Below are positions 1-64,000 of a DNA stretch of 64,000 bases, piece by piece. Under the pieces are notes generated by a model. The model did not search any database. It was not told the DNA's origin and saw nothing but the letters and a program-made list of their open reading frames with translations. The stretch spans positions 496,001 through 560,000 of the forward strand of contig NZ_CP016619.1 of assembly GCF_002741015.1 (NCBI RefSeq), in the 5' to 3' direction. Every line of letters starts with the position of its first letter. Position 1 is the first letter of the stretch. The DNA is from Microvirga ossetica. GTDB taxonomy: Bacteria; Pseudomonadota; Alphaproteobacteria; Rhizobiales; Beijerinckiaceae. Both the position numbers and the translations under genes were made by a program.

Positions 1-1073
1 TTCTTCCCAGGCGACAGGTTCGACGAAAGATCGAGCGCTGCAACCGTCTGGCCGCGTCCGGTGATGTCGTCCTTCTCCCCCTCGATGGTCATGACAGCAC
101 AGCGGTGGATCGCCTTCAGGTCCACCGGTCGGCCCCGGTGCCGCATCAGCCCTCTGGGCAGCAGATGGTCGATGAACACTGTCTCCAGCGTCTGGAGGTA
201 ATATTCGGCAGACAAGTCCATGACGGCCAGATACTCATCATAGAACTCGCGGTGCTTTTCCGCCGAGTCACCGTCGCCTTCGACGAGGTGATTGAACATC
301 TCCCAATGGGCTGAGAAATGGCGGTCCGGGTTCATCGCCATGAATCCGCAGAGTTGCATGAACCCTGGATAGACCAGCCGTCCCCGGCCCCGGAACCGGT
401 CTGGCACAGGGTGGATGCAGTGACGCTTGAACCAAGGGATGTCGCGTGTCTGGGCGAAGCTATTGACTGCGGTAGGGGTCTTCCGGGTGTCGATAGGTCC
501 ACCCAGGAGTGTGACCGAGTGGGGCACCTGTGGATGCTCTTCAGCCTCCATAAGAGCTATCGCTGCCAGGACTGGCACAGCGGGTTGGCACACCGCCATC
601 ACGTGCAGGTCTGGTCCCAGCGTCGCGAACATGCTGATGCAGTAGTCCACGTAATCCGAGAGATCGAACTGGCCCTCGGACAAAGACACCTGCTTGGCAT
701 CATTCCAGTCGGTGATGAACACCTGATCGCTGTCGAGGAACGCCGCCACTGTGCCGCGCAGCAGCGTGGCGTTGTGGCCTGACATCGGAGCGACAATCAA
801 CACTTTGGGCTTGCTCGATGGTGGCCCGAAGGCGATCACCCGGCAGAAGGGCTGCTGCCACACAACTCGTTCCGACGCAGGAAGGTTGAAGGTGGGTTTA
901 GGATAAGAGCGAGTGGCCCGCTCGAACAACTCACAAGAAGCCACCAGAGCGCGACCGCCTGGAGTGTAGGTCACTGGGTTGAGAGAATGAGTGCAGGTGA
1001 GCCTTGTGAGATCGGCGATCATCCGAGCGGGGGAGAACATAAACTGCGACGCTTCATGCAACAGGTACCACAT
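1..1073 (-). CDS. phaZ: Intracellular polyhydroxyalkanoate (PHB) depolymerase, C-terminus cut by window edge
   Basis: Reading the minus strand from an ATG at 1073 gives an open frame of 357 codons that leaves the window on the left. The product opens MWYLLHEASQF and follows the intracellular PhaZ family (alpha/beta hydrolase that degrades stored PHB granules in the cytoplasm). The nucleophile elbow reads MAVCQPAVP with Cys at about residue 162; intracellular PhaZ enzymes use Cys where lipases use Ser. Further family blocks are VLIVAPMSGH, FITDWNDA and the YPGFMQL-FMAMNPDRH region. The start is supported by AAGGAA seven bases upstream. The family is about 400-420 residues, so some 50 residues are missing only because of the window edge. 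Function is assigned from family similarity seen by eye. Confidence 0.9.
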   Translation of the reverse strand, partial: MWYLLHEASQFMFSPARMIADLTRLTCTHSLNPVTYTPGGRALVASCELFERATRSYPKPTFNLPASERVVWQQPFCRVIAFGPPSSKPKVLIVAPMSGHNATLLRGTVAAFLDSDQVFITDWNDAKQVSLSEGQFDLSDYVDYCISMFATLGPDLHVMAVCQPAVPVLAAIALMEAEEHPQVPHSVTLLGGPIDTRKTPTAVNSFAQTRDIPWFKRHCIHPVPDRFRGRGRLVYPGFMQLCGFMAMNPDRHFSAHWEMFNHLVEGDGDSAEKHREFYDEYLAVMDLSAEYYLQTLETVFIDHLLPRGLMRHRGRPVDLKAIHRCAVMTIEGEKDDITGRGQTVAALDLSSNLSPGK

Positions 1074-1521
1074 GCGAACGTTCCTTGCGGTCCGTCTGCG
1101 CCCCACCGCTATTCTGAGCCGCCGATTACCGCCCCGGCACTGACGTGAATGCACGATGGTTCGGCTCAGTCTCCAGCCAATCTATCCGAACAATGGTTAA
1201 TATTTCGAACCCAAAAGTGGAATGCACCTTTGGGACAACGCGTATGGTAGTGTCCTGCTTCTCAAACTACTTGCTGTCGGCGGTGAACCGCCTATTCGGT
1301 CTGCCCTCTACTTCAGATACGACCGAGTTATCAATTTGATCCTCCCCATGGCCCAAGAGACCATCGAGCATCGCGGGATGCCGACCCTCGACAACATGTA
1401 GGGCAGTCGATGGCGACTGAGGCCGAAGGTCCAGTGGGATCAGAAGGTTCTGAGACACGGCCAGTGATGTTTCAGCATCTCACACCCCTCGCGGTGTTGC
1501 CGCTGAATTCTCAGCAGCCAT
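1074..1521. other. Intergenic region without a convincing gene
   Basis: About 450 bases between phaZ and the Crp/Fnr remnant. Short open frames exist on both strands, but none has a credible ribosome-binding site or a recognisable protein. It should contain the phaZ promoter at its left end (minus strand). I see nothing else. Confidence 0.5.
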
Positions 1522-1735
1522 GACCGGCTGGGAGCGGCCCCCTTACACAAATTTCTGGCGCTGGTCATTGGGGTGCAGCGCTCCATCGTCAGCACTGTCA
1601 TGGGAGCGCTCCACAAGAGAGGGCTGATTCAGCAAAGCCGAGGAGGCATCACCGTGACAGACCGGACTGGCCTCGAAGGAGCAGCACTGCGAGTGCTACG
1701 GCAAGATACGCCGCCGCTTCGAGCGACTTCGGCGA
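1522..1735 (+). pseudogene. C-terminal helix-turn-helix remnant of a Crp/Fnr regulator, frameshifted
   Basis: From about 1522 the plus strand reads DRLGAAPLHKFLALVIGV, then QRSIVSTVMGALHKRGLI and GGITVTDRTGLEGAA. This is the winged helix-turn-helix end of Crp/Fnr proteins of this group. The expected continuation (CECYGKIRRRFERL) is present at about 1687-1728, but in another frame, so a one-base shift lies near 1690. No sensor (cyclic-nucleotide-binding) domain is found upstream. The remnant runs straight into IS110 sequence at about 1733. It is a dead regulator fragment; the original target genes are unknown. Confidence 0.7.
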
Positions 1736-2724
1736 AGCATGTGTTCCAGGCTCATGGAGCCGATGCATCTGGGGCAGTCCTGATCCGCAAGAAGTTGCGG
1801 CGGGCTCAGGTGCTATCATTCTTTGCGACTCAGCCGCCCGGTACCGTGGCTATGGAGGCCTGCGGCAGCGCCCATCACTGGGCGCGCGAGATCGGCAAGC
1901 TCGGTCATGCCGTGCGGCTGATCCCACCGGCTTACGTGAAGCCCTTCGTCAAGCGCCAGAAGAACGATGCCGCCGATGCGCAAGCGATCTGTGAAGCGGC
2001 CCAGCGCCCGACCATGCGCTTCGTGGCGCCCAAAAGCGAGCAGGCCCAAGCCGCCGCTCTCGTGTTCCGGGCGCGGGATCTCCTGGTGCGGCAGCGGACC
2101 CAGATCATCAATGCTTTGCGAGGTCATCTGGCCGAGTTCGGGATCGTGGTGGCCCAAGGACCGGCCCATGTCTCTTCCCTTGTGCGGGCCGTAGAGGACC
2201 CGGCTGAGCCGGTGCCGGAGATCGCTCGTGCCATCCTGTCGGTGCTAATCGAGATGCTGCACAGGCTGGATGGCAGGATTTCCTTGCTTGATCGCGAGAT
2301 TGCCCAGAGGGCCAAGGAGGATGTAACCGCACGCCGTTTGATGACGATCCCTGGAGTGGGTCCGATCACTGCAACAGCCTTGACGGCCTTGGCGCCGCCG
2401 GCCGAGACGTTCAAGCGTGGACGAGATTTTGCCGCCTGGATCGGCTTAACTCCTTTGCAGCATTCGACCGGCGGCAAGCAGAAGCTGGGGGCCACCTCGA
2501 AGATGGGCGAGCGAACTCTACGTCGCCTGCTGATCATCGGGGCGAGTGCTGTCCTGCGCTGGGCGGCCCGTCATGGCGCACCAGCCGGATCGTGGCTGTC
2601 TCGCATGCTGGCCCGCAAGCCGCCGATGCTGGTGCGGGTAGCATTGGCCAACAAGATGGCCCGCATGGTCTGGGCCTTGATGGCCAAAGGTGGGGACTAC
2701 CGAGCTCCGGCCGTGAGCGTGTAA
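1733..2724 (+). pseudogene. IS110-family transposase, 5'-truncated and fused in frame to Crp/Fnr debris
   Basis: IS110-type DEDD transposase of about 330 residues. Recognisable blocks are VAMEACGSAHHWAREI, LIPPAYVKPFVKRQKNDAADA, the IPGVGPITATALTAL helix-hairpin-helix and the C-terminal GGKQKLGATSKMGERTLR Ser motif. Homology starts only at AKHVFQAHGAD: the usual first block containing the first catalytic Asp (GLDLAKN type) is gone, replaced by Crp/Fnr sequence. The frame is open from a GTG at 1573 through both parts, so a 383-residue chimera could be translated, but the transposase should be inactive without its first Asp. The 3' end is complete. An IS4 element sits a few bases after the stop. 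Confidence 0.75.
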
Positions 2725-2728
2725 GCGC

Positions 2729-4418
2729 TCGCGTCCGCTTTCAATTACCCATAGATTTGCGCCCCAATCCTAGCGCCGAGTTCGATATCCATCAGGCGGG
2801 ATAGTCCTCTCCACATGACGGTGTTTCCTGGCGGAGGATCATGGCCACGGGCAAGGTAGCCGCCCATGCGGGCGATCTTAGTTAAATAGTAGGCGAGCGT
2901 CTTGCTCCGCAGCAGCACCTGGCCCTTGTCTCGCACCAGCTCGTCGAGCAGGTCCATTTCCAAGTCCGTCAAGGCCAGCCGCGGCGGCACGTCCGGAACA
3001 ACACGATTGAGCATCGTCATCCAGAAGATCCGCCAGCTCAGGATGCAGTAGATGCTGAGCAGGTTCACCAGGCGCTCGGCCGTTCTCAGCTTGGTCTCCT
3101 CCGCTCGGCACCCGGACTTGAGGATCTTGTGGAACAGCTCGACCTTCCAGCGCATGGCGTACCAGTCGAGCATCTGGATCGCGTCCGCGCGGGATCGTAC
3201 CGGCAGATCCGTGATCAGCTTCCAGTCGATCCGCGCCCGGTCTTTGGGTGGATGACGCTCCTGTGCGTGGATCACCGTCAGGCTCAGGGCTGGATAGCGC
3301 TTCTGCTTGCCGATCGGAGGCAGGATGTGGATCCGGCGGTATTTGAGCTCTACGGTGGCAAGGCTCACATCGCCTTTCGGGCTGCGAACTTCGACCTGAT
3401 GCCGTCCTTTGACCTTCACCTCTGCCATCTCGTCCGCGATGGTGTGCTGGCCATCGCCCGCCAACCGATCCACGCAGGTTCGGACCAGGAAGTGCGTGCT
3501 CAGAGCCTGAGCCGTGCAGAAGAACTCGTCGATGTCGTTCTCCCGGTCGCCGATATGGATGCAGCGCTCAGGAGCACCGAACAGCGCCACGGACTGCCTC
3601 ATGCACTCCAGCCAGCGGATACTCTCCTTCTGATCGATGGGCACCCGGGTCGGGTTGATCTTGCGTTTGAGCGTCCGGGCGCCCTTGAACTGAGGCCTCG
3701 TCCAAAACTTGATTGCCGAAAGCCCCAGCGGCAGCCCATCCGCGGTCACAGCCAGGCAAGAGTGCATGAGCAGCCCGCAGACCGTGTGCATCCTGGAGCG
3801 ACCTTCCTTGTCCCGGCCGCTGTTGACCCGGCGGGTCGCACCAATCCGTTCAGGCTGTGCTCTTTCGTAGGACAGTTCGGTTGTGTCCTGAATGACCAAG
3901 ATAGGGCCACCGAAGGCGGCAAAGCGGGTTCGGGTGGCTTGGAAATGGCCCTGAAGGATCTCATGGTCGGAAACTTTGGGATTGGACAGGAAGCGGTAGG
4001 CCGCTTTGGTGTTAGCCCAATCCTGGCAGGCCAGCGGAAGGCTGCCGCCAATGGCACCGGCCATGTGGGTCAGGAGCTTGCGCAGGCGCTGGCCGAGACG
4101 ATTGTCCCGAAAGCGGCACCCAGCGAGTTCCTGATCGACCCAGGAAATAACATTGGCTGCCTCTCCCAGAGGATGCGTCGGAAGAGACGTCTTTGTCATG
4201 GCCCAGCTCCCGCGCCGCCTCGTGGGAGCGAATAGGAGGCCGTCCGGCGTATGCCCGGCGCGCAGAGATCAGCGAGATCACGGGAAAGCCGAGACAGAGC
4301 CCTGTCCATGGGACACCTCTCACAGATGAGGAGATGCTCACCAAGGAATCACGCTTGGTGCTGGTCAGGCAAGCACTGCTGCTAAGTCAGAAATGTGGGT
4401 AATTGAAAGTCGCGTCCG
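2729..4418. mobile_element. IS4-family insertion sequence with perfect 9-bp target duplication
   Basis: The element proper is 2738-4409 (1672 bp). Its ends are an inverted repeat: CTTTCAATTACCCA at 2738-2751 and the exact complement TGGGTAATTGAAAG at 4396-4409. Both ends are flanked by the direct repeat TCGCGTCCG (2729-2737 and 4410-4418), a 9-bp target duplication as made by IS50-like members. It holds one transposase gene on the minus strand. Intact ends, duplication and frame indicate a fairly recent insertion, here into DNA just after the IS110 fragment. Confidence 0.93.
2745..4199 (-). CDS. IS4-family (IS50-like) transposase
   Basis: 484-residue DDE transposase for the surrounding element. 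It starts at ATG 4199. The first catalytic Asp is in LVIQDTTELSY, the second in IHIGDRENDIDEFF, and the Glu in the IS4 signature YAMRWKVELFHKILKSG, which fits Y-(2)-R-(3)-E-(6)-K. The N-terminal WVDQELAGCRFRDNRLGQRL block matches the DNA-binding domain of Tn5-type transposases. Length is normal for the IS50 group (about 460-480). The frame is uninterrupted, so it is probably functional. Confidence 0.93.
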   Translation of the reverse strand: MTKTSLPTHPLGEAANVISWVDQELAGCRFRDNRLGQRLRKLLTHMAGAIGGSLPLACQDWANTKAAYRFLSNPKVSDHEILQGHFQATRTRFAAFGGPILVIQDTTELSYERAQPERIGATRRVNSGRDKEGRSRMHTVCGLLMHSCLAVTADGLPLGLSAIKFWTRPQFKGARTLKRKINPTRVPIDQKESIRWLECMRQSVALFGAPERCIHIGDRENDIDEFFCTAQALSTHFLVRTCVDRLAGDGQHTIADEMAEVKVKGRHQVEVRSPKGDVSLATVELKYRRIHILPPIGKQKRYPALSLTVIHAQERHPPKDRARIDWKLITDLPVRSRADAIQMLDWYAMRWKVELFHKILKSGCRAEETKLRTAERLVNLLSIYCILSWRIFWMTMLNRVVPDVPPRLALTDLEMDLLDELVRDKGQVLLRSKTLAYYLTKIARMGGYLARGHDPPPGNTVMWRGLSRLMDIELGARIGAQIYG

Positions 4419-4717
4419 TGGGGCTGTTGGAGGCGTAGGAAAGTCGAAGGGGAGAGATGGCGCAACGGTCGATGAGACGGGATCAGGAAAACCAGAGTGC
4501 AACAGCGTGCCTTGAGCACGTGACCGTGAGTTGGACTTGATCCGCGGACTTCCATCCGGGCCCGCGGCATGTGAATGGCCGCAGACGAGGCCGCACACAT
4601 GTAAGCACTCGCCGGCGCACTACACCGAACCTAAAGATTTCTCTTGCGTCACCTGGGGCGTCCACACATGTTGCACGGATCGACCGGGGCATGGATTTAA
4701 CCTATCCTTGCCCGATC
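4419..4717. other. Gene-free stretch between IS4 and IS5 remnant
   Basis: About 300 bases. Before the IS4 insertion this would have continued the right flank of the IS110 fragment. No open frame here resembles a known protein and no clear repeat or hairpin was seen. Confidence 0.45.
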
Positions 4718-4990
4718 TCAGGCAACTCGAACAGGCTCCGGGCGCCCAAGCTCAAGCATGCGGTTCAGGGCAGAAATGGCGATGGCGACTTCGGTCGCGC
4801 GACGCCCATCTGTTCGCGAGCGCCGCGCATCTCCGATCACTCGTTTAAGCCGGCTGATGGCGGTCTCTACCAGAGCCCGACGCGTGTACCCGGATCTCTT
4901 CAGCCAGCCCATACGGCCATGCTTCGCGATGCTTTGGAGATGTTGGTCGCGTTCGGTCGGAGTCGGAGAGCATGAGGTTTCGTGGGGCAC
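4718..4990 (-). pseudogene. IS5-family transposase, C-terminal fragment
   Basis: The minus strand encodes about 75 residues matching the C-terminus of IS5/IS427-type transposases: RDQHLQSIAKHGRMGW, SGYTRRALVETAISRLKRVIG and the end ATEVAIAISALNRMLELGRPE. The Glu of the DDE triad lies in RRALVETAISR. Everything upstream, including the two Asp residues, is missing, and residues before RDQH (about 4945-4990) do not match. It is an inert scrap of an older insertion. Confidence 0.75.
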
Positions 4991-5271
4991 GGCGATGCAC
5001 CCCTAGAAGCGTTTCTCACCGAGAGACGGGCAATCGTGCCTCACTCGTCGGCTCCAGAAGCGGCCTGGTCACTGGCTGACCCACATATCCTTATGCTCCC
5101 CGAGAGGCCCGCTCGTAGCGCATTGCTGCAATGGTGCCTCCGGTACGATGGTGGTGTGCTGCAACACGCCGCGAGCGTTGCCTTATCGTGGCGCTGCTAG
5201 GCGCAGGACCTGTTTCATGATTGACTGTTCCAGTGCGCTCAATGGATCACCTGCCTGCTTGGGAGGTTCGC

Positions 5272-6258
5272 ATGAAGCGTCGCGACTTTATCCGCTGCTT
5301 GGGTTCGCTCGCCCTCACGATGGGTTCTTCAGGCCCAAGGGGACAAACATCATCCCGAATGTTTCGCGTCGGCACGCTCAGTCCTGGCACACCCATGACC
5401 GAGAGCGTCTATGGTCCAGCCCTGGTCCTCGGCCTCGCCCAGCATGGCTATATCCTCGGGCGCAATCTGATCATCGAGACCCGAGCTGCCGAGGGGCATC
5501 TCGAGCGCATCCCCGGGTTAATTCACGATCTCATCGCGAACAGGGTCGACGTGATGGTCGTGCAGGGCTATCCGCCGGCCCTCGCGGCCAAGCAGATCGG
5601 CGCCCTTCCGACGGTGGTTCTCGGCGGAACGGGCGATCCGGTTGCAACAGGCCTGATCGCGAGCCTCGCCCGGCCCGGAGGCAAAATCACCGGCATATCG
5701 GATGTGTCCGTCCAGCTCTCGCCGAAACGCTTGGAACTTCTGAAAGACCTGATCCCAACCTTGAAGCAGGTGGCAATGCTGTGGAACGCCAATGACTTGG
5801 GCATGACGCTCCGGGTCCGGGAGTCCGAGCAGGCGGCAAGGGCGCTCAACCTCAGCGTACAGGCCCTCGGCGTGCGTGAGCCGAACGATTTTTCGGCAGC
5901 GTTTGCCGCCATGATCGATCGGTTGCCCGACGGCATCCTCATGGTCAGTGACTCGCTCACCCTTCTGAACCGGCGCCGAGTGTTCGAGTTCTCGGCCGCT
6001 CACCGCCTGCCTGCCATCTATGAGTTCGAGGCTCTTGTCCGTGACGGCGGGCTGATGTCGTACGGACCGGACCAAAGCGGAAGTGCCGAGCGTGGGGCGG
6101 CGTTGGTGGACCGTATTCTCCGGGGCGCAAGTCCGGCCGACTTACCGTTTGAGAATCCGACCCGCTTCACCTTCGCGATCAATTTGAAGACAGCGAAGAG
6201 CCTTGGGATCACGGTGCCTTCAACGGTGCTGGTGCAGGCTGACGTGCTGATCGAGTGA
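5272..6258 (+). CDS. ABC transporter substrate-binding protein, ABC_sub_bind family, Tat-type signal
   Basis: 328 residues from ATG 5272, preceded by GGGAGG five bases upstream; a TTG at 5221 in frame is a poorer start. The N-terminus MKRRDFIRCLGSLALTM carries twin arginines and a hydrophobic stretch, so Tat export to the periplasm is likely. The body fits the ABC_sub_bind family: FRVGTLSPG, GLAQHGYILGRNLIIETR, LARPGGKITGIS, SPKRLELLKDLIPTLKQVAMLWNAN and the end TAKSLGITVP. Many Hyphomicrobiales carry such orphan genes. No permease or ATPase is adjacent, so the ligand and partner are unknown. Confidence 0.85.
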   Translation: MKRRDFIRCLGSLALTMGSSGPRGQTSSRMFRVGTLSPGTPMTESVYGPALVLGLAQHGYILGRNLIIETRAAEGHLERIPGLIHDLIANRVDVMVVQGYPPALAAKQIGALPTVVLGGTGDPVATGLIASLARPGGKITGISDVSVQLSPKRLELLKDLIPTLKQVAMLWNANDLGMTLRVRESEQAARALNLSVQALGVREPNDFSAAFAAMIDRLPDGILMVSDSLTLLNRRRVFEFSAAHRLPAIYEFEALVRDGGLMSYGPDQSGSAERGAALVDRILRGASPADLPFENPTRFTFAINLKTAKSLGITVPSTVLVQADVLIE

Positions 6259-6506
6259 AAGGCATCCAAGGTTGCGCCAGAGCTCGCACGGCAGGCTGGA
6301 TCCGGAGAATTTCACGTTACTGTAAATCAGCATCGTCGCCAATCGTGACCCCAGAGAATTTCCATTCTGTGTGGATATAGCCCAAGGGGCTGCGCCACCC
6401 TCGTGAGGGGACGATCTTTGGTGCCGTTTCACACTCTTGACGAGCACAAGCGCTGGCCACACGTTCGCTTGATGGCCCCAGCCCGGCTCTCGTCGATGGT
6501 ACCGTT

Positions 6507-6740
6507 ATGACGATTGACATTGACCAACTGACCGAGGCCGGGCTGATCGATCTCAACCACCGCATCGTCGAGCGCCTGCGCTTTCTCAACCAGATGCGCG
6601 CTCATGTGGAGATGCTGGAGTTCAAGATTGTGAACGGGTCAGCTTCCAGCCTCCCGGCCAGGGTCCCCTTGAGGGCATGCTGACGCGCTACAACAGGCCT
6701 CTGATCCAGAGTGGTCGCTCTCTCCTGATGGCGGGATGAA
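6507..6740 (+). pseudogene. Small conserved Hyphomicrobiales protein, frameshifted
   Basis: An ATG at 6507 opens MTIDIDQLTEAGLIDLNHRI and continues VERLRFLNQMRAHVEMLEF, the start of a short protein common in Methylobacteriaceae-like genomes, as I recall it. The expected next block (RVSFQPPGQGPLEGMLTRYN) is present at about 6632-6692 but in a different frame. One base appears to have been lost near 6630. The frame from the ATG therefore ends after about 58 residues. Function of the family is not known to me. Confidence 0.55.
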
Positions 6741-7087
6741 CGAACCGCCGTCCGGTCCCGGCACCGAGCTGATGGCGGGGACGGGGAACTCCACCATGAT
6801 CCTGCCCGCAATTGACCCAGCTCCGTCCATCATGTGGTCCGGAGTGGATGATGCGGGGCCGTCGCCGCTGGAAGCGGAAGGGTTGTTTCGATCACGACCG
6901 TGAACCAGGACTCCTTCGCCCCAAAATCCTACCGCACTTTCCCACCGTTCGGCCCATCTGTGATATCTTGAAAGACGAAGGCCGTAGCGCCTGCGCGTGG
7001 CTCAACGCGGGCCACGCAAGGTCTCGCTCGAGGAGAGGCGAGAGATGACAAACACGCAACTGATGGGGCGCCTTAAAGGAGGAACCC
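6741..7087. other. Intergenic region upstream of CBS gene
   Basis: About 350 bases. A 55-codon frame from ATG 6736 to 6903 has no recognisable similarity and no good ribosome-binding site, so I do not call it. The right end should hold the promoter of the CBS-domain gene. Confidence 0.4.
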
Positions 7088-7534
7088 ATGAAAGTCAGTG
7101 AAGTCATGACACAGGATGTGCGCTTGATCGAGCCAACCCAAACCCTCCGGGATGCAGCCCGAATGATGGCCGAGCTGGATGCCGGTATCCTGCCGGTGCG
7201 CGAGGGCGATCGTCTGGTCGGCATGATCACCGACCGCGACATCGCCATTCGGGCGGTGGCCCAGGGCAGGGGCCCGGACACATCCATCCGCGAGGCGATG
7301 ACGGACGAGGTCCTGTACTGCTTTGAAGACGACGATACCGCCAAGGTCGAGCGCAACATGGCCAGCATCAAGGTGCGGCGCCTGCCGGTGCTCAACCGCG
7401 ACAAGCGCCTGGTCGGCATCGTCTCGCTCGGCGACCTGGCGATGGCTGACAAAGCGGCCAAGGTCGGCGCCGCAATGGCCGGTATCTCGCAGCCGGGTGG
7501 CCAGCACAGCCAGACTGGCGGATCACGGATCTAA
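7088..7534 (+). CDS. Tandem CBS-domain protein
   Basis: 148 residues from ATG 7088, with a strong AAAGGAGG about six bases upstream. Two CBS motifs fill the protein: MKVSEVMTQDVRLIEPTQTL to DRLVGMITDRDIAIRAVAQ, then SIREAMTDEVLYCFEDDD to KRLVGIVSLGDLAMADKA. A paired CBS (Bateman) module usually binds adenosine nucleotides and senses energy state. The Gly/Ser/Gln-rich tail after residue 130 is likely disordered. It stands alone, so its partner protein is unknown. Similar stand-alone CBS proteins in rhizobia are often stress-associated; that link is only family knowledge. Confidence 0.88.
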   Translation: MKVSEVMTQDVRLIEPTQTLRDAARMMAELDAGILPVREGDRLVGMITDRDIAIRAVAQGRGPDTSIREAMTDEVLYCFEDDDTAKVERNMASIKVRRLPVLNRDKRLVGIVSLGDLAMADKAAKVGAAMAGISQPGGQHSQTGGSRI

Positions 7535-7623
7535 ATCGGAATGTGGGGAGGGGACCGCCTGTGATGATTCCCCGTCCCAATTGAGTTCTCTTCAGCCGAG
7601 ACGGCTGGATCGGGAGGCGCCCG

Positions 7624-7833
7624 ATGATCTGGGCGCGCAGGATCATCGTCCCGGCCGAATGGACCGAGGTCCAGGACGAGTTTGAAAGCCTGTTCGTGAA
7701 GCTCGGGTGCCCGGGTCAGATGATGTTGGTGGCCACCTCCGATCCTGCGCCCATCCGGCTCTTCGCCAGCTTGCCTTCTCCAGGCCTTCTGAACGCCCTG
7801 GCCGGGTTGGCTCTGTTGCATAAACTGCAATAA
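7624..7833 (+). CDS. Small hypothetical protein with 3' end replaced by IS6 terminal sequence
   Basis: An ATG at 7624 opens MIWARRIIVPAEWTEVQDEF and reads to about residue 62 before crossing into the IS6 end at 7809; the last residues (LLHKLQ) come from the insertion sequence. The fragment is compact and codon use is like its neighbours, but I do not recognise the family and the ribosome-binding site is unclear. If it was a real gene, its natural C-terminus is lost. Confidence 0.4.
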   Translation: MIWARRIIVPAEWTEVQDEFESLFVKLGCPGQMMLVATSDPAPIRLFASLPSPGLLNALAGLALLHKLQ

Positions 7834-8621
7834 GTCATCATGAGCCTACCGGTGCGCCTTCCTCATGCGGCGAGACCGAACAACTGGTTCACCAGACGAA
7901 CTTCGCCTGTCACGCCCGCATGCCTCAGCATGCAGTGACCTCGGCGGACCATCCGCATCACCTCAAAACCTTTCAACGTTGCGCCGGCGGTTTTCATGCT
8001 CTGGAAGCCGCGCGTCGGACGGATCACGCGCTTGAGCGCGCCATGATCCGCTTCAAGGATGTTATTCAGATATTTCGAGGTGCGGTGTACCACATCGTTC
8101 GGCAGAAGCCCTTCGTCCTGCAGGCGCAGGATTGCCTTGGGATACGACGCCAGTTTGTCGGTCGTGATGGATGAAGGAGGATAGTCGCTCACCGCCCGCT
8201 GGGCTTTGCGCAGGAAGCGATAAGCCGCTCCGGTATCACGCCGGCCGGACAGCATGGAGGCAATCAGCCGACCATGTTTATCGACCGCTCGAAACAAGTA
8301 CCGCCAGCGTCCGCCCACTCTTACATAGGTCTCATCCACCCGCCATGAGCCTGAACGATGTCCCTGGTATGGTCGCACCCGCTTCTCGATCTCCGGGGCA
8401 TAGCGTTGGACCCAACGAAAGATCGTGCTTGGACTGACGCTGACACCGCGCTCGGACATCATTTCAGCCAGATCACGATAGCTGATCCCGTACTTGCAGT
8501 ACCAGCGTACGCACAGCAGGATGATCTCAACCGGGAAGCGACGGCGCTTGAACAGAGACACGGGAGCGGATCCTTGATGAACCGCTCCTCGCTATACCGC
8601 CAAGGTTAATGCAACAGTGCC
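7809..8621. mobile_element. IS6-family insertion sequence (IS26-like organisation), no target duplication
   Basis: Ends are GGCTCTGTTGCATAAAC at 7809-7825 and, inverted, GGCACTGTTGCATTAAC at 8605-8621, giving an 813-bp element with one transposase on the minus strand. The 8 bases outside each end (GCCGGGTT and GCTGGAGC) differ. IS6 elements normally make an 8-bp duplication, so this copy probably resulted from recombination or an adjacent deletion. Consistent with that, the LysR gene on its right lacks its 5' part. Confidence 0.9.
7863..8561 (-). CDS. IS6-family transposase
   Basis: 232 residues, starting at a GTG at 8561 (SLFKRRRFPVEIILLCVRW). It has the IS6 helix-turn-helix region YRDLAEMMSERGVSVSPSTIFRW and the DDE core: Asp in WRVDETYVRVGGRWRYLFRAVD, Asp in SSITTDKLASYPKAI, and Glu in NILEADHGALKRVIRP. 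Length is standard for IS6 (about 234). The frame is intact, so the element may still form cointegrates. Confidence 0.93.
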   Translation of the reverse strand: MSLFKRRRFPVEIILLCVRWYCKYGISYRDLAEMMSERGVSVSPSTIFRWVQRYAPEIEKRVRPYQGHRSGSWRVDETYVRVGGRWRYLFRAVDKHGRLIASMLSGRRDTGAAYRFLRKAQRAVSDYPPSSITTDKLASYPKAILRLQDEGLLPNDVVHRTSKYLNNILEADHGALKRVIRPTRGFQSMKTAGATLKGFEVMRMVRRGHCMLRHAGVTGEVRLVNQLFGLAA

Positions 8622-9372
8622 GCTGGAGCGCACGACCCGGCGCGTGGCCTTGACGACCGTCGGACGGGAGTTCCTACCGCTTGTCCGACGGATGCTCGAC
8701 GAGTTCGACTCGTCGCTGTTCGCGATGCGGGATGTCGGCAGACAACGGCGGGGTTTGATCTCGCTCGCTTGTGTGCCGACGGCGGCGTTTTACTTCCTGC
8801 CGTCTGTCATCGCACGGTTCAACGAGCAGTACCCGAACATCCGCTTCAGGATCCTGGACCTGTCCGCGAACGAGGGCTTGGAGAGCGTGGCACGTGGCGA
8901 GGTCGAGTTCGGCATCAACCTTCTCGGCTCGTCTGATCCGGAGCTGTCGTTCGAGCCCCTGATCGAGGATCCCTTTGTCCTGGCTTGCCGACGGGACCAC
9001 CCGCTGGCCCAACGGGACGTTGTCGCGTGGTCGGATCTCGAGGGCCAGCCGCTTGTGGCCGTGAGCCGGACCAGCGGCAACCGCATCATGCTGGATGCAG
9101 CACTCGTGCGAGCCGGTGTAAGCCTGAGTTGGTCCTATGAGGTGACCCACCTGTCGACATCCCTGGGTCTCGTGGAGGCTGGGCTCGGCATCTCGGTCCT
9201 GCCGAAGCTCGCAACACCCCAGGGAGATCATCCCATCATCGTCACGCGACCGATCCGGAACCCGGAAGTGTCACGCACGATCGGTGTGGTGCGCCGGCGT
9301 GGCGGCCGCCTGGCGCCCGCTGCCGAGCGTTTTCTCGAGATGCTCCTGGGCACGTGGAAGGACGCGACCTAG
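8622..9372 (+). pseudogene. LysR-family regulator lacking its DNA-binding domain
   Basis: About 250 residues of a LysR-type protein that begin at ERTTRRVALTTVGREFLP, which corresponds to the end of the linker helix. The substrate-binding domain (residues about 35-245) is complete: RGLISLACVPTAAFYFLP, DLSANEGLESVARGEVEFGI, PLVAVSRTSGNRIMLDAAL, LVEAGLGISVLPKLA. The N-terminal winged helix of about 55 residues is missing and the IS6 right end is fused directly to the gene. A GTG at 8617 inside the insertion sequence keeps a frame open, but without a DNA-binding domain it cannot be a normal regulator. Confidence 0.85.
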
Positions 9373-9890
9373 CGCAGGAGCCAAATCGAAATGCACGGCT
9401 CTTTCAGCCCGTTGGAGCCGGATGGTCTGCGAGGACCGCGCATAACCCTGCCAGTTAGTACATTCCAACAGGGTTGGTCATACTGACCCGGCACGTGTCG
9501 GCGTGATGTGTCGGTGAGACGTGACACATGTCCACGATGGTTCCCCGCCGTGCGGATGCTCCCAAACGTGCAAGGCCAACTCCCGGCCGTAGGGAAGCCA
9601 TCATCCGTCTACGATCCGGAAGGGCCGCTTGTGGCACGACGCGGAAGTAGAGCTGACTTCTGCAATGTGACGATAAATTGCCGTTCAAAGGGTCACCCTT
9701 ATGGATCACCTCTGACCGAAAGCGGGCCTCGTTTGTCTCGACGCTTCCCGACCTCTCGACGCAAATATGGGTGAGAAGGGAAGTGGAAACGTCTTGGCGC
9801 GAACTCCCAGCCTATGCGGCAACTCCACCGGGCGGGTTTTGAGGCACCGACTGTCCGGACACTTCGGATTATGCCGCTTGGTGGAGCCGT
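9373..9890. other. Gene-free region between LysR fragment and cluster A
   Basis: About 520 bases. Short open frames are present, none convincing. A segment near 9490-9540 is rich in imperfect inverted TGTC/GACA motifs and may be old insertion-sequence end debris; I could not match it to a family. Confidence 0.4.
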
Positions 9891-10672
9891 TCAAATCGAC
9901 CTAGTGGCACCACCATCGACGCGAAGTTTCGTCCCAGTCACATAGGATGCGCGTGCGGATGCCAGGAAGACGACTGCGTCGGCAAATTCCTCCGGGCGGC
10001 CGTAGCGGCCCATGGTGATCGACGCAGCAGATTCCGCGACAATCTCGGAGACATCGCGACCGGCTCGTTGAGCGGCGCTCGCATCGAGGTCATCGGAACG
10101 CTTGGTATGAATCCGTCCCGGCAGAACCACGTTGACCGTGACGCCGTTCTTGGCGACTTCCGTCGCAAGCGTCTTTGACCATCCGATGAGTGCCGAGCGG
10201 ATACCGTTGGATAGGGCTAGGCGCGGGATCGGTTGCTCGACGCCTGATGAAGCAATGGAGATCACCCGGCCCGAGCCTCGCAGCTGCATCGGCGGCAGCA
10301 GGGCGCCGGTCAGATGAAAGATGTTGGCAGCTATTGTCTCGAACTGGCGAAGCCAATCGCTGCGCCTGGCTTCGAGTGCGGGTGCCGGTGCCGGGCTCCC
10401 GTGTTGTTGACGAGAATGTCGACGCCTCCCGTTTCCAGGAGCGCTGCTATGGCCGTGTCGACGCTGCCGATTTCCGACATGTCGATCGCGTGCGGAATGA
10501 CCCGCCCTGCCGATTGCGGCAAGGTTGCGGCCCATTCGACAATCGCATCCCGGTTGCGGGCAGCGGCATGAACCTCGACACCTTCAAGCGCGAGTGCCCG
10601 AGCAACGGCCGCACCGAGCCCACGGCTTGCTCTGAGCACCAACGCTTTTCTGTTCTGCAATCCGAGGTCAAT
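9891..10672 (-). pseudogene. SDR-family oxidoreductase, frameshifted and without normal start codon (paralogue of the gene at 39502)
   Basis: The minus strand encodes an SDR almost colinear with the intact 261-residue protein at 39502-40287. The N-terminal part reads ALVLRASRGLGAAVARALAL (the Rossmann glycine motif is altered, GASRGLG becoming RASRGLG) to GGVDILVNNTG. The rest, from SPAPAPALEARRSDWLRQF through IASSGVEQPIPRLALSNGIR to VTGTKLRVDGGATRSI, is in another frame, so one base is missing near 10385. The position of the paralogue's ATG is ATT here (10670-10672). Catalytic-type Ser and downstream region are kept. It was probably the last gene of the cluster A operon, now inactive unless there is a sequencing error. 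Confidence 0.8.
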
Positions 10673-11601
10673 CAGCTTAGCTCCTCCAAACGCTTGGTCT
10701 GGCGTGCAATTAAGCGTTCGATCTCTGCGATGTCGTTGCGAGACAGCACGCCACTGGGTTTGCGTAAAGCGGGTGAGGCAATCGCTCCGCGCTTGGCCAT
10801 GATGTATTTGCGGATCGACAGGCCAAGGCCCGGCTGCTGTTCATAGCGAGCGAGCGGTAGATAGGCGTCGAACAGGTCTTGGGCCCTTTCAGGATCGCCC
10901 GCATTGTAATGCTGTACGACGTCACGCATCATCTCAGGATAGGCAAAGCCCGTCATGGCGCCATCCGCACCGCGGCCTATTTCCTCGGGCAGGAACATGC
11001 CGCCGTTGCCGCACAGAATGGAGATGCGCCGACTGCCAGACTTCGCGGCCATTGCGCGGAGCGCCGTGATCTTCGCAAGCCCAGGCCAGTCTTCATGCTT
11101 GAGGCAAACGCATGTGGGGATCTGCTCGATGACGGCCTGGATGACCGAAACTGGGATGGTGACGCTCGTTGCCAGCGGAAAATCCTGCAGGACGAAGGGT
11201 GTCTTGCCGATGAACTCGGCAGCCTGTTTGTAATAGTTGAGTATGGGCTGATCGTTGCGCAGAGAGGATGGCGGCGCGATCATGACGCCAGAGGCGCCAT
11301 CGTCCATCACCATCTCGGTCAGGGCCTTCATCTGGGCGAAGCCCGGCGATGACACGCCTGCGACGACGGGAACGCGGTCGTTCACCCGCTTCAGGATGCG
11401 CCGAACATAGGTCTGGGATTCCTCGATGGTGAGCTTCTGCGCCTCGCCCATCATGCCGAGCACGGTCAGGCCGGTTGCGCCGCGCTCGAGATAGAAATCG
11501 ACCATGCGGTCCGTGCTCTCGAGATCGAGCGCGCCATTCTCGGTGAACGGCGTGAGGGCGATCACATAGACGCCCTTGGCGTCCTCGGTCAGTCTGGGCA
11601 T
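10672..11601 (-). CDS. DapA-like (dihydrodipicolinate synthase family) aldolase/lyase
   Basis: 309 residues from ATG 11601, with AAGGAGG six bases upstream; an ATG at 11616 lies before that site and is rejected. It is a (beta/alpha)8 Schiff-base aldolase of the DapA/NanA superfamily: KGVYVIALTPFTENGALD, GLTVLGMMGEAQKLT, GVMIAPPSSLRND, and the Schiff-base Lys in CVCLKHEDWPG. The Thr-Thr-Gly-Glu motif of DapA is GMMGE here, and the Tyr of YNxP is replaced (VLQDFPL), so classical DapA chemistry is unlikely. About two-thirds identical by eye to the protein at 38576. Both sit next to an SDR, which suggests a shared step such as retro-aldol or hydration chemistry on a breakdown intermediate. Substrate unknown. 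Confidence 0.85.
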   Translation of the reverse strand: MPRLTEDAKGVYVIALTPFTENGALDLESTDRMVDFYLERGATGLTVLGMMGEAQKLTIEESQTYVRRILKRVNDRVPVVAGVSSPGFAQMKALTEMVMDDGASGVMIAPPSSLRNDQPILNYYKQAAEFIGKTPFVLQDFPLATSVTIPVSVIQAVIEQIPTCVCLKHEDWPGLAKITALRAMAAKSGSRRISILCGNGGMFLPEEIGRGADGAMTGFAYPEMMRDVVQHYNAGDPERAQDLFDAYLPLARYEQQPGLGLSIRKYIMAKRGAIASPALRKPSGVLSRNDIAEIERLIARQTKRLEELS

Positions 11602-11612
11602 TCCTGCCTCCT

Positions 11613-13058
11613 TCATGGTGTCGGATAACGGCTCTGGCCAAAAAACCCATCCGGCTGGCCGATCATTGGCCGGAGTCCCATACGCTCTACCAGCGCTTCG
11701 GCCTCACGATTGGCCTCATCGATCACGGCACGGGTGTTGGTGCGCGGCGGCTGGCCGCCTTCCAGAAGCACCTCGCCGTCGATGATGACAGTGTCGACAT
11801 CGTTGCCGTTGGCGAAATAGACCAGATGGAACGCCGGCATATGGAAGGGCGCAAGATGCGGCCGGGCCATATCGACCAGGACGACATCCGCTTTCTTTCC
11901 TGCTTCGAGCGATCCGATCTCAGCCTCGAGACCCAGAGCGGTCGCGGCATCGATGGTCACCATCTCCAATGCCTTGCCCGGTGGCAGGACCTTCGGATCT
12001 CGGAAATGCGTGCGGTGATAGTGCATGCATTGCTGCATGTGACGGAACATGTCGCCTGAGCGGTCCGGCGCTGTGGCGTCGGAGCCGATGGCGACAACCG
12101 CGCCGGCTTCGATCAGCTCGACCGCAGGGCAGCGCCCCATGATGGACGCGATGGCGCTTGGATTATGGGCGATACGCGTGCCCGTATCAGCAACGATCCG
12201 TACCTCTTCCGGCGTGATGTCGATGGCATGCGAGAGCAGCGCGTCCGGCCCTAGAATGCCCATTGCATGGGCCCGTGTCACCGAGCCGCGCCAGTGCCCG
12301 TCCTGGGTGAACACGACACCTGCCTCGCGGGAGAGTTCGCGTACGATCTGGGTTTGATCGATGGCCAGCGCATAATCCTCCTTGCACATTTTCTCTTCAT
12401 GCTCGTTGCGGAGCACGGGAGAGAGAAGAGCAATGCGAATGCGGCCGGCGCCGTGCCACTCACGAAGCAGGGCGCGGCTGACCGCGAACTGATCTTCAAA
12501 GCCCACAGGCCGGTCGGAACGACGTCCCTCGCGCCAGGTTCCGTAGGTGCGGGGATGCGGCGGACGGGTCGGCCCCACGGCTACGACGGACCGTGTTCCT
12601 ATATCCGTCACGCCTTCACAATGAGCACGGCCATAGGCTGTATCGTCCGTGCGCATGATGGTGTCGCCGCCACCGAGTAGCGACACGCCGGTCGTCACAC
12701 CGAAATGCAGGCGCTCCAATGCCGCGAGCCTTGCTTCCGCATACCAAAATTCTGGGGTTGAGCCTGTCGTGTAGGCAGCGTTGCAGATCTCTTCCCAATG
12801 ACCGGCCTGCTCCATGCCCATGGTCTTGATCAGCCCGTGGCCAGCATGGGCATGGACGTCGATGAGACCCGGCATAACGACCTTGCCGGATGCATCGATG
12901 GTTTTAGGCGCGGTGTAGCGAGCAGCGATTTCTTCAGCGTCGCCCACCGCGACTATCCGGTCGCCGGAGATCACCACGGTACCCCGGTCGATGATCCGAC
13001 GGGCCGCGTCCATCGAGACTACCGTACCGCCGGTAACAATCAAATCAACTTGGATCAT
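11613..13058 (-). CDS. Amidohydrolase of the ATZ/TRZ (SsnA/chlorohydrolase) family
   Basis: 481 residues from ATG 13058, overlapping the upstream gene by ATGA. The family hydrolyses amino or chloro substituents and amide-like bonds on heterocycles (guanine, S-adenosylhomocysteine, triazines). Metal site: VMPGLIDVHAHAGHG near residue 68, His in LLSHAIDITPEEVRI, and the metal Asp in VAIGSDATAPDRSGDM; the HxH pair is intact here. The C-terminal beta domain includes GSLEAGKKADVVLVD. Its place between a binding-protein gene and the aldolase gene points to catabolism of an imported N-heterocycle or ureide. The exact substrate cannot be read from the sequence. Confidence 0.87.
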   Translation of the reverse strand: MIQVDLIVTGGTVVSMDAARRIIDRGTVVISGDRIVAVGDAEEIAARYTAPKTIDASGKVVMPGLIDVHAHAGHGLIKTMGMEQAGHWEEICNAAYTTGSTPEFWYAEARLAALERLHFGVTTGVSLLGGGDTIMRTDDTAYGRAHCEGVTDIGTRSVVAVGPTRPPHPRTYGTWREGRRSDRPVGFEDQFAVSRALLREWHGAGRIRIALLSPVLRNEHEEKMCKEDYALAIDQTQIVRELSREAGVVFTQDGHWRGSVTRAHAMGILGPDALLSHAIDITPEEVRIVADTGTRIAHNPSAIASIMGRCPAVELIEAGAVVAIGSDATAPDRSGDMFRHMQQCMHYHRTHFRDPKVLPPGKALEMVTIDAATALGLEAEIGSLEAGKKADVVLVDMARPHLAPFHMPAFHLVYFANGNDVDTVIIDGEVLLEGGQPPRTNTRAVIDEANREAEALVERMGLRPMIGQPDGFFGQSRYPTP

Positions 13059-14524
13059 AACTGCGACTCCCGAAGGCCAAAGGCGGGCAGGGCGGTAACG
13101 TCGAGCACACCATCCGAGCGCATCCGCCAGTTAGGACGTGATCCAGACAGTCCTGTTACCCGCAGAGGATTGTAGAGATAGAACCAGGCCGGATCGGCCT
13201 GAAGTTTTTGGTAAGCCTGACGGTAGATGTCCTCCCGCGCCGCGACGTCGGTGGTCCGCCGAGCTTCATCGAGCAACGTTTCGACTTCGCCGTTGTGAAA
13301 ACCGAGCCACCAGGAGCCCTCCACGCGGGCATCGATCTTTTCGGCCAGCACCCGGAAGGTGCTCAACGGGCTTGAGTCGAAGACGCACATGTCGCGTACC
13401 TTACTCAGCCGCACTCTGTGGGCATAAGCCTCGCGATCCTCGTGGAGATGTACGTTCAGCGATACGCCGATGGCGGATAGCTGCTCTGCGACCGCCGCCG
13501 TTAGAGCCGCGGCTTCATCGGGCAGCCGTGTCGGGCAATCGACCTCAATCACGAGGCCGTCCGCGTAGCCGGCCTCTACGATGAGGCGCCGCGCTGTCTC
13601 AAGATCCGGGCCGGCGTCGGTCGGTAGCATGCTTCCGAAGTGAACAGGGCTCACGAAGCCCGTCAGCGGTTGGGCTGCGCCATGGACGACGTTGGCGATC
13701 AGGGTCTGCCGGTCGACAGCAAGATTTAGAGCCTTCCGGATGCGGGGGTCGGCGAGGGGGCCACGCGCCGCGTTGAAGAGATAAATGATTGCCACCGGGA
13801 CCAGCGACACAATCCGCGTGAAGCCGCCATCATCCTCCAGAGCCTTGGAGGCTCGAAAGTCCAGACTGTTTGCGACCTGGGCTTTGCCCGATTGCAGCAA
13901 GGCAAGGCGCTTTGCGGCATCCGGCTCCAGCTTAAAGCAAATCGAGTCATTGGCTGGCGCAACGCCATGCCAGCCGTCAAAGCGCTGCAACCGGATTTCC
14001 TGGCCCTCGACCACATCGGTCACGCGATAGGGCCCAGTTCCGACCGGCAGTGTGGTGTCGCCGGATTCGTAACGGTCGAGCGCCGATGGAGAGACCACAT
14101 ATCCGTAGACCAGAATATCGAGCAGGTCGGCAATCGGCTTCGACAGGTGGATCTGGACCGTCAACCGGTCGGTCGCCTCGATGACGGCATCGCCGAGGTA
14201 CTGGTGCCAGACGCCGGGGGCGCCAAGGGTATGACCCTTGTCCGGACGGGCCATGCGGCGCAGGGATAGACAAACGGCTTGCGCATCGCAGGGGCTGCCA
14301 TCGTGAAAGGTCAGCCCCTCGCGCAGCGTGAAAGTCCAGTGCCGAGCATCGGCACTGACTTGCCACTCATTCGCCAACCCGGATACGAAGCCGCCAATAC
14401 GGCCATAGCGAACCAATCCGTCGAAAATCGCGTCGAAGACGGCGAGAACGTCGTTCGCGTCAGTGCAGTCATGTGGATCGTCCAGCCGAAGGCGCGGCTG
14501 GAGTATCGTGACGGTGGGGGGCAT
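13055..14524 (-). CDS. SBP_bac_5 (peptide/nickel-class) substrate-binding-like protein without signal peptide
   Basis: 489 residues from ATG 14524, which shares one base with the stop of the ATPase gene (TAATG). It has the family-5 binding protein fold: GLANEWQVSADARHWTFTLREGLTFHDGSP, PVGTGPYRVTDV, NAARGPLADPRIRKALNLAVDR. The N-terminus (MPPTVTILQPRLRLDDPHD) has no basic-hydrophobic signal, so the protein may stay in the cytoplasm or the gene may have lost its leader. The operon already has a normal exported homologue at 18486. Possible roles are a cytoplasmic ligand sensor or a decayed second binding protein; I cannot choose between them. Confidence 0.83.
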   Translation of the reverse strand: MPPTVTILQPRLRLDDPHDCTDANDVLAVFDAIFDGLVRYGRIGGFVSGLANEWQVSADARHWTFTLREGLTFHDGSPCDAQAVCLSLRRMARPDKGHTLGAPGVWHQYLGDAVIEATDRLTVQIHLSKPIADLLDILVYGYVVSPSALDRYESGDTTLPVGTGPYRVTDVVEGQEIRLQRFDGWHGVAPANDSICFKLEPDAAKRLALLQSGKAQVANSLDFRASKALEDDGGFTRIVSLVPVAIIYLFNAARGPLADPRIRKALNLAVDRQTLIANVVHGAAQPLTGFVSPVHFGSMLPTDAGPDLETARRLIVEAGYADGLVIEVDCPTRLPDEAAALTAAVAEQLSAIGVSLNVHLHEDREAYAHRVRLSKVRDMCVFDSSPLSTFRVLAEKIDARVEGSWWLGFHNGEVETLLDEARRTTDVAAREDIYRQAYQKLQADPAWFYLYNPLRVTGLSGSRPNWRMRSDGVLDVTALPAFGLRESQL

Positions 14525-15552
14525 TATGCGCTCCGAGCTGCGGATATCTGATCGTGGAGGTGACAGGCGACGGAGCTGCCGTCTGGCTGCATCTGGAGGG
14601 CAGGGCGCTCGGCAGCGCAGCGGTCGAAAGCAAGCGGGCAGCGCGTGCGGAAACAGCAGCCATGAGGGAGGCGCAGGGCGCTCGGAACCTCGCCGGTGAT
14701 CTCGATCTCCGGCTTGCGCAGGGCCTTGTCGACGGTCGGCGCGGCTGAAAGAAGGGCTTTCGTGTAGGGGTGCTTCGGCTGGTTGAACAATTGGTCCCGA
14801 CTGGCGGTCTCGACCATGAAACCGAGATACATCACGCCGATCTTGTCGGCGATATGATGCACGACCGACAGGTCATGGGAAACGAACAGGTAGGACAGGC
14901 CAAATTCGTCCCGAAGATCCATCATCAGGTTGAGAATCTGGGCCTGGATGGATACGTCGAGCGCGGAGACAGGCTCATCGGCGATGATCAGCTTCGGACG
15001 CACCGAGAGCGCCCGGGCGATGCCGATGCGCTGCCGCTGGCCGCCGGAAAACTGATGCGGGTATCGGTTCGCCTGTTCGGCGTTGAGGCCGACACGGGCG
15101 AGCAGCGCCACAGCCTCTTCCTCGAGCGCCTTACGGCTCATCGTGCGCCCGGCCTGAGCCCGCCGGGGCTCGATCACAATGTCCTTCACCCGTTGGCGGG
15201 GATCGAGGGAGGCATAGGGGTCCTGGAAAATCATCTGCAGTTTGCGCCGCACGGGACGCATCTCCCGGAAACCCAGATGCGACACATCCTCACCGTCGAC
15301 ACGGATCTCGCCGGCGGTCGGCTCGTAGATCCGCGCGATGGTCTTGGCGACGGTCGATTTACCGCAGCCCGACTCGCCCACCAGCGCCATCACCTCCCCG
15401 GGTGCTATCGACAGGTTTACGCCGTTGACCGCACGCAGGATTTTTTGAGGCGCCAGTAGCTGGCCCTTCTTGAAGCGCAGTCTTTCAAAAATGCCTCCGC
15501 TGACGGGGAAGGCCTTCACGAGGCCGCGAACCTCCAAAACGGGTGTCGTCAT
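14524..15552 (-). CDS. Dipeptide/oligopeptide-class ABC transporter ATPase (DppF/OppF type)
   Basis: 342 residues from ATG 15552, overlapping the upstream ATPase by ATGA. Walker A is GESGCGKST, the signature FSGGQRQRIGIARAL, Walker B LIIADEPVSALD, and the H-loop FVSHDLSVV. The C-terminal extension has the cysteine cluster CCFRTRCPLAFDRC that marks Dpp/Opp ATPases and can bind an Fe-S cluster. It pairs with the ATPase at 15549-16529 to drive the two permeases. Confidence 0.92.
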   Translation of the reverse strand: MTTPVLEVRGLVKAFPVSGGIFERLRFKKGQLLAPQKILRAVNGVNLSIAPGEVMALVGESGCGKSTVAKTIARIYEPTAGEIRVDGEDVSHLGFREMRPVRRKLQMIFQDPYASLDPRQRVKDIVIEPRRAQAGRTMSRKALEEEAVALLARVGLNAEQANRYPHQFSGGQRQRIGIARALSVRPKLIIADEPVSALDVSIQAQILNLMMDLRDEFGLSYLFVSHDLSVVHHIADKIGVMYLGFMVETASRDQLFNQPKHPYTKALLSAAPTVDKALRKPEIEITGEVPSALRLPHGCCFRTRCPLAFDRCAAERPALQMQPDGSSVACHLHDQISAARSA

Positions 15553-16529
15553 GCCTCGGTCTCCTCAAGTGGAAAATGGCAGGCGGCGTCAAGCGTCTGC
15601 CGAACCGGGGCGAGCTCCGGCGTCTTTTCCGCGCAGAGCGGTCGCGCGCGGAAGCAGCGCTCCCGAAAGCTGCAGCCTATGCCGAGTTTGCGGATATCGG
15701 GTACTGTGCCGGGGATTTGCCGTAATCGATGCTGGCGATCCGTGATGCGGGGAATGCTGTCCAGCAGGCCACGGGTATACGGATGGGCCGGGTGGGTGAT
15801 CACATCTTCCGTGCGCCCGCGCTCGACCACCCTGCCACAATAGAGCACCACGATCCGGTCGGCCATTTCTGACACCACGGCGAGGTCGTGGGTGACGAGG
15901 ATCATCGCGGCTCCCCGCTCGGCGATCTGGCGACGCATCAATTTGAGGATCTGCGACTGCACGGTCACGTCCAGCGCCGTGGTCGGCTCGTCCGCGATGA
16001 TCAGCCGTGAGCCGGCCAGCAAAGCTATGGCGATCACGACACGCTGACGCATGCCTCCGGAGAACTGGTGGGGATAGGCATCGAGCCGGCTTTCCGCCTC
16101 GGAAATTCCAACGTCCTCCAGCATGCGGATGCAGCGGGCTCGACGGGCGGGTTCGTCGAGATCGGTATGGAGTTGGAGCATCTCGTCCATCTGGCGCCCG
16201 ATGGTGTAGACCGGGTTGAGGGACGTCATCGGATCCTGGAACACCATGGCGATTTCGCCACCGCGCACCGAGCGAATCTCATCCTCGCTCTTCTTGGTGA
16301 GATCCTCGCCGTCGAAAAGGATTTCGCCTGCCTCGATGCGGCCGGGCGGATCGATCAGCCGCAGGATCGAGAAGCCGATCACCGACTTTCCGCCACCGGA
16401 CTCACCGACAAGGCCGACGACCTCGCCCTTCCTCACGTCGAAGCTCACGCCATCGACCGCCTTCACCAGGCCGCCAAAGGTGTGGAAATGGGTTTTCAGA
16501 CCACGGATATCGAGCAGCATCTCACTCAT
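15549..16529 (-). CDS. Dipeptide/oligopeptide-class ABC transporter ATPase (DppD/OppD type)
   Basis: 326 residues from ATG 16529, where AAGAGA gives a modest ribosome-binding site; the open frame extends much further upstream, but that part overlaps the permease gene and is not protein-like. Walker A is GESGGGKSV (Gly for the more usual Ser/Cys in the middle), signature FSGGMRQRVVIAIAL, Walker B LIIADEPTTALD, H-loop LVTHDLAVV, and the C-terminal Cys cluster GCSFRERCFRARPLC. It forms the ATPase heterodimer with its downstream neighbour. Confidence 0.92.
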   Translation of the reverse strand: MSEMLLDIRGLKTHFHTFGGLVKAVDGVSFDVRKGEVVGLVGESGGGKSVIGFSILRLIDPPGRIEAGEILFDGEDLTKKSEDEIRSVRGGEIAMVFQDPMTSLNPVYTIGRQMDEMLQLHTDLDEPARRARCIRMLEDVGISEAESRLDAYPHQFSGGMRQRVVIAIALLAGSRLIIADEPTTALDVTVQSQILKLMRRQIAERGAAMILVTHDLAVVSEMADRIVVLYCGRVVERGRTEDVITHPAHPYTRGLLDSIPRITDRQHRLRQIPGTVPDIRKLGIGCSFRERCFRARPLCAEKTPELAPVRQTLDAACHFPLEETEA

Positions 16530-16549
16530 CGCGCATCTCTTTTCATGAT

Positions 16550-17422
16550 TCACCGCAGACGGGGATTGAGTTCGTCGCGCAGGAAATCGCCGAACAAGTT
16601 GATGCCGAAGACGAGGAACATGATGAACAGGCCAGGAAAGGCAGAGGTCCACCAGATCCCGGAGAGCAGGACGTCGAAACCTTCCTTCACCAACAATCCC
16701 AACGAAGGTTCGGTAATCGGCACGCCGACGCCGAGGAAGCTCAGCGAGGCTTCGATGAGAATGAAGGTACCGACCTGGATGGTGGACACCACGATGAGAG
16801 GCGTCATGACGTTGGGAAGGACGTGGCGTACGATAATCTGCAGATCGCCGAGCCCCGCGACGCGGGCGGCCTGGATGTATTCCTTCTGGATTTCGCTCAA
16901 TGTGGATCCCCGAACCGTGCGGGCATAGACCACCCAGCCAACGGCCGTCAGGGCAATCAAGACCATGACGATCCCCGTGCCGAAGGCCGACATGAGGAAT
17001 AGTGCGATCAGCATCGACGGGAACGAGAGCTGGATGTCGGCGATGCGCATGATCACGCTGTCCACCGTGCCGCCATAATATCCCGACAGCAATCCAAGCG
17101 TCGTTCCGATCGTGCACGATAAGGCCATGGCGGTGAGGCCGATGAATGCGGAGATGCGCGCGCCGTAAACGATAGAGGCCAGAACGTCTCGACCCTGGCC
17201 GTCCGTTCCGAGAAGGTAGCGACCGTCACCCCCCTCCAGCCAGACCGGCGGCTTGAAGCTGTCCATCAGCTCAAGCTGCGACACATCATAGGGGTCCTGG
17301 AGCACGAGCAGCGGGCCCAGAATGGCCATGAGGGCGAAAACGACCAGCAGGGCACTTCCGAGGATCGCCGGAAGGTTTCTGCGGTAGTTGAAGACGAATT
17401 CCGAGGAGAGGAACCGGGTCAT
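16550..17422 (-). CDS. Dpp/Opp-class ABC permease (DppC type)
   Basis: 290 residues with an N-terminal membrane segment (AILGSALLVVFALMAILGP) and five further hydrophobic segments. It has the DppC marker YLLGTDGQGRDVLASIVYGAR and the EAA loop YIQAARVAGLGDLQIIVRHVLPN, which contacts the ATPases. It lies 7 bases after the DppB-type gene and 20 bases before the ATPase gene, in one operon. Confidence 0.92.
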   Translation of the reverse strand: MTRFLSSEFVFNYRRNLPAILGSALLVVFALMAILGPLLVLQDPYDVSQLELMDSFKPPVWLEGGDGRYLLGTDGQGRDVLASIVYGARISAFIGLTAMALSCTIGTTLGLLSGYYGGTVDSVIMRIADIQLSFPSMLIALFLMSAFGTGIVMVLIALTAVGWVVYARTVRGSTLSEIQKEYIQAARVAGLGDLQIIVRHVLPNVMTPLIVVSTIQVGTFILIEASLSFLGVGVPITEPSLGLLVKEGFDVLLSGIWWTSAFPGLFIMFLVFGINLFGDFLRDELNPRLR

Positions 17423-17429
17423 GTCGTCC

Positions 17430-18431
17430 TCACTTCACGGCGATGCGCGGGTCGATCAGCGTGTAGACGATGTCGACGATGAAATTGATGGCGACGAAGA
17501 TGAAGGCGGTCAGCATCAGATAGACCACGATCACCGGGCGGTCGCCGCGATAGATCGAGTCGATCAGAAGCTTGCCGGTGCCGGGCCAGGCGAAGATGGT
17601 CTCGGTAATGGTCGCGAAAGCGATCAGGTCGCCGAGTTGAAGGCCAAAGATCGTCACAACCGGAATGAGTGCGTTCTTCAAACCGTGACCGAACAGGATA
17701 TGCCGCCGCGAGGCGCCCTTCGCACGGGCGAAGCGGATGTAATCCTGACGCATCACTTCCATCATCCCGGCGCGGGTGATACGCAAGATAATGGCGAGAG
17801 TCGCCAGGGCAAGGGTGACGGCCGGCAGGATAATATGAGACCAGCCGTCGCTCGTTAGAATGGAGAGGCGCAAACCTAGAAACTGGACGGTCTCGCCGCG
17901 TCCCGAGGAGGGCAGGAACTGATACCGGACCGAAAAGAAAAAGATCAGCATCATGCCGACCCAGAAGCCGGGGAGAGAGATGCCGAGCAGAGAGCCCGCC
18001 ATGATGCCGCGTGAGACAGGCCGGTTCGGATTCGCGCCTGCAAAGACCCCGAGAGGAACTGCAATGACCGTTGCCAGTGTGATCGCCACGAGGACCATTT
18101 CGATGGTGGCAGGCAGGCGCTCGAGGATGAGATCCATTGCGGGCTGCCGGAAGACATAGGAGCGGCCGAAATCACCCTGCATAAGATTGGTCACGAAGAT
18201 CCAGTACTGACTGAAAAGAGAACGGTCCAAGCCGAGGAGGTGGCGTGCCTGCTCGATTTCGGCTGTCGTTGAATCAATCGGGATCACCATGAAGACGGGA
18301 TCTCCGGTGAAGCTCATCATCAGGAAGACGATGACGGATACTGCAAAGAGTACCAGCGCCATCTGTAGGAGCCGCTTTATCAGGTAACCAAGCAAGACGG
18401 TGGTTCCATCGGTTGCCGAGGGGAAAGACAA
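17430..18431 (-). CDS. Dpp/Opp-class ABC permease (DppB type)
   Basis: 333 residues; first membrane segment MALVLFAVSVIVFLMMSFTGDP, then the DppB pattern HLLGLDRSLFSQYWIFVTNLMQGDFGRSY and the EAA loop YIRFARAKGASRRHILFGHGLKNALIP. Six membrane segments are visible. The ATG at 18431 lacks a strong ribosome-binding site; an internal ATG or GTG a few codons in (before LLGYLIKRLLQ) could be the true start. Inner-membrane partner of the DppC-type protein. Confidence 0.9.
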   Translation of the reverse strand: MSFPSATDGTTVLLGYLIKRLLQMALVLFAVSVIVFLMMSFTGDPVFMVIPIDSTTAEIEQARHLLGLDRSLFSQYWIFVTNLMQGDFGRSYVFRQPAMDLILERLPATIEMVLVAITLATVIAVPLGVFAGANPNRPVSRGIMAGSLLGISLPGFWVGMMLIFFFSVRYQFLPSSGRGETVQFLGLRLSILTSDGWSHIILPAVTLALATLAIILRITRAGMMEVMRQDYIRFARAKGASRRHILFGHGLKNALIPVVTIFGLQLGDLIAFATITETIFAWPGTGKLLIDSIYRGDRPVIVVYLMLTAFIFVAINFIVDIVYTLIDPRIAVK

Positions 18432-18485
18432 GGCGCCGCCGACGAGAGTGACCGGCGGCGCATTTAATGGAAAAGGCGGCGAGCC

Positions 18486-20054
18486 TTATTCCTTGACGTC
18501 GATCTCGTAGGCCCAGAGGAACTTGTCGGCCCGGGGCGTCAGCTCGACGTTCTTCTTGGCGGCATACAGATCCTGCTCGTAATGGATCGGGATCATCGGA
18601 ATGTCCCGCATCAGGATTTTCGTGACCGCCTGCAGGTGGGCGTCGCGCTCCTCGAGCTTCGAGGTCCCGTCGGCCTTGTCGATCAGGGCGTCTACCTCGG
18701 GGTTCGAGTAGGAGCCGCGATTGACCTGGCCATAACCTTCCTTCTTGCCGCGCGAGTAGAACATCACGCTGTACATCGAGCCGCCATCGCCGGACGGGAC
18801 ATCCCAGCCGCTCATGATCAGGCTCGACTGATTGCTCGGTACGCGGATGTAGCCGAAGAAGTTGGACTTCGGCATCAGGTTGAGCTTGAGGTCGATCTTG
18901 ATCTTGCCCAGCATCGAGGCCAGGGCCTGGGCGATCTGCTGGTCGTTCACGTAGCGGTTGTTGGTCGCGTCCAGGGTCACGGTAAAGCCGTCGGCATAGC
19001 CTGCCTCGGCCATCAGCTCACTGGCCTTCTTGAGATCGAAGGGGTACATCTTACGGAAGCTTTCCCCGTCGACATGGCCGGTATGGGATGCCGGGACATA
19101 TTGGTCGGACTGAGTCGACAGGCCGTTCATGATGATCTTGTTGATCGCACCGGTATCGATGGCGCGTATCATCGCCTCGCGGACGCGGCGGTCCATCATC
19201 GGGTTCTTGTCGAGCGAAATCGTCGGGCTCTTGGGACGGTTGTCAATGGAGATGACGACGTTCAGCAGGCTCGGCTGCGTGAGAACCTTGTAGCGCTCAT
19301 CGGACTTGACGCGGCTGACGTCGCGCACGTTGAGGTCCTGAATGACATCGACCTCGCCGGTCAAAAGAGCCGCGGTGCGGGTGGCGCCGTTAGTGATCGG
19401 ACGGAACGTCACCGAATCGATCTTAGGAGCACCTGCAAAATAGTCCTTGTTGGCTTCGAGGGTGATATGATCTTCCTTTATCCACTCGATCAGCTTGTAA
19501 GGGCCGGTGCCGATCGGCTTCAGGTCGACCTTCTCGTTTCCAACTTCCTTTGCGTATTTCTCGCTGAGGATGAGGACAGCAGCGAGATCGTTCGGAAGGA
19601 CCGCGTAGGGGCGGGGAGTCTTGATTTCAACTGTGTAGTCGTCGATTGCCCTGAAGGCCGAGATGTTGGCGCCGAGGTTAGCCATCAACGACTTCTTGAG
19701 CCGGTCGAGCGTGAACACCACGTCCGATGCCTTGAACTCCGTACCATTGTGGAATTTCACGCCCTTCCGGAGCTTGAACACCCAAGTGGTCGGGTCCGTC
19801 AGCTCCCAGCTCTCCGCCAGGCCGGGCCCGAACGACAGGTCGGCCTTCCGGCGAACCAGCGGATCGTAGATATGATAGAAGAGGATGTTGCTCGACAGCT
19901 CCTCGCCGGCCTGCGGATCTAGGTTCACTGCATCCGATGTCAGCCCGATCTTGAGAGACTTGGCGTCGGCGATGCCGGCCAGCGTGGTGGAGGCGAGGAA
20001 AACGGTGGCCGCAAAGAGAGCGTTCCGACCGTTGATCATGCGTAAGTTCAACAT
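18486..20054 (-). CDS. Periplasmic substrate-binding protein of the Dpp/Opp-class transporter (SBP_bac_5)
   Basis: 522 residues with a clear Sec signal ending near GIADA (residues about 1-31). Family-5 motifs: LSFGPGLAESWELTDPTTWVFKLRKGVKFHNG, PIGTGPYKLIEW, and DRRVREAMIRAIDTGAI. First transport gene of the operon and the probable ligand specificity component. Family members bind peptides, nickel, opines, heme or other small molecules; given the amidohydrolase and racemase genes in the same operon, a ureide or amide ligand is an inference. There is a 47-base gap to the upstream VOC gene. Confidence 0.91.
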   Translation of the reverse strand: MLNLRMINGRNALFAATVFLASTTLAGIADAKSLKIGLTSDAVNLDPQAGEELSSNILFYHIYDPLVRRKADLSFGPGLAESWELTDPTTWVFKLRKGVKFHNGTEFKASDVVFTLDRLKKSLMANLGANISAFRAIDDYTVEIKTPRPYAVLPNDLAAVLILSEKYAKEVGNEKVDLKPIGTGPYKLIEWIKEDHITLEANKDYFAGAPKIDSVTFRPITNGATRTAALLTGEVDVIQDLNVRDVSRVKSDERYKVLTQPSLLNVVISIDNRPKSPTISLDKNPMMDRRVREAMIRAIDTGAINKIIMNGLSTQSDQYVPASHTGHVDGESFRKMYPFDLKKASELMAEAGYADGFTVTLDATNNRYVNDQQIAQALASMLGKIKIDLKLNLMPKSNFFGYIRVPSNQSSLIMSGWDVPSGDGGSMYSVMFYSRGKKEGYGQVNRGSYSNPEVDALIDKADGTSKLEERDAHLQAVTKILMRDIPMIPIHYEQDLYAAKKNVELTPRADKFLWAYEIDVKE

Positions 20055-20101
20055 TTTCAGTTCCCTTTATTGATTTGTCGATCTGTTGCCTACGATGGAA
20101 T

Positions 20102-20500
20102 TTATCGAAGTGCGGTCTGCACTTCGATCTGATAGCCCTCGGGATCCTCGCACACGAATGCTCTGATCCCGAGAGATTGGCTGTCCTTCGGCTCGGTCAG
20201 AGCCGCGACCTTGTGGGCAGAGAGGTAGCGGTGCCAGGCATCGACATCCGGAACGCGAATGCAGATCTGCACGGGCTTGACAGGATGGGCGCGGTGCATA
20301 CCGCGCGTCTCGTCCACGAGCCCTACATACGCATTATCCGCTATGCGCAGGATCCTCGACCAACCTTGATCGATCTCCAGCGGAAAGCCCATCACCTGCG
20401 AGTAGAAGGCGAAGGCCCTGTCCAGGTCGACATAGTAGAGGAAGGTGATCGCCTTCTCCACGGTGCCGTTATCGGGGCGGCTGAGGGTAGCTTCGCTCAT
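20102..20500 (-). CDS. VOC-superfamily (glyoxalase/bleomycin-resistance) protein
   Basis: 132 residues from ATG 20500, overlapping the upstream amidohydrolase by ATGA. It reads AITFLYYVDLDRAFAFYSQVMGFPLE, VKPVQICIRVPDVDAWHRYL, and ends FVCEDPEGYQIEVQ, the paired beta-alpha-beta-beta-beta modules of the VOC fold. The terminal Glu (IEVQ) is a likely metal ligand. VOC enzymes include lyases, isomerases, epimerases and dioxygenases. Its place next to a racemase and ring-opening hydrolase suggests a catabolic step or removal of a side product, but the reaction cannot be named. Confidence 0.82.
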   Translation of the reverse strand: MSEATLSRPDNGTVEKAITFLYYVDLDRAFAFYSQVMGFPLEIDQGWSRILRIADNAYVGLVDETRGMHRAHPVKPVQICIRVPDVDAWHRYLSAHKVAALTEPKDSQSLGIRAFVCEDPEGYQIEVQTALR

Positions 20501-21876
20501 CGGGCTTTGTCCTGTTGAAACCATTTGGAGGTGCCACGAGCGACAAAGCGACCGTCACCGGGCGTGTTGACGACTGATGTGCCGTCATAGGCGAGTTGGC
20601 CGCCGAGGTATGTGCGCGCCACCCGTCCGGCGAACCGGCGTCCATCGTATGGACTCCAGCGCAGACCATCCTGGGCGCGCGAGGAGTCCCACACCGTCTC
20701 GGCTTCCTCGAAGATGGCGATGTCGGCGTCGGCGCCGGCCTGGAGCACACCCTTCTGCGGATAGAGGCCAAAGAACCGGGATGGGCGTGCCGAGAGCTGG
20801 TCGGCTGTCATGCGGGCGGCATCGGTGCCACGGTCTTTGGCCGCGGTGAAAAATGCCGGCAGCAGCGTTTCCATGCCCGGCACTCCGGCACCCGCGTCGA
20901 AGATGCTGTCGGTGAATTTGTTGTCGATGGGCCAGCTCGAATGGTCCGAACTGACAAAGGCGATTCGCCCTTCAAACAACTCTTGCCAGAGAGCGTCGAT
21001 CTGGCCGGGCCGGATCGGCGGATTGACCTTCATGCGCGGGCCGAGTTCGTTACCATCGCGCTCCGGATCGAACCAGAGATAATGAACGCAGAGCTCGCCT
21101 GTCGCCCGATACCCGTCGCGGGCGTAGTGATCGACCAACTGAAAGCCACGCGGCACGCTGATGTGCACGATATGCGCATGGGCGCCGGCACTGGCGGCCA
21201 GCTCAAGGAAATGGGCCGTCGATGCCAACTCGGCAGCGGGCGGCCGGCTTGGCGAATGAGCAGCGATCCCGTTGCTTCCCGCCACGCGGGCTCGAGCCAC
21301 GTGAGCCCGGACGATTTCCTGGTCTTCGTTGTGAAGACCGAGCGGGAGATCGGTTGCAGCAAGCGCCTCAAGCAGGTCGAGGGTCATGGCCGCGTCGATG
21401 CGGGGAAACCGGGTCGGGCTGCTCTCAAAGGCGGAGATCTTGAAGCCGATGACGCCGCTGTCGATCAACCGCGAAACCTCATCCAGCGGCTGGCCGGGCA
21501 TGACAGTGCCGTAAAGGGCCACGTTCGCATGGGCATAGCGGTGGATCGCCTCGACCTTCGCGGAGAGCTGCGCGCTTGAACTCAAGGGCGCCGGGTTGTC
21601 ATAGGGCATGTCGACGAGAGTCGTGACGCCGCCCGCAATCGCCGAGCGCGTCGTAGGCTCAATGCCGGGGAGCCCGAGATAGCTGCCAGCATGAGTTTGC
21701 CCATCGACGACACCCGGCAGGATATAGGCATCACCGGCGTCGTGCGTGTCTCTGGCTTCCGGAGCTTCCCCTGTGCCGACAGAATGGATGGTCCGGCCCT
21801 CGATAGCAACCCAGCCATTCTCTAAAACGGCATCGGGGGTGGCGACCTTTCCTCGAATGACAAGATCGACGCTCAC
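20497..21876 (-). CDS. Dihydroorotase/allantoinase-like amidohydrolase with QxH in place of HxH
   Basis: 459 residues from ATG 21876, overlapping the racemase by ATGA. Overall cyclic amidohydrolase: AYILPGVVDGQTHAGS, then GFKISAFES (the carboxylated Lys position), LHNEDQE, AHIVHISVPRG and the metal Asp in VSSDHSSWP. The usual first metal-ligand pair HxH is Q60-T-H62, so one His ligand is Gln. The paralogue at 33180 has the same change, which argues for a real subfamily property and not random decay. Likely opens a cyclic ureide or imide ring made available by the racemase. Allantoinase and dihydropyrimidinase are the closest named relatives by eye. Confidence 0.85.
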   Translation of the reverse strand: MSVDLVIRGKVATPDAVLENGWVAIEGRTIHSVGTGEAPEARDTHDAGDAYILPGVVDGQTHAGSYLGLPGIEPTTRSAIAGGVTTLVDMPYDNPAPLSSSAQLSAKVEAIHRYAHANVALYGTVMPGQPLDEVSRLIDSGVIGFKISAFESSPTRFPRIDAAMTLDLLEALAATDLPLGLHNEDQEIVRAHVARARVAGSNGIAAHSPSRPPAAELASTAHFLELAASAGAHAHIVHISVPRGFQLVDHYARDGYRATGELCVHYLWFDPERDGNELGPRMKVNPPIRPGQIDALWQELFEGRIAFVSSDHSSWPIDNKFTDSIFDAGAGVPGMETLLPAFFTAAKDRGTDAARMTADQLSARPSRFFGLYPQKGVLQAGADADIAIFEEAETVWDSSRAQDGLRWSPYDGRRFAGRVARTYLGGQLAYDGTSVVNTPGDGRFVARGTSKWFQQDKAR

Positions 21877-22532
21877 TTGCCTCTCCCCAGATAACCGAGT
21901 TCAGCGTGGGTGCAGGCAAGTGCCACACCTGCCTGAACCGGGTCTATGACGGGCAGGCCAAGTTCGGCTTGCAGCGCGGCCCGATAGGCGCCGAGGCCGG
22001 CACAGCCCAGGATGACAACGTCGGCACCATCCTCATCGCGGAGAGCCGCCCCGATGCGCGCGACCCGTTCGACCACATTTGATGCGACAAGTTCGACGAT
22101 TGTCATGTCGAGCGAGCGGTCACCTGCAAGCCGGCCCTCGAGTTTCAGGGCTTCGAGATAGCGGCGGTGCCGAACGATGGACGAGGGTCCGAGGGACACG
22201 ATGCCGAAACGATCTCCAAGGCCAAGCGCGGCCAGATAGGCGGCCTCAGCGATGCCGGTGACTGGCATGGGTGTCGCGGCGCGGACGCGGCCAATGCCTG
22301 GATCCGAGAAGCAGCTGATGACGATGGCGTCGGCGTGGGCATTCGCGGTGGCATCGATGAGAAGGGGGATCACCTCGGACACGTGATCGTCGGTCTCGAT
22401 ACCGGGCGGGGCGTTTTCCAGCTCCATGCAGCGGATTCGATGTCCATTCCCATCGAACACTCCAAGGCACTCCTCCATGGATCGAGTGACCGCCTTCGAG
22501 CTGTTGGGGTTGATCACGAGAATGTCTGCCAA
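21873..22532 (-). CDS. Asp/Glu/hydantoin racemase family protein
   Basis: 219 residues starting at TTG 22532, which has GGAGGG about six bases upstream; an in-frame TTG at 22544 lies too close to that site. Opens ADILVINPNSSKAVTRSM, the hydantoin racemase signature. The two catalytic Cys lie in IVISCFSDPGIG and VILGCAGLGAY. Enzymes of the family interconvert D and L forms of 5-substituted hydantoins or allantoin without cofactor. First gene of the cluster A operon, facing the GntR gene. The paralogue at 36452 sits in cluster B. Confidence 0.88.
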   Translation of the reverse strand: MADILVINPNSSKAVTRSMEECLGVFDGNGHRIRCMELENAPPGIETDDHVSEVIPLLIDATANAHADAIVISCFSDPGIGRVRAATPMPVTGIAEAAYLAALGLGDRFGIVSLGPSSIVRHRRYLEALKLEGRLAGDRSLDMTIVELVASNVVERVARIGAALRDEDGADVVILGCAGLGAYRAALQAELGLPVIDPVQAGVALACTHAELGYLGRGK

Positions 22533-22624
22533 ACGTCCCTCCAACCGACCTTAACTGGTGCAGTCTTTATGATATTTCTCGTAATATACTATAAAATATG
22601 TCATGTCGACTGTCACTCTCTTGC
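22533..22624. promoter_or_regulatory. Divergent promoter and probable GntR operator
   Basis: The AT-rich block 22569-22604 stands out in GC-rich DNA. It has an imperfect inverted repeat: ATGATATTT at its left and AAATATGTCAT at its right, with a TATACTATA core. It lies between the racemase operon (minus) and the GntR gene (plus), which is where an autoregulating FCD-type GntR protein would bind. Assignment is by position and symmetry only. Confidence 0.5.
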
Positions 22625-23434
22625 ATGACGGACAAATCCGAGAGAGAAGGACGATTGAGCCAAGGGGCTGCACCGGCGAACCTGCTGAAGCGGGCCAGTC
22701 GGTTTCGACAATTGGAGTGCGACAGAGTGCAGACCCTCATTTCCGTGCGCGATAGCACGGGTACCCGCAGCAAGAAGCTGTCGCTGACCGAGACCGCCCA
22801 CCAGGTCCTGCGCGCGCGTGTGCTTTCCGGGGAATTGCGGCCCGGTGCCGAGTTTTCCGAATCGGAACTTGCCGATCAGCTCTCTATGAGCAAGACGCCG
22901 GTGCGCGAGGCTCTCGGACGGTTAGTCGCCGAAGGGTTGATTGAAGCTTTTCCCCGCCGCGGCTACAGAGTCACTCCGGTGACCGTCAAGGACATCAACG
23001 ACCTATTCGCCATCCGTGCCATGACCGAGGGAACGGCCGCTTCGATGGCAGCGCTGAACCTGACGCCCGCCGATCTCGACCGGTTGGAGACGCTGGCGGA
23101 GGCTCGGTACGATCCCTCCCAGGGCGAGAGCGTGCAATCGTTCGTGAAGGCCAATCGCGATTTCCATATTGCCATTGCTGAAGGTGCTAACAACCCGCGT
23201 TTGCTGGCGATGGTCGCCGCCTTTCTCGACGAATGTACACGGCTCTTCTATCTCGGTGCGCTTAGCCGTGACGTGAACCCTGAAACCAGTAACGACCACC
23301 GGCGCATCGTGGGCGTTTTGCGCCTACGTGATCCGGATCAGGCACGGGCGGCAATTGTGGAGCACAGCGAACATACACAACAGGGTATTCTAAAGGCTCT
23401 GATCTCAAGCAATACTTCTGCACTCACTCTTTGA
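22598..23434 (+). CDS. GntR-family transcriptional regulator, FCD subfamily
   Basis: Up to 278 residues; the true start is unclear because no start in the first 50 codons has a good ribosome-binding site (ATG 22598, ATG 22625 or a GTG near 22726 are possible). Winged helix-turn-helix: LTETAHQVLRARVLSGELRPG, ESELADQLSMSKTPVREALGRL. C-terminal FCD ligand domain: LFAIRAMTEGTAASMAA, metal-binding pattern in NRDFHIAIAEGANNPRL and DHRRIVGVLRLRDPDQAR. Probably senses the cluster A substrate or an intermediate, and represses or activates the divergent operon. Confidence 0.87.
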   Translation: MSCRLSLSCMTDKSEREGRLSQGAAPANLLKRASRFRQLECDRVQTLISVRDSTGTRSKKLSLTETAHQVLRARVLSGELRPGAEFSESELADQLSMSKTPVREALGRLVAEGLIEAFPRRGYRVTPVTVKDINDLFAIRAMTEGTAASMAALNLTPADLDRLETLAEARYDPSQGESVQSFVKANRDFHIAIAEGANNPRLLAMVAAFLDECTRLFYLGALSRDVNPETSNDHRRIVGVLRLRDPDQARAAIVEHSEHTQQGILKALISSNTSALTL

Positions 23435-23960
23435 CGTAAGGGGAAATGACCCAAGGTCTGGAAGTGGCAGTGCGCCCCGAAGGCGCGGATCACCAGTGGA
23501 GGAGGATTCCACCCAGAGAGTTGTCGATTGATCTGGTAGCTGACGAGCGGTTCGGCCGGGCAACCGGACGGGCTGGAGCCTCGTGACAAAGGTCGCTGTA
23601 AGGCGGCTGAGCAATCCGATGGGCCGTAACGTGAGTGAAGCCTGAGCAGGCTATGAGCGTGACAATGCGGATGCCGACCCTCCTGCCATTTGGGGAAGGC
23701 CGTGCGAGCGGGGAAGCAATCGACACACGCACTCGCTCGATCCGCCGGGGTAGTGGGCACGGCACGTCGGAAGGGTGATGCGGGTCATCGGGGGAGACCC
23801 GTCCTGCGCGAGGGTAGCGGCCTCAACGGCGTTGTACGGCGCCGGCCAGGGCGGGAGTCGGACAGGGTCATACGAGCGCTGAGGCCGGGTAACGCCGGCG
23901 GAGCAAAGGACCCTGACTTCTGGCGCGCTTTCGAAGCTGGTGAGGTGAGGGTGATTGGCC

Positions 23961-24827
23961 ATGCGCCTAGGAACACCTGAGAAGATCCGGATCCTTCAGA
24001 GAAAGCTCTATTGCAAGGCGAAGGCGCAGCCCGCTTTCCGCTTCTATGGGCTCTACGACAAGATCTGTCGCGATGACATCCTGCGTCACGCCTACGGGTT
24101 GGCCCGCGCCAATGCGGGTGCTTCAGGGGTGGACGGGATGAGCTTCGAGCAGATCGAGGCGCGGGACCTGGAAGTCTGGCTGGCGGGCTTGCGCGAGGAA
24201 CTGATCTCGAAGACGTACCGGCCCGATCCGGTACGGCGGGTGATGATCCCGAACCCGGACGGCGGCGAAGCGTTCCAAGCCCACGTGGTCTCGTATGCCG
24301 ACGACTTCGTCATTCTCAGCCGCGGTCGTGCGGTTGAGGCATTGACGTGGACAAAGGCCGTGATGACAAGGCTTGGGCTGAGCATCAACGAGGCCAAGAC
24401 CTCGCTGAAGGACGCCCGCCAGGAGCGCTTCGACTTCCTCGGCTACGCGTTCGGGCCTCACTATTACAAGGCGAACGGCCGACGGTATCTGGGTGCGAGC
24501 CCGTCCAAGAAGAGTGTGCAACGGCTCAAGACGAAGGTCGCCAACCTGCTGACGCCCGGCCACACTGAACCATGGGAGGAAGTGCGCGATAGGCTGAACA
24601 GGTCCCTGCGCGGCTGGTCGAACTACTTCGCCTATGGGACATGTCGGCCGGCCTTCCGCGGGATGGACCAGTACGTCACCGAGCGCGTGCGTGCCTTCCT
24701 CGCCCGACGGCATAAGGTGCATGGGCGCGGCAACCGACGGTTCACCTACGACGTGATCCATGGTGAGCGCGGTGTGCTGGCTCTGGAACGCTTGCCCCGA
24801 ACTGCCTCGCCGTGGGCCTGGCAATGA
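23961..24827 (+). pseudogene. Group II intron reverse transcriptase/maturase with about 120-residue in-frame deletion
   Basis: 288 residues from ATG 23961. N-terminal block FYGLYDKICRDDILRHAYGLARA and VDGMSFEQIE, then RPDPVRRVMIPNPDGG jumps directly to EAFQAHVVSYADDFVILSRG. In intact relatives (for example the protein at 46086-47417) about 120-130 residues with the KLRPLGI, DADL and [11 protein letters not shown] motifs lie between. The catalytic YADD is present but its partner Asp motif is lost. The maturase (X) domain with LRGWSNYFAYGT is kept. No endonuclease domain. It can hardly reverse-transcribe; residual splicing help cannot be excluded. Confidence 0.85.
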
Positions 24828-24838
24828 AGCCGGTCGGA

Positions 24839-24871
24839 GAGCCGGATGCGGTAGCGCCGCACGTCCGGTTC
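24839..24871 (+). ncRNA. Group II intron domain V hairpin
   Basis: GAGCCGGATGCGG pairs with CCGCACGTCCGGTTC across a short loop, with the AGC catalytic triad at its 5' side and the AC-type bulge, as in group II domain V. A matching hairpin occurs in the second intron at 46041-46073. Confidence 0.8.
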
Positions 24872-25163
24872 GATGAGCGGGGATGGGAAACGGGGCGTTG
24901 CCGCATGGCCCAAGCTACCGCGCCCATCCTCGACTCTACCTCCTGAGACGTAAGCTTTCGGTCCGCTTCGGCACTCAACTGCCGACGTTCGTTGAGCCGC
25001 CGGAATGCGAATGCCTGACCCAAAGCAGAAATTTCCTGCGTACAGTGATCAGGCCCGTGACACGGAACGCCCGCCGGCTGCCGGCTGGGTTTGACTAACT
25101 AAAATGAAGAAAACTCCACCCGGGCGAGCGGGCTCTAGGGTTGGCTAAACGAGTAGTAAGATC

Positions 25164-26250
25164 TCAAAGTCGACGTGCTACCTCGCATGCTACTGCCAGA
25201 GATGACGTCAGCCCGGGACTCTCGATCCCAAAGAGATTGATAAGGCCCGGAATGCCGTGGACCTCCGGGCCGTGAATTTGGAAATCTGCGGAAGGCTCCC
25301 CGGGCCCCGTCAGCTTGGGCCTGATGCCTGCATATCCCGGGACTAGTGAACCTTGGGGCAAGCCAGGCCAGTAGTGACGAACTGCGTCCTCGAAAGCATT
25401 CCGGAGATCCTGCCGCACATGGTAGTCGAGCGTGTCAATCCATTCCGTATCTGGTCCGAACCGGGCTTGGCCCGCCATGTCAAGGGTGAGATGGACACCC
25501 AAACCATGGGCATGGGGGGCGGGATAGATCAGTCGCGAGAAGGGAGCCCGACCCGAAAGCATGAAGTAGTTGCCTTTGCAGAAACGCGTCTCCGGGATGT
25601 CATCCGCCGACAGCCCTACAATGCTTCGTGCAACTATCGAAGCATGAAGACCAGCAGCATTCACCAGAATTCGGCAACCGACCTCCACGGGTTCATTGCC
25701 TCCGCATTGTGCCTGCAGCAGGCTCGGCGCTGGTGAATGGCGTACGGAATGCAAAAAGTGCTCCGGCATTCTCCGCGTCACCCTGCAAGGTCAGCATAAG
25801 GGCATGGCTATCGACGATTCCGGTAGAAGGCGACCACATTGCCCCGACGGTCTTGAGGGCCGGCTCCATCGCGCGGGCTTGTCCGGCAGTGATCATTTCC
25901 AGATCGTCCGCCCCATTAGCGTGTCCCTGTGCTGCGAGAGCCTCGACGGAAGCCAACTCCAACCCATTCGATGCTGTAAGAATCTTTCCGCACCGGCGAT
26001 GGGGAATGCCGCGTTCGGCGCAATAGGCATAGAGTGCGTGCCGCCCCTCCAGGCAGAGACGCGCCTTTAGACTGTCCGGTTGGTAATAGAGCCCGGCGTG
26101 GATCACCTCGCTGTTGCGCGAAGAGGTCTCGGTGCCAGCGCCCTGTGCTGCTTCCAGCACGAGCACTGACAGATCTTGAAGAGCGAGTTCCCGCGCGACC
26201 GCAAGTCCGACGACACCTGCGCCGATGACGATCACATCGAAGTGGTCCAT
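25164..26250 (-). pseudogene. FAD-dependent oxidoreductase (DAO / 2-hydroxyglutarate-oxidase-like), frameshifted
   Basis: From ATG 26250 the minus strand encodes MDHFDVIVIGAGVVGLAVAR (FAD-binding GxGxxG), EAAQGAGTETSSRNSEVIHAGLYY and KCGKILTA-like blocks to about residue 175. The remainder ([18 protein letters not shown] to [31 protein letters not shown]) is in another frame, with the shift near 25715. Combined length of about 360 residues equals the family norm, so a single frameshift or sequencing error accounts for the break. Family members oxidise 2-hydroxy acids or D-amino acids. It ends next to the dihydropyrimidinase gene and may have been part of that minus-strand operon. Confidence 0.8.
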
Positions 26251-26277
26251 AGAGTTCGGTCCGTCGTGTTGAACGAT

Positions 26278-27759
26278 CTATGAGGCGGGCACGTCACAAA
26301 TGAATTGGCCGCTCACTACATCAAATCCAGTGACCGGGGGCGTGTTGATAGCGCAGGCCTCGGGCCGGGCCCGTGCTAGGAGGCGGCCGTGCCCACCTGC
26401 CGCGAGTCGCTCACCCTCGCGACAAACAACCGTGCCGCGCGCCATCGTCATCACGGGCATGCCCGTCACACAACGTCCTTCATAAGGTGTCCAGCCAAGG
26501 CCGTCGTGCAAGGCCTCGGGAGTGATCCTAATCTGCTTCTTGGGATCCCAGAGGACGAGATCGGCGTCAGCGCCTGGGGCGATGACACCTTTGCGGCCGG
26601 CGAGGCCATAAAGGCGCGCGGGCTCGGTAGCCGTCACCTCGACGAACCGCTCAATCGATAGACGTCCACTCACGACGCCCTCCGAGAAAATGAGGGGAAG
26701 GCGAAGCTCCAGGCCGGGCATGCCGTATTGGACCCGGTTGAAGACGGTATCAGGACCGTCCCTCAGCTTGCCGTCAGGACCTTCCATCACGAAGGCGGAG
26801 TGATCCGAGGACAGGATGGAAAGTGTGCCATCACTTAGGGCCGACCACAGCGCGTCCTGGCTCGCCTTGTCGCGCAGTGGAGGGCTGCAGCAGAATTTGG
26901 CGGCTTCGAAGGATGGTCGGTCGAGGGCCTCGCGTGTCAGGACCAGATACTGCGGGCAGGTTTCAGCATAGATGGGGAAGCCGCGCCTCCTGGCCCAGCG
27001 GACCTGTTCCACCGCTTCCGCGCTCGACATATGAACGAGCACGATTGGAATGTTGACAAGCTCCGCTAAGGAGACGGCGTGGTGCACCGCGTCGCGCTCT
27101 GCTAGCCTGGGCCGCGCATCGGCAAGATGGTGGATCTGGCCGTAGCCGGATGCCAGGAGTTTCTCGGTGAACCACGCAATCATATCGTGGCTCTCCGCAT
27201 GGATGAGCGGCATCGCCCGCTCGCGTCGGACTGCTGTCAGAACGTCGAGCGCCGCCCGGTCGTCGAGACGAAGGGCATCGTAGGTGAGATAGATCTTCAC
27301 GGACGTGAAGCCCTCATTCACGAGCGCAGGTAGATCGACGTCCAGCGTCTGCTGCGACGCATCCGTCACGATCAGATGGAAGCCGTAGTCGAGCACGGAC
27401 TTGCCTTGTGCACGGGTCTTGTATTCCTCGACTACACGACGAAGGCTCTGGCCTCGGTGCTGGGCTGCGAAAGAGATCAGCGTGGTGGTTCCGCCAAAGG
27501 CTGCCGTGACACTCGCCCCCTCGAAATCATCCGCGGTACGGGCCCCGCTTGAGACCATTTGGTCGATATGGCAGTGGGCATCCACACCGCCAGGGAGAAC
27601 GAGAAGTCCGCTCGCGTCTACCACCTCGGCCGTGGCCGAGAGCCCTGAACCTAGCACCGCGATCCGGCCGTCGCGGATGCCAATATCTGTTTCCGCAGTG
27701 CCCTTTGGAGTCACGACCCGCCCGCCGCGGATTACTATGTCGAAGGATTGCGTGCTCAT
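26278..27759 (-). CDS. Dihydropyrimidinase / D-hydantoinase family amidohydrolase
   Basis: 493 residues from ATG 27759. Full metal set of the family: GGVDAHCHIDQM (HxH), the carboxylated Lys in FTSVKIYLTYD, PLIHAESHDM, IVLVHMSS and ILSSDHSAF. The dihydropyrimidinase SSPPLRD-like block reads CCSPPLRDKASQDALW. Hydrolyses the cyclic amide bond of dihydropyrimidines or 5-substituted hydantoins to N-carbamoyl (beta-)amino acids. It is the last gene of the minus-strand transporter operon, 28 bases after the permease. Product would fit the M20 carbamoylase encoded at 34526. Unlike the two QxH proteins of this region its metal site is canonical. Confidence 0.9.
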   Translation of the reverse strand: MSTQSFDIVIRGGRVVTPKGTAETDIGIRDGRIAVLGSGLSATAEVVDASGLLVLPGGVDAHCHIDQMVSSGARTADDFEGASVTAAFGGTTTLISFAAQHRGQSLRRVVEEYKTRAQGKSVLDYGFHLIVTDASQQTLDVDLPALVNEGFTSVKIYLTYDALRLDDRAALDVLTAVRRERAMPLIHAESHDMIAWFTEKLLASGYGQIHHLADARPRLAERDAVHHAVSLAELVNIPIVLVHMSSAEAVEQVRWARRRGFPIYAETCPQYLVLTREALDRPSFEAAKFCCSPPLRDKASQDALWSALSDGTLSILSSDHSAFVMEGPDGKLRDGPDTVFNRVQYGMPGLELRLPLIFSEGVVSGRLSIERFVEVTATEPARLYGLAGRKGVIAPGADADLVLWDPKKQIRITPEALHDGLGWTPYEGRCVTGMPVMTMARGTVVCREGERLAAGGHGRLLARARPEACAINTPPVTGFDVVSGQFICDVPAS

Positions 27760-27787
27760 AAGGATCTCGGCCTCCGCCGCTAAAGGG

Positions 27788-28462
27788 TCAGGCTGAATGC
27801 ATAACGGTCTTGTTCTGCATCCGGGATACAAGGCGCACGAACGGCCAGAACATGAGGAAGTACACGATGGCCGCCGCCACGAGCGGGGTCGGGTTGTAGA
27901 GGAGACCTTGCGCGATTTGTGCCGAGCGCAGCAACTCCTGCAGCGCCACCGCAGACGCAATGGAAGTCTGCTTAACGAGCTCTACCGTGTTGCTAACCAG
28001 ATCCGGCAGCACGTTGCGTGTCCCCTGCGGTGCGACAACATATGTAATGCTTTGGAGCCAGCTGAGACCTGTCGATCGGGCGGCTTCCCGCTGGCCCTTC
28101 GGCACGGATTCAAGACCCGCTCGGAAAATTTCGGCGAAATAGCTTGAGCCGTTTAGCGTCAGAGCGAGAACGGCTGCCGAGAATTCCCCAAGGCTAAGTC
28201 CGAGGAAAGGAAGGCCGAAGAAAATGAAAATCAGTAGGACGAGAGGCGGGATTGCCCGTAGCGTGTCGACATAGGCAACGAGCACCATGCGTAGTGGGGT
28301 GCTGCGCAGGTCTTGCGCCACCGCGATGACAAGACCGATGGCAATGGACAGCGGCACCGCAACTGCCGCCAAGGCAAGGGTTAGCCATAGTCCCTCGACG
28401 AGAAGGGGCCAGACTTCCCGGAGAACGTCGAGATTGAAGAAGGTGGTGACGAGCTCGCTCAT
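27788..28462 (-). CDS. Polar amino-acid-type ABC permease (HisM/GlnP family)
   Basis: 224 residues with about five membrane segments (LLVEGLWLTLALAAVAVPLS; MVLVAYVDTLRAIPPLVLLIFIFFGLP). EAA loop: GQREAARSTGLSWLQSITYVVAPQ. Its ATG shares a base with the stop of the preceding permease (TAATG), implying a heterodimer made in step. Imports the ligand delivered by the binding protein at 29913. Confidence 0.92.
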   Translation of the reverse strand: MSELVTTFFNLDVLREVWPLLVEGLWLTLALAAVAVPLSIAIGLVIAVAQDLRSTPLRMVLVAYVDTLRAIPPLVLLIFIFFGLPFLGLSLGEFSAAVLALTLNGSSYFAEIFRAGLESVPKGQREAARSTGLSWLQSITYVVAPQGTRNVLPDLVSNTVELVKQTSIASAVALQELLRSAQIAQGLLYNPTPLVAAAIVYFLMFWPFVRLVSRMQNKTVMHSA

Positions 28463-29136
28463 TAAGACCTCGGATGGGCGTAGGCCTGCTCAAGCCAGCG
28501 TGTGAAGCGCACGAAGGGCAGGAACAGAGCGAGGAAGAGAAGCGCGCCAACAGTCAAGGCAGTCGGATTTGCGACGTTAGACTGGATGCTCGATGTGACA
28601 CTAAGCAGTTCTGGAACGGCAATGACTGAGCCGAGTGTGGTGCCCTTGCTAATGCCGATGGCACGGTTGGTGAGGGGCGGAATGGATATCCGCACCACTT
28701 GTGGCAAGATAATATAAGCAAGCGTCTGAGTGAACCCCAAACCAGTCGAGCGGCCCGCCTCCCATTGTCCCTTATGGACTGCGTTGATCCCGGCCCAAAA
28801 AATCTCTTCCGCGAATGCCGACAGAACTATCGCGAGAGCGACCACAGTGGCGGTGAACGGGTCTAATACTAGTCCGAGATGGGGTAGAGCGAAATAGGCG
28901 AGCACAATCAGCACAAGCTGCGGAATCGAACGAAAGAAGTCGATATAGAAGATGATCAGCGCATTCAGTGGTTTGATGCCGTAGAGCCGGATGATGGCAA
29001 TCAGGAGCCCGAGCGGAGTCCCGATCACGACCGTCAGCACCGACATCTGGATCGTGATGAAAAACCCCCAAAGAATATCCGGCCAGTAGTCCGCCATCAG
29101 CGGAAAGTCGAAGAAATATCGAACAATTTGATCCAT
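28462..29136 (-). CDS. Polar amino-acid-type ABC permease (HisQ/GlnP family)
   Basis: 224 residues, with ILWGFFITIQMSVLTVVIGTPLG and YIDFFRSIPQLVLIVLAYFALP as membrane segments, and EAA loop GQWEAGRSTGLGFTQTLAYIILPQ. Partner of the permease at 27788. Lies 9 bases after the ATPase gene. Length and order are those of the polar amino-acid uptake family, whose members also carry opines and ureides. Confidence 0.92.
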   Translation of the reverse strand: MDQIVRYFFDFPLMADYWPDILWGFFITIQMSVLTVVIGTPLGLLIAIIRLYGIKPLNALIIFYIDFFRSIPQLVLIVLAYFALPHLGLVLDPFTATVVALAIVLSAFAEEIFWAGINAVHKGQWEAGRSTGLGFTQTLAYIILPQVVRISIPPLTNRAIGISKGTTLGSVIAVPELLSVTSSIQSNVANPTALTVGALLFLALFLPFVRFTRWLEQAYAHPRS

Positions 29137-29145
29137 CGGCTGCTG

Positions 29146-29913
29146 TCAGGATTTGGTGCGAGTGACGAATTCGCGAATGCGGGAGTTCTGCGGGGAAACC
29201 AGGATCTCCTCCGGCGTGCCTTGCGCCAGCACTGATCCGTGATCCATGAAGACCACCCGATCTGCCACCTCACGGGCGAATTGCATCTCATGGGTGACCA
29301 CGATCATGGTCATACCCAGCTCCTTCGTGCGCACCATTACGTTGAGCACTTCGCCGACCAGCTCTGGATCCAGAGCAGAGGTTGGCTCGTCGAAGAGCAT
29401 CACCTGCGGTTCGAGCGCCATGGCACGGGCGATGCCCACGCGTTGCTGTTGGCCGCCCGAGAGCTGAGCTGGGTAGGAGTCCGCCTTTTGTGCGAGCCCT
29501 ACAAGCTCAAGGTGCTTGAGGGCCTTCGCATCCGCCTCGGCCTTGGAAAGGCCGACGACCTTGCGCAGAGCGAGCGTCACGTTGCCGAGTGCTGTCTTGT
29601 GCGGGTAGAGATTGATGCTCTGGAACACCATGCCGATGCGCCGTCGCAGAGCGTTAAGATCCACGTTATTGCCCGTAGCCTCGTGCCCGCCGACAACGAT
29701 GCGTCCACTGGTTGGCTCCTCGAGGCGATTGATGCATCGCAGGCAGGTGCTCTTGCCCGAGCCAGACGAGCCGACGATGACGACGGCCTCGCCTTTTCTG
29801 ACCGTGAGGTCGATGCCGCGAAGAACTTCCACGGCACCATACGATTTACGGAGCCCATCGATGACGACGATGTCGCCGTCACCGTTGGGGCCGATGCTGT
29901 CTTGTGTAACCAT
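29146..29913 (-). CDS. Polar amino-acid-type ABC transporter ATPase (GlnQ/HisP type)
   Basis: 255 residues from ATG 29913, overlapping the stop of the binding-protein gene by one base (TGATG). Walker [11 protein letters not shown]-loop [11 protein letters not shown], signature [15 protein letters not shown], Walker [16 protein letters not shown]-loop VVTHEMQFA. The open frame continues upstream, but that part lies inside the binding-protein gene. Confidence 0.93.
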
Positions 29914-30788
29914 CACTGGCAGGACGTCTTGCGCTCGGTAACATCGTAGCCCTCGAAGTCGGGCGCTCCGGTGCCGGGGTAGACCTTCGCGGTGGAGGAC
30001 CCTTCCTCCGGCGCCACACCGAACCATTTCTCATGAATTTTGGCGAGGGTACCATCCGTCTTCAGGCACTCGACAGCTTCCTCAACCTTTGCGCGGAATG
30101 CAGTATCTTCTTTGCGGAAGGCAATGCCGAAGTGCCTGCCGCTGTCGAGAACAAAAGCAACGTTGGTATTGGGCACCTGGGTCGAGACATAGCGCGAGAC
30201 AGGAGCATCCGCGACATTCGCGAATGCGCGGCCGATCATAACTGCCTGCACGGCATCCGCATTCTTGTTGTAGCGCTGGATTGAATAGCCGTACTTGGCT
30301 TGATTATCCGTGAGCCACTTGTCCGAGATGCTGCCGTTATTAACGGTGATTTCCTTACCCTTCAATTCCTCAAGGTTGGCGATCTTGCCACCCTTCTTGA
30401 CGAGGAAACCCATGCCGGTCGGCATGTAGGGTTCACTGAACAACATCTGGGCCGCACGTTCGGTGGTGATGTTTGTCGGTGCCGGGATCATTTCGTAACG
30501 CTTGGAGAACAGGCCTGCAAAGATCGCCGAGAAATTGCTATCGGTTACATCAATGCCAGGACGGCCAAGCTTTTTCGCGATGGCTTCCGCGAAATCATAG
30601 GTAAAGCCGGTAATCTCGCCTGAGGTCTTCTTGAAACAGAACGGAGCGAAACCGAGGTCACATGCGATCTTCAGCTTTTCGTTCTGCGGGTGATCGGCAT
30701 CCTGTGCCAGGGCGGGAGTTGTGAGCAGAGCGGCGAGAGCCAGGCCTTGGGCTGCAGCGCGCATCCCCTTCATCGACGAAATCCACAT
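29913..30788 (-). CDS. Periplasmic substrate-binding protein, polar amino-acid family (SBP_bac_3)
   Basis: 291 residues from ATG 30788, preceded by GAGG; upstream in-frame codons lack support. Signal peptide to about ALAQDADH. Family-3 motifs: [74 protein letters not shown]. First gene of the minus-strand transporter operon, with a palindrome (30888-30899) upstream that may bind the LysR regulator. Ligand unknown; the downstream dihydropyrimidinase makes a cyclic ureide plausible. Confidence 0.9.
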
Positions 30789-30887
30789 ATCCTCTGTTCC
30801 CTTAATGTTTTTGACGGAACAAGCCCATCCATAGATCAGCGTATCAGCAGTGACCCATTCCTTGCCCATGCTATCTTATGGCCAAGG

Positions 30888-30899
30888 CATAACGTTATG
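30888..30899. promoter_or_regulatory. Palindrome upstream of the transporter operon
   Basis: CATAACGTTATG is a perfect 12-bp palindrome between the 3' end of lysR and the binding-protein gene. Its half-site ATAAC/GTTAT is the same as in the two T-N11-A repeats at 31831-31845 and 33064-33078, so it may be a related operator with the halves abutting. Confidence 0.45.
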
Positions 30900-31826
30900 T
30901 TAAGTAACAATGTTTAAGTCACCATCGGATTTCGATGCACGTTCGCCTGCAAGGTCGTACAAGATTTTCGCGAATGCCTGAGCCACGCGCGATAGAGGTT
31001 CCAAGCGCGATTTGAGAAGGTGAATGTGCATCCGTGTGTGCGGCAGGAACGGCCGCGTCTCGATCTTGGGCCAGGTACCGCCGCGGATCACGAATTCATC
31101 CACGATGCCAACACCGGCTCCGGCCTGGACCAGGGAGCAGGCCACGGGCGTGAACCGCACGACAGTGTCGAACCGAAGCGATGCGCCACTTGCCGCAAGG
31201 GCGTGCTCGACATAGAGGCCATAAGGGGTTTGCGGGCCGTAGCCAATAAGAGAATAAGGCGCTAGATCAGCAGGGGTGATCACGGACAACTGAGCGAGCT
31301 CATGGCCGCGCGGGACGATGACCCTGAGGCTTCCCTCAAAGATGGTTGTATCCACAATGGTTGGCTCATCGACCGGCAGGACTGAAAGGGCTAGATCCAC
31401 CCGGTTTGCGCTGACACGGGCTACAAGCTCCGGCAGGGTTAGGATCTCGAACTCGACCCGCACATCGGGAAAGTGGTGCCGGAAGAGGTAGATAGCCTCA
31501 GGCACGAAAGCCTGACCGACGCTTGGGCTGGCGACAACATGCATGCCGCCCGTACCACGCTCACGCAACTCCTGCGCCAGGTTGTTGACCCGAAGAACGC
31601 CCTGGTGGACCTGATCCACTTCCGCAAAAAGGCGTTTGGCCTCGGGGGTCGGCTGAACGCGGCCTTTTACACGCTCAAAGAGCTTCAGGCCGAGACGATC
31701 TTCTGTATATGCGAGCAACCGGCTGATCGCGGGTTGCGATACCGCCAACAGGCGAGCCGCACCGCTAATCGAGCCTGTCACCATGACAGCGCGGAACACC
31801 TCGATCTGCCGTAGATTGAAGCGCAT
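30900..31826 (-). CDS. LysR-family transcriptional regulator of cluster B
   Basis: 308 residues. N-terminal helix-turn-helix: MRFNLRQIEVFRAVMVTGSISGAARLLAVSQPAISRLL, linker helix, then the effector domain with MHVVASPSVGQAFVPEAIYLF, VDLALSVLPVDEP and LVQAGAGVGIVDEFVI. Intact length. It sits between the minus-strand ABC/dihydropyrimidinase operon and the plus-strand catabolic operon, the usual place for a regulator of both. Candidate operators are described at 31831 and 33064. Confidence 0.92.
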   Translation of the reverse strand: MRFNLRQIEVFRAVMVTGSISGAARLLAVSQPAISRLLAYTEDRLGLKLFERVKGRVQPTPEAKRLFAEVDQVHQGVLRVNNLAQELRERGTGGMHVVASPSVGQAFVPEAIYLFRHHFPDVRVEFEILTLPELVARVSANRVDLALSVLPVDEPTIVDTTIFEGSLRVIVPRGHELAQLSVITPADLAPYSLIGYGPQTPYGLYVEHALAASGASLRFDTVVRFTPVACSLVQAGAGVGIVDEFVIRGGTWPKIETRPFLPHTRMHIHLLKSRLEPLSRVAQAFAKILYDLAGERASKSDGDLNIVT

Positions 31827-31830
31827 AGAG

Positions 31831-31845
31831 ATAACATCCGGTTAT
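31831..31845. promoter_or_regulatory. LysR-type operator (T-N11-A), lysR/DUF917 intergenic
   Basis: ATAACATCCGGTTAT is a perfect inverted repeat ATAAC-N5-GTTAT and fits the LysR T-N11-A pattern. It lies 5 bases upstream of the lysR start, as expected for autoregulation. A half-site, ATAAC at 31879-31883, lies 48 bases further on toward the divergent operon, a spacing like that between recognition and activation sites. Confidence 0.6.
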
Positions 31846-31945
31846 GACCTGACGCAGAAATAGCATGTTCCTGATGGGATAACACCCACTATGGTCGGTT
31901 TCGGACCGGTATTCCGGTGCATGCCGCGTCGGTGAGGGAGGGGAC

Positions 31946-33067
31946 ATGAAACGCATCTTGACCATTGACGATGTCGAGACGGCGATCGCCGGCGGATCAA
32001 TCTTCGCGGCGGGGGGAGGTGGCTGGCCGGACCATGGTCGCATGTTAGGCCAGGCCGCGGTCATGACAGGCCAGCCCGAGCTCGTCTCCATGGACGAGGT
32101 TCCCGACGATGCCATCATCGCAACGGCGGCGGCCATTGGGGCTCCAGCAGGAACAACCGACTGGCAGATGCTCGGGATCGACTACGTGCGTGCTGTCGAG
32201 CTGCTGCAGGACTCCCTCGGCAAGCCGATCTACGGCCTGATAATTGGTCAGAACGGTATGTCGAGCACGCTGAATGCTTGGCTGCCAAGTGCGGTTCTGG
32301 GCACAAAGGTCATCGATGCAGTTGGCGATATCCGCGCGCATCCTACTGGGGATATGGGATCAATCGGGCTCGCCGGCAGCCCTGAAGCGACAATCCAGAC
32401 CGCGGCGGGCGGGAATCGCTCCCGGAACGCCTATATCGAGCTTGTGGTCCGCGGCACGACTGCGAAGGTCTCGCCGATCCTGCGCACGGCCTCTGATATG
32501 TCGGGCGGTTTCATTGCTTCCTGCCGCAACCCCGTACCCGCCTCCTACGTGCGTCAGCACGCGGCTCTGGGTGGTATCTCGATGGCATTGGCGCTTGGCA
32601 AACGTATTTTGGCTGCAAGGCCGAAAGGCGGCCGCGCTGTCATTGACGCGATCTGCGACCAGACGTCGGGTGCGGTGGTCGGGCAAGGCAAAGTCATCCG
32701 AAAATCCGTCGAGTACACCCGGCAGGCCTTTGACGTCGGCACCATTCAGATCGGCGAGGGGAAGAGTGGCCGTATTCTGCACGTGATGAATGAATACATG
32801 GCTGTGACCGATCTCGACGGGCAGCGTGTCGCGACCTATCCAGATGTCATCACCACGCTCAACGACGATGGCGCGCCGATCAGCGTCGGCCATGTACAGG
32901 AAGGCATGGAGCTCGCCATCCTGCGCATCGCGAAAAGTCATATCCCGCTCAGCGCCAGCGTGTCGGATCCTAGCGTGTACCCCATCGTCGAGGAGGCTTT
33001 GGGTCTCGACTTGACAAGCTATGCTCTGGGCAGAGACCGCACGGAGGCATCTCACAGCAGGGAATAA
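31946..33067 (+). CDS. DUF917-family protein, hydantoinase-neighbourhood
   Basis: 373 residues from ATG 31946 (GGGAGGGGAC upstream). Matches the DUF917 (COG3535) family: ILTIDDVETAIAGGSIFAAGGGGWPDHGRM at its start, then SMDEVPDDAIIATAAAIGAP, TAAGGNRSRNAYIELVVRGTTAKVSP and PDVITTLNDDGAPISVGHVQEGMEL. The Gly-rich AAGGGG loop resembles a nucleotide or phosphate loop. The family is often found next to hydantoinase or oxoprolinase genes (recalled, not checked); its activity is not established. First gene of the plus-strand operon, so probably central to the pathway. Confidence 0.85.
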   Translation: MKRILTIDDVETAIAGGSIFAAGGGGWPDHGRMLGQAAVMTGQPELVSMDEVPDDAIIATAAAIGAPAGTTDWQMLGIDYVRAVELLQDSLGKPIYGLIIGQNGMSSTLNAWLPSAVLGTKVIDAVGDIRAHPTGDMGSIGLAGSPEATIQTAAGGNRSRNAYIELVVRGTTAKVSPILRTASDMSGGFIASCRNPVPASYVRQHAALGGISMALALGKRILAARPKGGRAVIDAICDQTSGAVVGQGKVIRKSVEYTRQAFDVGTIQIGEGKSGRILHVMNEYMAVTDLDGQRVATYPDVITTLNDDGAPISVGHVQEGMELAILRIAKSHIPLSASVSDPSVYPIVEEALGLDLTSYALGRDRTEASHSRE

Positions 33068-33078
33068 CACGCGGTTAT
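33064..33078. promoter_or_regulatory. Second LysR-type operator (T-N11-A) before the amidohydrolase gene
   Basis: ATAACACGCGGTTAT repeats the ATAAC-N5-GTTAT structure of 31831-31845 with a different spacer. It overlaps the stop codon of the DUF917 gene and lies 102 bases before the amidohydrolase start. A second regulated promoter for the downstream genes is likely. Confidence 0.6.
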
Positions 33079-33179
33079 GAAGCATGCCAGAATAAGCATG
33101 ATCGGTTTTGAATGGCTGCCATTATGCTTGCCGCATCATACGCCGGGCTTGCCCGCCACCCTCTAACAAGCAGGTTCTC

Positions 33180-34529
33180 ATGAGCGATATTGATCTTGCC
33201 CTTCGCGGCAACATAGTTCTGACAGACCGGATCATCGAAGACGGCTATGTCGCCGTCTCCGGGGGAAAAGTTGCAGCTGTCGGTACAGGCACGCCGCCTT
33301 CGGCCCGCGAGTCTCAGGACTTTCGCGGCCAATGGATCATTCCTGGCGTGATCGACGGCCAGGTTCATTCCGGCAGCCAAGCCAACCACGAGGGTATTGG
33401 CATGTGCTCGCGCGCCGCAGCGGCAGGCGGCGTGACGGTCATGGTCGACATGCCCTATGACGAGCCGGAGCCGGTTACGAATTCCACCCTGTTCAATGAA
33501 AAGGTCGCCACGGTCCAACGTGACGCCCATGTCGATGTGGCGCTCTATGCCACGATCACAGTTGAGAATGGCCTTGATGCAATTCCAGGTCTGGTTGATG
33601 CCGGCGCATGCGCGTTTAAGTTCTCAACTTTCGAGGCGAATCCCACCCGCTTCCCGCGAGTTGGGGATGACACGATCTTCGAGGCCTTCAGACGCCTTGC
33701 TCCCTCGGGCTTGCTCTGTGGTGTCCATAATCAAGATCAGGAAATGACGAGGCGCAACATCGCTCGCCTCGTCGAGGCTGGCGACACCGGCCCCGACGCC
33801 TTTGGCCGCGCACACACGCCGCTGATCGAGAACCTCGCCACCGCCCGCATCTACGAGATTGGTGCTGAGACAGGTGCCCGCGCCCACGCAGTCCACGTTT
33901 CGACTTCGCGCGGTTTCGAGATCGCAAACATGTACAAGCGCGCCGGCTACAAGGCTTCTATCGAGAGCTGCGTGCAATATCTGATGCTGAACCAAGAGGA
34001 GCATGTCCCACGTTTTGGCGCGAAGGTGAAGCACTACCCGCCAATCCGCCCAAAGGCCGAAACGGAGCTCCTCTGGAGCCATATCGCTGCGGGACATTGC
34101 GACTTCGTCTCCTCCGACCACGTCTCGTGGGGACTGGAGAAGAAGAGCGATCCGAACATCTTCAAGAACACCTCGGGCGGCCCGGGCATCGAAACCCTGC
34201 TGCCAGCCTTCTGGACGGGCTGTGAAGAACACGGCATCTCGCCAACCATGGTGGTCAAGCAGCTCTGCGAGGGACCGGCGAAGGCTTTCCTCCTGGCCGA
34301 TAAGGGGCGCCTCGAAGCGGGAGCCGATGCGGATATCGTCGTGCTGGAGCCCGGCCGCTTCCCGTTCGATCCGTCGAAGAGCCTCTCCGCCGTCAAGTGG
34401 AGTTCCTTCGAAGGCCGTGAGTTCACCGTCCGCGTGGCGGCGACCTATGTCCGCGGTGCACTCGCCTGGGATGGATCGGCGATCCGCAACAACGCCGGCG
34501 ACGGCCGCTTCCTCCGCCCGGCGGCGTGA
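33180..34529 (+). CDS. Dihydroorotase/allantoinase-like amidohydrolase with QxH metal motif (cluster B copy)
   Basis: 449 residues from ATG 33180 with AAGCAGG upstream. Same subfamily as the protein at 20497: IIPGVIDGQVHSGS (Q61-V-H63 in place of HxH), CAFKFSTFEA for the bridging Lys, GVHNQDQE, HAVHVSTSRG, FVSSDHVSW. All other metal-ligand positions are present. C-terminal beta domain GRLEAGADADIVVLEPG. Predicted cyclic amidohydrolase for a ureide or imide ring; its product would be passed to the M20 carbamoylase encoded by the overlapping downstream gene. Confidence 0.87.
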   Translation: MSDIDLALRGNIVLTDRIIEDGYVAVSGGKVAAVGTGTPPSARESQDFRGQWIIPGVIDGQVHSGSQANHEGIGMCSRAAAAGGVTVMVDMPYDEPEPVTNSTLFNEKVATVQRDAHVDVALYATITVENGLDAIPGLVDAGACAFKFSTFEANPTRFPRVGDDTIFEAFRRLAPSGLLCGVHNQDQEMTRRNIARLVEAGDTGPDAFGRAHTPLIENLATARIYEIGAETGARAHAVHVSTSRGFEIANMYKRAGYKASIESCVQYLMLNQEEHVPRFGAKVKHYPPIRPKAETELLWSHIAAGHCDFVSSDHVSWGLEKKSDPNIFKNTSGGPGIETLLPAFWTGCEEHGISPTMVVKQLCEGPAKAFLLADKGRLEAGADADIVVLEPGRFPFDPSKSLSAVKWSSFEGREFTVRVAATYVRGALAWDGSAIRNNAGDGRFLRPAA

Positions 34530-35779
34530 CGGCCGTGGCCATCGACGCCAATCGCCTCTGGGAGCGCATCGAGGCCCTGTCGCGGATCACCGATCCCGAC
34601 CGCCCGTGGACGCGCCGCTCCTTCTCGCCCCTCTTCCTGAAGGGACGGGAATGGCTCGCCAACGAGTTCCGCACCGGTGGGCTTGCTACGTCGATCGATG
34701 CCGCCGGCAACCTCGTCGGCCGGCTCGCCGGATCCGATCCGAACCTGAAGCCGATCGTCATCGGATCCCACTCCGACACGGTGCCCTCGGGCGGCCGTTA
34801 CGACGGCATCCTCGGCGTACTCGCCGGCCTCGAAGTCGCGCAGAGCCTCGTCGAACGCGGCGATCGTCTGCGTCATCCGCTGGAGATCTACGATTTCCTG
34901 GCCGAGGAGCCGAGCGAGTTCGGCCTATCCTGCATCGGCAGCAGGGCCTTGGCCGGAATGTTCTCCGCCAGCATGCGGGATCTCAGGCGGCCTGACGGGA
35001 TGACATTGAGAGAGGGCTTGGCCTATGTGGGCGGGGATCCCGAAAGGCTCGCTTCCGTCAGGCGTTCCCCCGACGGCACGGCGGCCTATGTGGAAGTGCA
35101 TATCGAACAGGGGCGTGTGCTCGAGCAGGAGGGCACCGCCATCGGGATCGTCACGGATATCGTCGGCATTCACCGGGAGCGTATCACGGTCAAGGGGCGT
35201 GCCGATCATGCGGGCGCAACGCCGATGCTCCTGCGGGCGGATGCATTGGTCGGTGCCGCTCACATTGTGGGGACAGTATATGCGCGCGCTCTTGCACTGG
35301 CGGACAGCGACAAGCCCCTCGTCGCTACGGTCGGAAAGCTGGATGTTCTTCCGAACGCGGCCAACGCGGTGCCGGGCGAAGTCGAAATGGTTCTTGAAGT
35401 GCGGTGCGGCGACGAAGCCGCGACCCGCACCTTCGGCAAGACATTGATCGAAGAGGTTCGCCCTGCGCTGGAGGCACTGAGACTCGAAGTTCAGGCAGAG
35501 ACTGTGAGCCATGCTTCGCCGACCCCCTGCGCTCCCGTCGTGCGCGACGCAATCAGGGCCGCCGCATCCTCTCTTGGATTATCATCCCGGGACCTGCCGA
35601 GCGGTGCAGGGCACGACGGCGTCTTTGTCGCGCTGACCGGGCCGATCGGTATGATCTTCGTGCCTTGCCTCGACGGCCGCAGCCACGCGCCGGAGGAGTC
35701 GATCGAACCGCATCAGGCTGCCGACGGCGCCCGCGTCCTCTTCGAGACGGTGCGTCGGCTCGACGCGATCCTCGGGTGA
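34526..35779 (+). CDS. M20-family N-carbamoyl amino acid / allantoate amidohydrolase
   Basis: 417 residues starting at GTG 34526, overlapping the previous stop (GTGA). Hydantoinase/carbamoylase branch of M20 peptidases: PIVIGSHSDTVPSGGRYDGILGVLAGLE (metal His and bridging Asp), FLAEEPSEFGLSCIGSRA (catalytic Glu), VEVHIEQGRVLEQ, GRADHAGATPMLLRADAL and the metal His in GRSHAPEES. Cleaves the carbamoyl group (ureido C-N bond) from an N-carbamoyl amino acid, giving CO2 and ammonia. It fits directly after the ring-opening amidohydrolase. Confidence 0.9.
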   Translation: MTAVAIDANRLWERIEALSRITDPDRPWTRRSFSPLFLKGREWLANEFRTGGLATSIDAAGNLVGRLAGSDPNLKPIVIGSHSDTVPSGGRYDGILGVLAGLEVAQSLVERGDRLRHPLEIYDFLAEEPSEFGLSCIGSRALAGMFSASMRDLRRPDGMTLREGLAYVGGDPERLASVRRSPDGTAAYVEVHIEQGRVLEQEGTAIGIVTDIVGIHRERITVKGRADHAGATPMLLRADALVGAAHIVGTVYARALALADSDKPLVATVGKLDVLPNAANAVPGEVEMVLEVRCGDEAATRTFGKTLIEEVRPALEALRLEVQAETVSHASPTPCAPVVRDAIRAAASSLGLSSRDLPSGAGHDGVFVALTGPIGMIFVPCLDGRSHAPEESIEPHQAADGARVLFETVRRLDAILG

Positions 35780-35783
35780 TACC

Positions 35784-36455
35784 ATGGATTGGGCGACAAG
35801 CGACCTCACCGACCGTAACCTATACAAGCTTCTGGTGAACACTGTCCTCCCGCGGCCAATCGCGCTCGTCACCACCGTCGACGGGAACGGAAACGTAAAC
35901 GCCGCGCCCTTCAGCTTCTTCAACATTTTCAGCCATGCTCCGCCGCTCGTAGTCCTGGGCATCGAGGGTCGTGAGCCGGCAGAGGCGCCGCTGAAGGACA
36001 CCATGCGCAATATCCGCACGACGGGAAGCTTCGTCGTCAATCTGGTGGACAGGGCTCTCGTGGAGGCGATGACGATCTGCGCCATCGATCTGCCGTCCGG
36101 GATCGACGAGCTTGCCGCCGCCGGCTTGACCTCGGCCCCGAGCCGACAGGTCGCCGCGCCGCGGATCGCCCCGTCTCCGGTGCAGCTTGAGTGCCGCGAG
36201 ACCGTGTCCCTGTCACTCGGCACGCGCCACCGTAATCTCGTCGTGGGCGAAATCGTCCATCTGCACATCCGCGATGGTCTCGTGGACAGCAATTTCCATG
36301 TCGATATCGACGCGCTGGATCTCGTTGGCCGCCTGCACGGAGCGGACTGGTATGTCACGACGAGGGACCGATTCCAGGTCCCGCGGCAGAGCTACGACAC
36401 ATGGCGCGCGCAACAACAGGCCGTGCGGGCCAACAAGGATGAAGGTGAACCATGA
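35784..36455 (+). CDS. Flavin reductase-like / flavoredoxin-family FMN-binding protein
   Basis: 223 residues from ATG 35784, 4 bases after the carbamoylase. FMN-binding split barrel: VLPRPIALVTTVDGNGNVNAAPFSFFNIFSHAPPL and FVVNLVDRALVEAMTICA, then VGEIVHLHIRDGLV. Family members reduce free flavin with NAD(P)H or bind FMN as electron carrier. A partner mono-oxygenase is not encoded nearby, so it could serve the FAD oxidase at 37138 or act alone on an intermediate. Confidence 0.85.
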   Translation: MDWATSDLTDRNLYKLLVNTVLPRPIALVTTVDGNGNVNAAPFSFFNIFSHAPPLVVLGIEGREPAEAPLKDTMRNIRTTGSFVVNLVDRALVEAMTICAIDLPSGIDELAAAGLTSAPSRQVAAPRIAPSPVQLECRETVSLSLGTRHRNLVVGEIVHLHIRDGLVDSNFHVDIDALDLVGRLHGADWYVTTRDRFQVPRQSYDTWRAQQQAVRANKDEGEP

Positions 36456-37141
36456 GCGGAACGATCTACGTCATCAATCCCAATTCCAACGACAGCGTAA
36501 CGGCGGGCATCGACGCAGCTGTTGCGCCGCTCCGTTCCGCCGATGGTCCCGCGATCGCCTGCGTGACCCTGCTTGAAGGCCCTCCTGGTATCCAGTCCCA
36601 GCGTGACGTGGACGGCATCGTCGGACCGCTCCTGAAGCAAGCGGGGTCGCTCGAGAGCGAGGCAGCGGCCTTCGTCGTAGCCTGCTTCTCCGACCCTGGC
36701 ATGCATGCACTGCGCGAGCAGAGTGCTCGGCCCGTCCTGGGCATTGCCGAGTGCGGCGTCCTGACGGCCCTGACGCTCGGCCAGCGGTTCGGCGTCATTG
36801 CGATCCTGCCAACCTCGATCCCGCGTCATCTTCGCTATTTCGGCGCCATGGGCGTACTCGACCGGTTCGCCGCCGATCTGTCCATCGGCCTGGGCGTCTC
36901 CGAACTGTCGGACGAGCAGCGCACGCTCGGACGCATGATCGACGTCGGTTGGACGCTCCGGAACACGCATGGAGCCGACGTTCTCGTCATGGGATGCGCC
37001 GGCATGGCCCGTTTCCGCGAGACGCTGGAGCGGGAGCTCGGGATCCCGGTTGTGGAGCCGACGCAGGCGGCCGTCACCATGGCCGTCGGCCGGGTGCGTC
37101 TGGGCTGGAGCGGCGGTTCAACCGTCGGGCCAGGCCGATGA
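36452..37141 (+). CDS. Asp/Glu/hydantoin racemase family protein (cluster B copy)
   Basis: 229 residues, ATGA overlap with the gene before and ATGA overlap with the gene after. Starts IYVINPNSNDSVTAGI. Catalytic Cys pair in FVVACFSDPGMHAL and VLVMGCAGMARF. Family fold and both Cys are kept, so racemisation of a hydantoin-type or ureido substrate is the best guess. Paralogue of 21873-22532 but clearly diverged. Confidence 0.88.
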   Translation: MSGTIYVINPNSNDSVTAGIDAAVAPLRSADGPAIACVTLLEGPPGIQSQRDVDGIVGPLLKQAGSLESEAAAFVVACFSDPGMHALREQSARPVLGIAECGVLTALTLGQRFGVIAILPTSIPRHLRYFGAMGVLDRFAADLSIGLGVSELSDEQRTLGRMIDVGWTLRNTHGADVLVMGCAGMARFRETLERELGIPVVEPTQAAVTMAVGRVRLGWSGGSTVGPGR

Positions 37142-38562
37142 CCGGGCTCCTCGGCAGGCTTGCAGCCATCGTCGGCGAGAGGAACGTTCTCACCGACGAT
37201 GCATCGATGACACCGTACGTCAATGACTGGCTCGGAAAATACCATGGCTCGGCACAGGCCGTGGTCCGGCCCGGCTCTGCAGCGGAGGTGGCGGCCATTC
37301 TCGCAGCTTGCCGTGAGACAGGAACTCCGATCGTTCCGCAGGGCGGCAACACGAGCATGTCGGGCGGCGCAACCCCTGATGCTTCGGGCGGCGCGGTCGT
37401 GCTGTCGTTGACGCGAATGAACCGGATCCGCGAGATCGATCCCATTGGAAACACGATTACCGTCGATGCCGGCGTCGTGCTGGCGCACGTTCATACGGCC
37501 GCAAAGGAGGTCGGGCGCCACTTCCCCTTGAGCCTCGGAGCCGAGGGAAGCTGCACGATCGGAGGTAATCTCGCGACGAATGCGGGAGGGGTTGCCGTGC
37601 TGCGCTACGGCACGATGCGAGAACTGACCCTTGGCCTCGAAGTGGCCCTGCCGGACGGTCGCATTTGGGATGGCCTCACAGCCCTGCGCAAGGACAATAC
37701 CGGTTATGCCCTGCGCGATCTCTTCATCGGCTCTGAAGGCACGCTCGGCGTCATCACCGGCGCGGTGCTGAAGCTGTTCCCGGAACCCAAGGCCAAGGCG
37801 ACTGCTCTCGTCGCCGTGCCGGACGCGGAAGCGGCGCTCTCTCTGCTTGCACTCGTGCGAGGCAAGTGCGGCGATCGCCTGACAGCCTTCGAATTCATGA
37901 CGGGCGCCTGCATAGATCTCGTGCTTCGCCATATCGCCGACGCTCGTATCCCCTTTGGGGCCGTACCTCCGGCACTGGTGCTGGTGGAGCTGTCGGACAC
38001 GGATGATGACGCAGCCCTGAACGCCCGGCTCGAGGATGCGCTCGTCGCCGCATCGGAAGCAGAACTTGCTCTAGACGCGACAATCGCCCAGGATATCGCC
38101 CAGGCCAAAGCCTCCTGGCGCCTGCGTGAAGGGATATCCGAGGCCTTGGTGCGCGAAGGAAAAGCCGCCAAGCATGACATCTCGGTTCCTGTCTCTCGCA
38201 TGGCCGAATTCATCGCGGCTGCGGACAGGGCCGTTGCGGCCGTCTCTCCCGGCGTCCGGCATGTCGTGTTCGGCCATCTCGGAGACGGCAACCTGCATTA
38301 TAACCTGTTGCGGGCCATCGACATGAGCGAGGCCGATTTCGCCGTTCTGGCGCCGAGGCTCACCCGGGTCGTGCATGACGAGGCCAAGGCCTATCGAGGC
38401 TCCATCAGTGCCGAACACGGGATCGGACAGCTGCGCGTCGGCGACATGCCCCGCTACAAGGCACCAATCGAACTGGAGCTCATGGCGGCATTGAAGGGAT
38501 TGTTCGATCCCGCCGAGCTCCTCAATCCGGGCAAACTTCTGCCTCTCTCAGCCAAACAGTAA
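37138..38562 (+). CDS. FAD-linked oxidase, GlcD / D-lactate dehydrogenase type
   Basis: 474 residues from ATG 37138 (ATGA overlap). FAD-binding type 4 domain: AVVRPGSAAEVAAILAACRETGTPIVPQGGNTSMSGGA, SLGAEGSCTIGGNLATNAGG, GTMRELTLGLEVALPDGRIW, LFIGSEGTLGVITGAVLKLFPEP. C-terminal oxidase domain: HVVFGHLGDGNLHYNLL and SISAEHGIGQLRVGDMPRYK. Oxidises a 2-hydroxy acid to a 2-oxo acid, electrons going to the quinone pool or ETF in this family. In the pathway it would act on the deaminated or hydrolysed product, before or after the aldolase step. Confidence 0.9.
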   Translation: MTGLLGRLAAIVGERNVLTDDASMTPYVNDWLGKYHGSAQAVVRPGSAAEVAAILAACRETGTPIVPQGGNTSMSGGATPDASGGAVVLSLTRMNRIREIDPIGNTITVDAGVVLAHVHTAAKEVGRHFPLSLGAEGSCTIGGNLATNAGGVAVLRYGTMRELTLGLEVALPDGRIWDGLTALRKDNTGYALRDLFIGSEGTLGVITGAVLKLFPEPKAKATALVAVPDAEAALSLLALVRGKCGDRLTAFEFMTGACIDLVLRHIADARIPFGAVPPALVLVELSDTDDDAALNARLEDALVAASEAELALDATIAQDIAQAKASWRLREGISEALVREGKAAKHDISVPVSRMAEFIAAADRAVAAVSPGVRHVVFGHLGDGNLHYNLLRAIDMSEADFAVLAPRLTRVVHDEAKAYRGSISAEHGIGQLRVGDMPRYKAPIELELMAALKGLFDPAELLNPGKLLPLSAKQ

Positions 38563-38575
38563 GGAACGACATTTC

Positions 38576-39502
38576 ATGGCATTGCTCGATGAAAGCGCCA
38601 AGGGCGTCTACGTCATTGCTGTCACCCCCTTCACAGATGACGGTGCTCTCGATTTGGAGAGCACCGATCGGATGGTCGACTTCTATCTTGAGAAGGGCGC
38701 CACCGGTCTGACCGTGCTGGGCATGATGGGCGAGGCCCCCAAGCTGACTGCTGCGGAGTCGAACACGTTTGTGAAGCGAGTCCTGGCGCGGGTCGGTGGA
38801 CGCGTCCCGGTGGTTGTGGGCGTGTCGGCTCCCGGCTTTGCACCCATGCGCGAGTTGTCCGAGAGCGTGATGGCGGAAGGCGCTGCCGGCGTCATGGTAG
38901 CGCCACCCGGGAACCTCAGGACCGACGACCAGATTTTCAATTATTACGAGGCAGTCCCCGAAACTCTCGGCAATACACCCTTCGTGCTCCAGGATTTCCC
39001 CTTGGTGACGAACGTGCAGATCTCGCCCGCGACGATCCTGCGCATCGTCAAGGCTCTGCCGACCTGCGTGATGCTGAAGCATGAGGACTGGCCGGGTCTT
39101 TCCAAGATTTCCGCTCTGCGCGCGGCAAGCGAGAAGGGTGAGCGGCGCATCTCGATCCTGGTCGGAAATGGCGGCATGTTCCTTCCGGAGGAGCTGGGAC
39201 GTGGCGCCGACGGGGCCATGACGGGATTTGCCTATCCGGAGATGATGGTAGATGTCTGGAAAGCTTACGCGGCGGGCGACGTGGAGCGTGCCCATGACCT
39301 CTTCGACGCCTATCTGCCGCTTGCCCGCTACGAGCAGCAGCCGGGCCTTGGCCTGACGATCCGGAAATATACACTCGCCAAGCGCGGGGCCATTGCCTCG
39401 GGAGCCCTGCGCAAGCCTGGCCCCAAACTCTCCAACTCTGATATTGCGGAGATTGAGCGCTTGATCACCCGCCAGACACGTCGCCTTGCGGAGATTGGCT
39501 AA
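38576..39502 (+). CDS. DapA-like aldolase/lyase (cluster B copy)
   Basis: 308 residues from ATG 38576 (AAGGAACG upstream). KGVYVIAVTPFTDDGALD, GLTVLGMMGEAPKLT, GVMVAPPGNLRT, VLQDFPLVTNV and the Schiff-base Lys in CVMLKHEDWPG. As in the cluster A copy, the DapA Thr-Thr and Tyr positions are Met-Met and Gln. The C-terminal GLTIRKYTLAKRGAI region is also shared. Its stop overlaps the SDR start (TAATG), so the two proteins are made together and probably act in sequence. Confidence 0.87.
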   Translation: MALLDESAKGVYVIAVTPFTDDGALDLESTDRMVDFYLEKGATGLTVLGMMGEAPKLTAAESNTFVKRVLARVGGRVPVVVGVSAPGFAPMRELSESVMAEGAAGVMVAPPGNLRTDDQIFNYYEAVPETLGNTPFVLQDFPLVTNVQISPATILRIVKALPTCVMLKHEDWPGLSKISALRAASEKGERRISILVGNGGMFLPEELGRGADGAMTGFAYPEMMVDVWKAYAAGDVERAHDLFDAYLPLARYEQQPGLGLTIRKYTLAKRGAIASGALRKPGPKLSNSDIAEIERLITRQTRRLAEIG

Positions 39503-40287
39503 TGGACCTCGGACTGAATGGAAAACGAGCGCTTGTGATCGGCGCGAGCCGCGGTCTCGGCGCCGCAATAGCAAAGACGCTTGCGGCAGAAGGAGCGACC
39601 GTCATAGCGGCGGCCCGCCGTGTGGAAGCGATCGACGGTTGGATCGCCGAAATTCCGGCAGACATCCGTGGTCGCGTGGAGGCCGCGCAGCTCGATCTCT
39701 CAGTCGTCGAATCCGTCGACGGCCTATGTGACTGGCTGCTTGAGGCAGGTGGGGTCGACATTCTCGTCGGGAACTCCGGTGGTCCGCCACCGGCGGAAGC
39801 CCGCGAGGCCAAGCGCGAGGCCTGGCTCGTCCATTTTGAGGCTATGGCTGCGAACCTCTTTCACCTGACGCAGCGACTGGTGCCGCCCATGGCCCAACGA
39901 GGCTGGGGACGGATCGTCACCATTGCCTCCTCCGGCGTCGAACAACCAATCCCGCGCTTGGCGCTGTCCAACGGAATCAGGTCCGCGGTGATAGGGTGGT
40001 CGAAGACGCTTGCGTCCGAAGTGGCGGCACAGGGAATCACCGTCAACGTGGTGCTGCCGGGCCGCATTCACACCGAGCGTGTCGATCAGCTCGACAGGGC
40101 GGCGGCCGATCGCAGCAACGCGTCCGTCGAGGCTGTCGCGAAGGCCTCGATGGCCAGCATTCCGGTCGGCCGCTACGGCCGCTCGCAAGAATTCGCCGAT
40201 GTGGTAGCTTTTCTTGCCAGTGAGCGCGCTTCTTACGTGACTGGCTCGAAAATCCGCATCGACGGCGGTGCCACTCGCTCGATCTGA
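39502..40287 (+). CDS. SDR-family NAD(P)-dependent oxidoreductase
   Basis: 261 residues. Cofactor motif GKRALVIGASRGLGAAIAK, DILVGNSGG (NNAG equivalent), catalytic Ser in IVTIASSGVEQPIPRLALSNGIR; the canonical YxxxK Tyr position appears as LALSNGIRSAVIGWSK, so the catalytic Tyr is not in its normal place and only the Lys-like position is kept. C-terminus YVTGSKIRIDGGATRSI is normal. Intact paralogue of the broken gene at 9891. The missing Tyr is seen in both copies, as in some SDR subfamilies related to 3-oxoacyl reductase-like proteins. Confidence 0.87.
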   Translation: MDLGLNGKRALVIGASRGLGAAIAKTLAAEGATVIAAARRVEAIDGWIAEIPADIRGRVEAAQLDLSVVESVDGLCDWLLEAGGVDILVGNSGGPPPAEAREAKREAWLVHFEAMAANLFHLTQRLVPPMAQRGWGRIVTIASSGVEQPIPRLALSNGIRSAVIGWSKTLASEVAAQGITVNVVLPGRIHTERVDQLDRAAADRSNASVEAVAKASMASIPVGRYGRSQEFADVVAFLASERASYVTGSKIRIDGGATRSI

Positions 40288-40773
40288 TCGGCCGCTCCGA
40301 CCTTCCCGGCTAAGCCTCTGTTCGGAATTGAGTGGTCCGAGCGAGGAGCGGGTTTATGGATTAAAATTTGGCCGTTTTAGGCGTATTGCTAACGCGACAA
40401 AGGTCAGCTCTTGTGAAGGGTTTCGGATGTCGGCCATCACAGCGGCAGCCAGTTGCACCGGGGCCGGCGTCCGAAAGCCTCCAGGGAACGAACCCGCGGG
40501 ATGACGATCGCAGTTTCGGGGCCTATGGGGATTTGACGGTTCCGCCTAGCCCGCTGGGGCCGGATAAATGCGTTTGGCGGGATGAACGGAAGTCTTCGGC
40601 CGGTGGCCGGGGCTGGTGAAGCCCGCGCCATTTGTAATGTGGCCGGCGAAAGGCGGATGATTTCAGCCTTGCGACCTGTATGACCGAGGCCCGCGAGCGC
40701 TGTTGCACACAGCGATCCGGCTGCCGATGGTTGGCGCCTGCGGCAGCGTTGTAAGCCGGTTTGTGGTTCAAGC
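40288..40773. other. Region between cluster B and the IS91-type element
   Basis: About 490 bases with no credible gene. The right part probably contains the 3' (terminal) end of the IS91-type element, whose boundary I cannot place because this family has no inverted repeats or target duplication. Confidence 0.4.
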
Positions 40774-41970
40774 TCATGGCGTTTGGGTCCAGGGCGGCGC
40801 GCGGGCATGGTGGCCGCGCGCGAATGTCTCGATGACGATCATGCGGCCGCCGCAGCACGGGCAGCGCGGCCTCGTGTCCGTGGGCGTGGCGAGGCTGGCA
40901 TTGTCCGTGCCACCGCGGTCCGCCTCAGGCTCCGGCGCAGCGAGCAGGGCGCGGGCCCGCATGATGTTCGCCTTGCGGCCGGCGCTGGCGAGAAGGCCGT
41001 AATGGCGAATGCGGTGGAAACCCTTGGGCAGGATGTGGAGCAGAAAACGCCGGATGAACTCGCCCGCATCGAGCGTCATGACCTGGTAGCGCTCAGTGCC
41101 GTTGCGACGATAGTCCTTGCAGCGGAAGGTGACACCCCTGTCGTCGAGCGAGATCAGCCGAGAGGTGGAGATCGCGACGCGGTGGGTGTAGCGCGACAGA
41201 TAGGCCAGCACAGCCTCGGGCCCTGCGAAGGGAGGCTTGGCGTAGACGAACCAGTTCTTCCGGCGCAGGGGCGCCAGGACGGCGGCAAAGGCGCGCCGGT
41301 CGCTGAGGCCTTCCTGATCGCCGAAGAAGTGGAGATGCCCGGCCGCATGGGCGTCGGCGAGCTTTGACAGGAACAACCGCCGAAACAGCCGCGAGAGCAC
41401 GCGCACGGGCAGCAGGAAGCCGGGCCGGCACGCCACCCACCGCTTGCCATCGAGCGAGATGCCGCCGCCGGGCACGATCATGTGGACATGCGGGTGGTGG
41501 GTCATGGCCGAGCCCCAGGTATGGAGCACGGCGGTGAGGCCGATGCGGGCGCCGAGATGGCGCGGATCGGCGGCGATGGTCAGCATCGTCTCGGAGGCGG
41601 TGCGCAAGAGCAGATCATAGATCACGGCCTTGTTCTGCCAGGCGATGTCGGCCATCCGGGCCGGCAGCGTGAACACGACGTGGAAGTAGCCGACCGGCAG
41701 CAGATCGGCCTGGCGCGCGGCGAGCCAGTCCCGGGCCGCGGCGCCCTGACATTTTGGGCAGTGCCGGTTGCGACAGGAATTGTAGGCGATGCGGACCTGG
41801 CCACAGTCCGCGCAGGCCTCGCTATGGCCGCCGAGGGCTGCGGTGCGGCAGGCCTCGATCGCCGCCATCACCTTGAGCTGGCCGAGGCTGAGATGGCCGG
41901 CATGGGCCGCGCGCCAGGCGGCGCCATGACGATGGAAGATATCGGCGACCTCCAGCGGCGGACGGCTCAC
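40774..41970 (-). CDS. IS91-family rolling-circle transposase
   Basis: 398 residues from GTG 41970, chosen because it begins right after the recombinase stop and matches the start of the second copy (PPLEVADIF against PALEVAEIF). N-terminal zinc-binding domain: CADCGQVRIAYNSCRNRHCPKCQG. HUH metal motif: HHPHVHMIVPGGG. Catalytic Tyr in YLSRYTHRVAIS. C-terminal Cys pair CPCCGGRM. Intact frame. Cuts single strands and moves by rolling circle, often taking adjacent DNA along. Confidence 0.92.
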   Translation of the reverse strand: MSRPPLEVADIFHRHGAAWRAAHAGHLSLGQLKVMAAIEACRTAALGGHSEACADCGQVRIAYNSCRNRHCPKCQGAAARDWLAARQADLLPVGYFHVVFTLPARMADIAWQNKAVIYDLLLRTASETMLTIAADPRHLGARIGLTAVLHTWGSAMTHHPHVHMIVPGGGISLDGKRWVACRPGFLLPVRVLSRLFRRLFLSKLADAHAAGHLHFFGDQEGLSDRRAFAAVLAPLRRKNWFVYAKPPFAGPEAVLAYLSRYTHRVAISTSRLISLDDRGVTFRCKDYRRNGTERYQVMTLDAGEFIRRFLLHILPKGFHRIRHYGLLASAGRKANIMRARALLAAPEPEADRGGTDNASLATPTDTRPRCPCCGGRMIVIETFARGHHARAPPWTQTP

Positions 41971-41980
41971 CGCCGCCCTG

Positions 41981-42880
41981 TCATCCGTCCGGCCGCGCCC
42001 CGTCCTGCGGCCCAAGCCAGATCCGGTCGAGGGGGCTCATGACAGTGCGGATCGTCGTGGTGGCGACGCGGGCATAGAGCGCGGTGGTCTCGAGCTTGGC
42101 ATGGCCGAGCAGGACCTGGATGACGCGGATGTCGATGTCCTGCTCCAGCAGATGCGTGGCGAAGCTGTGGCGCAGCGTGTGCGGCGTCACCCGCTTGCGG
42201 ATCCCGGCGGCTTGGGCCGCGGCGTGGACGGCGCGGTTCACCTGACGGGTCGACAGCGGCGTGACCGGATTGCGGCCCGGGAACAGCCAGCCCTGCGGCA
42301 GCATCAGGCCGCGGCGGCTTCCCTCCCGCCACCAGGCGCGCAGGAGCTCGAGCAGGTGCGGCGACAGCATGGCGTGGCGGTCCTTGCGGCCCTTGCCCTG
42401 CTCGACCCGGATCAGCATGCGGGTGCTGTCGATGTCGCTCACCTTGAGCGACACGATCTCGGAGACCCGCAATCCGGCGCCGTAGGCCGTGCCCAGCGCA
42501 GCCTTGTACTTCGGACCCGGCGCCGCTTCGAGCAGTCGCGTGACCTCCTCGATCCTCAGCACCAGCGGCAGTTTGCGCGGTTGGCGGACGAGCGCGAGAC
42601 GGCAGGCGAGATCGGGCCGGTCCAGCGTCACGGTGAAGAAGAAGCGCAGCGCCGCGACGGCGCTGTTGATGCCCGGAGGCTGTACGCCCCTCTGGGTCTG
42701 ATGCAATTGGAACCGGCGCAGGTCCTCGGCGGTGGCCCTGTCGGGGGAGCGGCCGAGGAAGGCGGCGAAGGTCTTCACACAGCGGATGTAGTCGTGCTGC
42801 GTCTTCTCGGTGAAGCCGCGCAGCGTCATGTCTTCGATCATGCGCTGGCGCAACGCGCTGCCGGACGGATGGACGATCAT
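41981..42880 (-). CDS. Tyrosine recombinase/integrase associated with IS91-type element
   Basis: 299 residues. N-terminal SAM-like domain: LRQRMIEDMTLRGFTEKTQHDYIRCVKTFAAFLG. Catalytic set: Arg in YGAGLRVSEIVSLKV, HxxR in HTLRHSFATHLL, His in LLGHAKLETTALYARV with the nucleophile Tyr. GAGC-type ribosome-binding site before the ATG at 42880. Its role may be resolution or integration of the transposition intermediate; tight linkage with the transposase in two copies is seen directly. Confidence 0.9.
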   Translation of the reverse strand: MIVHPSGSALRQRMIEDMTLRGFTEKTQHDYIRCVKTFAAFLGRSPDRATAEDLRRFQLHQTQRGVQPPGINSAVAALRFFFTVTLDRPDLACRLALVRQPRKLPLVLRIEEVTRLLEAAPGPKYKAALGTAYGAGLRVSEIVSLKVSDIDSTRMLIRVEQGKGRKDRHAMLSPHLLELLRAWWREGSRRGLMLPQGWLFPGRNPVTPLSTRQVNRAVHAAAQAAGIRKRVTPHTLRHSFATHLLEQDIDIRVIQVLLGHAKLETTALYARVATTTIRTVMSPLDRIWLGPQDGARPDG

Positions 42881-43184
42881 GGGGCGCTCCTCTCAAGCTG
42901 AAGGTTGACCCTTCAAGCTTGGAGGCGGAGCAGCGTCCGTCACCTCTGATCGACCACAGCCTCACTGACGCCAGAGACTAAGCTTCAGCCTTGAAACGCG
43001 CGCCCTCCCGCGCGAGAGGGTTCGTTCCCTGACCCTAAGCTGACCAACGCCGCCCGTACGTGAGGCGGTTGGCGTTCGGGGGCTGGCGCGAAAGGTGTCT
43101 TACGTTTCCGCCAACCTGCTGTCAGTGCGATAGATTGCAATCGAGGTTAGCACCTGGGTTGCAATCTCTTCTCGTCGAACCGCC
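42881..43184. other. Leader of IS91-type element and 3' flank of RTX gene
   Basis: About 300 bases. Contains short inverted stretches such as AAGCTTGAAGGGTC-like symmetry near 42893-42920 and a GCGCGCCCTCCCGCGCGAG hairpin near 43000. These may be the IS91 origin end. No gene seen. Confidence 0.4.
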
Positions 43185-45611
43185 TCAGATGACCAAGAAG
43201 TCGTTGTAAGTGAGTGTTGCCTTGTTTTTCAGAGCCGCGATCTGAACCTGCTTGGCCGAGCCAAGGCCATCAACGTCATAGTACAAGGCGCCCGTCTTCT
43301 TGTTGTAGATGAGATGGTCGTCGTTCTCCTTAGCCTCCGTACCGATGACGAAGAAGTTCTTGTTGAGATTGGCTGGCTTGGACTCGGTGCCCTTCTTTCC
43401 GAGCACCTTGAAAATCGCATTCTCCAGCCAGATCGAATCGTCCTTCACGTTGAAGTCGTTGATCCTGTCGAGGTTCTTAGCATCGAGCCTGGTATTGAAA
43501 ACGAACACGTCCTTACCCGCGCCACCGATCAGGGTGTCGTTGCCCGATCCGCCGTACAGAGCATCCTTGCCAGCGCCGCCGATCAGGGTGTCGTTCCTCG
43601 CAGAGCCCCTGAGCCTTTCCACCGGGATGTCACCGATGTTGATCGTGAACGACTTGTCGATGCTGATCCCGCCATCATCGATGATGCGCACGACAATCTG
43701 ATGCGACGTGCTGTTCTCGTAATCGAGCAGCCTGCCGTTAGCCACGACGAGCTGGTTGCCGGAGAGCCCAAAGCGCCCCCCAGCATTGTCAATCAGCTCG
43801 AAGTGCAGGCCATCCAGGGGATTAGGATCGGCGGCCGACAGGAAGCCAATTCCCTGGCCGACGGCGGTGTTTTCCTGCACGGACGCTTGGCTCAAGCTGG
43901 CTTCGGCGGGAGTCAGGTTATGGACGCCGCCTGCATCGGTCACCGTCCGGATGCCCTGGCCGTAGAGCTGCATGCGCTCGGCAAGCGAGAAGGTGTCACC
44001 TTGGAGACTGACAATCCCGTCTTGCGTAAGGCTGCGGGCCAGTAGCGCTGCCGCTTTGTCGTCGAACGTGACGGATGTCGCACTGTCCAGCGTGACGGCT
44101 TCGATGCCGGAGATGAACTTGTTTGTCAGATCATAGACGCCGGTCTTCAGGCGCAACTCGTCATAACCCGCGCCGCCCTGAAGCCCAAAGATGCTTACGA
44201 GGCGAGCGGCGTTCGTGACGATCACATCATGGCCGCCGGTGCCTTGCACGATCTCGATGCCGGTCAGCAGATCCGGTGCGGTCAAATCCAGGGTGCCGGT
44301 CTCGATCATGGCGAGGGTGTCGGTTCCCAGGCCGCCTTCCAGGCTGTCGCCGTTGGCGAGGCCGCCGTTCCGGACGTGGAAGAGATCGTCATCGATCCAC
44401 CCGGTTCCGCTTTCCTTCCCGCTGCCAAAGGAAGTCACGGCCCTGTAGTGCTGCTGGTAGATGCCGAAGCCGGAGCCGTCTTGGCCGTCGGATGCCCAGG
44501 TCACCACCCAACCGCCGTCCTTCAGAACCCTCACGTTTGAGGCCTCTTGAGAGCCCGCCGTAAAGCTGTTGACTCTCCTCTCACTGGTCGCACTCTCCCT
44601 GAGCGAGCCGTCTGAACTGTAACGTTGCTGGTAGATCCCGAAACCCGAGCCGTCCTGACCGCTGGAACTCCAGGTCACCAGCCAGCCGCCATCCGCCAGC
44701 GCCGTTACGCTCGGGAGTGTTTGATCCCCTGACGTGTAGGAATTGACCTGTTGCTCGCTGCCGCTGATCAAGCCGTCCGCACTATACCGCTGTTGGTAAA
44801 TGCCCTGGCCGGAGCCGTCTTGACCGAGGGATTGCCAGGTCACTAGCCAGCCTCCGTCCGCCAGAGAGGTCACGCTCTGAGATTGCTGGCTGCCCATGAC
44901 AGTGGTGTTGACCCGCTGTTCACCGCCCCTCGCCGAGCCGTCGGCATTATATCGCTGTTGATACACCCCCCAGCCGACACCGTCCTGCTCGGGGCTGAAG
45001 GACGACCAGGTCACCACCCAGCCGCCATCGGCTAGCGCCGTCACATCCGCACGTTCCTGGTTGCCTGTGGTGTATGTGTTGACCCTCTGCTCACCGCCGA
45101 TAAGCGAACCGTCGGCGCTGTAGCGCTTCTGATAGACGCTAGGCGAAGAACCATCACTCGCTTGCCAGGTCACCACCCAGCCGCCATCGGTCAGCGCCGT
45201 CACATTCGGCAATGTTTGAATGTTGAATGTGGTGGAATGGATCTTCTGCTCGCTGCCCCTGAGCGAGCCATCGGCATTGTAGCGCTGCTGGTAAACGCCA
45301 TAACCGGAGCCGTCCTGACCGTTGGATTGCCAGGTGACTACCCATCCCCCATCGGCCAGTGCCGTTATGCTCGGGCTTGATTGCTCACCTGGCGTGTAGG
45401 AATTGACCTTCTGTTCAGTGCCACTGAGGGAACCATCGGCATTGTAGCGCTGCTGGTAGATGCCGAAGCCGGAGCCGTCCTGGCCATTCGATTGCCAAGT
45501 GACCGCCCAGCCGCCACCCGCCAAAGTTGCCACGGCCACAGTGGATTGCACCCCTGAAGTATAGGTATTGACCTTTTGTTCCTCTTCGAACCTAACGATC
45601 AATGCCGCCAT
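43185..45611 (-). CDS. Large RTX-type secreted repeat protein with seven WVVTW repeats
   Basis: 808 residues. Residues 1-400 hold seven repeats of about 55 residues with the pattern EQKVNSYT...ADGGWVVTWQS.GQDGSG.GIYQQRYNADGS. Then a region of about 250 residues including a cadherin-like/Ca-dependent block (SVQENTAVGQGIGFLSAADPN to SFTINIGD), and nonapeptide RTX repeats (NDTLIGGAGKDALYGGSGND, GGAGKDVFVF). The tail LIYNKKTGALYYDVDG-LGSA resembles the serralysin-type C-terminal module used for type I secretion. No N-terminal signal, as expected for type I export; no HlyB/HlyD genes nearby. Likely a surface or extracellular adhesin-like protein; the ligand is unknown. Confidence 0.85.
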   Translation of the reverse strand: MAALIVRFEEEQKVNTYTSGVQSTVAVATLAGGGWAVTWQSNGQDGSGFGIYQQRYNADGSLSGTEQKVNSYTPGEQSSPSITALADGGWVVTWQSNGQDGSGYGVYQQRYNADGSLRGSEQKIHSTTFNIQTLPNVTALTDGGWVVTWQASDGSSPSVYQKRYSADGSLIGGEQRVNTYTTGNQERADVTALADGGWVVTWSSFSPEQDGVGWGVYQQRYNADGSARGGEQRVNTTVMGSQQSQSVTSLADGGWLVTWQSLGQDGSGQGIYQQRYSADGLISGSEQQVNSYTSGDQTLPSVTALADGGWLVTWSSSGQDGSGFGIYQQRYSSDGSLRESATSERRVNSFTAGSQEASNVRVLKDGGWVVTWASDGQDGSGFGIYQQHYRAVTSFGSGKESGTGWIDDDLFHVRNGGLANGDSLEGGLGTDTLAMIETGTLDLTAPDLLTGIEIVQGTGGHDVIVTNAARLVSIFGLQGGAGYDELRLKTGVYDLTNKFISGIEAVTLDSATSVTFDDKAAALLARSLTQDGIVSLQGDTFSLAERMQLYGQGIRTVTDAGGVHNLTPAEASLSQASVQENTAVGQGIGFLSAADPNPLDGLHFELIDNAGGRFGLSGNQLVVANGRLLDYENSTSHQIVVRIIDDGGISIDKSFTINIGDIPVERLRGSARNDTLIGGAGKDALYGGSGNDTLIGGAGKDVFVFNTRLDAKNLDRINDFNVKDDSIWLENAIFKVLGKKGTESKPANLNKNFFVIGTEAKENDDHLIYNKKTGALYYDVDGLGSAKQVQIAALKNKATLTYNDFLVI

Positions 45612-45926
45612 GTTTGCCCCTGTGCCGGCGCCGATTTCGTGCGCGACGGCTCTGAATTTTTCGCCCTATCGCCAGTCAAATCCGAGACTCGGCTGACGTA
45701 ACGGCAGGACTGTAAAAAATTCCCAACTCTGGCGCAATCGAGAGAGGCTTGCGTAGGCGATTAATTAAAGTGAAGAGTAAATTGTGCAGAGTAGGATGAT
45801 TGGACCTCCCAAACGCCGCCCATGAGTTCGGAAAGTCTCCTAATGGCACGGGGCTGACCTTAGCGGAAAGTCCGCTCAATCTGGGAACACCGGACGTTCC
45901 TGATAGCCAGGGAATTTCCTGGGTTG
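45612..45926. other. RTX promoter region and 3' exon side of intron 2
   Basis: About 315 bases. The right end has the inverted repeat CCAGGGAATTTCCTGG (45908-45923) touching the intron 3' end. The RTX promoter should lie in the AT-rich part near 45700-45780. No gene seen. Confidence 0.4.
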
Positions 45927-46040
45927 GTAGAGTCGAGGTGTGGCGCGGTGGCGGTAGGAGCGGCCTATCTGTTTCCGCCGCTTTCGCCTGGCGGTGCCTC
46001 ATTAGCCGAGCCGTTGCTCCGTTTCCACACCCCGCTCATC

Positions 46041-46073
46041 GAACCGGACATGCAGATCTCCCGCATCCGGCTC
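46041..46073 (-). ncRNA. Group II intron domain V hairpin (intron 2)
   Basis: GAGCCGGATGC at one side and GCATGTCCGGTTC at the other form the domain V stem, as in the first intron. It carries the AGC triad needed for splicing. Confidence 0.8.
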
Positions 46074-46085
46074 TCGGACAAGACC

Positions 46086-47417
46086 TCACGCCTTCACCCA
46101 CGGCACGTCGTGCCCAAGCCGGCTCAGGCGGACGAGCCCGAAGTGCCCGTAAAGATGCGAGAGGGGATAAGCCCCGCCCTTGCGTCGCCTGACCTTATGC
46201 TTGGAGCGCAACCACCGGCGCAACCGCACCGCTGTATAGGTGTCGAGCGCCCGGTACGCCGGGTTGACGGTGCCTACTGAGAAGTAGTTCGCCCATCCGC
46301 GTAGCGTGCGGTTCAACTTGCCCACCAGCACTGTGGTCTCTTGCCATGTTCCCGCTCGGGCGGTCAGCGCATGGATCTTCTCGACCGCGCGCCGGATGCT
46401 CTTCTTCGAGGGCCGTTGCGCCAGGCGGGCCTGGCCGGTTCTCGCCGAATACATCCGTCCGAACGTGTACCCCAGGAAGTCGAACTCGCCTTCCGGCACC
46501 TTGCAGATGCGTGTCTTCTCCTCGTTCACCGTCAGCTTCAGCTTGCCCATGATCTCGCGCAGCCGGTGCAAGGCCTCTTCGGCTTTGCCCTTCCTGCACA
46601 GGATCACGAGGTCGTCCGCATAGGTCACGATGCGACTGCCGAGGCTGTGCTCCAGCCCGAGCTTCTTCCATCCCAGCACAAACCGGCGCATGTACAGATT
46701 GGCCAGCAAGGGTGAGAGGGGTGAGCCCTGCGGGATGCCGCGCCGTTGATCGCGCGCCTCCGTTGTCCGTGTCGTCCGTCCTCGTGTGTCGGTCTCTTCC
46801 ACGGGGCAGTCCAGCCACCCTCTGATCAGGTGCAGCACGCGCCGATCCACGATGCGGCGCGCCACTGACGTCATCAGCTCGGCATGGGGAATGCTCCCGA
46901 AGTAGTCCGCGAGGTCGGCGTCCACGACGTCCGGATGGCCTCGGAACAGCAGCTCTTCCACCTCGATCACCGCCTGCTGGGCATTGCGCCCAGTCCGGTA
47001 GGCGTAGAGTTCTGGTGGAAGGTCGGCCTCGAAGATCGGGTCCAGCACCAGCATCGCTGCTGTCATGCAGACCCGATCCCGCACGGTCGAGATGCCCAGC
47101 GGCCTGAGTTTGCCGTTGGCCTTCGGGATGAACACGCGTCTGATCGGGTCCGGTCGGTAAGTCTCCTGCCTGAGCGCAAGCGCCAGTTCACCCAGCCACC
47201 GCTCGACCCCATACGCCTCGATGTCCGCAAAGTCCTGACCGTCGCCACCCGGTGCGCCCTTATTGGAGCGGCACTGGGCATAGGCATGCGCCAGGATGTC
47301 CTCGCGGCTGATCTTGTCGTACAGGGCGTAGAAGCGATAACCGGCTTCTGCCTTCGCTTTCGCGTGCAACGCCGTCTGCAGTTTCTGAACACTCTTCGGA
47401 GTTGATAGGTTGCCCAA
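46086..47417 (-). CDS. Group II intron reverse transcriptase/maturase
   Basis: 443 residues from TTG 47417. RT blocks: [41 protein letters not shown] (first catalytic Asp), [32 protein letters not shown] (YADD). Maturase domain: [18 protein letters not shown] and a short C-terminal DNA-binding tail [13 protein letters not shown]. No HNH endonuclease domain. Lengthwise normal. It helps its intron fold and, with the RNA, inserts into DNA targets. Confidence 0.95.
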
Positions 47418-47975
47418 TCTCCAGGTCCCTCACCACGTCGTGCGTCTGTCTTGAACTGAGGCCCCTTTCCTCCACCGGCATTACCCGGCTTCCAAGGTCC
47501 TACGAGCCTCTCCGCCACCCCAGGGCGCCCGGCCTGTCCCTCGCGGGCCTCCGGTTGGTCATCCCTGACCACGTCCTGGGGCTTCCCGTGTTGCGTGCGC
47601 TTTCCTTGTGTCCATGCTGCCGCCACTACCCCGGTGCAGCGCCTGGGCGTACTCTTTGCTCATTCACCCAGCCGTATCAGCCTTCCCCGAAAGGGTTGTC
47701 GGGTCGGCCTGCACATCGTCCTTTTCGAGGCTTGCTCAGCGTTCACTCACGTTGCGGCCTGCACACTCGCGCGGTCACCAATTCGTGACCCGCTATCCGA
47801 AGGCTTCAGCCATTTCGTTACCTCCATGACTGCTCCGGTTGCTTCCGGCTGGAGCTTTTGCCGGGTGGGACTTGCACCCACTGGAAAGCGCCGCCTTGTC
47901 ACGGCGCACACCCGGTCCAGACCTTCACAGATGTCGGGTTCTTTCATCCTGCTGATGCAGGGGCTAGGTCGAGAG

Positions 47976-48015
47976 GCTTCTCTGGTGGGCTCTGATCAGA
48001 GCCCACCAGAGAAGC
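47976..48015. repeat. Perfect 40-bp palindrome
   Basis: GCTTCTCTGGTGGGCTCTGA is followed directly by its exact complement, giving two 20-bp arms with no spacer. It lies between the broken terC (minus strand) and the intron. It could be a strong transcription terminator stem for terC, a cruciform, or two abutting insertion-sequence ends. No T-run follows, so a standard terminator is not certain. Confidence 0.85.
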
Positions 48016-48051
48016 ATTGTTCATGCGAAAGCCATAGGACTGGGCTGCTGA

Positions 48052-48550
48052 TCAGCCGCTGCCGACCATTGGCCAGACTTCCAAAGCCCCGCGGTAGATC
48101 ATCTCGACCGCGACGTAGAGGATGACGGCGAGGCCGACGTAGGCGATCCAGTGGTGCCTCTGAAGCAGGCGAGCGATGAAGCTGGCAGCAATGCCCATCA
48201 GGGCAATTGACAGGACAAGGCCAAAGACAAGGATGACCGGGTGATCCTGCGCGGCTCCCGCCACCGCCAGCACGTTGTCGAGCGACATGGACACGTCGGC
48301 GAGCACGATCTGCCAGGCCGCCTGGCCGAACGTCTTCCTCGGAGCATGTTCGGCGATCAGGCCGTCCTGATCGAGGTCGCGGTCCTCCAGGGCTTCCTCG
48401 GCCTCGAGATCCTTCTCGGCATGGCCCGCCCGCAGCTCGCGCCACATCTTCCAGCACACCCACAACGGCATTGTCCCCGGCCAGCACCAAGTCGATCATG
48501 ATCACCTGGAGCAAGGCCGATAAAGCCTCGGTGGTCAGAAGCTCACTCAT
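48052..48550 (-). pseudogene. TerC-family membrane protein with internal deletion and frameshift
   Basis: From ATG 48550 the frame reads MSELLTTEALSALLQVIMI then DLVLAGDNAVV, the TerC metal-binding first helix. The expected next 60 or so residues (helices 2 and 3) are absent, and the protein resumes in another frame with WVCWKMWRELRAGHAEKD to IVLADVSMSLDNVLAVAGAA and VILYVAVEMIYRG. The deletion and frame change lie near 48480. Intact TerC family proteins are metal-linked inner-membrane proteins. This copy cannot be functional. Confidence 0.8.
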
Positions 48551-48639
48551 GGTGGATCCTTCCGAACTTTGACTTCGAGGAGGGTCGCTGCCGGGGCACA
48601 GCAGAATCATCCCCTTGAGATACTTGATGACAGACCGGA

Positions 48640-48904
48640 TCAGAGGTTCTTCAAAATCGTGTCGACCACTTTCTTGGCATCGCCGAAGAGCATCATGGTG
48701 TTGTCGCGGAAGAACAGCTCGTTCTCCACGCCCGCATAGCCCGAGCCCATGCCACGTTTGATGAACAGCACGGTCTTGGCGCGTTCGACATCCAGGATGG
48801 GCATGCCGAAGATCGGCGAGGCCGGGTCGGTCTTTGCCGCCGGGGTCGTTACGTCGTTGGCGCCGATCACGAAGGCATACTGCGCATGGGGCCTGATCTG
48901 CTCT
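48640..48904 (-). pseudogene. C-terminal fragment of NAD(P) transhydrogenase beta subunit (PntB)
   Basis: The minus strand encodes [40 protein letters not shown] and [20 protein letters not shown], the NADP-binding domain III of PntB ending at 48640. The membrane domain and most of domain III are missing. Sequence upstream of 48904 does not match. It is a remnant of a pntAB operon; a PntA-like scrap lies at 49995 on the other strand. Confidence 0.8.
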
Positions 48905-48990
48905 AAACTGGTCCAGACATTCAGGTCATGACTGGATCTAATCGATAGGCCAAATCTAGGTCATGCTGCCGTCATCCAAGGAGATTGACT

Positions 48991-49848
48991 ATGAACCCAA
49001 AACATCAAACGACAAACCCGATGTTCCTTCCGGATGATCTGCCCAAACCAGTCGACGACGGGGGAGCGGTTCACCTGATCGGCATGCGGATGCCAAGCAT
49101 CGGACTGAGGGCAACGTCCGGGGCGGATGTCGATCTCTCCCGGCTGCCCGGTCGCACCGTCGTCTATGCCTACCCGATGACCGGCGTCCCGGGTGTCGAG
49201 CTGCCGAAGGGATGGACCGACATTCCCGGAGCCCGCGGATGCACGCCCCAGACGCTCTCCTTCCAGGCGCAGCAGAACATCTTCGCCGCGCTCAATGTGC
49301 GGATATTCGGGTTGAGCACGCAGACGCCCCAATATCAGAAGGAGCTTGCCGATCGCTTGGGCCTTTCGTTCGCAATCCTCAGCGATACCGAGTTCAAGCT
49401 CACCGATGCACTGAACCTGCCGACGATGAGCGTCGAGGACATGCGTCTCATCAAGAGGCTGACACTTGTGATCAACGATGGGGTCATCGAGCACGTGTTC
49501 TACCCGGTGTTCCCGCCGAACAAGTCCGCGGGTGAAGTCCTCGACTGGCTGCGGGACCAGCCCAGTCCCGGTGACGCTTCACCGCTTGGTTCGGGCGTGA
49601 CGATCTTCACCACAACGGAATGCCCTTACTGCAAGGCTGCGAAAGCCTTGCTCTCTGAAAGAGGCATCGATTTCACAGAGATTGATGTCGGAAAAGATGC
49701 CGACGCAGCAAAGAGCATGGTTCTCCGCAGCGGGGGCAGGCAGACGGTGCCGCAGATATTCTTCGGACAGCGGCATGTCGGGGGCGCCGACGACTTGGCC
49801 GCTCTGGATCGGTCGGGAGAGCTTTCCAAACTGGTGTCGGCGGACTGA
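48991..49848 (+). CDS. Peroxiredoxin-glutaredoxin fusion protein
   Basis: 285 residues from ATG 48991 with AAGGAG nine bases upstream. Residues about 20-190 are a Prx5/AhpC-TSA peroxiredoxin: VVYAYPMTGVPGVELPKGWTDIPGARGCTPQ (peroxidatic Cys in GARGCTPQ), FGLSTQTPQYQKELADRLGL. Residues about 200-285 are glutaredoxin: VTIFTTTECPYCKAAKALL (CPYC active site) and TVPQIFFGQRHVGGADDL. The fused glutaredoxin can recycle the peroxidase with glutathione in one polypeptide. Cytoplasmic peroxide defence. Complete and in a normal start context despite the debris around it. Confidence 0.9.
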   Translation: MNPKHQTTNPMFLPDDLPKPVDDGGAVHLIGMRMPSIGLRATSGADVDLSRLPGRTVVYAYPMTGVPGVELPKGWTDIPGARGCTPQTLSFQAQQNIFAALNVRIFGLSTQTPQYQKELADRLGLSFAILSDTEFKLTDALNLPTMSVEDMRLIKRLTLVINDGVIEHVFYPVFPPNKSAGEVLDWLRDQPSPGDASPLGSGVTIFTTTECPYCKAAKALLSERGIDFTEIDVGKDADAAKSMVLRSGGRQTVPQIFFGQRHVGGADDLAALDRSGELSKLVSAD

Positions 49849-49866
49849 TATGGAAGGAGGTCCTGC

Positions 49867-49994
49867 GGAACTGTTGCATTAACCTCGGCGGTATAGGGAG
49901 GGACGGCTATGTGAGGAGCCGTCCTGTTGTCTCTGTTCAAACGCCGCCGGTTTCCGGTCGAGATCATCCTGTTATGCGTGCGCTGGTACTGCAA
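49867..49994 (+). mobile_element. IS6-family remnant (one end plus start of transposase)
   Basis: GGAACTGTTGCATTAAC at 49867 matches the terminal repeat of the IS6 element at 7809-8621. It is followed by SLFKRRRFPVEIILLCVRWYC from a TTG at 49928, then stops at about 49994. Only the first 128 bases of the element are left. A similar element once mediated a rearrangement here. Confidence 0.85.
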
Positions 49995-50066
49995 CTCGTC
50001 GTGGGTGCCGGCGTCGCCGGTCTGGCGGCCATCGGCACCGCTACCTCGCTCGGTGCCATCAGCAAC
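49995..50066 (+). pseudogene. Short fragment of a transhydrogenase alpha (PntA)-like Rossmann domain
   Basis: Right at the IS6 breakpoint the plus strand reads LVVGAGVAGLAAIGTATSLGAI, the NAD-binding GxGxxG motif as in PntA and alanine dehydrogenase. It ends within 25 codons. With the PntB end at 48640-48904, it suggests that a pntA-pntB locus was destroyed here. The fragment is too short for certainty. Confidence 0.55.
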
Positions 50067-50425
50067 CTTCTTAGGTTGTTAAGGCTTGTTGGATGCCTGC
50101 CGCGGCGGAACGGAGCCGCGGCTCGAGCGGCAGGCGTTCGACAAGCCTCAAAGGAGGAAACCGCGGAACACCGTGCTGATGCTGCGGCTGTTATGGGGAT
50201 TGTGGCGTCGGCATCGGGTGCCGAGCCAACACCAGTGACTAGAACCGGTGTGGGTGAGTTCGCTGTGAGGGCCACCGCGGGCGCGGCAGACGACACCCTC
50301 GGAGTACCAACGGCATAGATGAGGATGCATCGGGATCACCGCAGAGGGCGACGCAGCGAGCGCCTGTGCCCCGGATGCGGCACCCATCATCAGCAGCATG
50401 AAGGTCATGGGCGGCCCGCGTGAGG
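50067..50425. other. Non-coding stretch with long stem-loop before IS91 copy 2
   Basis: About 360 bases between the PntA scrap and the IS91 transposase remnant. It holds the 67-base stem-loop at 50082-50148 (own entry). A minus-strand frame with a hydrophobic start (near 50410) has no ribosome-binding site and was not called. Confidence 0.4.
50082..50148. repeat. Long imperfect stem-loop
   Basis: AGGCTTGTTGGATGCCTGCCGC at 50082-50103 pairs with GCGGCAGGCGTTCGACAAGCCT at 50127-50148 with three mismatches; the loop itself contains CCGCGG/CCGCGG symmetry. Could be a terminator, a mobile-element end or a folded RNA. Followed by CAAAGGAGG, which gives no gene. Confidence 0.6.
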
Positions 50426-51211
50426 TCATGAGGTGTCGATCCGGATGGGATGAGAGGGCGCAGGGCGCGGTGCACATCCGCGGGCGAACCGCTCGATGAG
50501 GATCATGCGACCGCCGCAGCACGGGCAACACCGCGATGGCTCGATCGATGCGTCACTTGCAGGAGCATCGGCCATCGGCTTCCCGGCCACGGCCAGGAGC
50601 GTCCGTGCGCGAGCGAGGTTCGCCTGACGCACGCCATTGCCGAACAGCCCGTAATGGCGGATGCGGTGAAAGCCGTCGGGCAACACGTGCAGCAGAAAGC
50701 GGCGGATGAACTCATCCACGCTCAGCCGCATCACCTTGGAGCGCTGACGTCCCTTGTCCCGGTAATCCTTCCAGTGGAAGCTGACCCCATCCGCATCGCA
50801 GGCGATCAGTCGGCTGTTTGAGATCGCCACCCGATGCGTGTAGCGCGCCAGGTAGGCCAGTACCGCCGCGGGGCCGCTGAACGGGCGCTTGCAGTAGACC
50901 ACCCACGCGATCCGCCGCAGCGCCGCCAGCAAGGTGCTGAACGTCTCCGGCTCGGCCAGACGAGCCTGAGGTCCAAAGAAGCCCAGGCGCCCGGCCGCAT
51001 GAGCCCGGGACAGCCCCTCTAAAAACAGGCGCCGGAACAGCCGCGAGAGCACCCGCACCGGCAGAAAGAAGCCGGGCCGGCCCGCGATCCAGCGGCTCCC
51101 ATCCAAGGCGATGCCGCCGCCGGGCACGATCACGTGCACATGCGGATGATGCGTCAGGGCCGAGCCCCAGGTGTGCAGCACCGCGGTGAAGCCGATGCGG
51201 GCGCCCAGGTG
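50426..51211 (-). pseudogene. IS91-family transposase, C-terminal part (split by IS21)
   Basis: Contains the HUH motif THHPHVHVIVPGGG, the Tyr motif YLARYTHRVAIS and the Cys motif CPCCGGRM. It joins at 51206-51211 (CAGGTG) to the N-terminal half at 53538-53954 if the IS21 element and one copy of CAGGTG are removed; the restored reading is AADPQHLGARIGFTAVLHTWG, as in copy 1. Inactive while split. Confidence 0.88.
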
Positions 51212-51354
51212 TGTTGATGCCGGAGTAAAACTCCCCAGACCTGCCGATTGAATTTTCCCCAGGTGAGAGCGGTGGCCAGTTGGTTTGGCCGTCTCGGGGA
51301 AGACGGGCAGGCCCTCTTCGCTGATGCTGCTCCTGATGATCAGGAGGGCATGCG

Positions 51355-53477
<2,123 letters not shown>

Positions 53478-53537
53478 GCGGCAGAAGTGGGGAATTTTAC
53501 TTCGGCGCTTCTGGGGATGATTCACACGGCATTGACA

Positions 53538-53954
53538 CAGGTGTTGAGGATCGGCGGCCAGGGTGAGCAGGGTCTCGGCGGCGGCCTTGAACAGGAGATC
53601 ATAAACCACCGCCTTGTTGGACCAGGCCAGATCGCCGATCGCGGCCGGCAGCGTGAACACCACATGGAAGTAGGGCACGGGCAGCAGCTCGGCTTCGCGC
53701 TCAGCAAGCCAGTCCCGGGCCGCCGCCCCTTGGCATTTAGGGCAGTGCCGGTTGCGGCAGGAATTGTAGGCAACCTGCGTACGGGCACAGCTCTCGCAGC
53801 GCTCCACATGCCCGCCGAGCGCGGCCGTGCGGCAGGCCTCGATCGCGCTCATCACCTTGAGCTGGCCGAGGCTGATGTGACCCGCATGGGCAGCACGCCG
53901 GGCGGCTCCGTGGGCGCGGAAGATCTCCGCCACCTCGAGAGCCGGGTGGGGCAT
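53538..53954 (-). pseudogene. IS91-family transposase, N-terminal part (split by IS21)
   Basis: From ATG 53954: PALEVAEIFRAHGAARRAAH, CESCARTQVAYNSCRNRHCPKCQG zinc domain, VVFTLPAAIGDLAW, ending at AADPQHL where IS21 begins. It is the missing first part of the protein at 50426. The start lies 10 bases after the recombinase stop, as in copy 1. Confidence 0.88.
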
Positions 53955-53964
53955 GGGCCTGGCC

Positions 53965-54828
53965 TCAGGCGGGCGGATCCGCGAGAGGCAGATGATCGAG
54001 CGGGCTCATCACGGTGCGGATGAGCTGGGTCGCCACGCGGGTGTAGCGGGCGGTGGTGTCGAGCTTGGTATGCCCGAGCAGCACCTGGATGACGCGGATG
54101 TCGACGTTCTGCTCGAGCAGGTGGGTGGCGAAGCTGTGGCGCAGGGTGTGCAGCGACACGGGCTTGTCGATCTCGGCCAGGCGGGCGGCGGCATGACAGG
54201 CGCGGTTGAGCTGACGCGGGGTGAGCGGGCTGACCCGGTTCTGACCGGGAAAGAGCCAGCCCTGCGGCCGGGCCGCCTTCCACCAGGCGCGCAGGAGCGC
54301 AAGCAGCTGCGGTGAGAGCATGACATAGCGATCCTTGCGGCCCTTGCCCTGCTCGACGCGGATGACCATGCGGGTGGAGTCGATGTCGCTGACCTTGAGG
54401 GTGACGACCTCAGAGGCGCGCAGACCCGCCCCGTAGGCGACACTCAGCGCCGCCTTGGACTTGAGGTTGGGCGCCGCCTCGAGCAGGCGGGCGACCTCGT
54501 CGGGGCTGAGGACCACCGGCAGCTTGCGCGGCTCGGGCACGAACGGGATCTGCTGCATGACCTCAGGCCTGTGCAGGGTGACCTGGAAGAGGAAGCGCAG
54601 GGCCGTGACGGCGTGGTTGATGGTGGGCGGGCTGGCGCCAGTCTCGCTCAGGAAGAGCTGGTAGCGGCGCACATCCTCGAAGCCGGCCTGGTCGGGGGAG
54701 GCGCCGAGAAAGGCGCTGAAGCGGCGGATGGCGCGGATGTAGGCCTGCTCGGTCCGCGAGGCGAAATGGCGGATCGTCATGTCGTCGATCAGGCGTTGGC
54801 GGAGAGGACTGACGGACGCGTGGGTCAT
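53965..54828 (-). CDS. Tyrosine recombinase of the second IS91-type element
   Basis: 287 residues from ATG 54828 with AGGAG seven bases upstream; an upstream in-frame start is not supported. Same protein as at 41981, clearly diverged: MTIRHFASRTEQAYIRAIRRFSAFLG, Arg in YGAGLRASEVVTLKV, HTLRHSFATHLL, LLGHTKLDTTARYTRV. All catalytic residues present and frame intact, although its partner transposase is split. Confidence 0.9.
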   Translation of the reverse strand: MTHASVSPLRQRLIDDMTIRHFASRTEQAYIRAIRRFSAFLGASPDQAGFEDVRRYQLFLSETGASPPTINHAVTALRFLFQVTLHRPEVMQQIPFVPEPRKLPVVLSPDEVARLLEAAPNLKSKAALSVAYGAGLRASEVVTLKVSDIDSTRMVIRVEQGKGRKDRYVMLSPQLLALLRAWWKAARPQGWLFPGQNRVSPLTPRQLNRACHAAARLAEIDKPVSLHTLRHSFATHLLEQNVDIRVIQVLLGHTKLDTTARYTRVATQLIRTVMSPLDHLPLADPPA

Positions 54829-55098
54829 GGGAGGCTCCTGTCCTGAGGCTGGAGGAAACCTCTCCATTCTCAGGCCGGACGCGTCCCGGCGTGACCTCTA
54901 TGATCGGTCCAGACGCCAACAGAGCCGGCATATCCTACCGCGGTAGCGGTTTAGTCCATTTGACCCGGAGCTGACTCTAGCTTTTCCAACATGGTTTGTG
55001 TCTGCCACGGCTCCGTCATTCCCGTTCCGCGAGATCACACACTATATGCGTCTTTGCGGAGGGCGCTTCAGTTCCTGTTCGATACACCCCTCATCACG

Positions 55099-55125
55099 AA
55101 AAAGCTCCCTCGCCGCTGAGGGAGC
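55099..55125 (-). terminator. Rho-independent terminator (minus strand)
   Basis: On the minus strand GCTCCCTC-AGCGGC-GAGGGAGC forms a perfect 8-bp stem with a 6-base loop, followed at once by TTTTT. Confidence 0.8.
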
Positions 55126-55264
55126 AGGAGGGAGCCGAGTTTCAGGAGGAAACGCCCGAAGTTGGGCAAATCAAGCTACGTCTCTGGCCCAACCGCCCCA
55201 AACTTAGGTTAGACGCGGCAGGAGATATCGACCGGATCGGTGCGCTCGGGCCAGTAGCCGACGT

Positions 55265-55302
55265 GAAAACTCCCCCGTCGAGGGGCAATCGACGGGGGAG
55301 TT
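55265..55302 (-). terminator. Strong hairpin, terminator-like (minus strand)
   Basis: AACTCCCCCGTCGA (55268-55281) pairs perfectly with TCGACGGGGGAGTT (55289-55302), a 14-bp stem with a 7-base loop. On the minus strand it runs into a short GTTTTC tail. Probably ends transcripts coming from the DUF6894 gene. Confidence 0.7.
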
Positions 55303-55623
55303 CTCTCAGGAGCTGACTTGCTGGTCTTTGGAGGTGGATTGATCCCGAAGGATCAAAAAGGACCAATCCACAATCCTGAGAGTGCGCCTTCCGCAGGGCG
55401 ACAGCCTTCACCTAAGTGAAACCAGGCCGGAGTTTTTGGCCGGGCGCCACGCAAGATCTCGCCAGCATATCCGCCAGCACTGACGGCGCTTAAGAGCCTG
55501 TTGGACCGACGCTCTACTCAACTGGCGCAAAGCACCAGTCCAAAAAAGCTTCCGAAGACGCTCAAAAGATACACTACCCGGCTCCCAAAAAGGGGTTTTA
55601 TCGGAAATTCGGAGACGATTTCC

Positions 55624-55884
55624 TCACCAGCGCGGGGGCAGCGGCTCCGGGTCGACCGGGTTGATTTCTATGGCGACGGTCACGGTCAGCACCCGCTGGC
55701 GATGCTCGTTCTTTAGCTCGATTGTGACCTCCTGAGCGTCGCCCTTCGGCAGCCGGTCCCGACCAATCTCGGCCGCAGCCTCGGCGGCCTCGCGTTCGGC
55801 AGCGTCCAGGCTCTCGAACTCCATGCCCTCTTCATCAGGGACGATCCTCGCCCCCTCGCGAATGTCGAAGTAATAGCGGGACAT
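55624..55884 (-). CDS. DUF6894-family small protein
   Basis: 86 residues from ATG 55884 (a few upstream in-frame codons are not supported). Opens SRYYFDIREGARIVPDEEG and continues FESLDAAEREAAEAAAEIGRD, the pattern of the small DUF6894 family that is abundant in Hyphomicrobiales. It ends with a beta-rich part (VTIELKNEHRQRVLTVTVAIE). Function unknown. A second, broken family member lies at 57298. Confidence 0.78.
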   Translation of the reverse strand: MSRYYFDIREGARIVPDEEGMEFESLDAAEREAAEAAAEIGRDRLPKGDAQEVTIELKNEHRQRVLTVTVAIEINPVDPEPLPPRW

Positions 55885-56026
55885 CCTGATCAACCGGGAC
55901 ATTGGTCCCTTGTTCCGCCTTACTAAAGGCGCCTTAACCTATGATAATCTGCGCATTGTCGGCATCCGAGCATGAGGCGCTGACAACAGAGAGACCGGTG
56001 CTCCCGCCTGACCACAGGGGGCTGTC

Positions 56027-56767
56027 TTGAACACCATTCACCACCACACGGCCGCGTTGATCCGCAAGCTGGAGAGCATCGCCCCACTCGCGCCCGAGGA
56101 GAAGGCCGCCCTGCTGCGCCTGCCCCTGCGGCTGAAAACCGTCGCGGCGCACCAGGACATCGTGCGGGCGGGTGACAGCCCCTCCGAGAGCTGCCTCATC
56201 GTCGCGGGCTTTGCCTGTCGCTACATCATCACGGCCGAGGGCTAGCGCCAGATCCTGTCGTTCCACATTGCCGGCGATATTCCCGACCTCCAGAGCCTGC
56301 ACATCGACGTGATGGATCACAGCTTGGCGACGCTCGCCCCCTCCAGCCTCGCCTTCATCCAGCATGACAACCTGCGCACCTTCATGCGCAGCCACCCCCG
56401 CCTCAGCGACCTGCTCTGGCGCGACACCCTGATCGATGCGGCGATCTTCCGTCAGTGGATGGTGGGGCTCGGGCGGCGCGACGCCTATGGTCGGATCGCC
56501 CACCTCCTCTGCGAGCTGCTGGTGCGCTTGCGGGCCGTCGAGCTGGTGGAGGACCATGCCTTCACGCTGCCGGTCACCCAGGCGGAGCTGGGTGACGCGT
56601 TTGGGCTCTCGACGGTGCATGTCAATCGGGTGTTGCAAGATCTCCGAAGAGACAGCCTGATCACCTTACGCGGTGTCTCCCTGAAGGTGCTGGACTGGGA
56701 GGGTCTAAAGAAGGCCGGCGAGTTCGATCCCATCTACCTGCATCTGGTGAAACAAGAGGCCCTTTGA
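56027..56767 (+). pseudogene. Crp/Fnr-family regulator with in-frame amber codon
   Basis: The frame opens at TTG 56027 (NTIHHHTAALIRKLESIAPL) and encodes a cyclic-nucleotide-binding-like domain: VAAHQDIVRAGDSPSESCLIVAGFACRY. At 56243-56245 a TAG stands in the place of a normal residue (ITAEG-stop-RQILSFHIAGDIPDLQ). The same frame then continues uninterrupted to a complete helix-turn-helix (VTQAELGDAFGLSTVHVNRVLQDLR) and stop at 56767. Only one base change separates this from an intact 246-codon gene. Read-through, sequencing error or recent inactivation are all possible. Confidence 0.85.
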
Positions 56768-56815
56768 TCGGCGGGAGGTTTTCACCAGCCCATTTCATAA
56801 ATGACATTTTCGGAA

Positions 56816-57178
56816 TTACGGAGGGTCGACCTGGACCGATGCAGACTGAGGCGGCAGGATCGCGCAGCGCGTTAGGTACAAAGCGCTACCGCTGGGTTCA
56901 TAAGCTAACCCACACCAATGCCCTCCACCTGTCTCGCCCGTATCTCCTGGGATCGCAAGATATTGGATTTTCTCGCTTGGCACGTCGATCCATCGTTTGG
57001 CCACGAGCATTTGCACACCATTTACGGTGAACCGGTACGGAGCAAGTTGGCAATCCCTGTCATCGCAGCAGCTTGCACCCGACTTGTCCTTCAGATGCGA
57101 GTAGATGTCGTGGGCCTGGAGCGGCAACGGCAAGCTGACAGCGAGAACAATGGCGATAAGGGCAGTGCTTGAACACAT
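56816..57178 (-). CDS. Small exported protein with CCDDRDC motif
   Basis: 120 residues from ATG 57178. Signal peptide: STALIAIVLAVSLPLPLQA, cut before HDIYSHL. Mature part has SGASCCDDRDCQLAPYRF, then RWIDVPSEKIQYLAI and GGGHWCGLAYEPSG. Five Cys in the mature chain suggest disulfides in the periplasm. Similar small proteins occur in rhizobia; no function is known to me. It converges with the Crp/Fnr-like gene. Confidence 0.72.
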   Translation of the reverse strand: MCSSTALIAIVLAVSLPLPLQAHDIYSHLKDKSGASCCDDRDCQLAPYRFTVNGVQMLVAKRWIDVPSEKIQYLAIPGDTGETGGGHWCGLAYEPSGSALYLTRCAILPPQSASVQVDPP

Positions 57179-57297
57179 ACGCCCCTCCGTACGGGCTCGG
57201 TCCCTCAGGGCGGCTCGGGGGCGGTGTCGGAGCCACGAGGCGCTGCAAGAGAGGCTAGGTCAACTGCAGGCTTGAGAATACGCCCGTTCCGACACGC

Positions 57298-57487
57298 TTA
57301 CAACAGAACCGTGGCCAAGCGGCCTTCCGAGGCCAGCGAGAGCGTAGTCCGCACGATTTCCCGTCCGGCCTCGTCCTTCACAATAATCGGCAGAGCCTTC
57401 TTTGCTTCGTTCGCCCTCCAGTTCCATCCCCACATGATCAGGCGTGAAGTGGTCACCGTCATGGATGTTGAAAAAGTAGCGGGGCAT
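57298..57487 (-). pseudogene. DUF6894-family protein, frameshifted
   Basis: From ATG 57487: PRYFFNIHDGDHFTPDHVGMELE, the family N-terminus. The rest of the family (KKALPIIVKDEAGREIVRTT, LSLASEGRLATVLL) is present in another frame after about 57415. Combined length is about 62 residues, shorter than the copy at 55624. Inactive as read. Confidence 0.6.
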
Positions 57488-57910
57488 GGCACTCCGGGAT
57501 TTGATGCCAATGGCTGTCGACACCCGGGCTCTCGGACTGTTCCATAAGGGCACTTCTGTTCATTGTGCGGTCCCATGTGTGTTGTTAGGATCAGGAAACC
57601 AGCCCTTCGGGAAGCTGCCCTTCGGGTGCCGTTACACGCGCGATCTCGCCTCTGCTCGGTCGGGCCGTCTTGGACCCGATGCCCTCAAACCGATGGACCC
57701 GGTCAGCAGCAGCCGGTGCCCTTACAACAGAGGCGGGTCCAGTCGGCCAGCATTATCTTCGGGCTGGGCCCTGAAAGGTGCTATGATGCTCTTGCTGGGT
57801 GAGGACGTCGCGTCATGGCTGCCGGTGCTCCTAATTCTGGCGGATTCCTAATCCGTCCTCATTAGCCACACAGAATTTGGACGACTTCCTCCCCTTTGAG
57901 GGAGGCTAAA
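57488..57910. other. Intergenic region upstream of aapJ-like gene
   Basis: About 420 bases; open frames on the plus strand show no similarity and no ribosome-binding site. GC-rich inverted segments such as CCCTTCGGGAAGCTGCCCTTCGGG near 57602 are present. The aapJ-like promoter should be in the last 100 bases. Confidence 0.4.
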
Positions 57911-59005
57911 ATGGTACTTCAAAGCAACCTGTCACAGGCACAGATCCAGACCTCTGACGATCCTCGTCGTAGTCGATCCAACACCGTGAAAAAGGCTCTT
58001 GTGTCGATTGCCTTCGGCCTGACAGCTAGCCTGTTTGCCACGGGCGCCTCGGCCCAGGCGACGCTCAATAGTGTGAAGCAGAAGGGCTTCCTGACCTGCG
58101 GCTCGAACAATGGCCTTGCCGGCTTCGGCTTGCCCGACACGCAGGGCAATTGGACGGGCCTCGACGTCGAGTTCTGCCGCGCCATTGCGGCTGCCATCTT
58201 CGACGACTCGACCAAGGTTCGCTTCATCCCGCTCGCCGCCAAGGACCGCTTCACGGCGCTCCAGTCGGGCGAAGTGGACGTGCTGTCCCGTAACTCGACC
58301 GCGACCATGTCGCGCGATACGCAGCTCGGCCTCGACTTCCCGGCGGTTACCTACTTCGACGGCCAGGGCTTTATGGTCCGCAAGAAACTTGGCGTTGCCT
58401 CCGCTAAGGAGATGAACGGCGCCTCGATCTGCACTCAGCAGGGCACCACGACCGAGCTGAACCTCGCCGACTTCTTCCGTGGCAACAACATGAAGTACGA
58501 AGTGGTGGCTTTCGCGACCTCGGACGAGACGTTCAAGGCCTACGATTCCGGCCGCTGCGACGCCTACACGACGGATGCTTCCGGCCTCTATGCCGAGCGC
58601 CTGCGCGCGTCGGCGCCCGATGAGCAAGTGGTGCTGCCTGAGATCATCTCCAAGGAGCCCCTTGGCCCGGCCGTCCGCCACGGCGACAACCAGTGGGCCG
58701 ACATCGTCCGCTGGACCCACAATGCCATGCTGAACGCTGAAGAACTCGGCGTGACCAAGGCCAATGTCGACCAGATGAAGACCTCCGAGAACCCGGAGAT
58801 CAAGCGTCTCCTCGGCACGGAGGGCAAGTTCGGTGAGGCCACCGGCCTGCCCAACGACTGGGCCGTGCGCATCATCAAGCATGTGGGCAACTACGGTGAG
58901 AGCTTTGACCGGAATGTCGGCGAGGGATCGCGCCTGAAGATCAAGCGCGGTCAGAACGCCCTGTGGAGCAAGGGAGGGCTCCAGTATGGCATTCCGGTCC
59001 GTTGA
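57911..59005 (+). CDS. General L-amino acid ABC transporter binding protein (AapJ-like), orphan
   Basis: 364 residues from ATG 57911 behind GAGGGAGG; a GTG at 57986 directly before the signal peptide is an alternative start. Signal: KKALVSIAFGLTASLFATGASA. Family-3 binding protein of the AapJ/BztA branch: FLTCGSNNGLAGFGLPDTQGNW, GLDVEFCRAIAAAIFDD, DVLSRNSTATMSRDTQLGLDF, CDAYTTDASGLYAERL, EPLGPAVRHGDNQW. Length fits AapJ (about 340). The usual aapQMP permease and ATPase genes do not follow, so it must work with components encoded elsewhere or serve another role. Confidence 0.88.
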   Translation: MVLQSNLSQAQIQTSDDPRRSRSNTVKKALVSIAFGLTASLFATGASAQATLNSVKQKGFLTCGSNNGLAGFGLPDTQGNWTGLDVEFCRAIAAAIFDDSTKVRFIPLAAKDRFTALQSGEVDVLSRNSTATMSRDTQLGLDFPAVTYFDGQGFMVRKKLGVASAKEMNGASICTQQGTTTELNLADFFRGNNMKYEVVAFATSDETFKAYDSGRCDAYTTDASGLYAERLRASAPDEQVVLPEIISKEPLGPAVRHGDNQWADIVRWTHNAMLNAEELGVTKANVDQMKTSENPEIKRLLGTEGKFGEATGLPNDWAVRIIKHVGNYGESFDRNVGEGSRLKIKRGQNALWSKGGLQYGIPVR

Positions 59006-59061
59006 GGATACTCAAGAGCGGCCGATTTCAGTTTACAGTCCATCCCTGTAGGTAATGTAAC

Positions 59062-59427
59062 ATGCACCTGCGCCTCAGGACACCGGACTGGGCTTATCTC
59101 CTGTTGCTGGTGGTCAGCGTGGGAGGAGTGTCCTCCGTCGCTTACCGGATCGTCGGTTTCCTTGGCATAGGCGTTGTCGGTCTGATCATTGGGGTGCTTG
59201 CCTTGACCATCGAAATGGAGCGGGGTGGCCCAGTCGGCCACGGTCAGGCCTCAAGCCTCTACGCCCAGCACATCACCGCTGTGGAGCGCATGTCCGCAGC
59301 CGAGAGAGCAAAAAGGCATGCCGAACTCGAGGCTGCCGCAGTACCGCTCCTCGTGGCAAAGATCGTGAGCGCAGGGCTGATCGTCGTCGGGTTTGGGATG
59401 TTCTTTATCTTCGAACTCGGCGCCTAG
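59062..59427 (+). CDS. Small membrane protein of unknown family
   Basis: 121 residues. Membrane segments at about 11-28 (AYLLLLVVSVGGVSSVAY), 30-48 (VGFLGIGVVGLIIGVLAL) and 97-118 (VAKIVSAGLIVVGFGMFFIF), with a charged helix between (AERAKRHAELEAAA). Its 3' end overlaps the opposite-strand gene by 4 bases. Not recognised. Confidence 0.6.
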   Translation: MHLRLRTPDWAYLLLLVVSVGGVSSVAYRIVGFLGIGVVGLIIGVLALTIEMERGGPVGHGQASSLYAQHITAVERMSAAERAKRHAELEAAAVPLLVAKIVSAGLIVVGFGMFFIFELGA

Positions 59428-59831
59428 CTCCAGGCATCAGCCATCCGGTTTGCGCAATTCATCATCCCCCAATCAATTAAACTTGCATGGCCCAGCGGTT
59501 GCCCAACCCATAAAGTGTTTAGGGCTAATACGCGGCCTTGTTTGTCACGCGCAAGGGATGCCCCCCGGCCCCCTTCGTTTAGCCCGGTGCGCCGGTAGAC
59601 CATCCCCATGATAGGTAAAAGCTGATCGCGCCTGAACTGTTCTGCACGCTCATGCTCTTTCGCCTCGACCTCCTCAGCGGACGGCCCGCAGTCGTCCTCG
59701 CACTCCTTGAACCTGAATGTGACCTCATCTGTAGAACCCCACGGCTCGACGAGATAGTCACGGTTACGGAGGAAGCTTAAGAACGGCAGACGGGAGATGT
59801 GGTGGCGGAGCCTCTGGATCGATGCGCCCAT
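59424..59831 (-). CDS. Hypothetical protein, 135 residues
   Basis: Starts at ATG 59831 behind GAGGAGG, a good ribosome-binding site. Soluble and acidic in the middle (FKECEDDCGPSAEEVEAKEHERAEQF). Two-part composition with a Trp-containing tail. No family recognised. Tail-to-tail with the membrane protein gene. Confidence 0.55.
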   Translation of the reverse strand: MGASIQRLRHHISRLPFLSFLRNRDYLVEPWGSTDEVTFRFKECEDDCGPSAEEVEAKEHERAEQFRRDQLLPIMGMVYRRTGLNEGGRGASLARDKQGRVLALNTLWVGQPLGHASLIDWGMMNCANRMADAWS

Positions 59832-60062
59832 GGCAGCCTCCTCTCACCCAAGAGTATGCCCCTCGCAACATGATAGCACAGTTTCACCGAACTCTATAAA
59901 TGACATTCCGCAAAGGACGCGGGCCTTCTTCAAGCACGCTCCCTGATCAGGGGGAGCGGATTTTGAGTCAGGCTCCATTCCACGGACTGCGGTCTACGGT
60001 CGAGATTGCAAGGTCGGGTGGTTGCGCGCGGGCGCGCTTGCCCTGCCAACGCGGCTCTGGTC

Positions 60063-60380
60063 TCACGCTTGAAATGGCTTGGGCGTAAATGGCGAGCGCT
60101 CCACCAGTAGGATCCTGGCGGCCACGCCGAGCGACCGTAGCTCATCGAGAATTCTCTGCATCTGCTCGGATTCCTGCGCTTTGCGGGCATCCTCCACAGT
60201 ACGGAACTCCAGCATGGTGATCGTGTTCGGGCTGGCTCCATCAGTCGTACGATAGGCCATAAACGACACCGCACCCGGGATTTGCAGAAGCTGCGCGATC
60301 CAATCTCTGACATGCTGGTTGTAGTCGTTCCAGCGATGAGACTCGGTCGGGCGGTCATACTGAAACATGACATAGGCCAT
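60063..60380 (-). CDS. Small dimeric alpha/beta-barrel-like protein
   Basis: 105 residues from ATG 60380 with GGGAGG upstream. YVMFQYDRPTESHRWNDYN, IPGAVSFMAYRTTDGASPNTITMLEF, VEDARKAQESEQMQRILDELRSLG: the beta-alpha-beta pattern of ABM/EthD-like dimeric ferredoxin-fold proteins. Many such proteins bind hydrophobic substrates or heme, but no active site is evident. Function unknown. Monocistronic. Confidence 0.65.
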   Translation of the reverse strand: MAYVMFQYDRPTESHRWNDYNQHVRDWIAQLLQIPGAVSFMAYRTTDGASPNTITMLEFRTVEDARKAQESEQMQRILDELRSLGVAARILLVERSPFTPKPFQA

Positions 60381-60483
60381 GGGATACCTCCCTGAAGGCT
60401 TGCGCTATCACAGCACACTCGAGCAATCAGTCATAGCGCTCAGAACGATGCGCCCTTATTGCAGCCGCTTGGTTTTGCCAGGA

Positions 60484-61485
60484 TTAGTCGGAGCGACGAT
60501 CGCTCTTGAGTTCATTGGTGTTGATCACGCGCGCCAAGAGGTCTTGCAGGGTCTCCCGCTCCCGTTCCGACAGGGCAGCCATCACGCGATCCCGCACCGC
60601 AAGGATCGCCGGGTATAACCGTGCATAGAGTTCGAGCCCTTCTGGTGAGAGGCTGAGAAGGCGCAGGTCGCGTCCGTGTTTCCCCGGTGTCCGGCTGACG
60701 AACCCTAGAAGCTCAAGGTGCTTGACCATCCGCTGGGCACTGGCGAGGTCAATGCCGATCCGCTCGGCCAATCGCCGCTCGTCGATGTTCGGCGCATCGT
60801 GGAGGGAGGCCAGAACCGCAGGTTCGACCAGTGTCAGGCCCTCTTGATTGGTCACGTCCACCAGCGCGCGGTTCAGGATGGTATGGAAGCGTCGCCCCAG
60901 ATTGAATTCACTGCGGCGGTGAACCGGTGGCAGCGCCCGAGACAGCGGGTGATCAGTGGGATGGGCCAGATAAGCCCGTATGGGCGCATCCAGGTTTTTC
61001 ACGAGTTGCGTCCCGAGGTCGTCGAAGGCCAGCGGCAGCACCCTGGACACGTAGTCATAGGCCATTCCTGAGAGGCAGACCAATCCCGGCTGTGCCAGCT
61101 TCTCCATGCGGGCGGCAATGTTCACCCCATCACCAAACATGTCGCCGTCGCGGACCATAACCTCTCCAACGTGGATGCCGATCCGGAAGGTCACCCGGCG
61201 CTCCTCTGGGGTTTCCTCATTTGCCGCAGCAATCCTTTCCTGAACGCCGACCGCACATAGGACCGCGTCAACGACGCTTGGGAACTCAGCGAGAATACTG
61301 TCGCCTGCGGTGTTGGCTGTGCGACCGCCGTACTGGGTGATGTGCCGATCCATGATCTCACGGCGCGAGTCGAGCAGGCAGAGGGTCCCCGCCTCATCCG
61401 CGTTCATCAGGCGCACGTAGCCTGCCACGTCAGCGTAGAAGATCGCTGCGAGGCGGCGTTGCATGACTGAGGCGCGCTTGTTCAT
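60484..61485 (-). CDS. Class III adenylate/guanylate cyclase fused to a MarR-type DNA-binding domain
   Basis: 333 residues from ATG 61485 (KRASVMQRRLAAIFYADVAGY, the standard opening of rhizobial class III cyclases); longer frames upstream are not protein-like. Cyclase domain, residues about 10-180: metal Asp D19 in FYADVAGY, metal Asp D62 in NTAGDSILAEF, and the N122/R126 pair in DGVNIAARMEKL. The Lys seen in many adenylate cyclases is Thr here, as in several rhizobial homologues. Residues about 200-330 are a MarR winged helix: LGRRFHTILNRALVDVTNQEG, NIDERRLAERIGIDLASAQRMVKHLELLGFVSRTPG, RDLRLLSLSPEGLEL. A cyclase linked directly to a transcription regulator is unusual. Cyclic nucleotide made may act locally, or ATP/GTP may gate DNA binding; both are inference. 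Confidence 0.88.
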   Translation of the reverse strand: MNKRASVMQRRLAAIFYADVAGYVRLMNADEAGTLCLLDSRREIMDRHITQYGGRTANTAGDSILAEFPSVVDAVLCAVGVQERIAAANEETPEERRVTFRIGIHVGEVMVRDGDMFGDGVNIAARMEKLAQPGLVCLSGMAYDYVSRVLPLAFDDLGTQLVKNLDAPIRAYLAHPTDHPLSRALPPVHRRSEFNLGRRFHTILNRALVDVTNQEGLTLVEPAVLASLHDAPNIDERRLAERIGIDLASAQRMVKHLELLGFVSRTPGKHGRDLRLLSLSPEGLELYARLYPAILAVRDRVMAALSERERETLQDLLARVINTNELKSDRRSD

Positions 61486-61640
61486 GGTCGGACACCGCCC
61501 TTCATGGGCCAACCTAGACCCATGTCGCGTCGGTAGAGCCTCGTGGTCTACAGGATAATTGGCCAGGACTGAGTGTCGTTCCTGACAGACCGGCGGCACC
61601 AGCGAAATTGCAACGACCGGCCCTCCAGATCCGGGTTCTT

Positions 61641-61724
61641 TCACCCGTGGGAGCGGATCGTCAGCGTGCAAACGGCGAGAATGCCAGCCATCAGGAGGAG
61701 TGAAATCAACACTTGGGAAAGCAT
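61641..61724 (-). CDS. Micro-protein, 27 residues, single membrane segment
   Basis: ATG 61724 overlaps the stop of the upstream micro-ORF (TGATG), so translation is probably coupled. Product LSQVLISLLLMAGILAVCTL then TIRSHG: one hydrophobic helix with a basic tail. Function unknown; such tiny proteins often stabilise membrane enzymes. Confidence 0.5.
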   Translation of the reverse strand: MLSQVLISLLLMAGILAVCTLTIRSHG

Positions 61725-61828
61725 CACATGACCCCCAAGATCACGGCCCCGCAGAACAGGAAGGCCATGGCCGCAACAACGAGCGCCTCGTTTTCGTAAG
61801 AAATGTAGGACCTGATTCTCTGAACCAT
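61724..61828 (-). CDS. Micro-protein, 34 residues, single membrane segment
   Basis: ATG 61828 is preceded by a perfect AGGAGG at seven bases, one of the best ribosome-binding sites in the window. Product: VQRIRSYISYENEALVVAAM then AFLFCGAVILGVM: an amphipathic start and one membrane helix. A TATACT box lies about 20-25 bases upstream of the AGGAGG. No family recognised. Forms a two-gene unit with the next ORF. Confidence 0.6.
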   Translation of the reverse strand: MVQRIRSYISYENEALVVAAMAFLFCGAVILGVM

Positions 61829-61881
61829 GATGTCCTCCTAAATTAATTGAAGTATACACGCTTATTCGACCTAAACCGCGT

Positions 61882-62750
61882 CTATTTTGGGAACCGTAGT
61901 TCTTCCTCCTTGGGGTCGAGCTGATCCTTGACCCAGAGGCGATCGGCCAGGGCGCATGGATCCGTGTTGATGCGGGTTTCGAAAGCGGCGACGCGTCGGG
62001 TGAGATCTTCAGGGCTGCTGTGGCAGTGGTGATAGGTGACGTCCTCGCGCAGCCAGCGCCAGAGCGCCTCCACGGGCATCAGGTCAGGGCTGTAGCTGGG
62101 TAAGGGCACAAGCGCGATGTTCAGATCGGAGGCCTCCGCCCGGACCGCCTGGGCGCGATGGTAGGGCGCTCCATCCCACAGCAGAATGATCTTGCGGTCG
62201 GACACCTCGGCCCGCAGCCGACGCAGCACCTCGATCGTGTGCTCTCCGTTGGCGCGGGCATAGGGCCACAGCCGGACCTCGCCCTCGTTGTAGAGATAGA
62301 GACCATAGAACGACACCTTGGCCGAGAGCCCGGGCGAGCAGGAGGCCACCCACAGCCGCTGGCCGCGGGCGCACCAGCCATAACCAAGATCGGTGTCTTG
62401 GTGAAGGTGAGCCTCATCAAGATAGACTAGGAGGTGGCGGTCGCGTTGGGCGCCGGCCAGCAGGTCCGGGAGGCGATCGATGAAAGCCCGTCGTTGCTCC
62501 GGATCCGCGCGGCCGAGCAGCTTTTTGGCCTTCTTCCACGACAGCGCGAGGCGGTGCAGGGCCGCCCGGATGGTCTCGCGACAGACGCTGAGACCAAAGC
62601 GCTCGCGCACGAACGCCACCAGGCGCTTGAGGGTGAAGCGAGGCGGCGGATCGGCGCCGTCTACGGGCGGCGCGGCCGCCGCACCCTGGGCCGCGCGCAC
62701 GACCTCGCCGAGACTGGCGGCGGTTCGGGCACAAAGGGGGGACGGCCGCC
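61882..62750 (-). CDS. IS630-family transposase, catalytic (orfB) part
   Basis: Protein-like from about 62750 (ASLGEVVRAAQGA) to the stop at 61882. Contains RFTLKRLVAFVRERFGLSVCRETIRAALHRL and KKAKKLLGRADPEQRRAFI before the DDE blocks. It has no own good start; it is most likely made by frameshift from orfA. Confidence 0.75.
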
Positions 62751-62996
62751 GGTGCGGCCATAGGCCAGGGCCGCGGGGCCCTGTGTGTGGTAGGCATGCA
62801 GCCAACCCATCACGGTCTGCGGGTGGCGCCCGGTGCGTGCCGCCACCTGGGTGGCGCAGCTTCCTTGAGCCATGTCGTAGAGGGCGAGCGCGCGCTCGCG
62901 GGTGCGCGCATGAGGTGCGTTTAGCGCCAGCCGCCGCAGGTCATCCGGTGTTTGACCCCAGCGTGCACAATCAACCCGTAGCATGACGCCACCCAT
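62661..62996 (-). CDS. IS630-family transposase, DNA-binding (orfA) part
   Basis: 111 residues. Two helix-turn-helix motifs in the first 75 residues, ending with AYHTQGPAALAYGRTGGRPP. After that point the frame leaves the family pattern, so the natural product probably shifts into orfB here. Confidence 0.72.
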   Translation of the reverse strand: MGGVMLRVDCARWGQTPDDLRRLALNAPHARTRERALALYDMAQGSCATQVAARTGRHPQTVMGWLHAYHTQGPAALAYGRTGGRPPFVPEPPPVSARSCARPRVRRPRRP

Positions 62997-63440
62997 ATCT
63001 GAGGAAAGTGCCTCAGATGGGAACGCCCGCCGCTAATCCAAGCCCAAAACCATGGTTCTCAAACTGGATGCAGTTTAAGTATATGATTGTCTCGAAACAT
63101 GAATTATTCGATAGGGTCGGAGAGAGTTGGCAAGCTATGGGCGCAATCCAAGAGATTAGAAACTTGGGAAGCGGATCACTATGCTTCTCTGATCCTCCTG
63201 AGTCTTGCGTGTATCATGTGTACAGCGGGATCCGATTATGGACTTGGCAATCAGGCAGCCGCCGCCCGGCATTCTGAAGAGCGGCACGGGTCTCGGTGTA
63301 CAAGAGAAGGTTGTCTTGATCACCTTGGGATACGCCACATCACCTTGGGATATGCCACGTGCGCGAACGGCAAAGCTCCTCCGGCTTCTAAGGCTAGAGG
63401 AGACTGCAACCTCCGATCAGAGTGACAGCGGAGGGTGCTT
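62997..63440. other. Intergenic region with a small tandem duplication
   Basis: About 440 bases without a credible gene. Contains ATCACCTTGGGATACGCCAC at 63319-63338 repeated immediately at 63339-63358 with one change. Just right of the IS630 orfA start (63000-63020) there is TCTGAGG...CCTCAGA symmetry, perhaps an element end. Confidence 0.45.
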
Positions 63441-64000
63441 ATGGACGAGGTGACTCAACTCGCCCGGCAGTTGCTGGACAGCGGCGTAACAAGACTGTCT
63501 GAGCGCGAGCAGCGGGTAATTCTCCACATCGCCAAGCGATCGCATATCGCCCGAAATGTGAACAGCGTTCTTGAAGAACAGCAGACATTGGGCGAACGCC
63601 TCGCGGATCGGGTCGCTCAATTTGGGGGATCCTGGACCTTCATCACGATCTTCACGGGGATGCTCATGGCTTGGATCGTCCTGAACAGCGTTGCCCTGGC
63701 CCGCGTCGGCGGAGGCTTTGATCCATACCCCTACATTTTCCTGAACCTGATCCTGTCGATGGTTGCCGCGCTACAAGCCCCTGTGATCCTGATGTCTCAG
63801 AACCGACAAGCCGCCAGGGATCGGTTGGCCGCCAGCTTGGATTACGAGGTCAACTTGAAGGCGGAGGTTGAGATCATGGCCCTACACGACAAGCTTGACC
63901 GCATTCGCGTCGAGCATCTCGAAGGCTTGCTTCAGGATCAGACGCAGCGGGTTGAGGAGCTAGACAAGATGGTGCGGGCAACCCTCGCTAAGCCACTATC
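63441..64000 (+). CDS. DUF1003-family membrane protein, C-terminus cut by window edge
   Basis: 186 codons visible from ATG 63441 with GGAGGG upstream. N-terminal helical part (LARQLLDSGVTRLSEREQRVILHIAKRSHI), then GERLADRVAQFGGSWTFITIF with two membrane segments: FITIFTGMLMAWIVLNSVAL and FLNLILSMVAALQAPVILM. The SQNRQAARDRLAASLDYEVNLKAE block is the DUF1003 signature, followed by a coiled-coil-like tail (LDRIRVEHLEGLLQDQTQRV). Function not established. Likely inner membrane. Family length about 170-200, so little is missing. Confidence 0.88.
   Translation, partial: MDEVTQLARQLLDSGVTRLSEREQRVILHIAKRSHIARNVNSVLEEQQTLGERLADRVAQFGGSWTFITIFTGMLMAWIVLNSVALARVGGGFDPYPYIFLNLILSMVAALQAPVILMSQNRQAARDRLAASLDYEVNLKAEVEIMALHDKLDRIRVEHLEGLLQDQTQRVEELDKMVRATLAKPL

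Follow-up and report, generated by a model that had tools for sequence, protein, structure and literature searches.

What does a MarR-type domain do when it is joined directly to a class III nucleotide cyclase? The question is raised by a gene in a window of 64,000 nucleotides from Microvirga ossetica (NZ_CP016619.1, positions 496,001 to 560,000 of the forward strand). The first-pass annotation of this DNA described an uninterrupted 333-residue frame in which a cyclase domain is followed by a MarR-type winged helix, and proposed a one-protein switch in which nucleotide binding, or cAMP made at the DNA, changes gene expression.

Architecture of the fusion protein

The uninterrupted frame was borne out, and its parts are as follows.

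60484..61485, minus strand: cyclase-MarR fusion gene, one open frame of 333 aa
60952..61464, minus strand: class III nucleotide cyclase domain, residues 8-178, with D19, N58, D62, D115, N122, and R126
60511..60927, minus strand: MarR-fold domain, residues 187-325
Parts of the MarR-fold domain: alpha1 (H189, R198/R199), recognition helix 247-259, wing 263-279, alpha5, and alpha6

A complete MarR fold lies directly C-terminal to the cyclase within this single chain. In an alignment of 76 members (the window protein and 75 chosen from the best 120 matches listed), the Pfam family PF00211 (Guanylate_cyc) was matched by all 76 and MarR by 72 (E 1e-3), which confirms the direct link and the MarR assignment of the C-terminal domain, whose failure in a profile search had been named as a possible objection. 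No LuxR/GerE model was present among the 19 Pfam families matched by these members at E 1e-3. The mean column entropy of the fusion alignment was 0.84 bits in the cyclase vs 1.47 bits in the MarR part. Some members have been named "class 3 adenylate cyclase/DNA-binding MarR family transcriptional regulator" by JGI, indicating that annotation pipelines also see the cyclase and MarR pair. The full-length structure model had a pTM of 0.57, and the arrangement of the two domains is therefore not predicted.

Family, distribution, and phylogeny

A protein search gave 6815 matches at E <= 1e-3 among 7998 scored candidates. The best 120 of these 6815 matches are 57-94% identical to the query, and 115 of the 120 cover at least 90% of it. 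Genome records matched along most of the protein include those of Microvirga species, Phyllobacterium brassicacearum, and Sinorhizobium fredii, and one labelled Mycobacterium sp. KBS0706. The record with the last title (L022, NZ_VCCH02000065.1) carries a 63% identical fusion together with a DUF1003 gene, and may reflect a wrong label or a transfer. A frameshift, assembly, or single-strain artefact, a concern raised in the first-pass annotation, was rejected, since copies at 54-94% identity occur in independent records and the genome itself holds a second full-length copy.

Within the genus, 22 matches to a model of the MarR half were found in 16 of the 48 genomes (E <= 1e-15). In a sample of 397 genomes of the order, matches at E <= 1e-28 were confined to the M. 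ossetica genome and one other, the latter with two frames of 171-174 aa that are too short for the fusion. Because no more than nine candidates were scored for each genome in the samples of the class and the order, these searches may have missed a fusion. A tblastn search with the window's cyclase (E 1e-3) detected no cyclase in 10 stretches taken from the class-sample hits outside the M. ossetica genome and picked mostly for long frames. The spread is thus patchy, covering part of the genus, a few rhizobia, and many metagenome proteins. Decayed copies also occur, with a broken frame and internal stop (L027/L132), a truncated MarR half (L017/L148), or only a remnant (L150); the patchy family and these several copies together give the fusion an accessory-looking role. 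At one M. pakistanensis locus (L023:5001-5879), a deletion runs the fusion gene into the DUF1330 gene and removes most of the MarR part.

In the tree of the cyclase domain, a branch with 100/100 support parts the 76 fusions from 67 non-fusion cyclases, a result that is supportive and not proof, as the two sets were collected differently. In the tree of the MarR half, 69 of the 70 stand-alone proteins split off at 100/98, the remaining one (P0219) being a long branch of unsure placement; all fusions formed one group with a support of only 30/0 (28% of bootstrap trees). A single origin of the fusion is the simplest reading of these sequences, on which the cyclase tree is firm and the MarR tree weak.

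The cyclase half

The cyclase half is intact by sequence. As the first-pass annotation had noted, it has both metal-binding aspartates (D19 and D62, each in 76/76 fusions) and the transition-state pair, N122 (76/76) and R126 (73/76). The purine-site pair, Asn58/Asp115, is likewise present in all 76 members. This pair has been tied to the preference for ATP or GTP (PMC4215837), and the usual ATP-specifying pair is Lys/Asp. The product is likely to be cAMP, and since the pair here is Asn/Asp and not Lys/Asp, cGMP is possible beside it. The same Asn occurs in seven of the eight non-fusion cyclases examined from the M. ossetica genome, the eighth being unreadable in the frame used, and the alignment also places an Asn at the Lys position in Rv1900c, a solved cyclase. 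The class III cyclase fold was recovered for this half, with Rv1900c and 3mr7 among the best fold matches.

The nearest relatives of the cyclase half are N-terminal cyclases of Microvirga and rhizobia, which are up to 65% identical to it. Approximately 400 further residues follow the cyclase in 61 of the 67 non-fusion cyclases examined, so that the MarR domain occupies the place of their C-terminal regions. The M. ossetica genome is very rich in related class III cyclases: 85 stretches match the fusion protein at E <= 1e-3, some of them pieces of one gene, and 84 of the 85 overlap the cyclase half.

The MarR half and its predicted ligand pocket

Both a MarR profile match and the MarR fold were found for the C-terminal half. 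We compared 69 fusion MarR halves, seven of the 76 alignment rows having been lost to a length filter, with the 70 nearest stand-alone MarR proteins. The latter are chosen entries of 150-230 aa from 120 rows, with short pieces and proteins that are probably truncated fusions (among P0121-P0145) left out. Mean pairwise identity was 0.51 in the fusion halves and 0.54 in the stand-alones. Column entropies in fusions and stand-alones, respectively, were 1.48 and 1.35 bits in alpha1, 1.24 and 1.22 in alpha2-3, 1.62 and 1.42 in the recognition helix, 1.54 and 1.65 in alpha5, and 1.10 and 0.91 in alpha6. Of the helices in the fusion MarR half, alpha6 shows the highest conservation, and D299 and R319 do not vary wherever they are aligned.

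R198 is present in 68 of 69 fusions and 70 of 70 stand-alones, and R199 in 69 of 69 and 68 of 70. H189 is invariant in the fusions (69/69) and is not conserved in the stand-alone MarRs. The best PDB sequence match of this half is PcaV (E 1e-19), whose LARRL segment aligns with R198/R199. We take PcaV R15, the alpha1 arginine aligned with R198/R199, to be its key ligand residue. Named MarR families near the MarR half include PcaV, Saro_0803, and HpaR, which are regulators of or by aromatics, although the NCBIfam equivalog cut-offs were missed (Saro_0803, 37.4 bits vs 200; HpaR, 32.4 vs 121.2). The SlyA and OhrR models also match, more weakly. Published work describes PcaV as an aromatic-linked MarR regulator (PMC4737184, PMC5487221) whose winged helices are rotated against the dimer helices by the ligand (PMC4737184), and Saro_0803 as a resveratrol-linked one (PMC10046596).

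The wing and the DNA-binding face

In a solved MarR-DNA complex, the arginine of the wing reaches into the minor groove, with an Asp two residues before it holding it in position (PMC3737563), and a review calls this arginine essential for DNA binding by MarR (PMC6018408). The D-x-R motif is in register in none of the 69 fusions vs 69 of the 70 stand-alones; in thinned sets the counts are 0/34 vs 21/22 and 0/18 vs 14/15. Wing column entropy is 2.36 bits in the fusions vs 1.07 in the stand-alones. A D-x-R lies elsewhere in the wing of 12 of the 69 fusions, including the window protein, where D273-x-R275 is two positions out of register. P0106 has a DRR one position out of register, and the genomic members L024 and L026 also have DRR.

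Other features of this face are basic. The recognition helix has a mean charge of +2.46 in the fusions vs -0.54 in the stand-alones, with R252 (window protein numbering) in 63 of 69 fusions. The wing remains positively charged, although less so (+2.20 vs +3.57), and an arginine falls at positions 271-275 in 64 of 69 fusions. Given the basic recognition helix, the basic wing, and this arginine, the DNA-binding face of the MarR half may persist. A broad claim that DNA binding has been lost was set aside in view of the remaining basic residues and of the shifted D-x-R in some members. The proposed union of a cyclase with a working transcription factor therefore holds in part: the apparently intact cyclase, the MarR fold, and the direct link stand, whereas the in-register wing motif of a canonical DNA binder is missing. 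The same is true of the DNA-bound switch, with which the basic recognition helix and the arginine at 271-275 would be compatible, while the retention of the arginines aligned with the PcaV pocket alongside the loss of the in-register D-x-R speaks against it.

Operon and upstream region

The surroundings of the fusion gene contain the following features.

61724..61828, minus strand: sORF1, hydrophobic micro-protein of 34 aa, AGGAGG before its start
61641..61724, minus strand: sORF2, hydrophobic micro-protein of 27 aa, start overlapping the sORF1 stop
60063..60380, minus strand: DUF1330 protein of 105 aa, downstream (PF07045, 27.5 bits, cut-off 23)
63441..64000, plus strand: DUF1003 gene, divergent, running off the window (PF06210, 129.5 bits)
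57896-59005, plus strand: gene for a family 3 extracellular solute-binding protein (SBP_bac_3, Pfam)
61850..61859, minus strand: promoter-like GTGTATACTT box just before the sORF1 ribosome-binding site
61874..63075, minus strand: IS630-type insertion with a DDE_3 transposase (Pfam and end inspection)
63092..63111, minus strand: near-palindrome TCGAATAATTCATGTTTCGA, weak candidate local operator on the far side of the insertion

In the closest clade, the genes for two putative micro-membrane proteins, the fusion, and the DUF1330 protein appear to form a conserved operon: sORF1 and sORF2 are open in 12 of the 12 closest loci (the window, L113-L122, and L132), and DUF1330 lies downstream in all 12. 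Among nine sequences, pN/pS was 0.20 for sORF1, 0.39 for sORF2, 0.15 for the fusion, and 0.19 for DUF1330, the last from 22 of 36 pairs owing to length differences. sORF1 has no Pfam match, and sORF2 matches FixS below threshold only. Among the 22 genus matches to the fusion tail, DUF1330 is directly downstream in 13, and sORF1 is upstream in 14 of the 21 loci read for it (all but G029:C6); the other seven, L123-L129, lack both micro-proteins and DUF1330. Across the genus, sORF1 was matched 37 times in a total of 21 of 48 genomes, whether or not the fusion is present, and at 20 sORF1 loci read that lack the fusion, DUF1330 stands behind sORF1 in 12 and sORF2 in 15. Since the sORF1 operon is also found without the fusion, the fusion gene sits within an otherwise separate small operon.

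The DUF1003 gene lies upstream in divergent orientation both in the window and in L113-L120. At these nine DUF1003-linked loci, the arms of the near-palindrome (TCGAA-N10-TTCGA) are exact in five, have one mismatch in three, and have three mismatches in one; in the M. ossetica genome, the sequence was found at 63092..63111 only, with up to two mismatches allowed. In L121, L122, L132, L148, and L150, the arms have 3-4 mismatches, and the near-palindrome is kept as a weak candidate for a conserved target near the gene. The promoter-like boxes were rejected as a fusion-specific operator, as GTATACT occupies this position in 13 of 14 loci that carry the fusion and in 11 of 20 sORF1 loci that lack it.

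The IS630-type element is flanked by TA on both sides (61872-61873 and 63076-63077), and its terminal 22 bases are alike at 17 of 22 positions. By visual comparison with relatives, it splits the conserved upstream region of the operon in the window strain, with the upstream box on one side and the operon start on the other. Its transposase gene has the same direction as the operon and could alter expression in this strain.

Proposed mechanism and alternative explanations

The reading that we favor, with less than firm confidence, is a soluble class III cyclase that carries a MarR-derived dimer as its C-terminal regulatory domain. We think that the MarR dimer would serve mainly as a ligand sensor for the cyclase, with DNA binding lost or altered. 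Its basis is the pattern of conservation, namely a conserved cyclase site and a complete MarR fold in which the dimer helices and the PcaV-aligned arginines are kept and the in-register D-x-R is lost. The protein would be a homodimer through both domains, and a small ligand, probably aromatic or otherwise anionic, would sit between the alpha1 dimer region and the winged helices. Binding would move the winged helices as in PcaV, and the motion, passed to the cyclase dimer, would open or close the cyclase; the main output would be cAMP, or possibly cGMP. In the closest clade, the two micro-membrane proteins and the DUF1330 protein would be co-expressed partners or targets. The fuller form of this proposal, which we put forward tentatively and with considerable doubt, is that the MarR domain kept its dimer and ligand pocket, gave up the canonical DNA grip, and gates the cyclase, so that a (phenolic) signal of the sort that ordinarily derepresses one operon becomes a diffusible second messenger, and that in Microvirga this unit has become part of an operon together with two micro-membrane proteins and DUF1330.

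The main rival makes DNA the partner of the MarR half, which would bind an operator, for which the near-palindrome lying between DUF1003 and sORF1 is a candidate, while nucleotide state or local cAMP alters expression of the operon and DUF1003. The retained MarR fold and dimer helices, the basic recognition helix (with R252) and wing, and a near-palindrome in a divergent intergenic region, exact in both arms at five of nine loci and the sole such site in its genome, are all consistent with this switch. However, the canonical wing D-x-R is out of register or absent in every one of the 69 fusions, the near-palindrome is unrecognizable in relatives at 79-82% (L121 and L122) and in L132, L148, and L150, the promoter-like boxes are common to operons without the fusion, and L123-L129 carry the fusion without the micro-proteins and DUF1330. 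On balance, we regard the DNA switch as doubtful, though a serious contender.

Class III cyclases need dimers, and the MarR half could accordingly be a dimerization scaffold that holds two cyclase domains together, with neither ligand nor DNA. The strong conservation of alpha6, with its invariant D299 and R319, fits such a role, but a scaffold alone would not explain the near-invariant R198/R199 and H189 or the kept helix-turn-helix, and we judge it unlikely. It is most improbable that the cyclase half is a dead nucleotide-binding sensor controlling a working MarR regulator: the architecture and the replacement of the purine-site Lys by Asn would suit this arrangement, yet the residues for metal binding and for the transition state persist (all of them in 76 of 76 except R126, in 73), and the same Asn is found in seven of the eight non-fusion cyclases examined from this genome and in Rv1900c.

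If the ligand-sensor reading is true, a DNA-binding one-component regulator has been turned into the input domain of an enzyme that makes a second messenger, and the protein would be a small, soluble, and probably ligand-gated cyclase that could be used as a biosensor. The genome has dozens of related stretches of cyclase, among which the MarR-type member may offer a convenient starting point, because PcaV-like regulators allow a guess at its ligand class.

Comparison with known systems

Proteins that pair a cyclase with an HTH are already known, since a cyclase + LuxR (CHD+LuxR) subfamily has been published for actinobacteria (PMC3466318). The first-pass statement that class III cyclases usually carry sensor domains or TPR repeats was thus incomplete, and its remark that no described example was known holds for the MarR version, which was not found in the literature searched, and not for cyclase-HTH fusions at large. 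A cyclase-MarR fusion is named in no title or abstract opening found in open-licence PubMed Central, outside which most subscription papers lie. A 2023 review of MarR proteins (PMC10458429) contains no word beginning with "cyclase", and a text portion of 20,587 characters from a paper on actinobacterial cyclases (PMC2447327) has no match to HTH terms.

The CHD+LuxR proteins, such as Rv0386, resemble the fusion in that a single chain carries both a class III cyclase and an HTH of the DNA-binding type. Their HTH is of the LuxR type, whereas the fusion has a complete MarR fold directly after the cyclase within 333 aa. CHD+LuxR proteins also hold an ATPase/TPR middle part. By sequence, the best solved cyclases are the Rv1900c cyclase domain (1ybt/1ybu) and 3mr7 from Silicibacter pomeroyi. 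Rv1900c is a lipase-cyclase by its NCBIfam name, in contrast to the cyclase-MarR pair, and has a His in place of the transition-state Asn (PMC4886424) that is invariant in the fusions. The MarR half has some of its best PDB or NCBIfam matches to the aromatic-responsive MarR regulators PcaV, HpaR, Saro_0803, and HosA, and the alpha1 LARR motif is common to PcaV and the fusion. Unlike the fusion, these four are stand-alone regulators, and PcaV and HosA have the wing D-x-R in the alignments. The N-terminal cyclases of Microvirga and rhizobia differ from the fusion in what follows the catalytic domain, their long C-terminal regions standing where the fusion has MarR.
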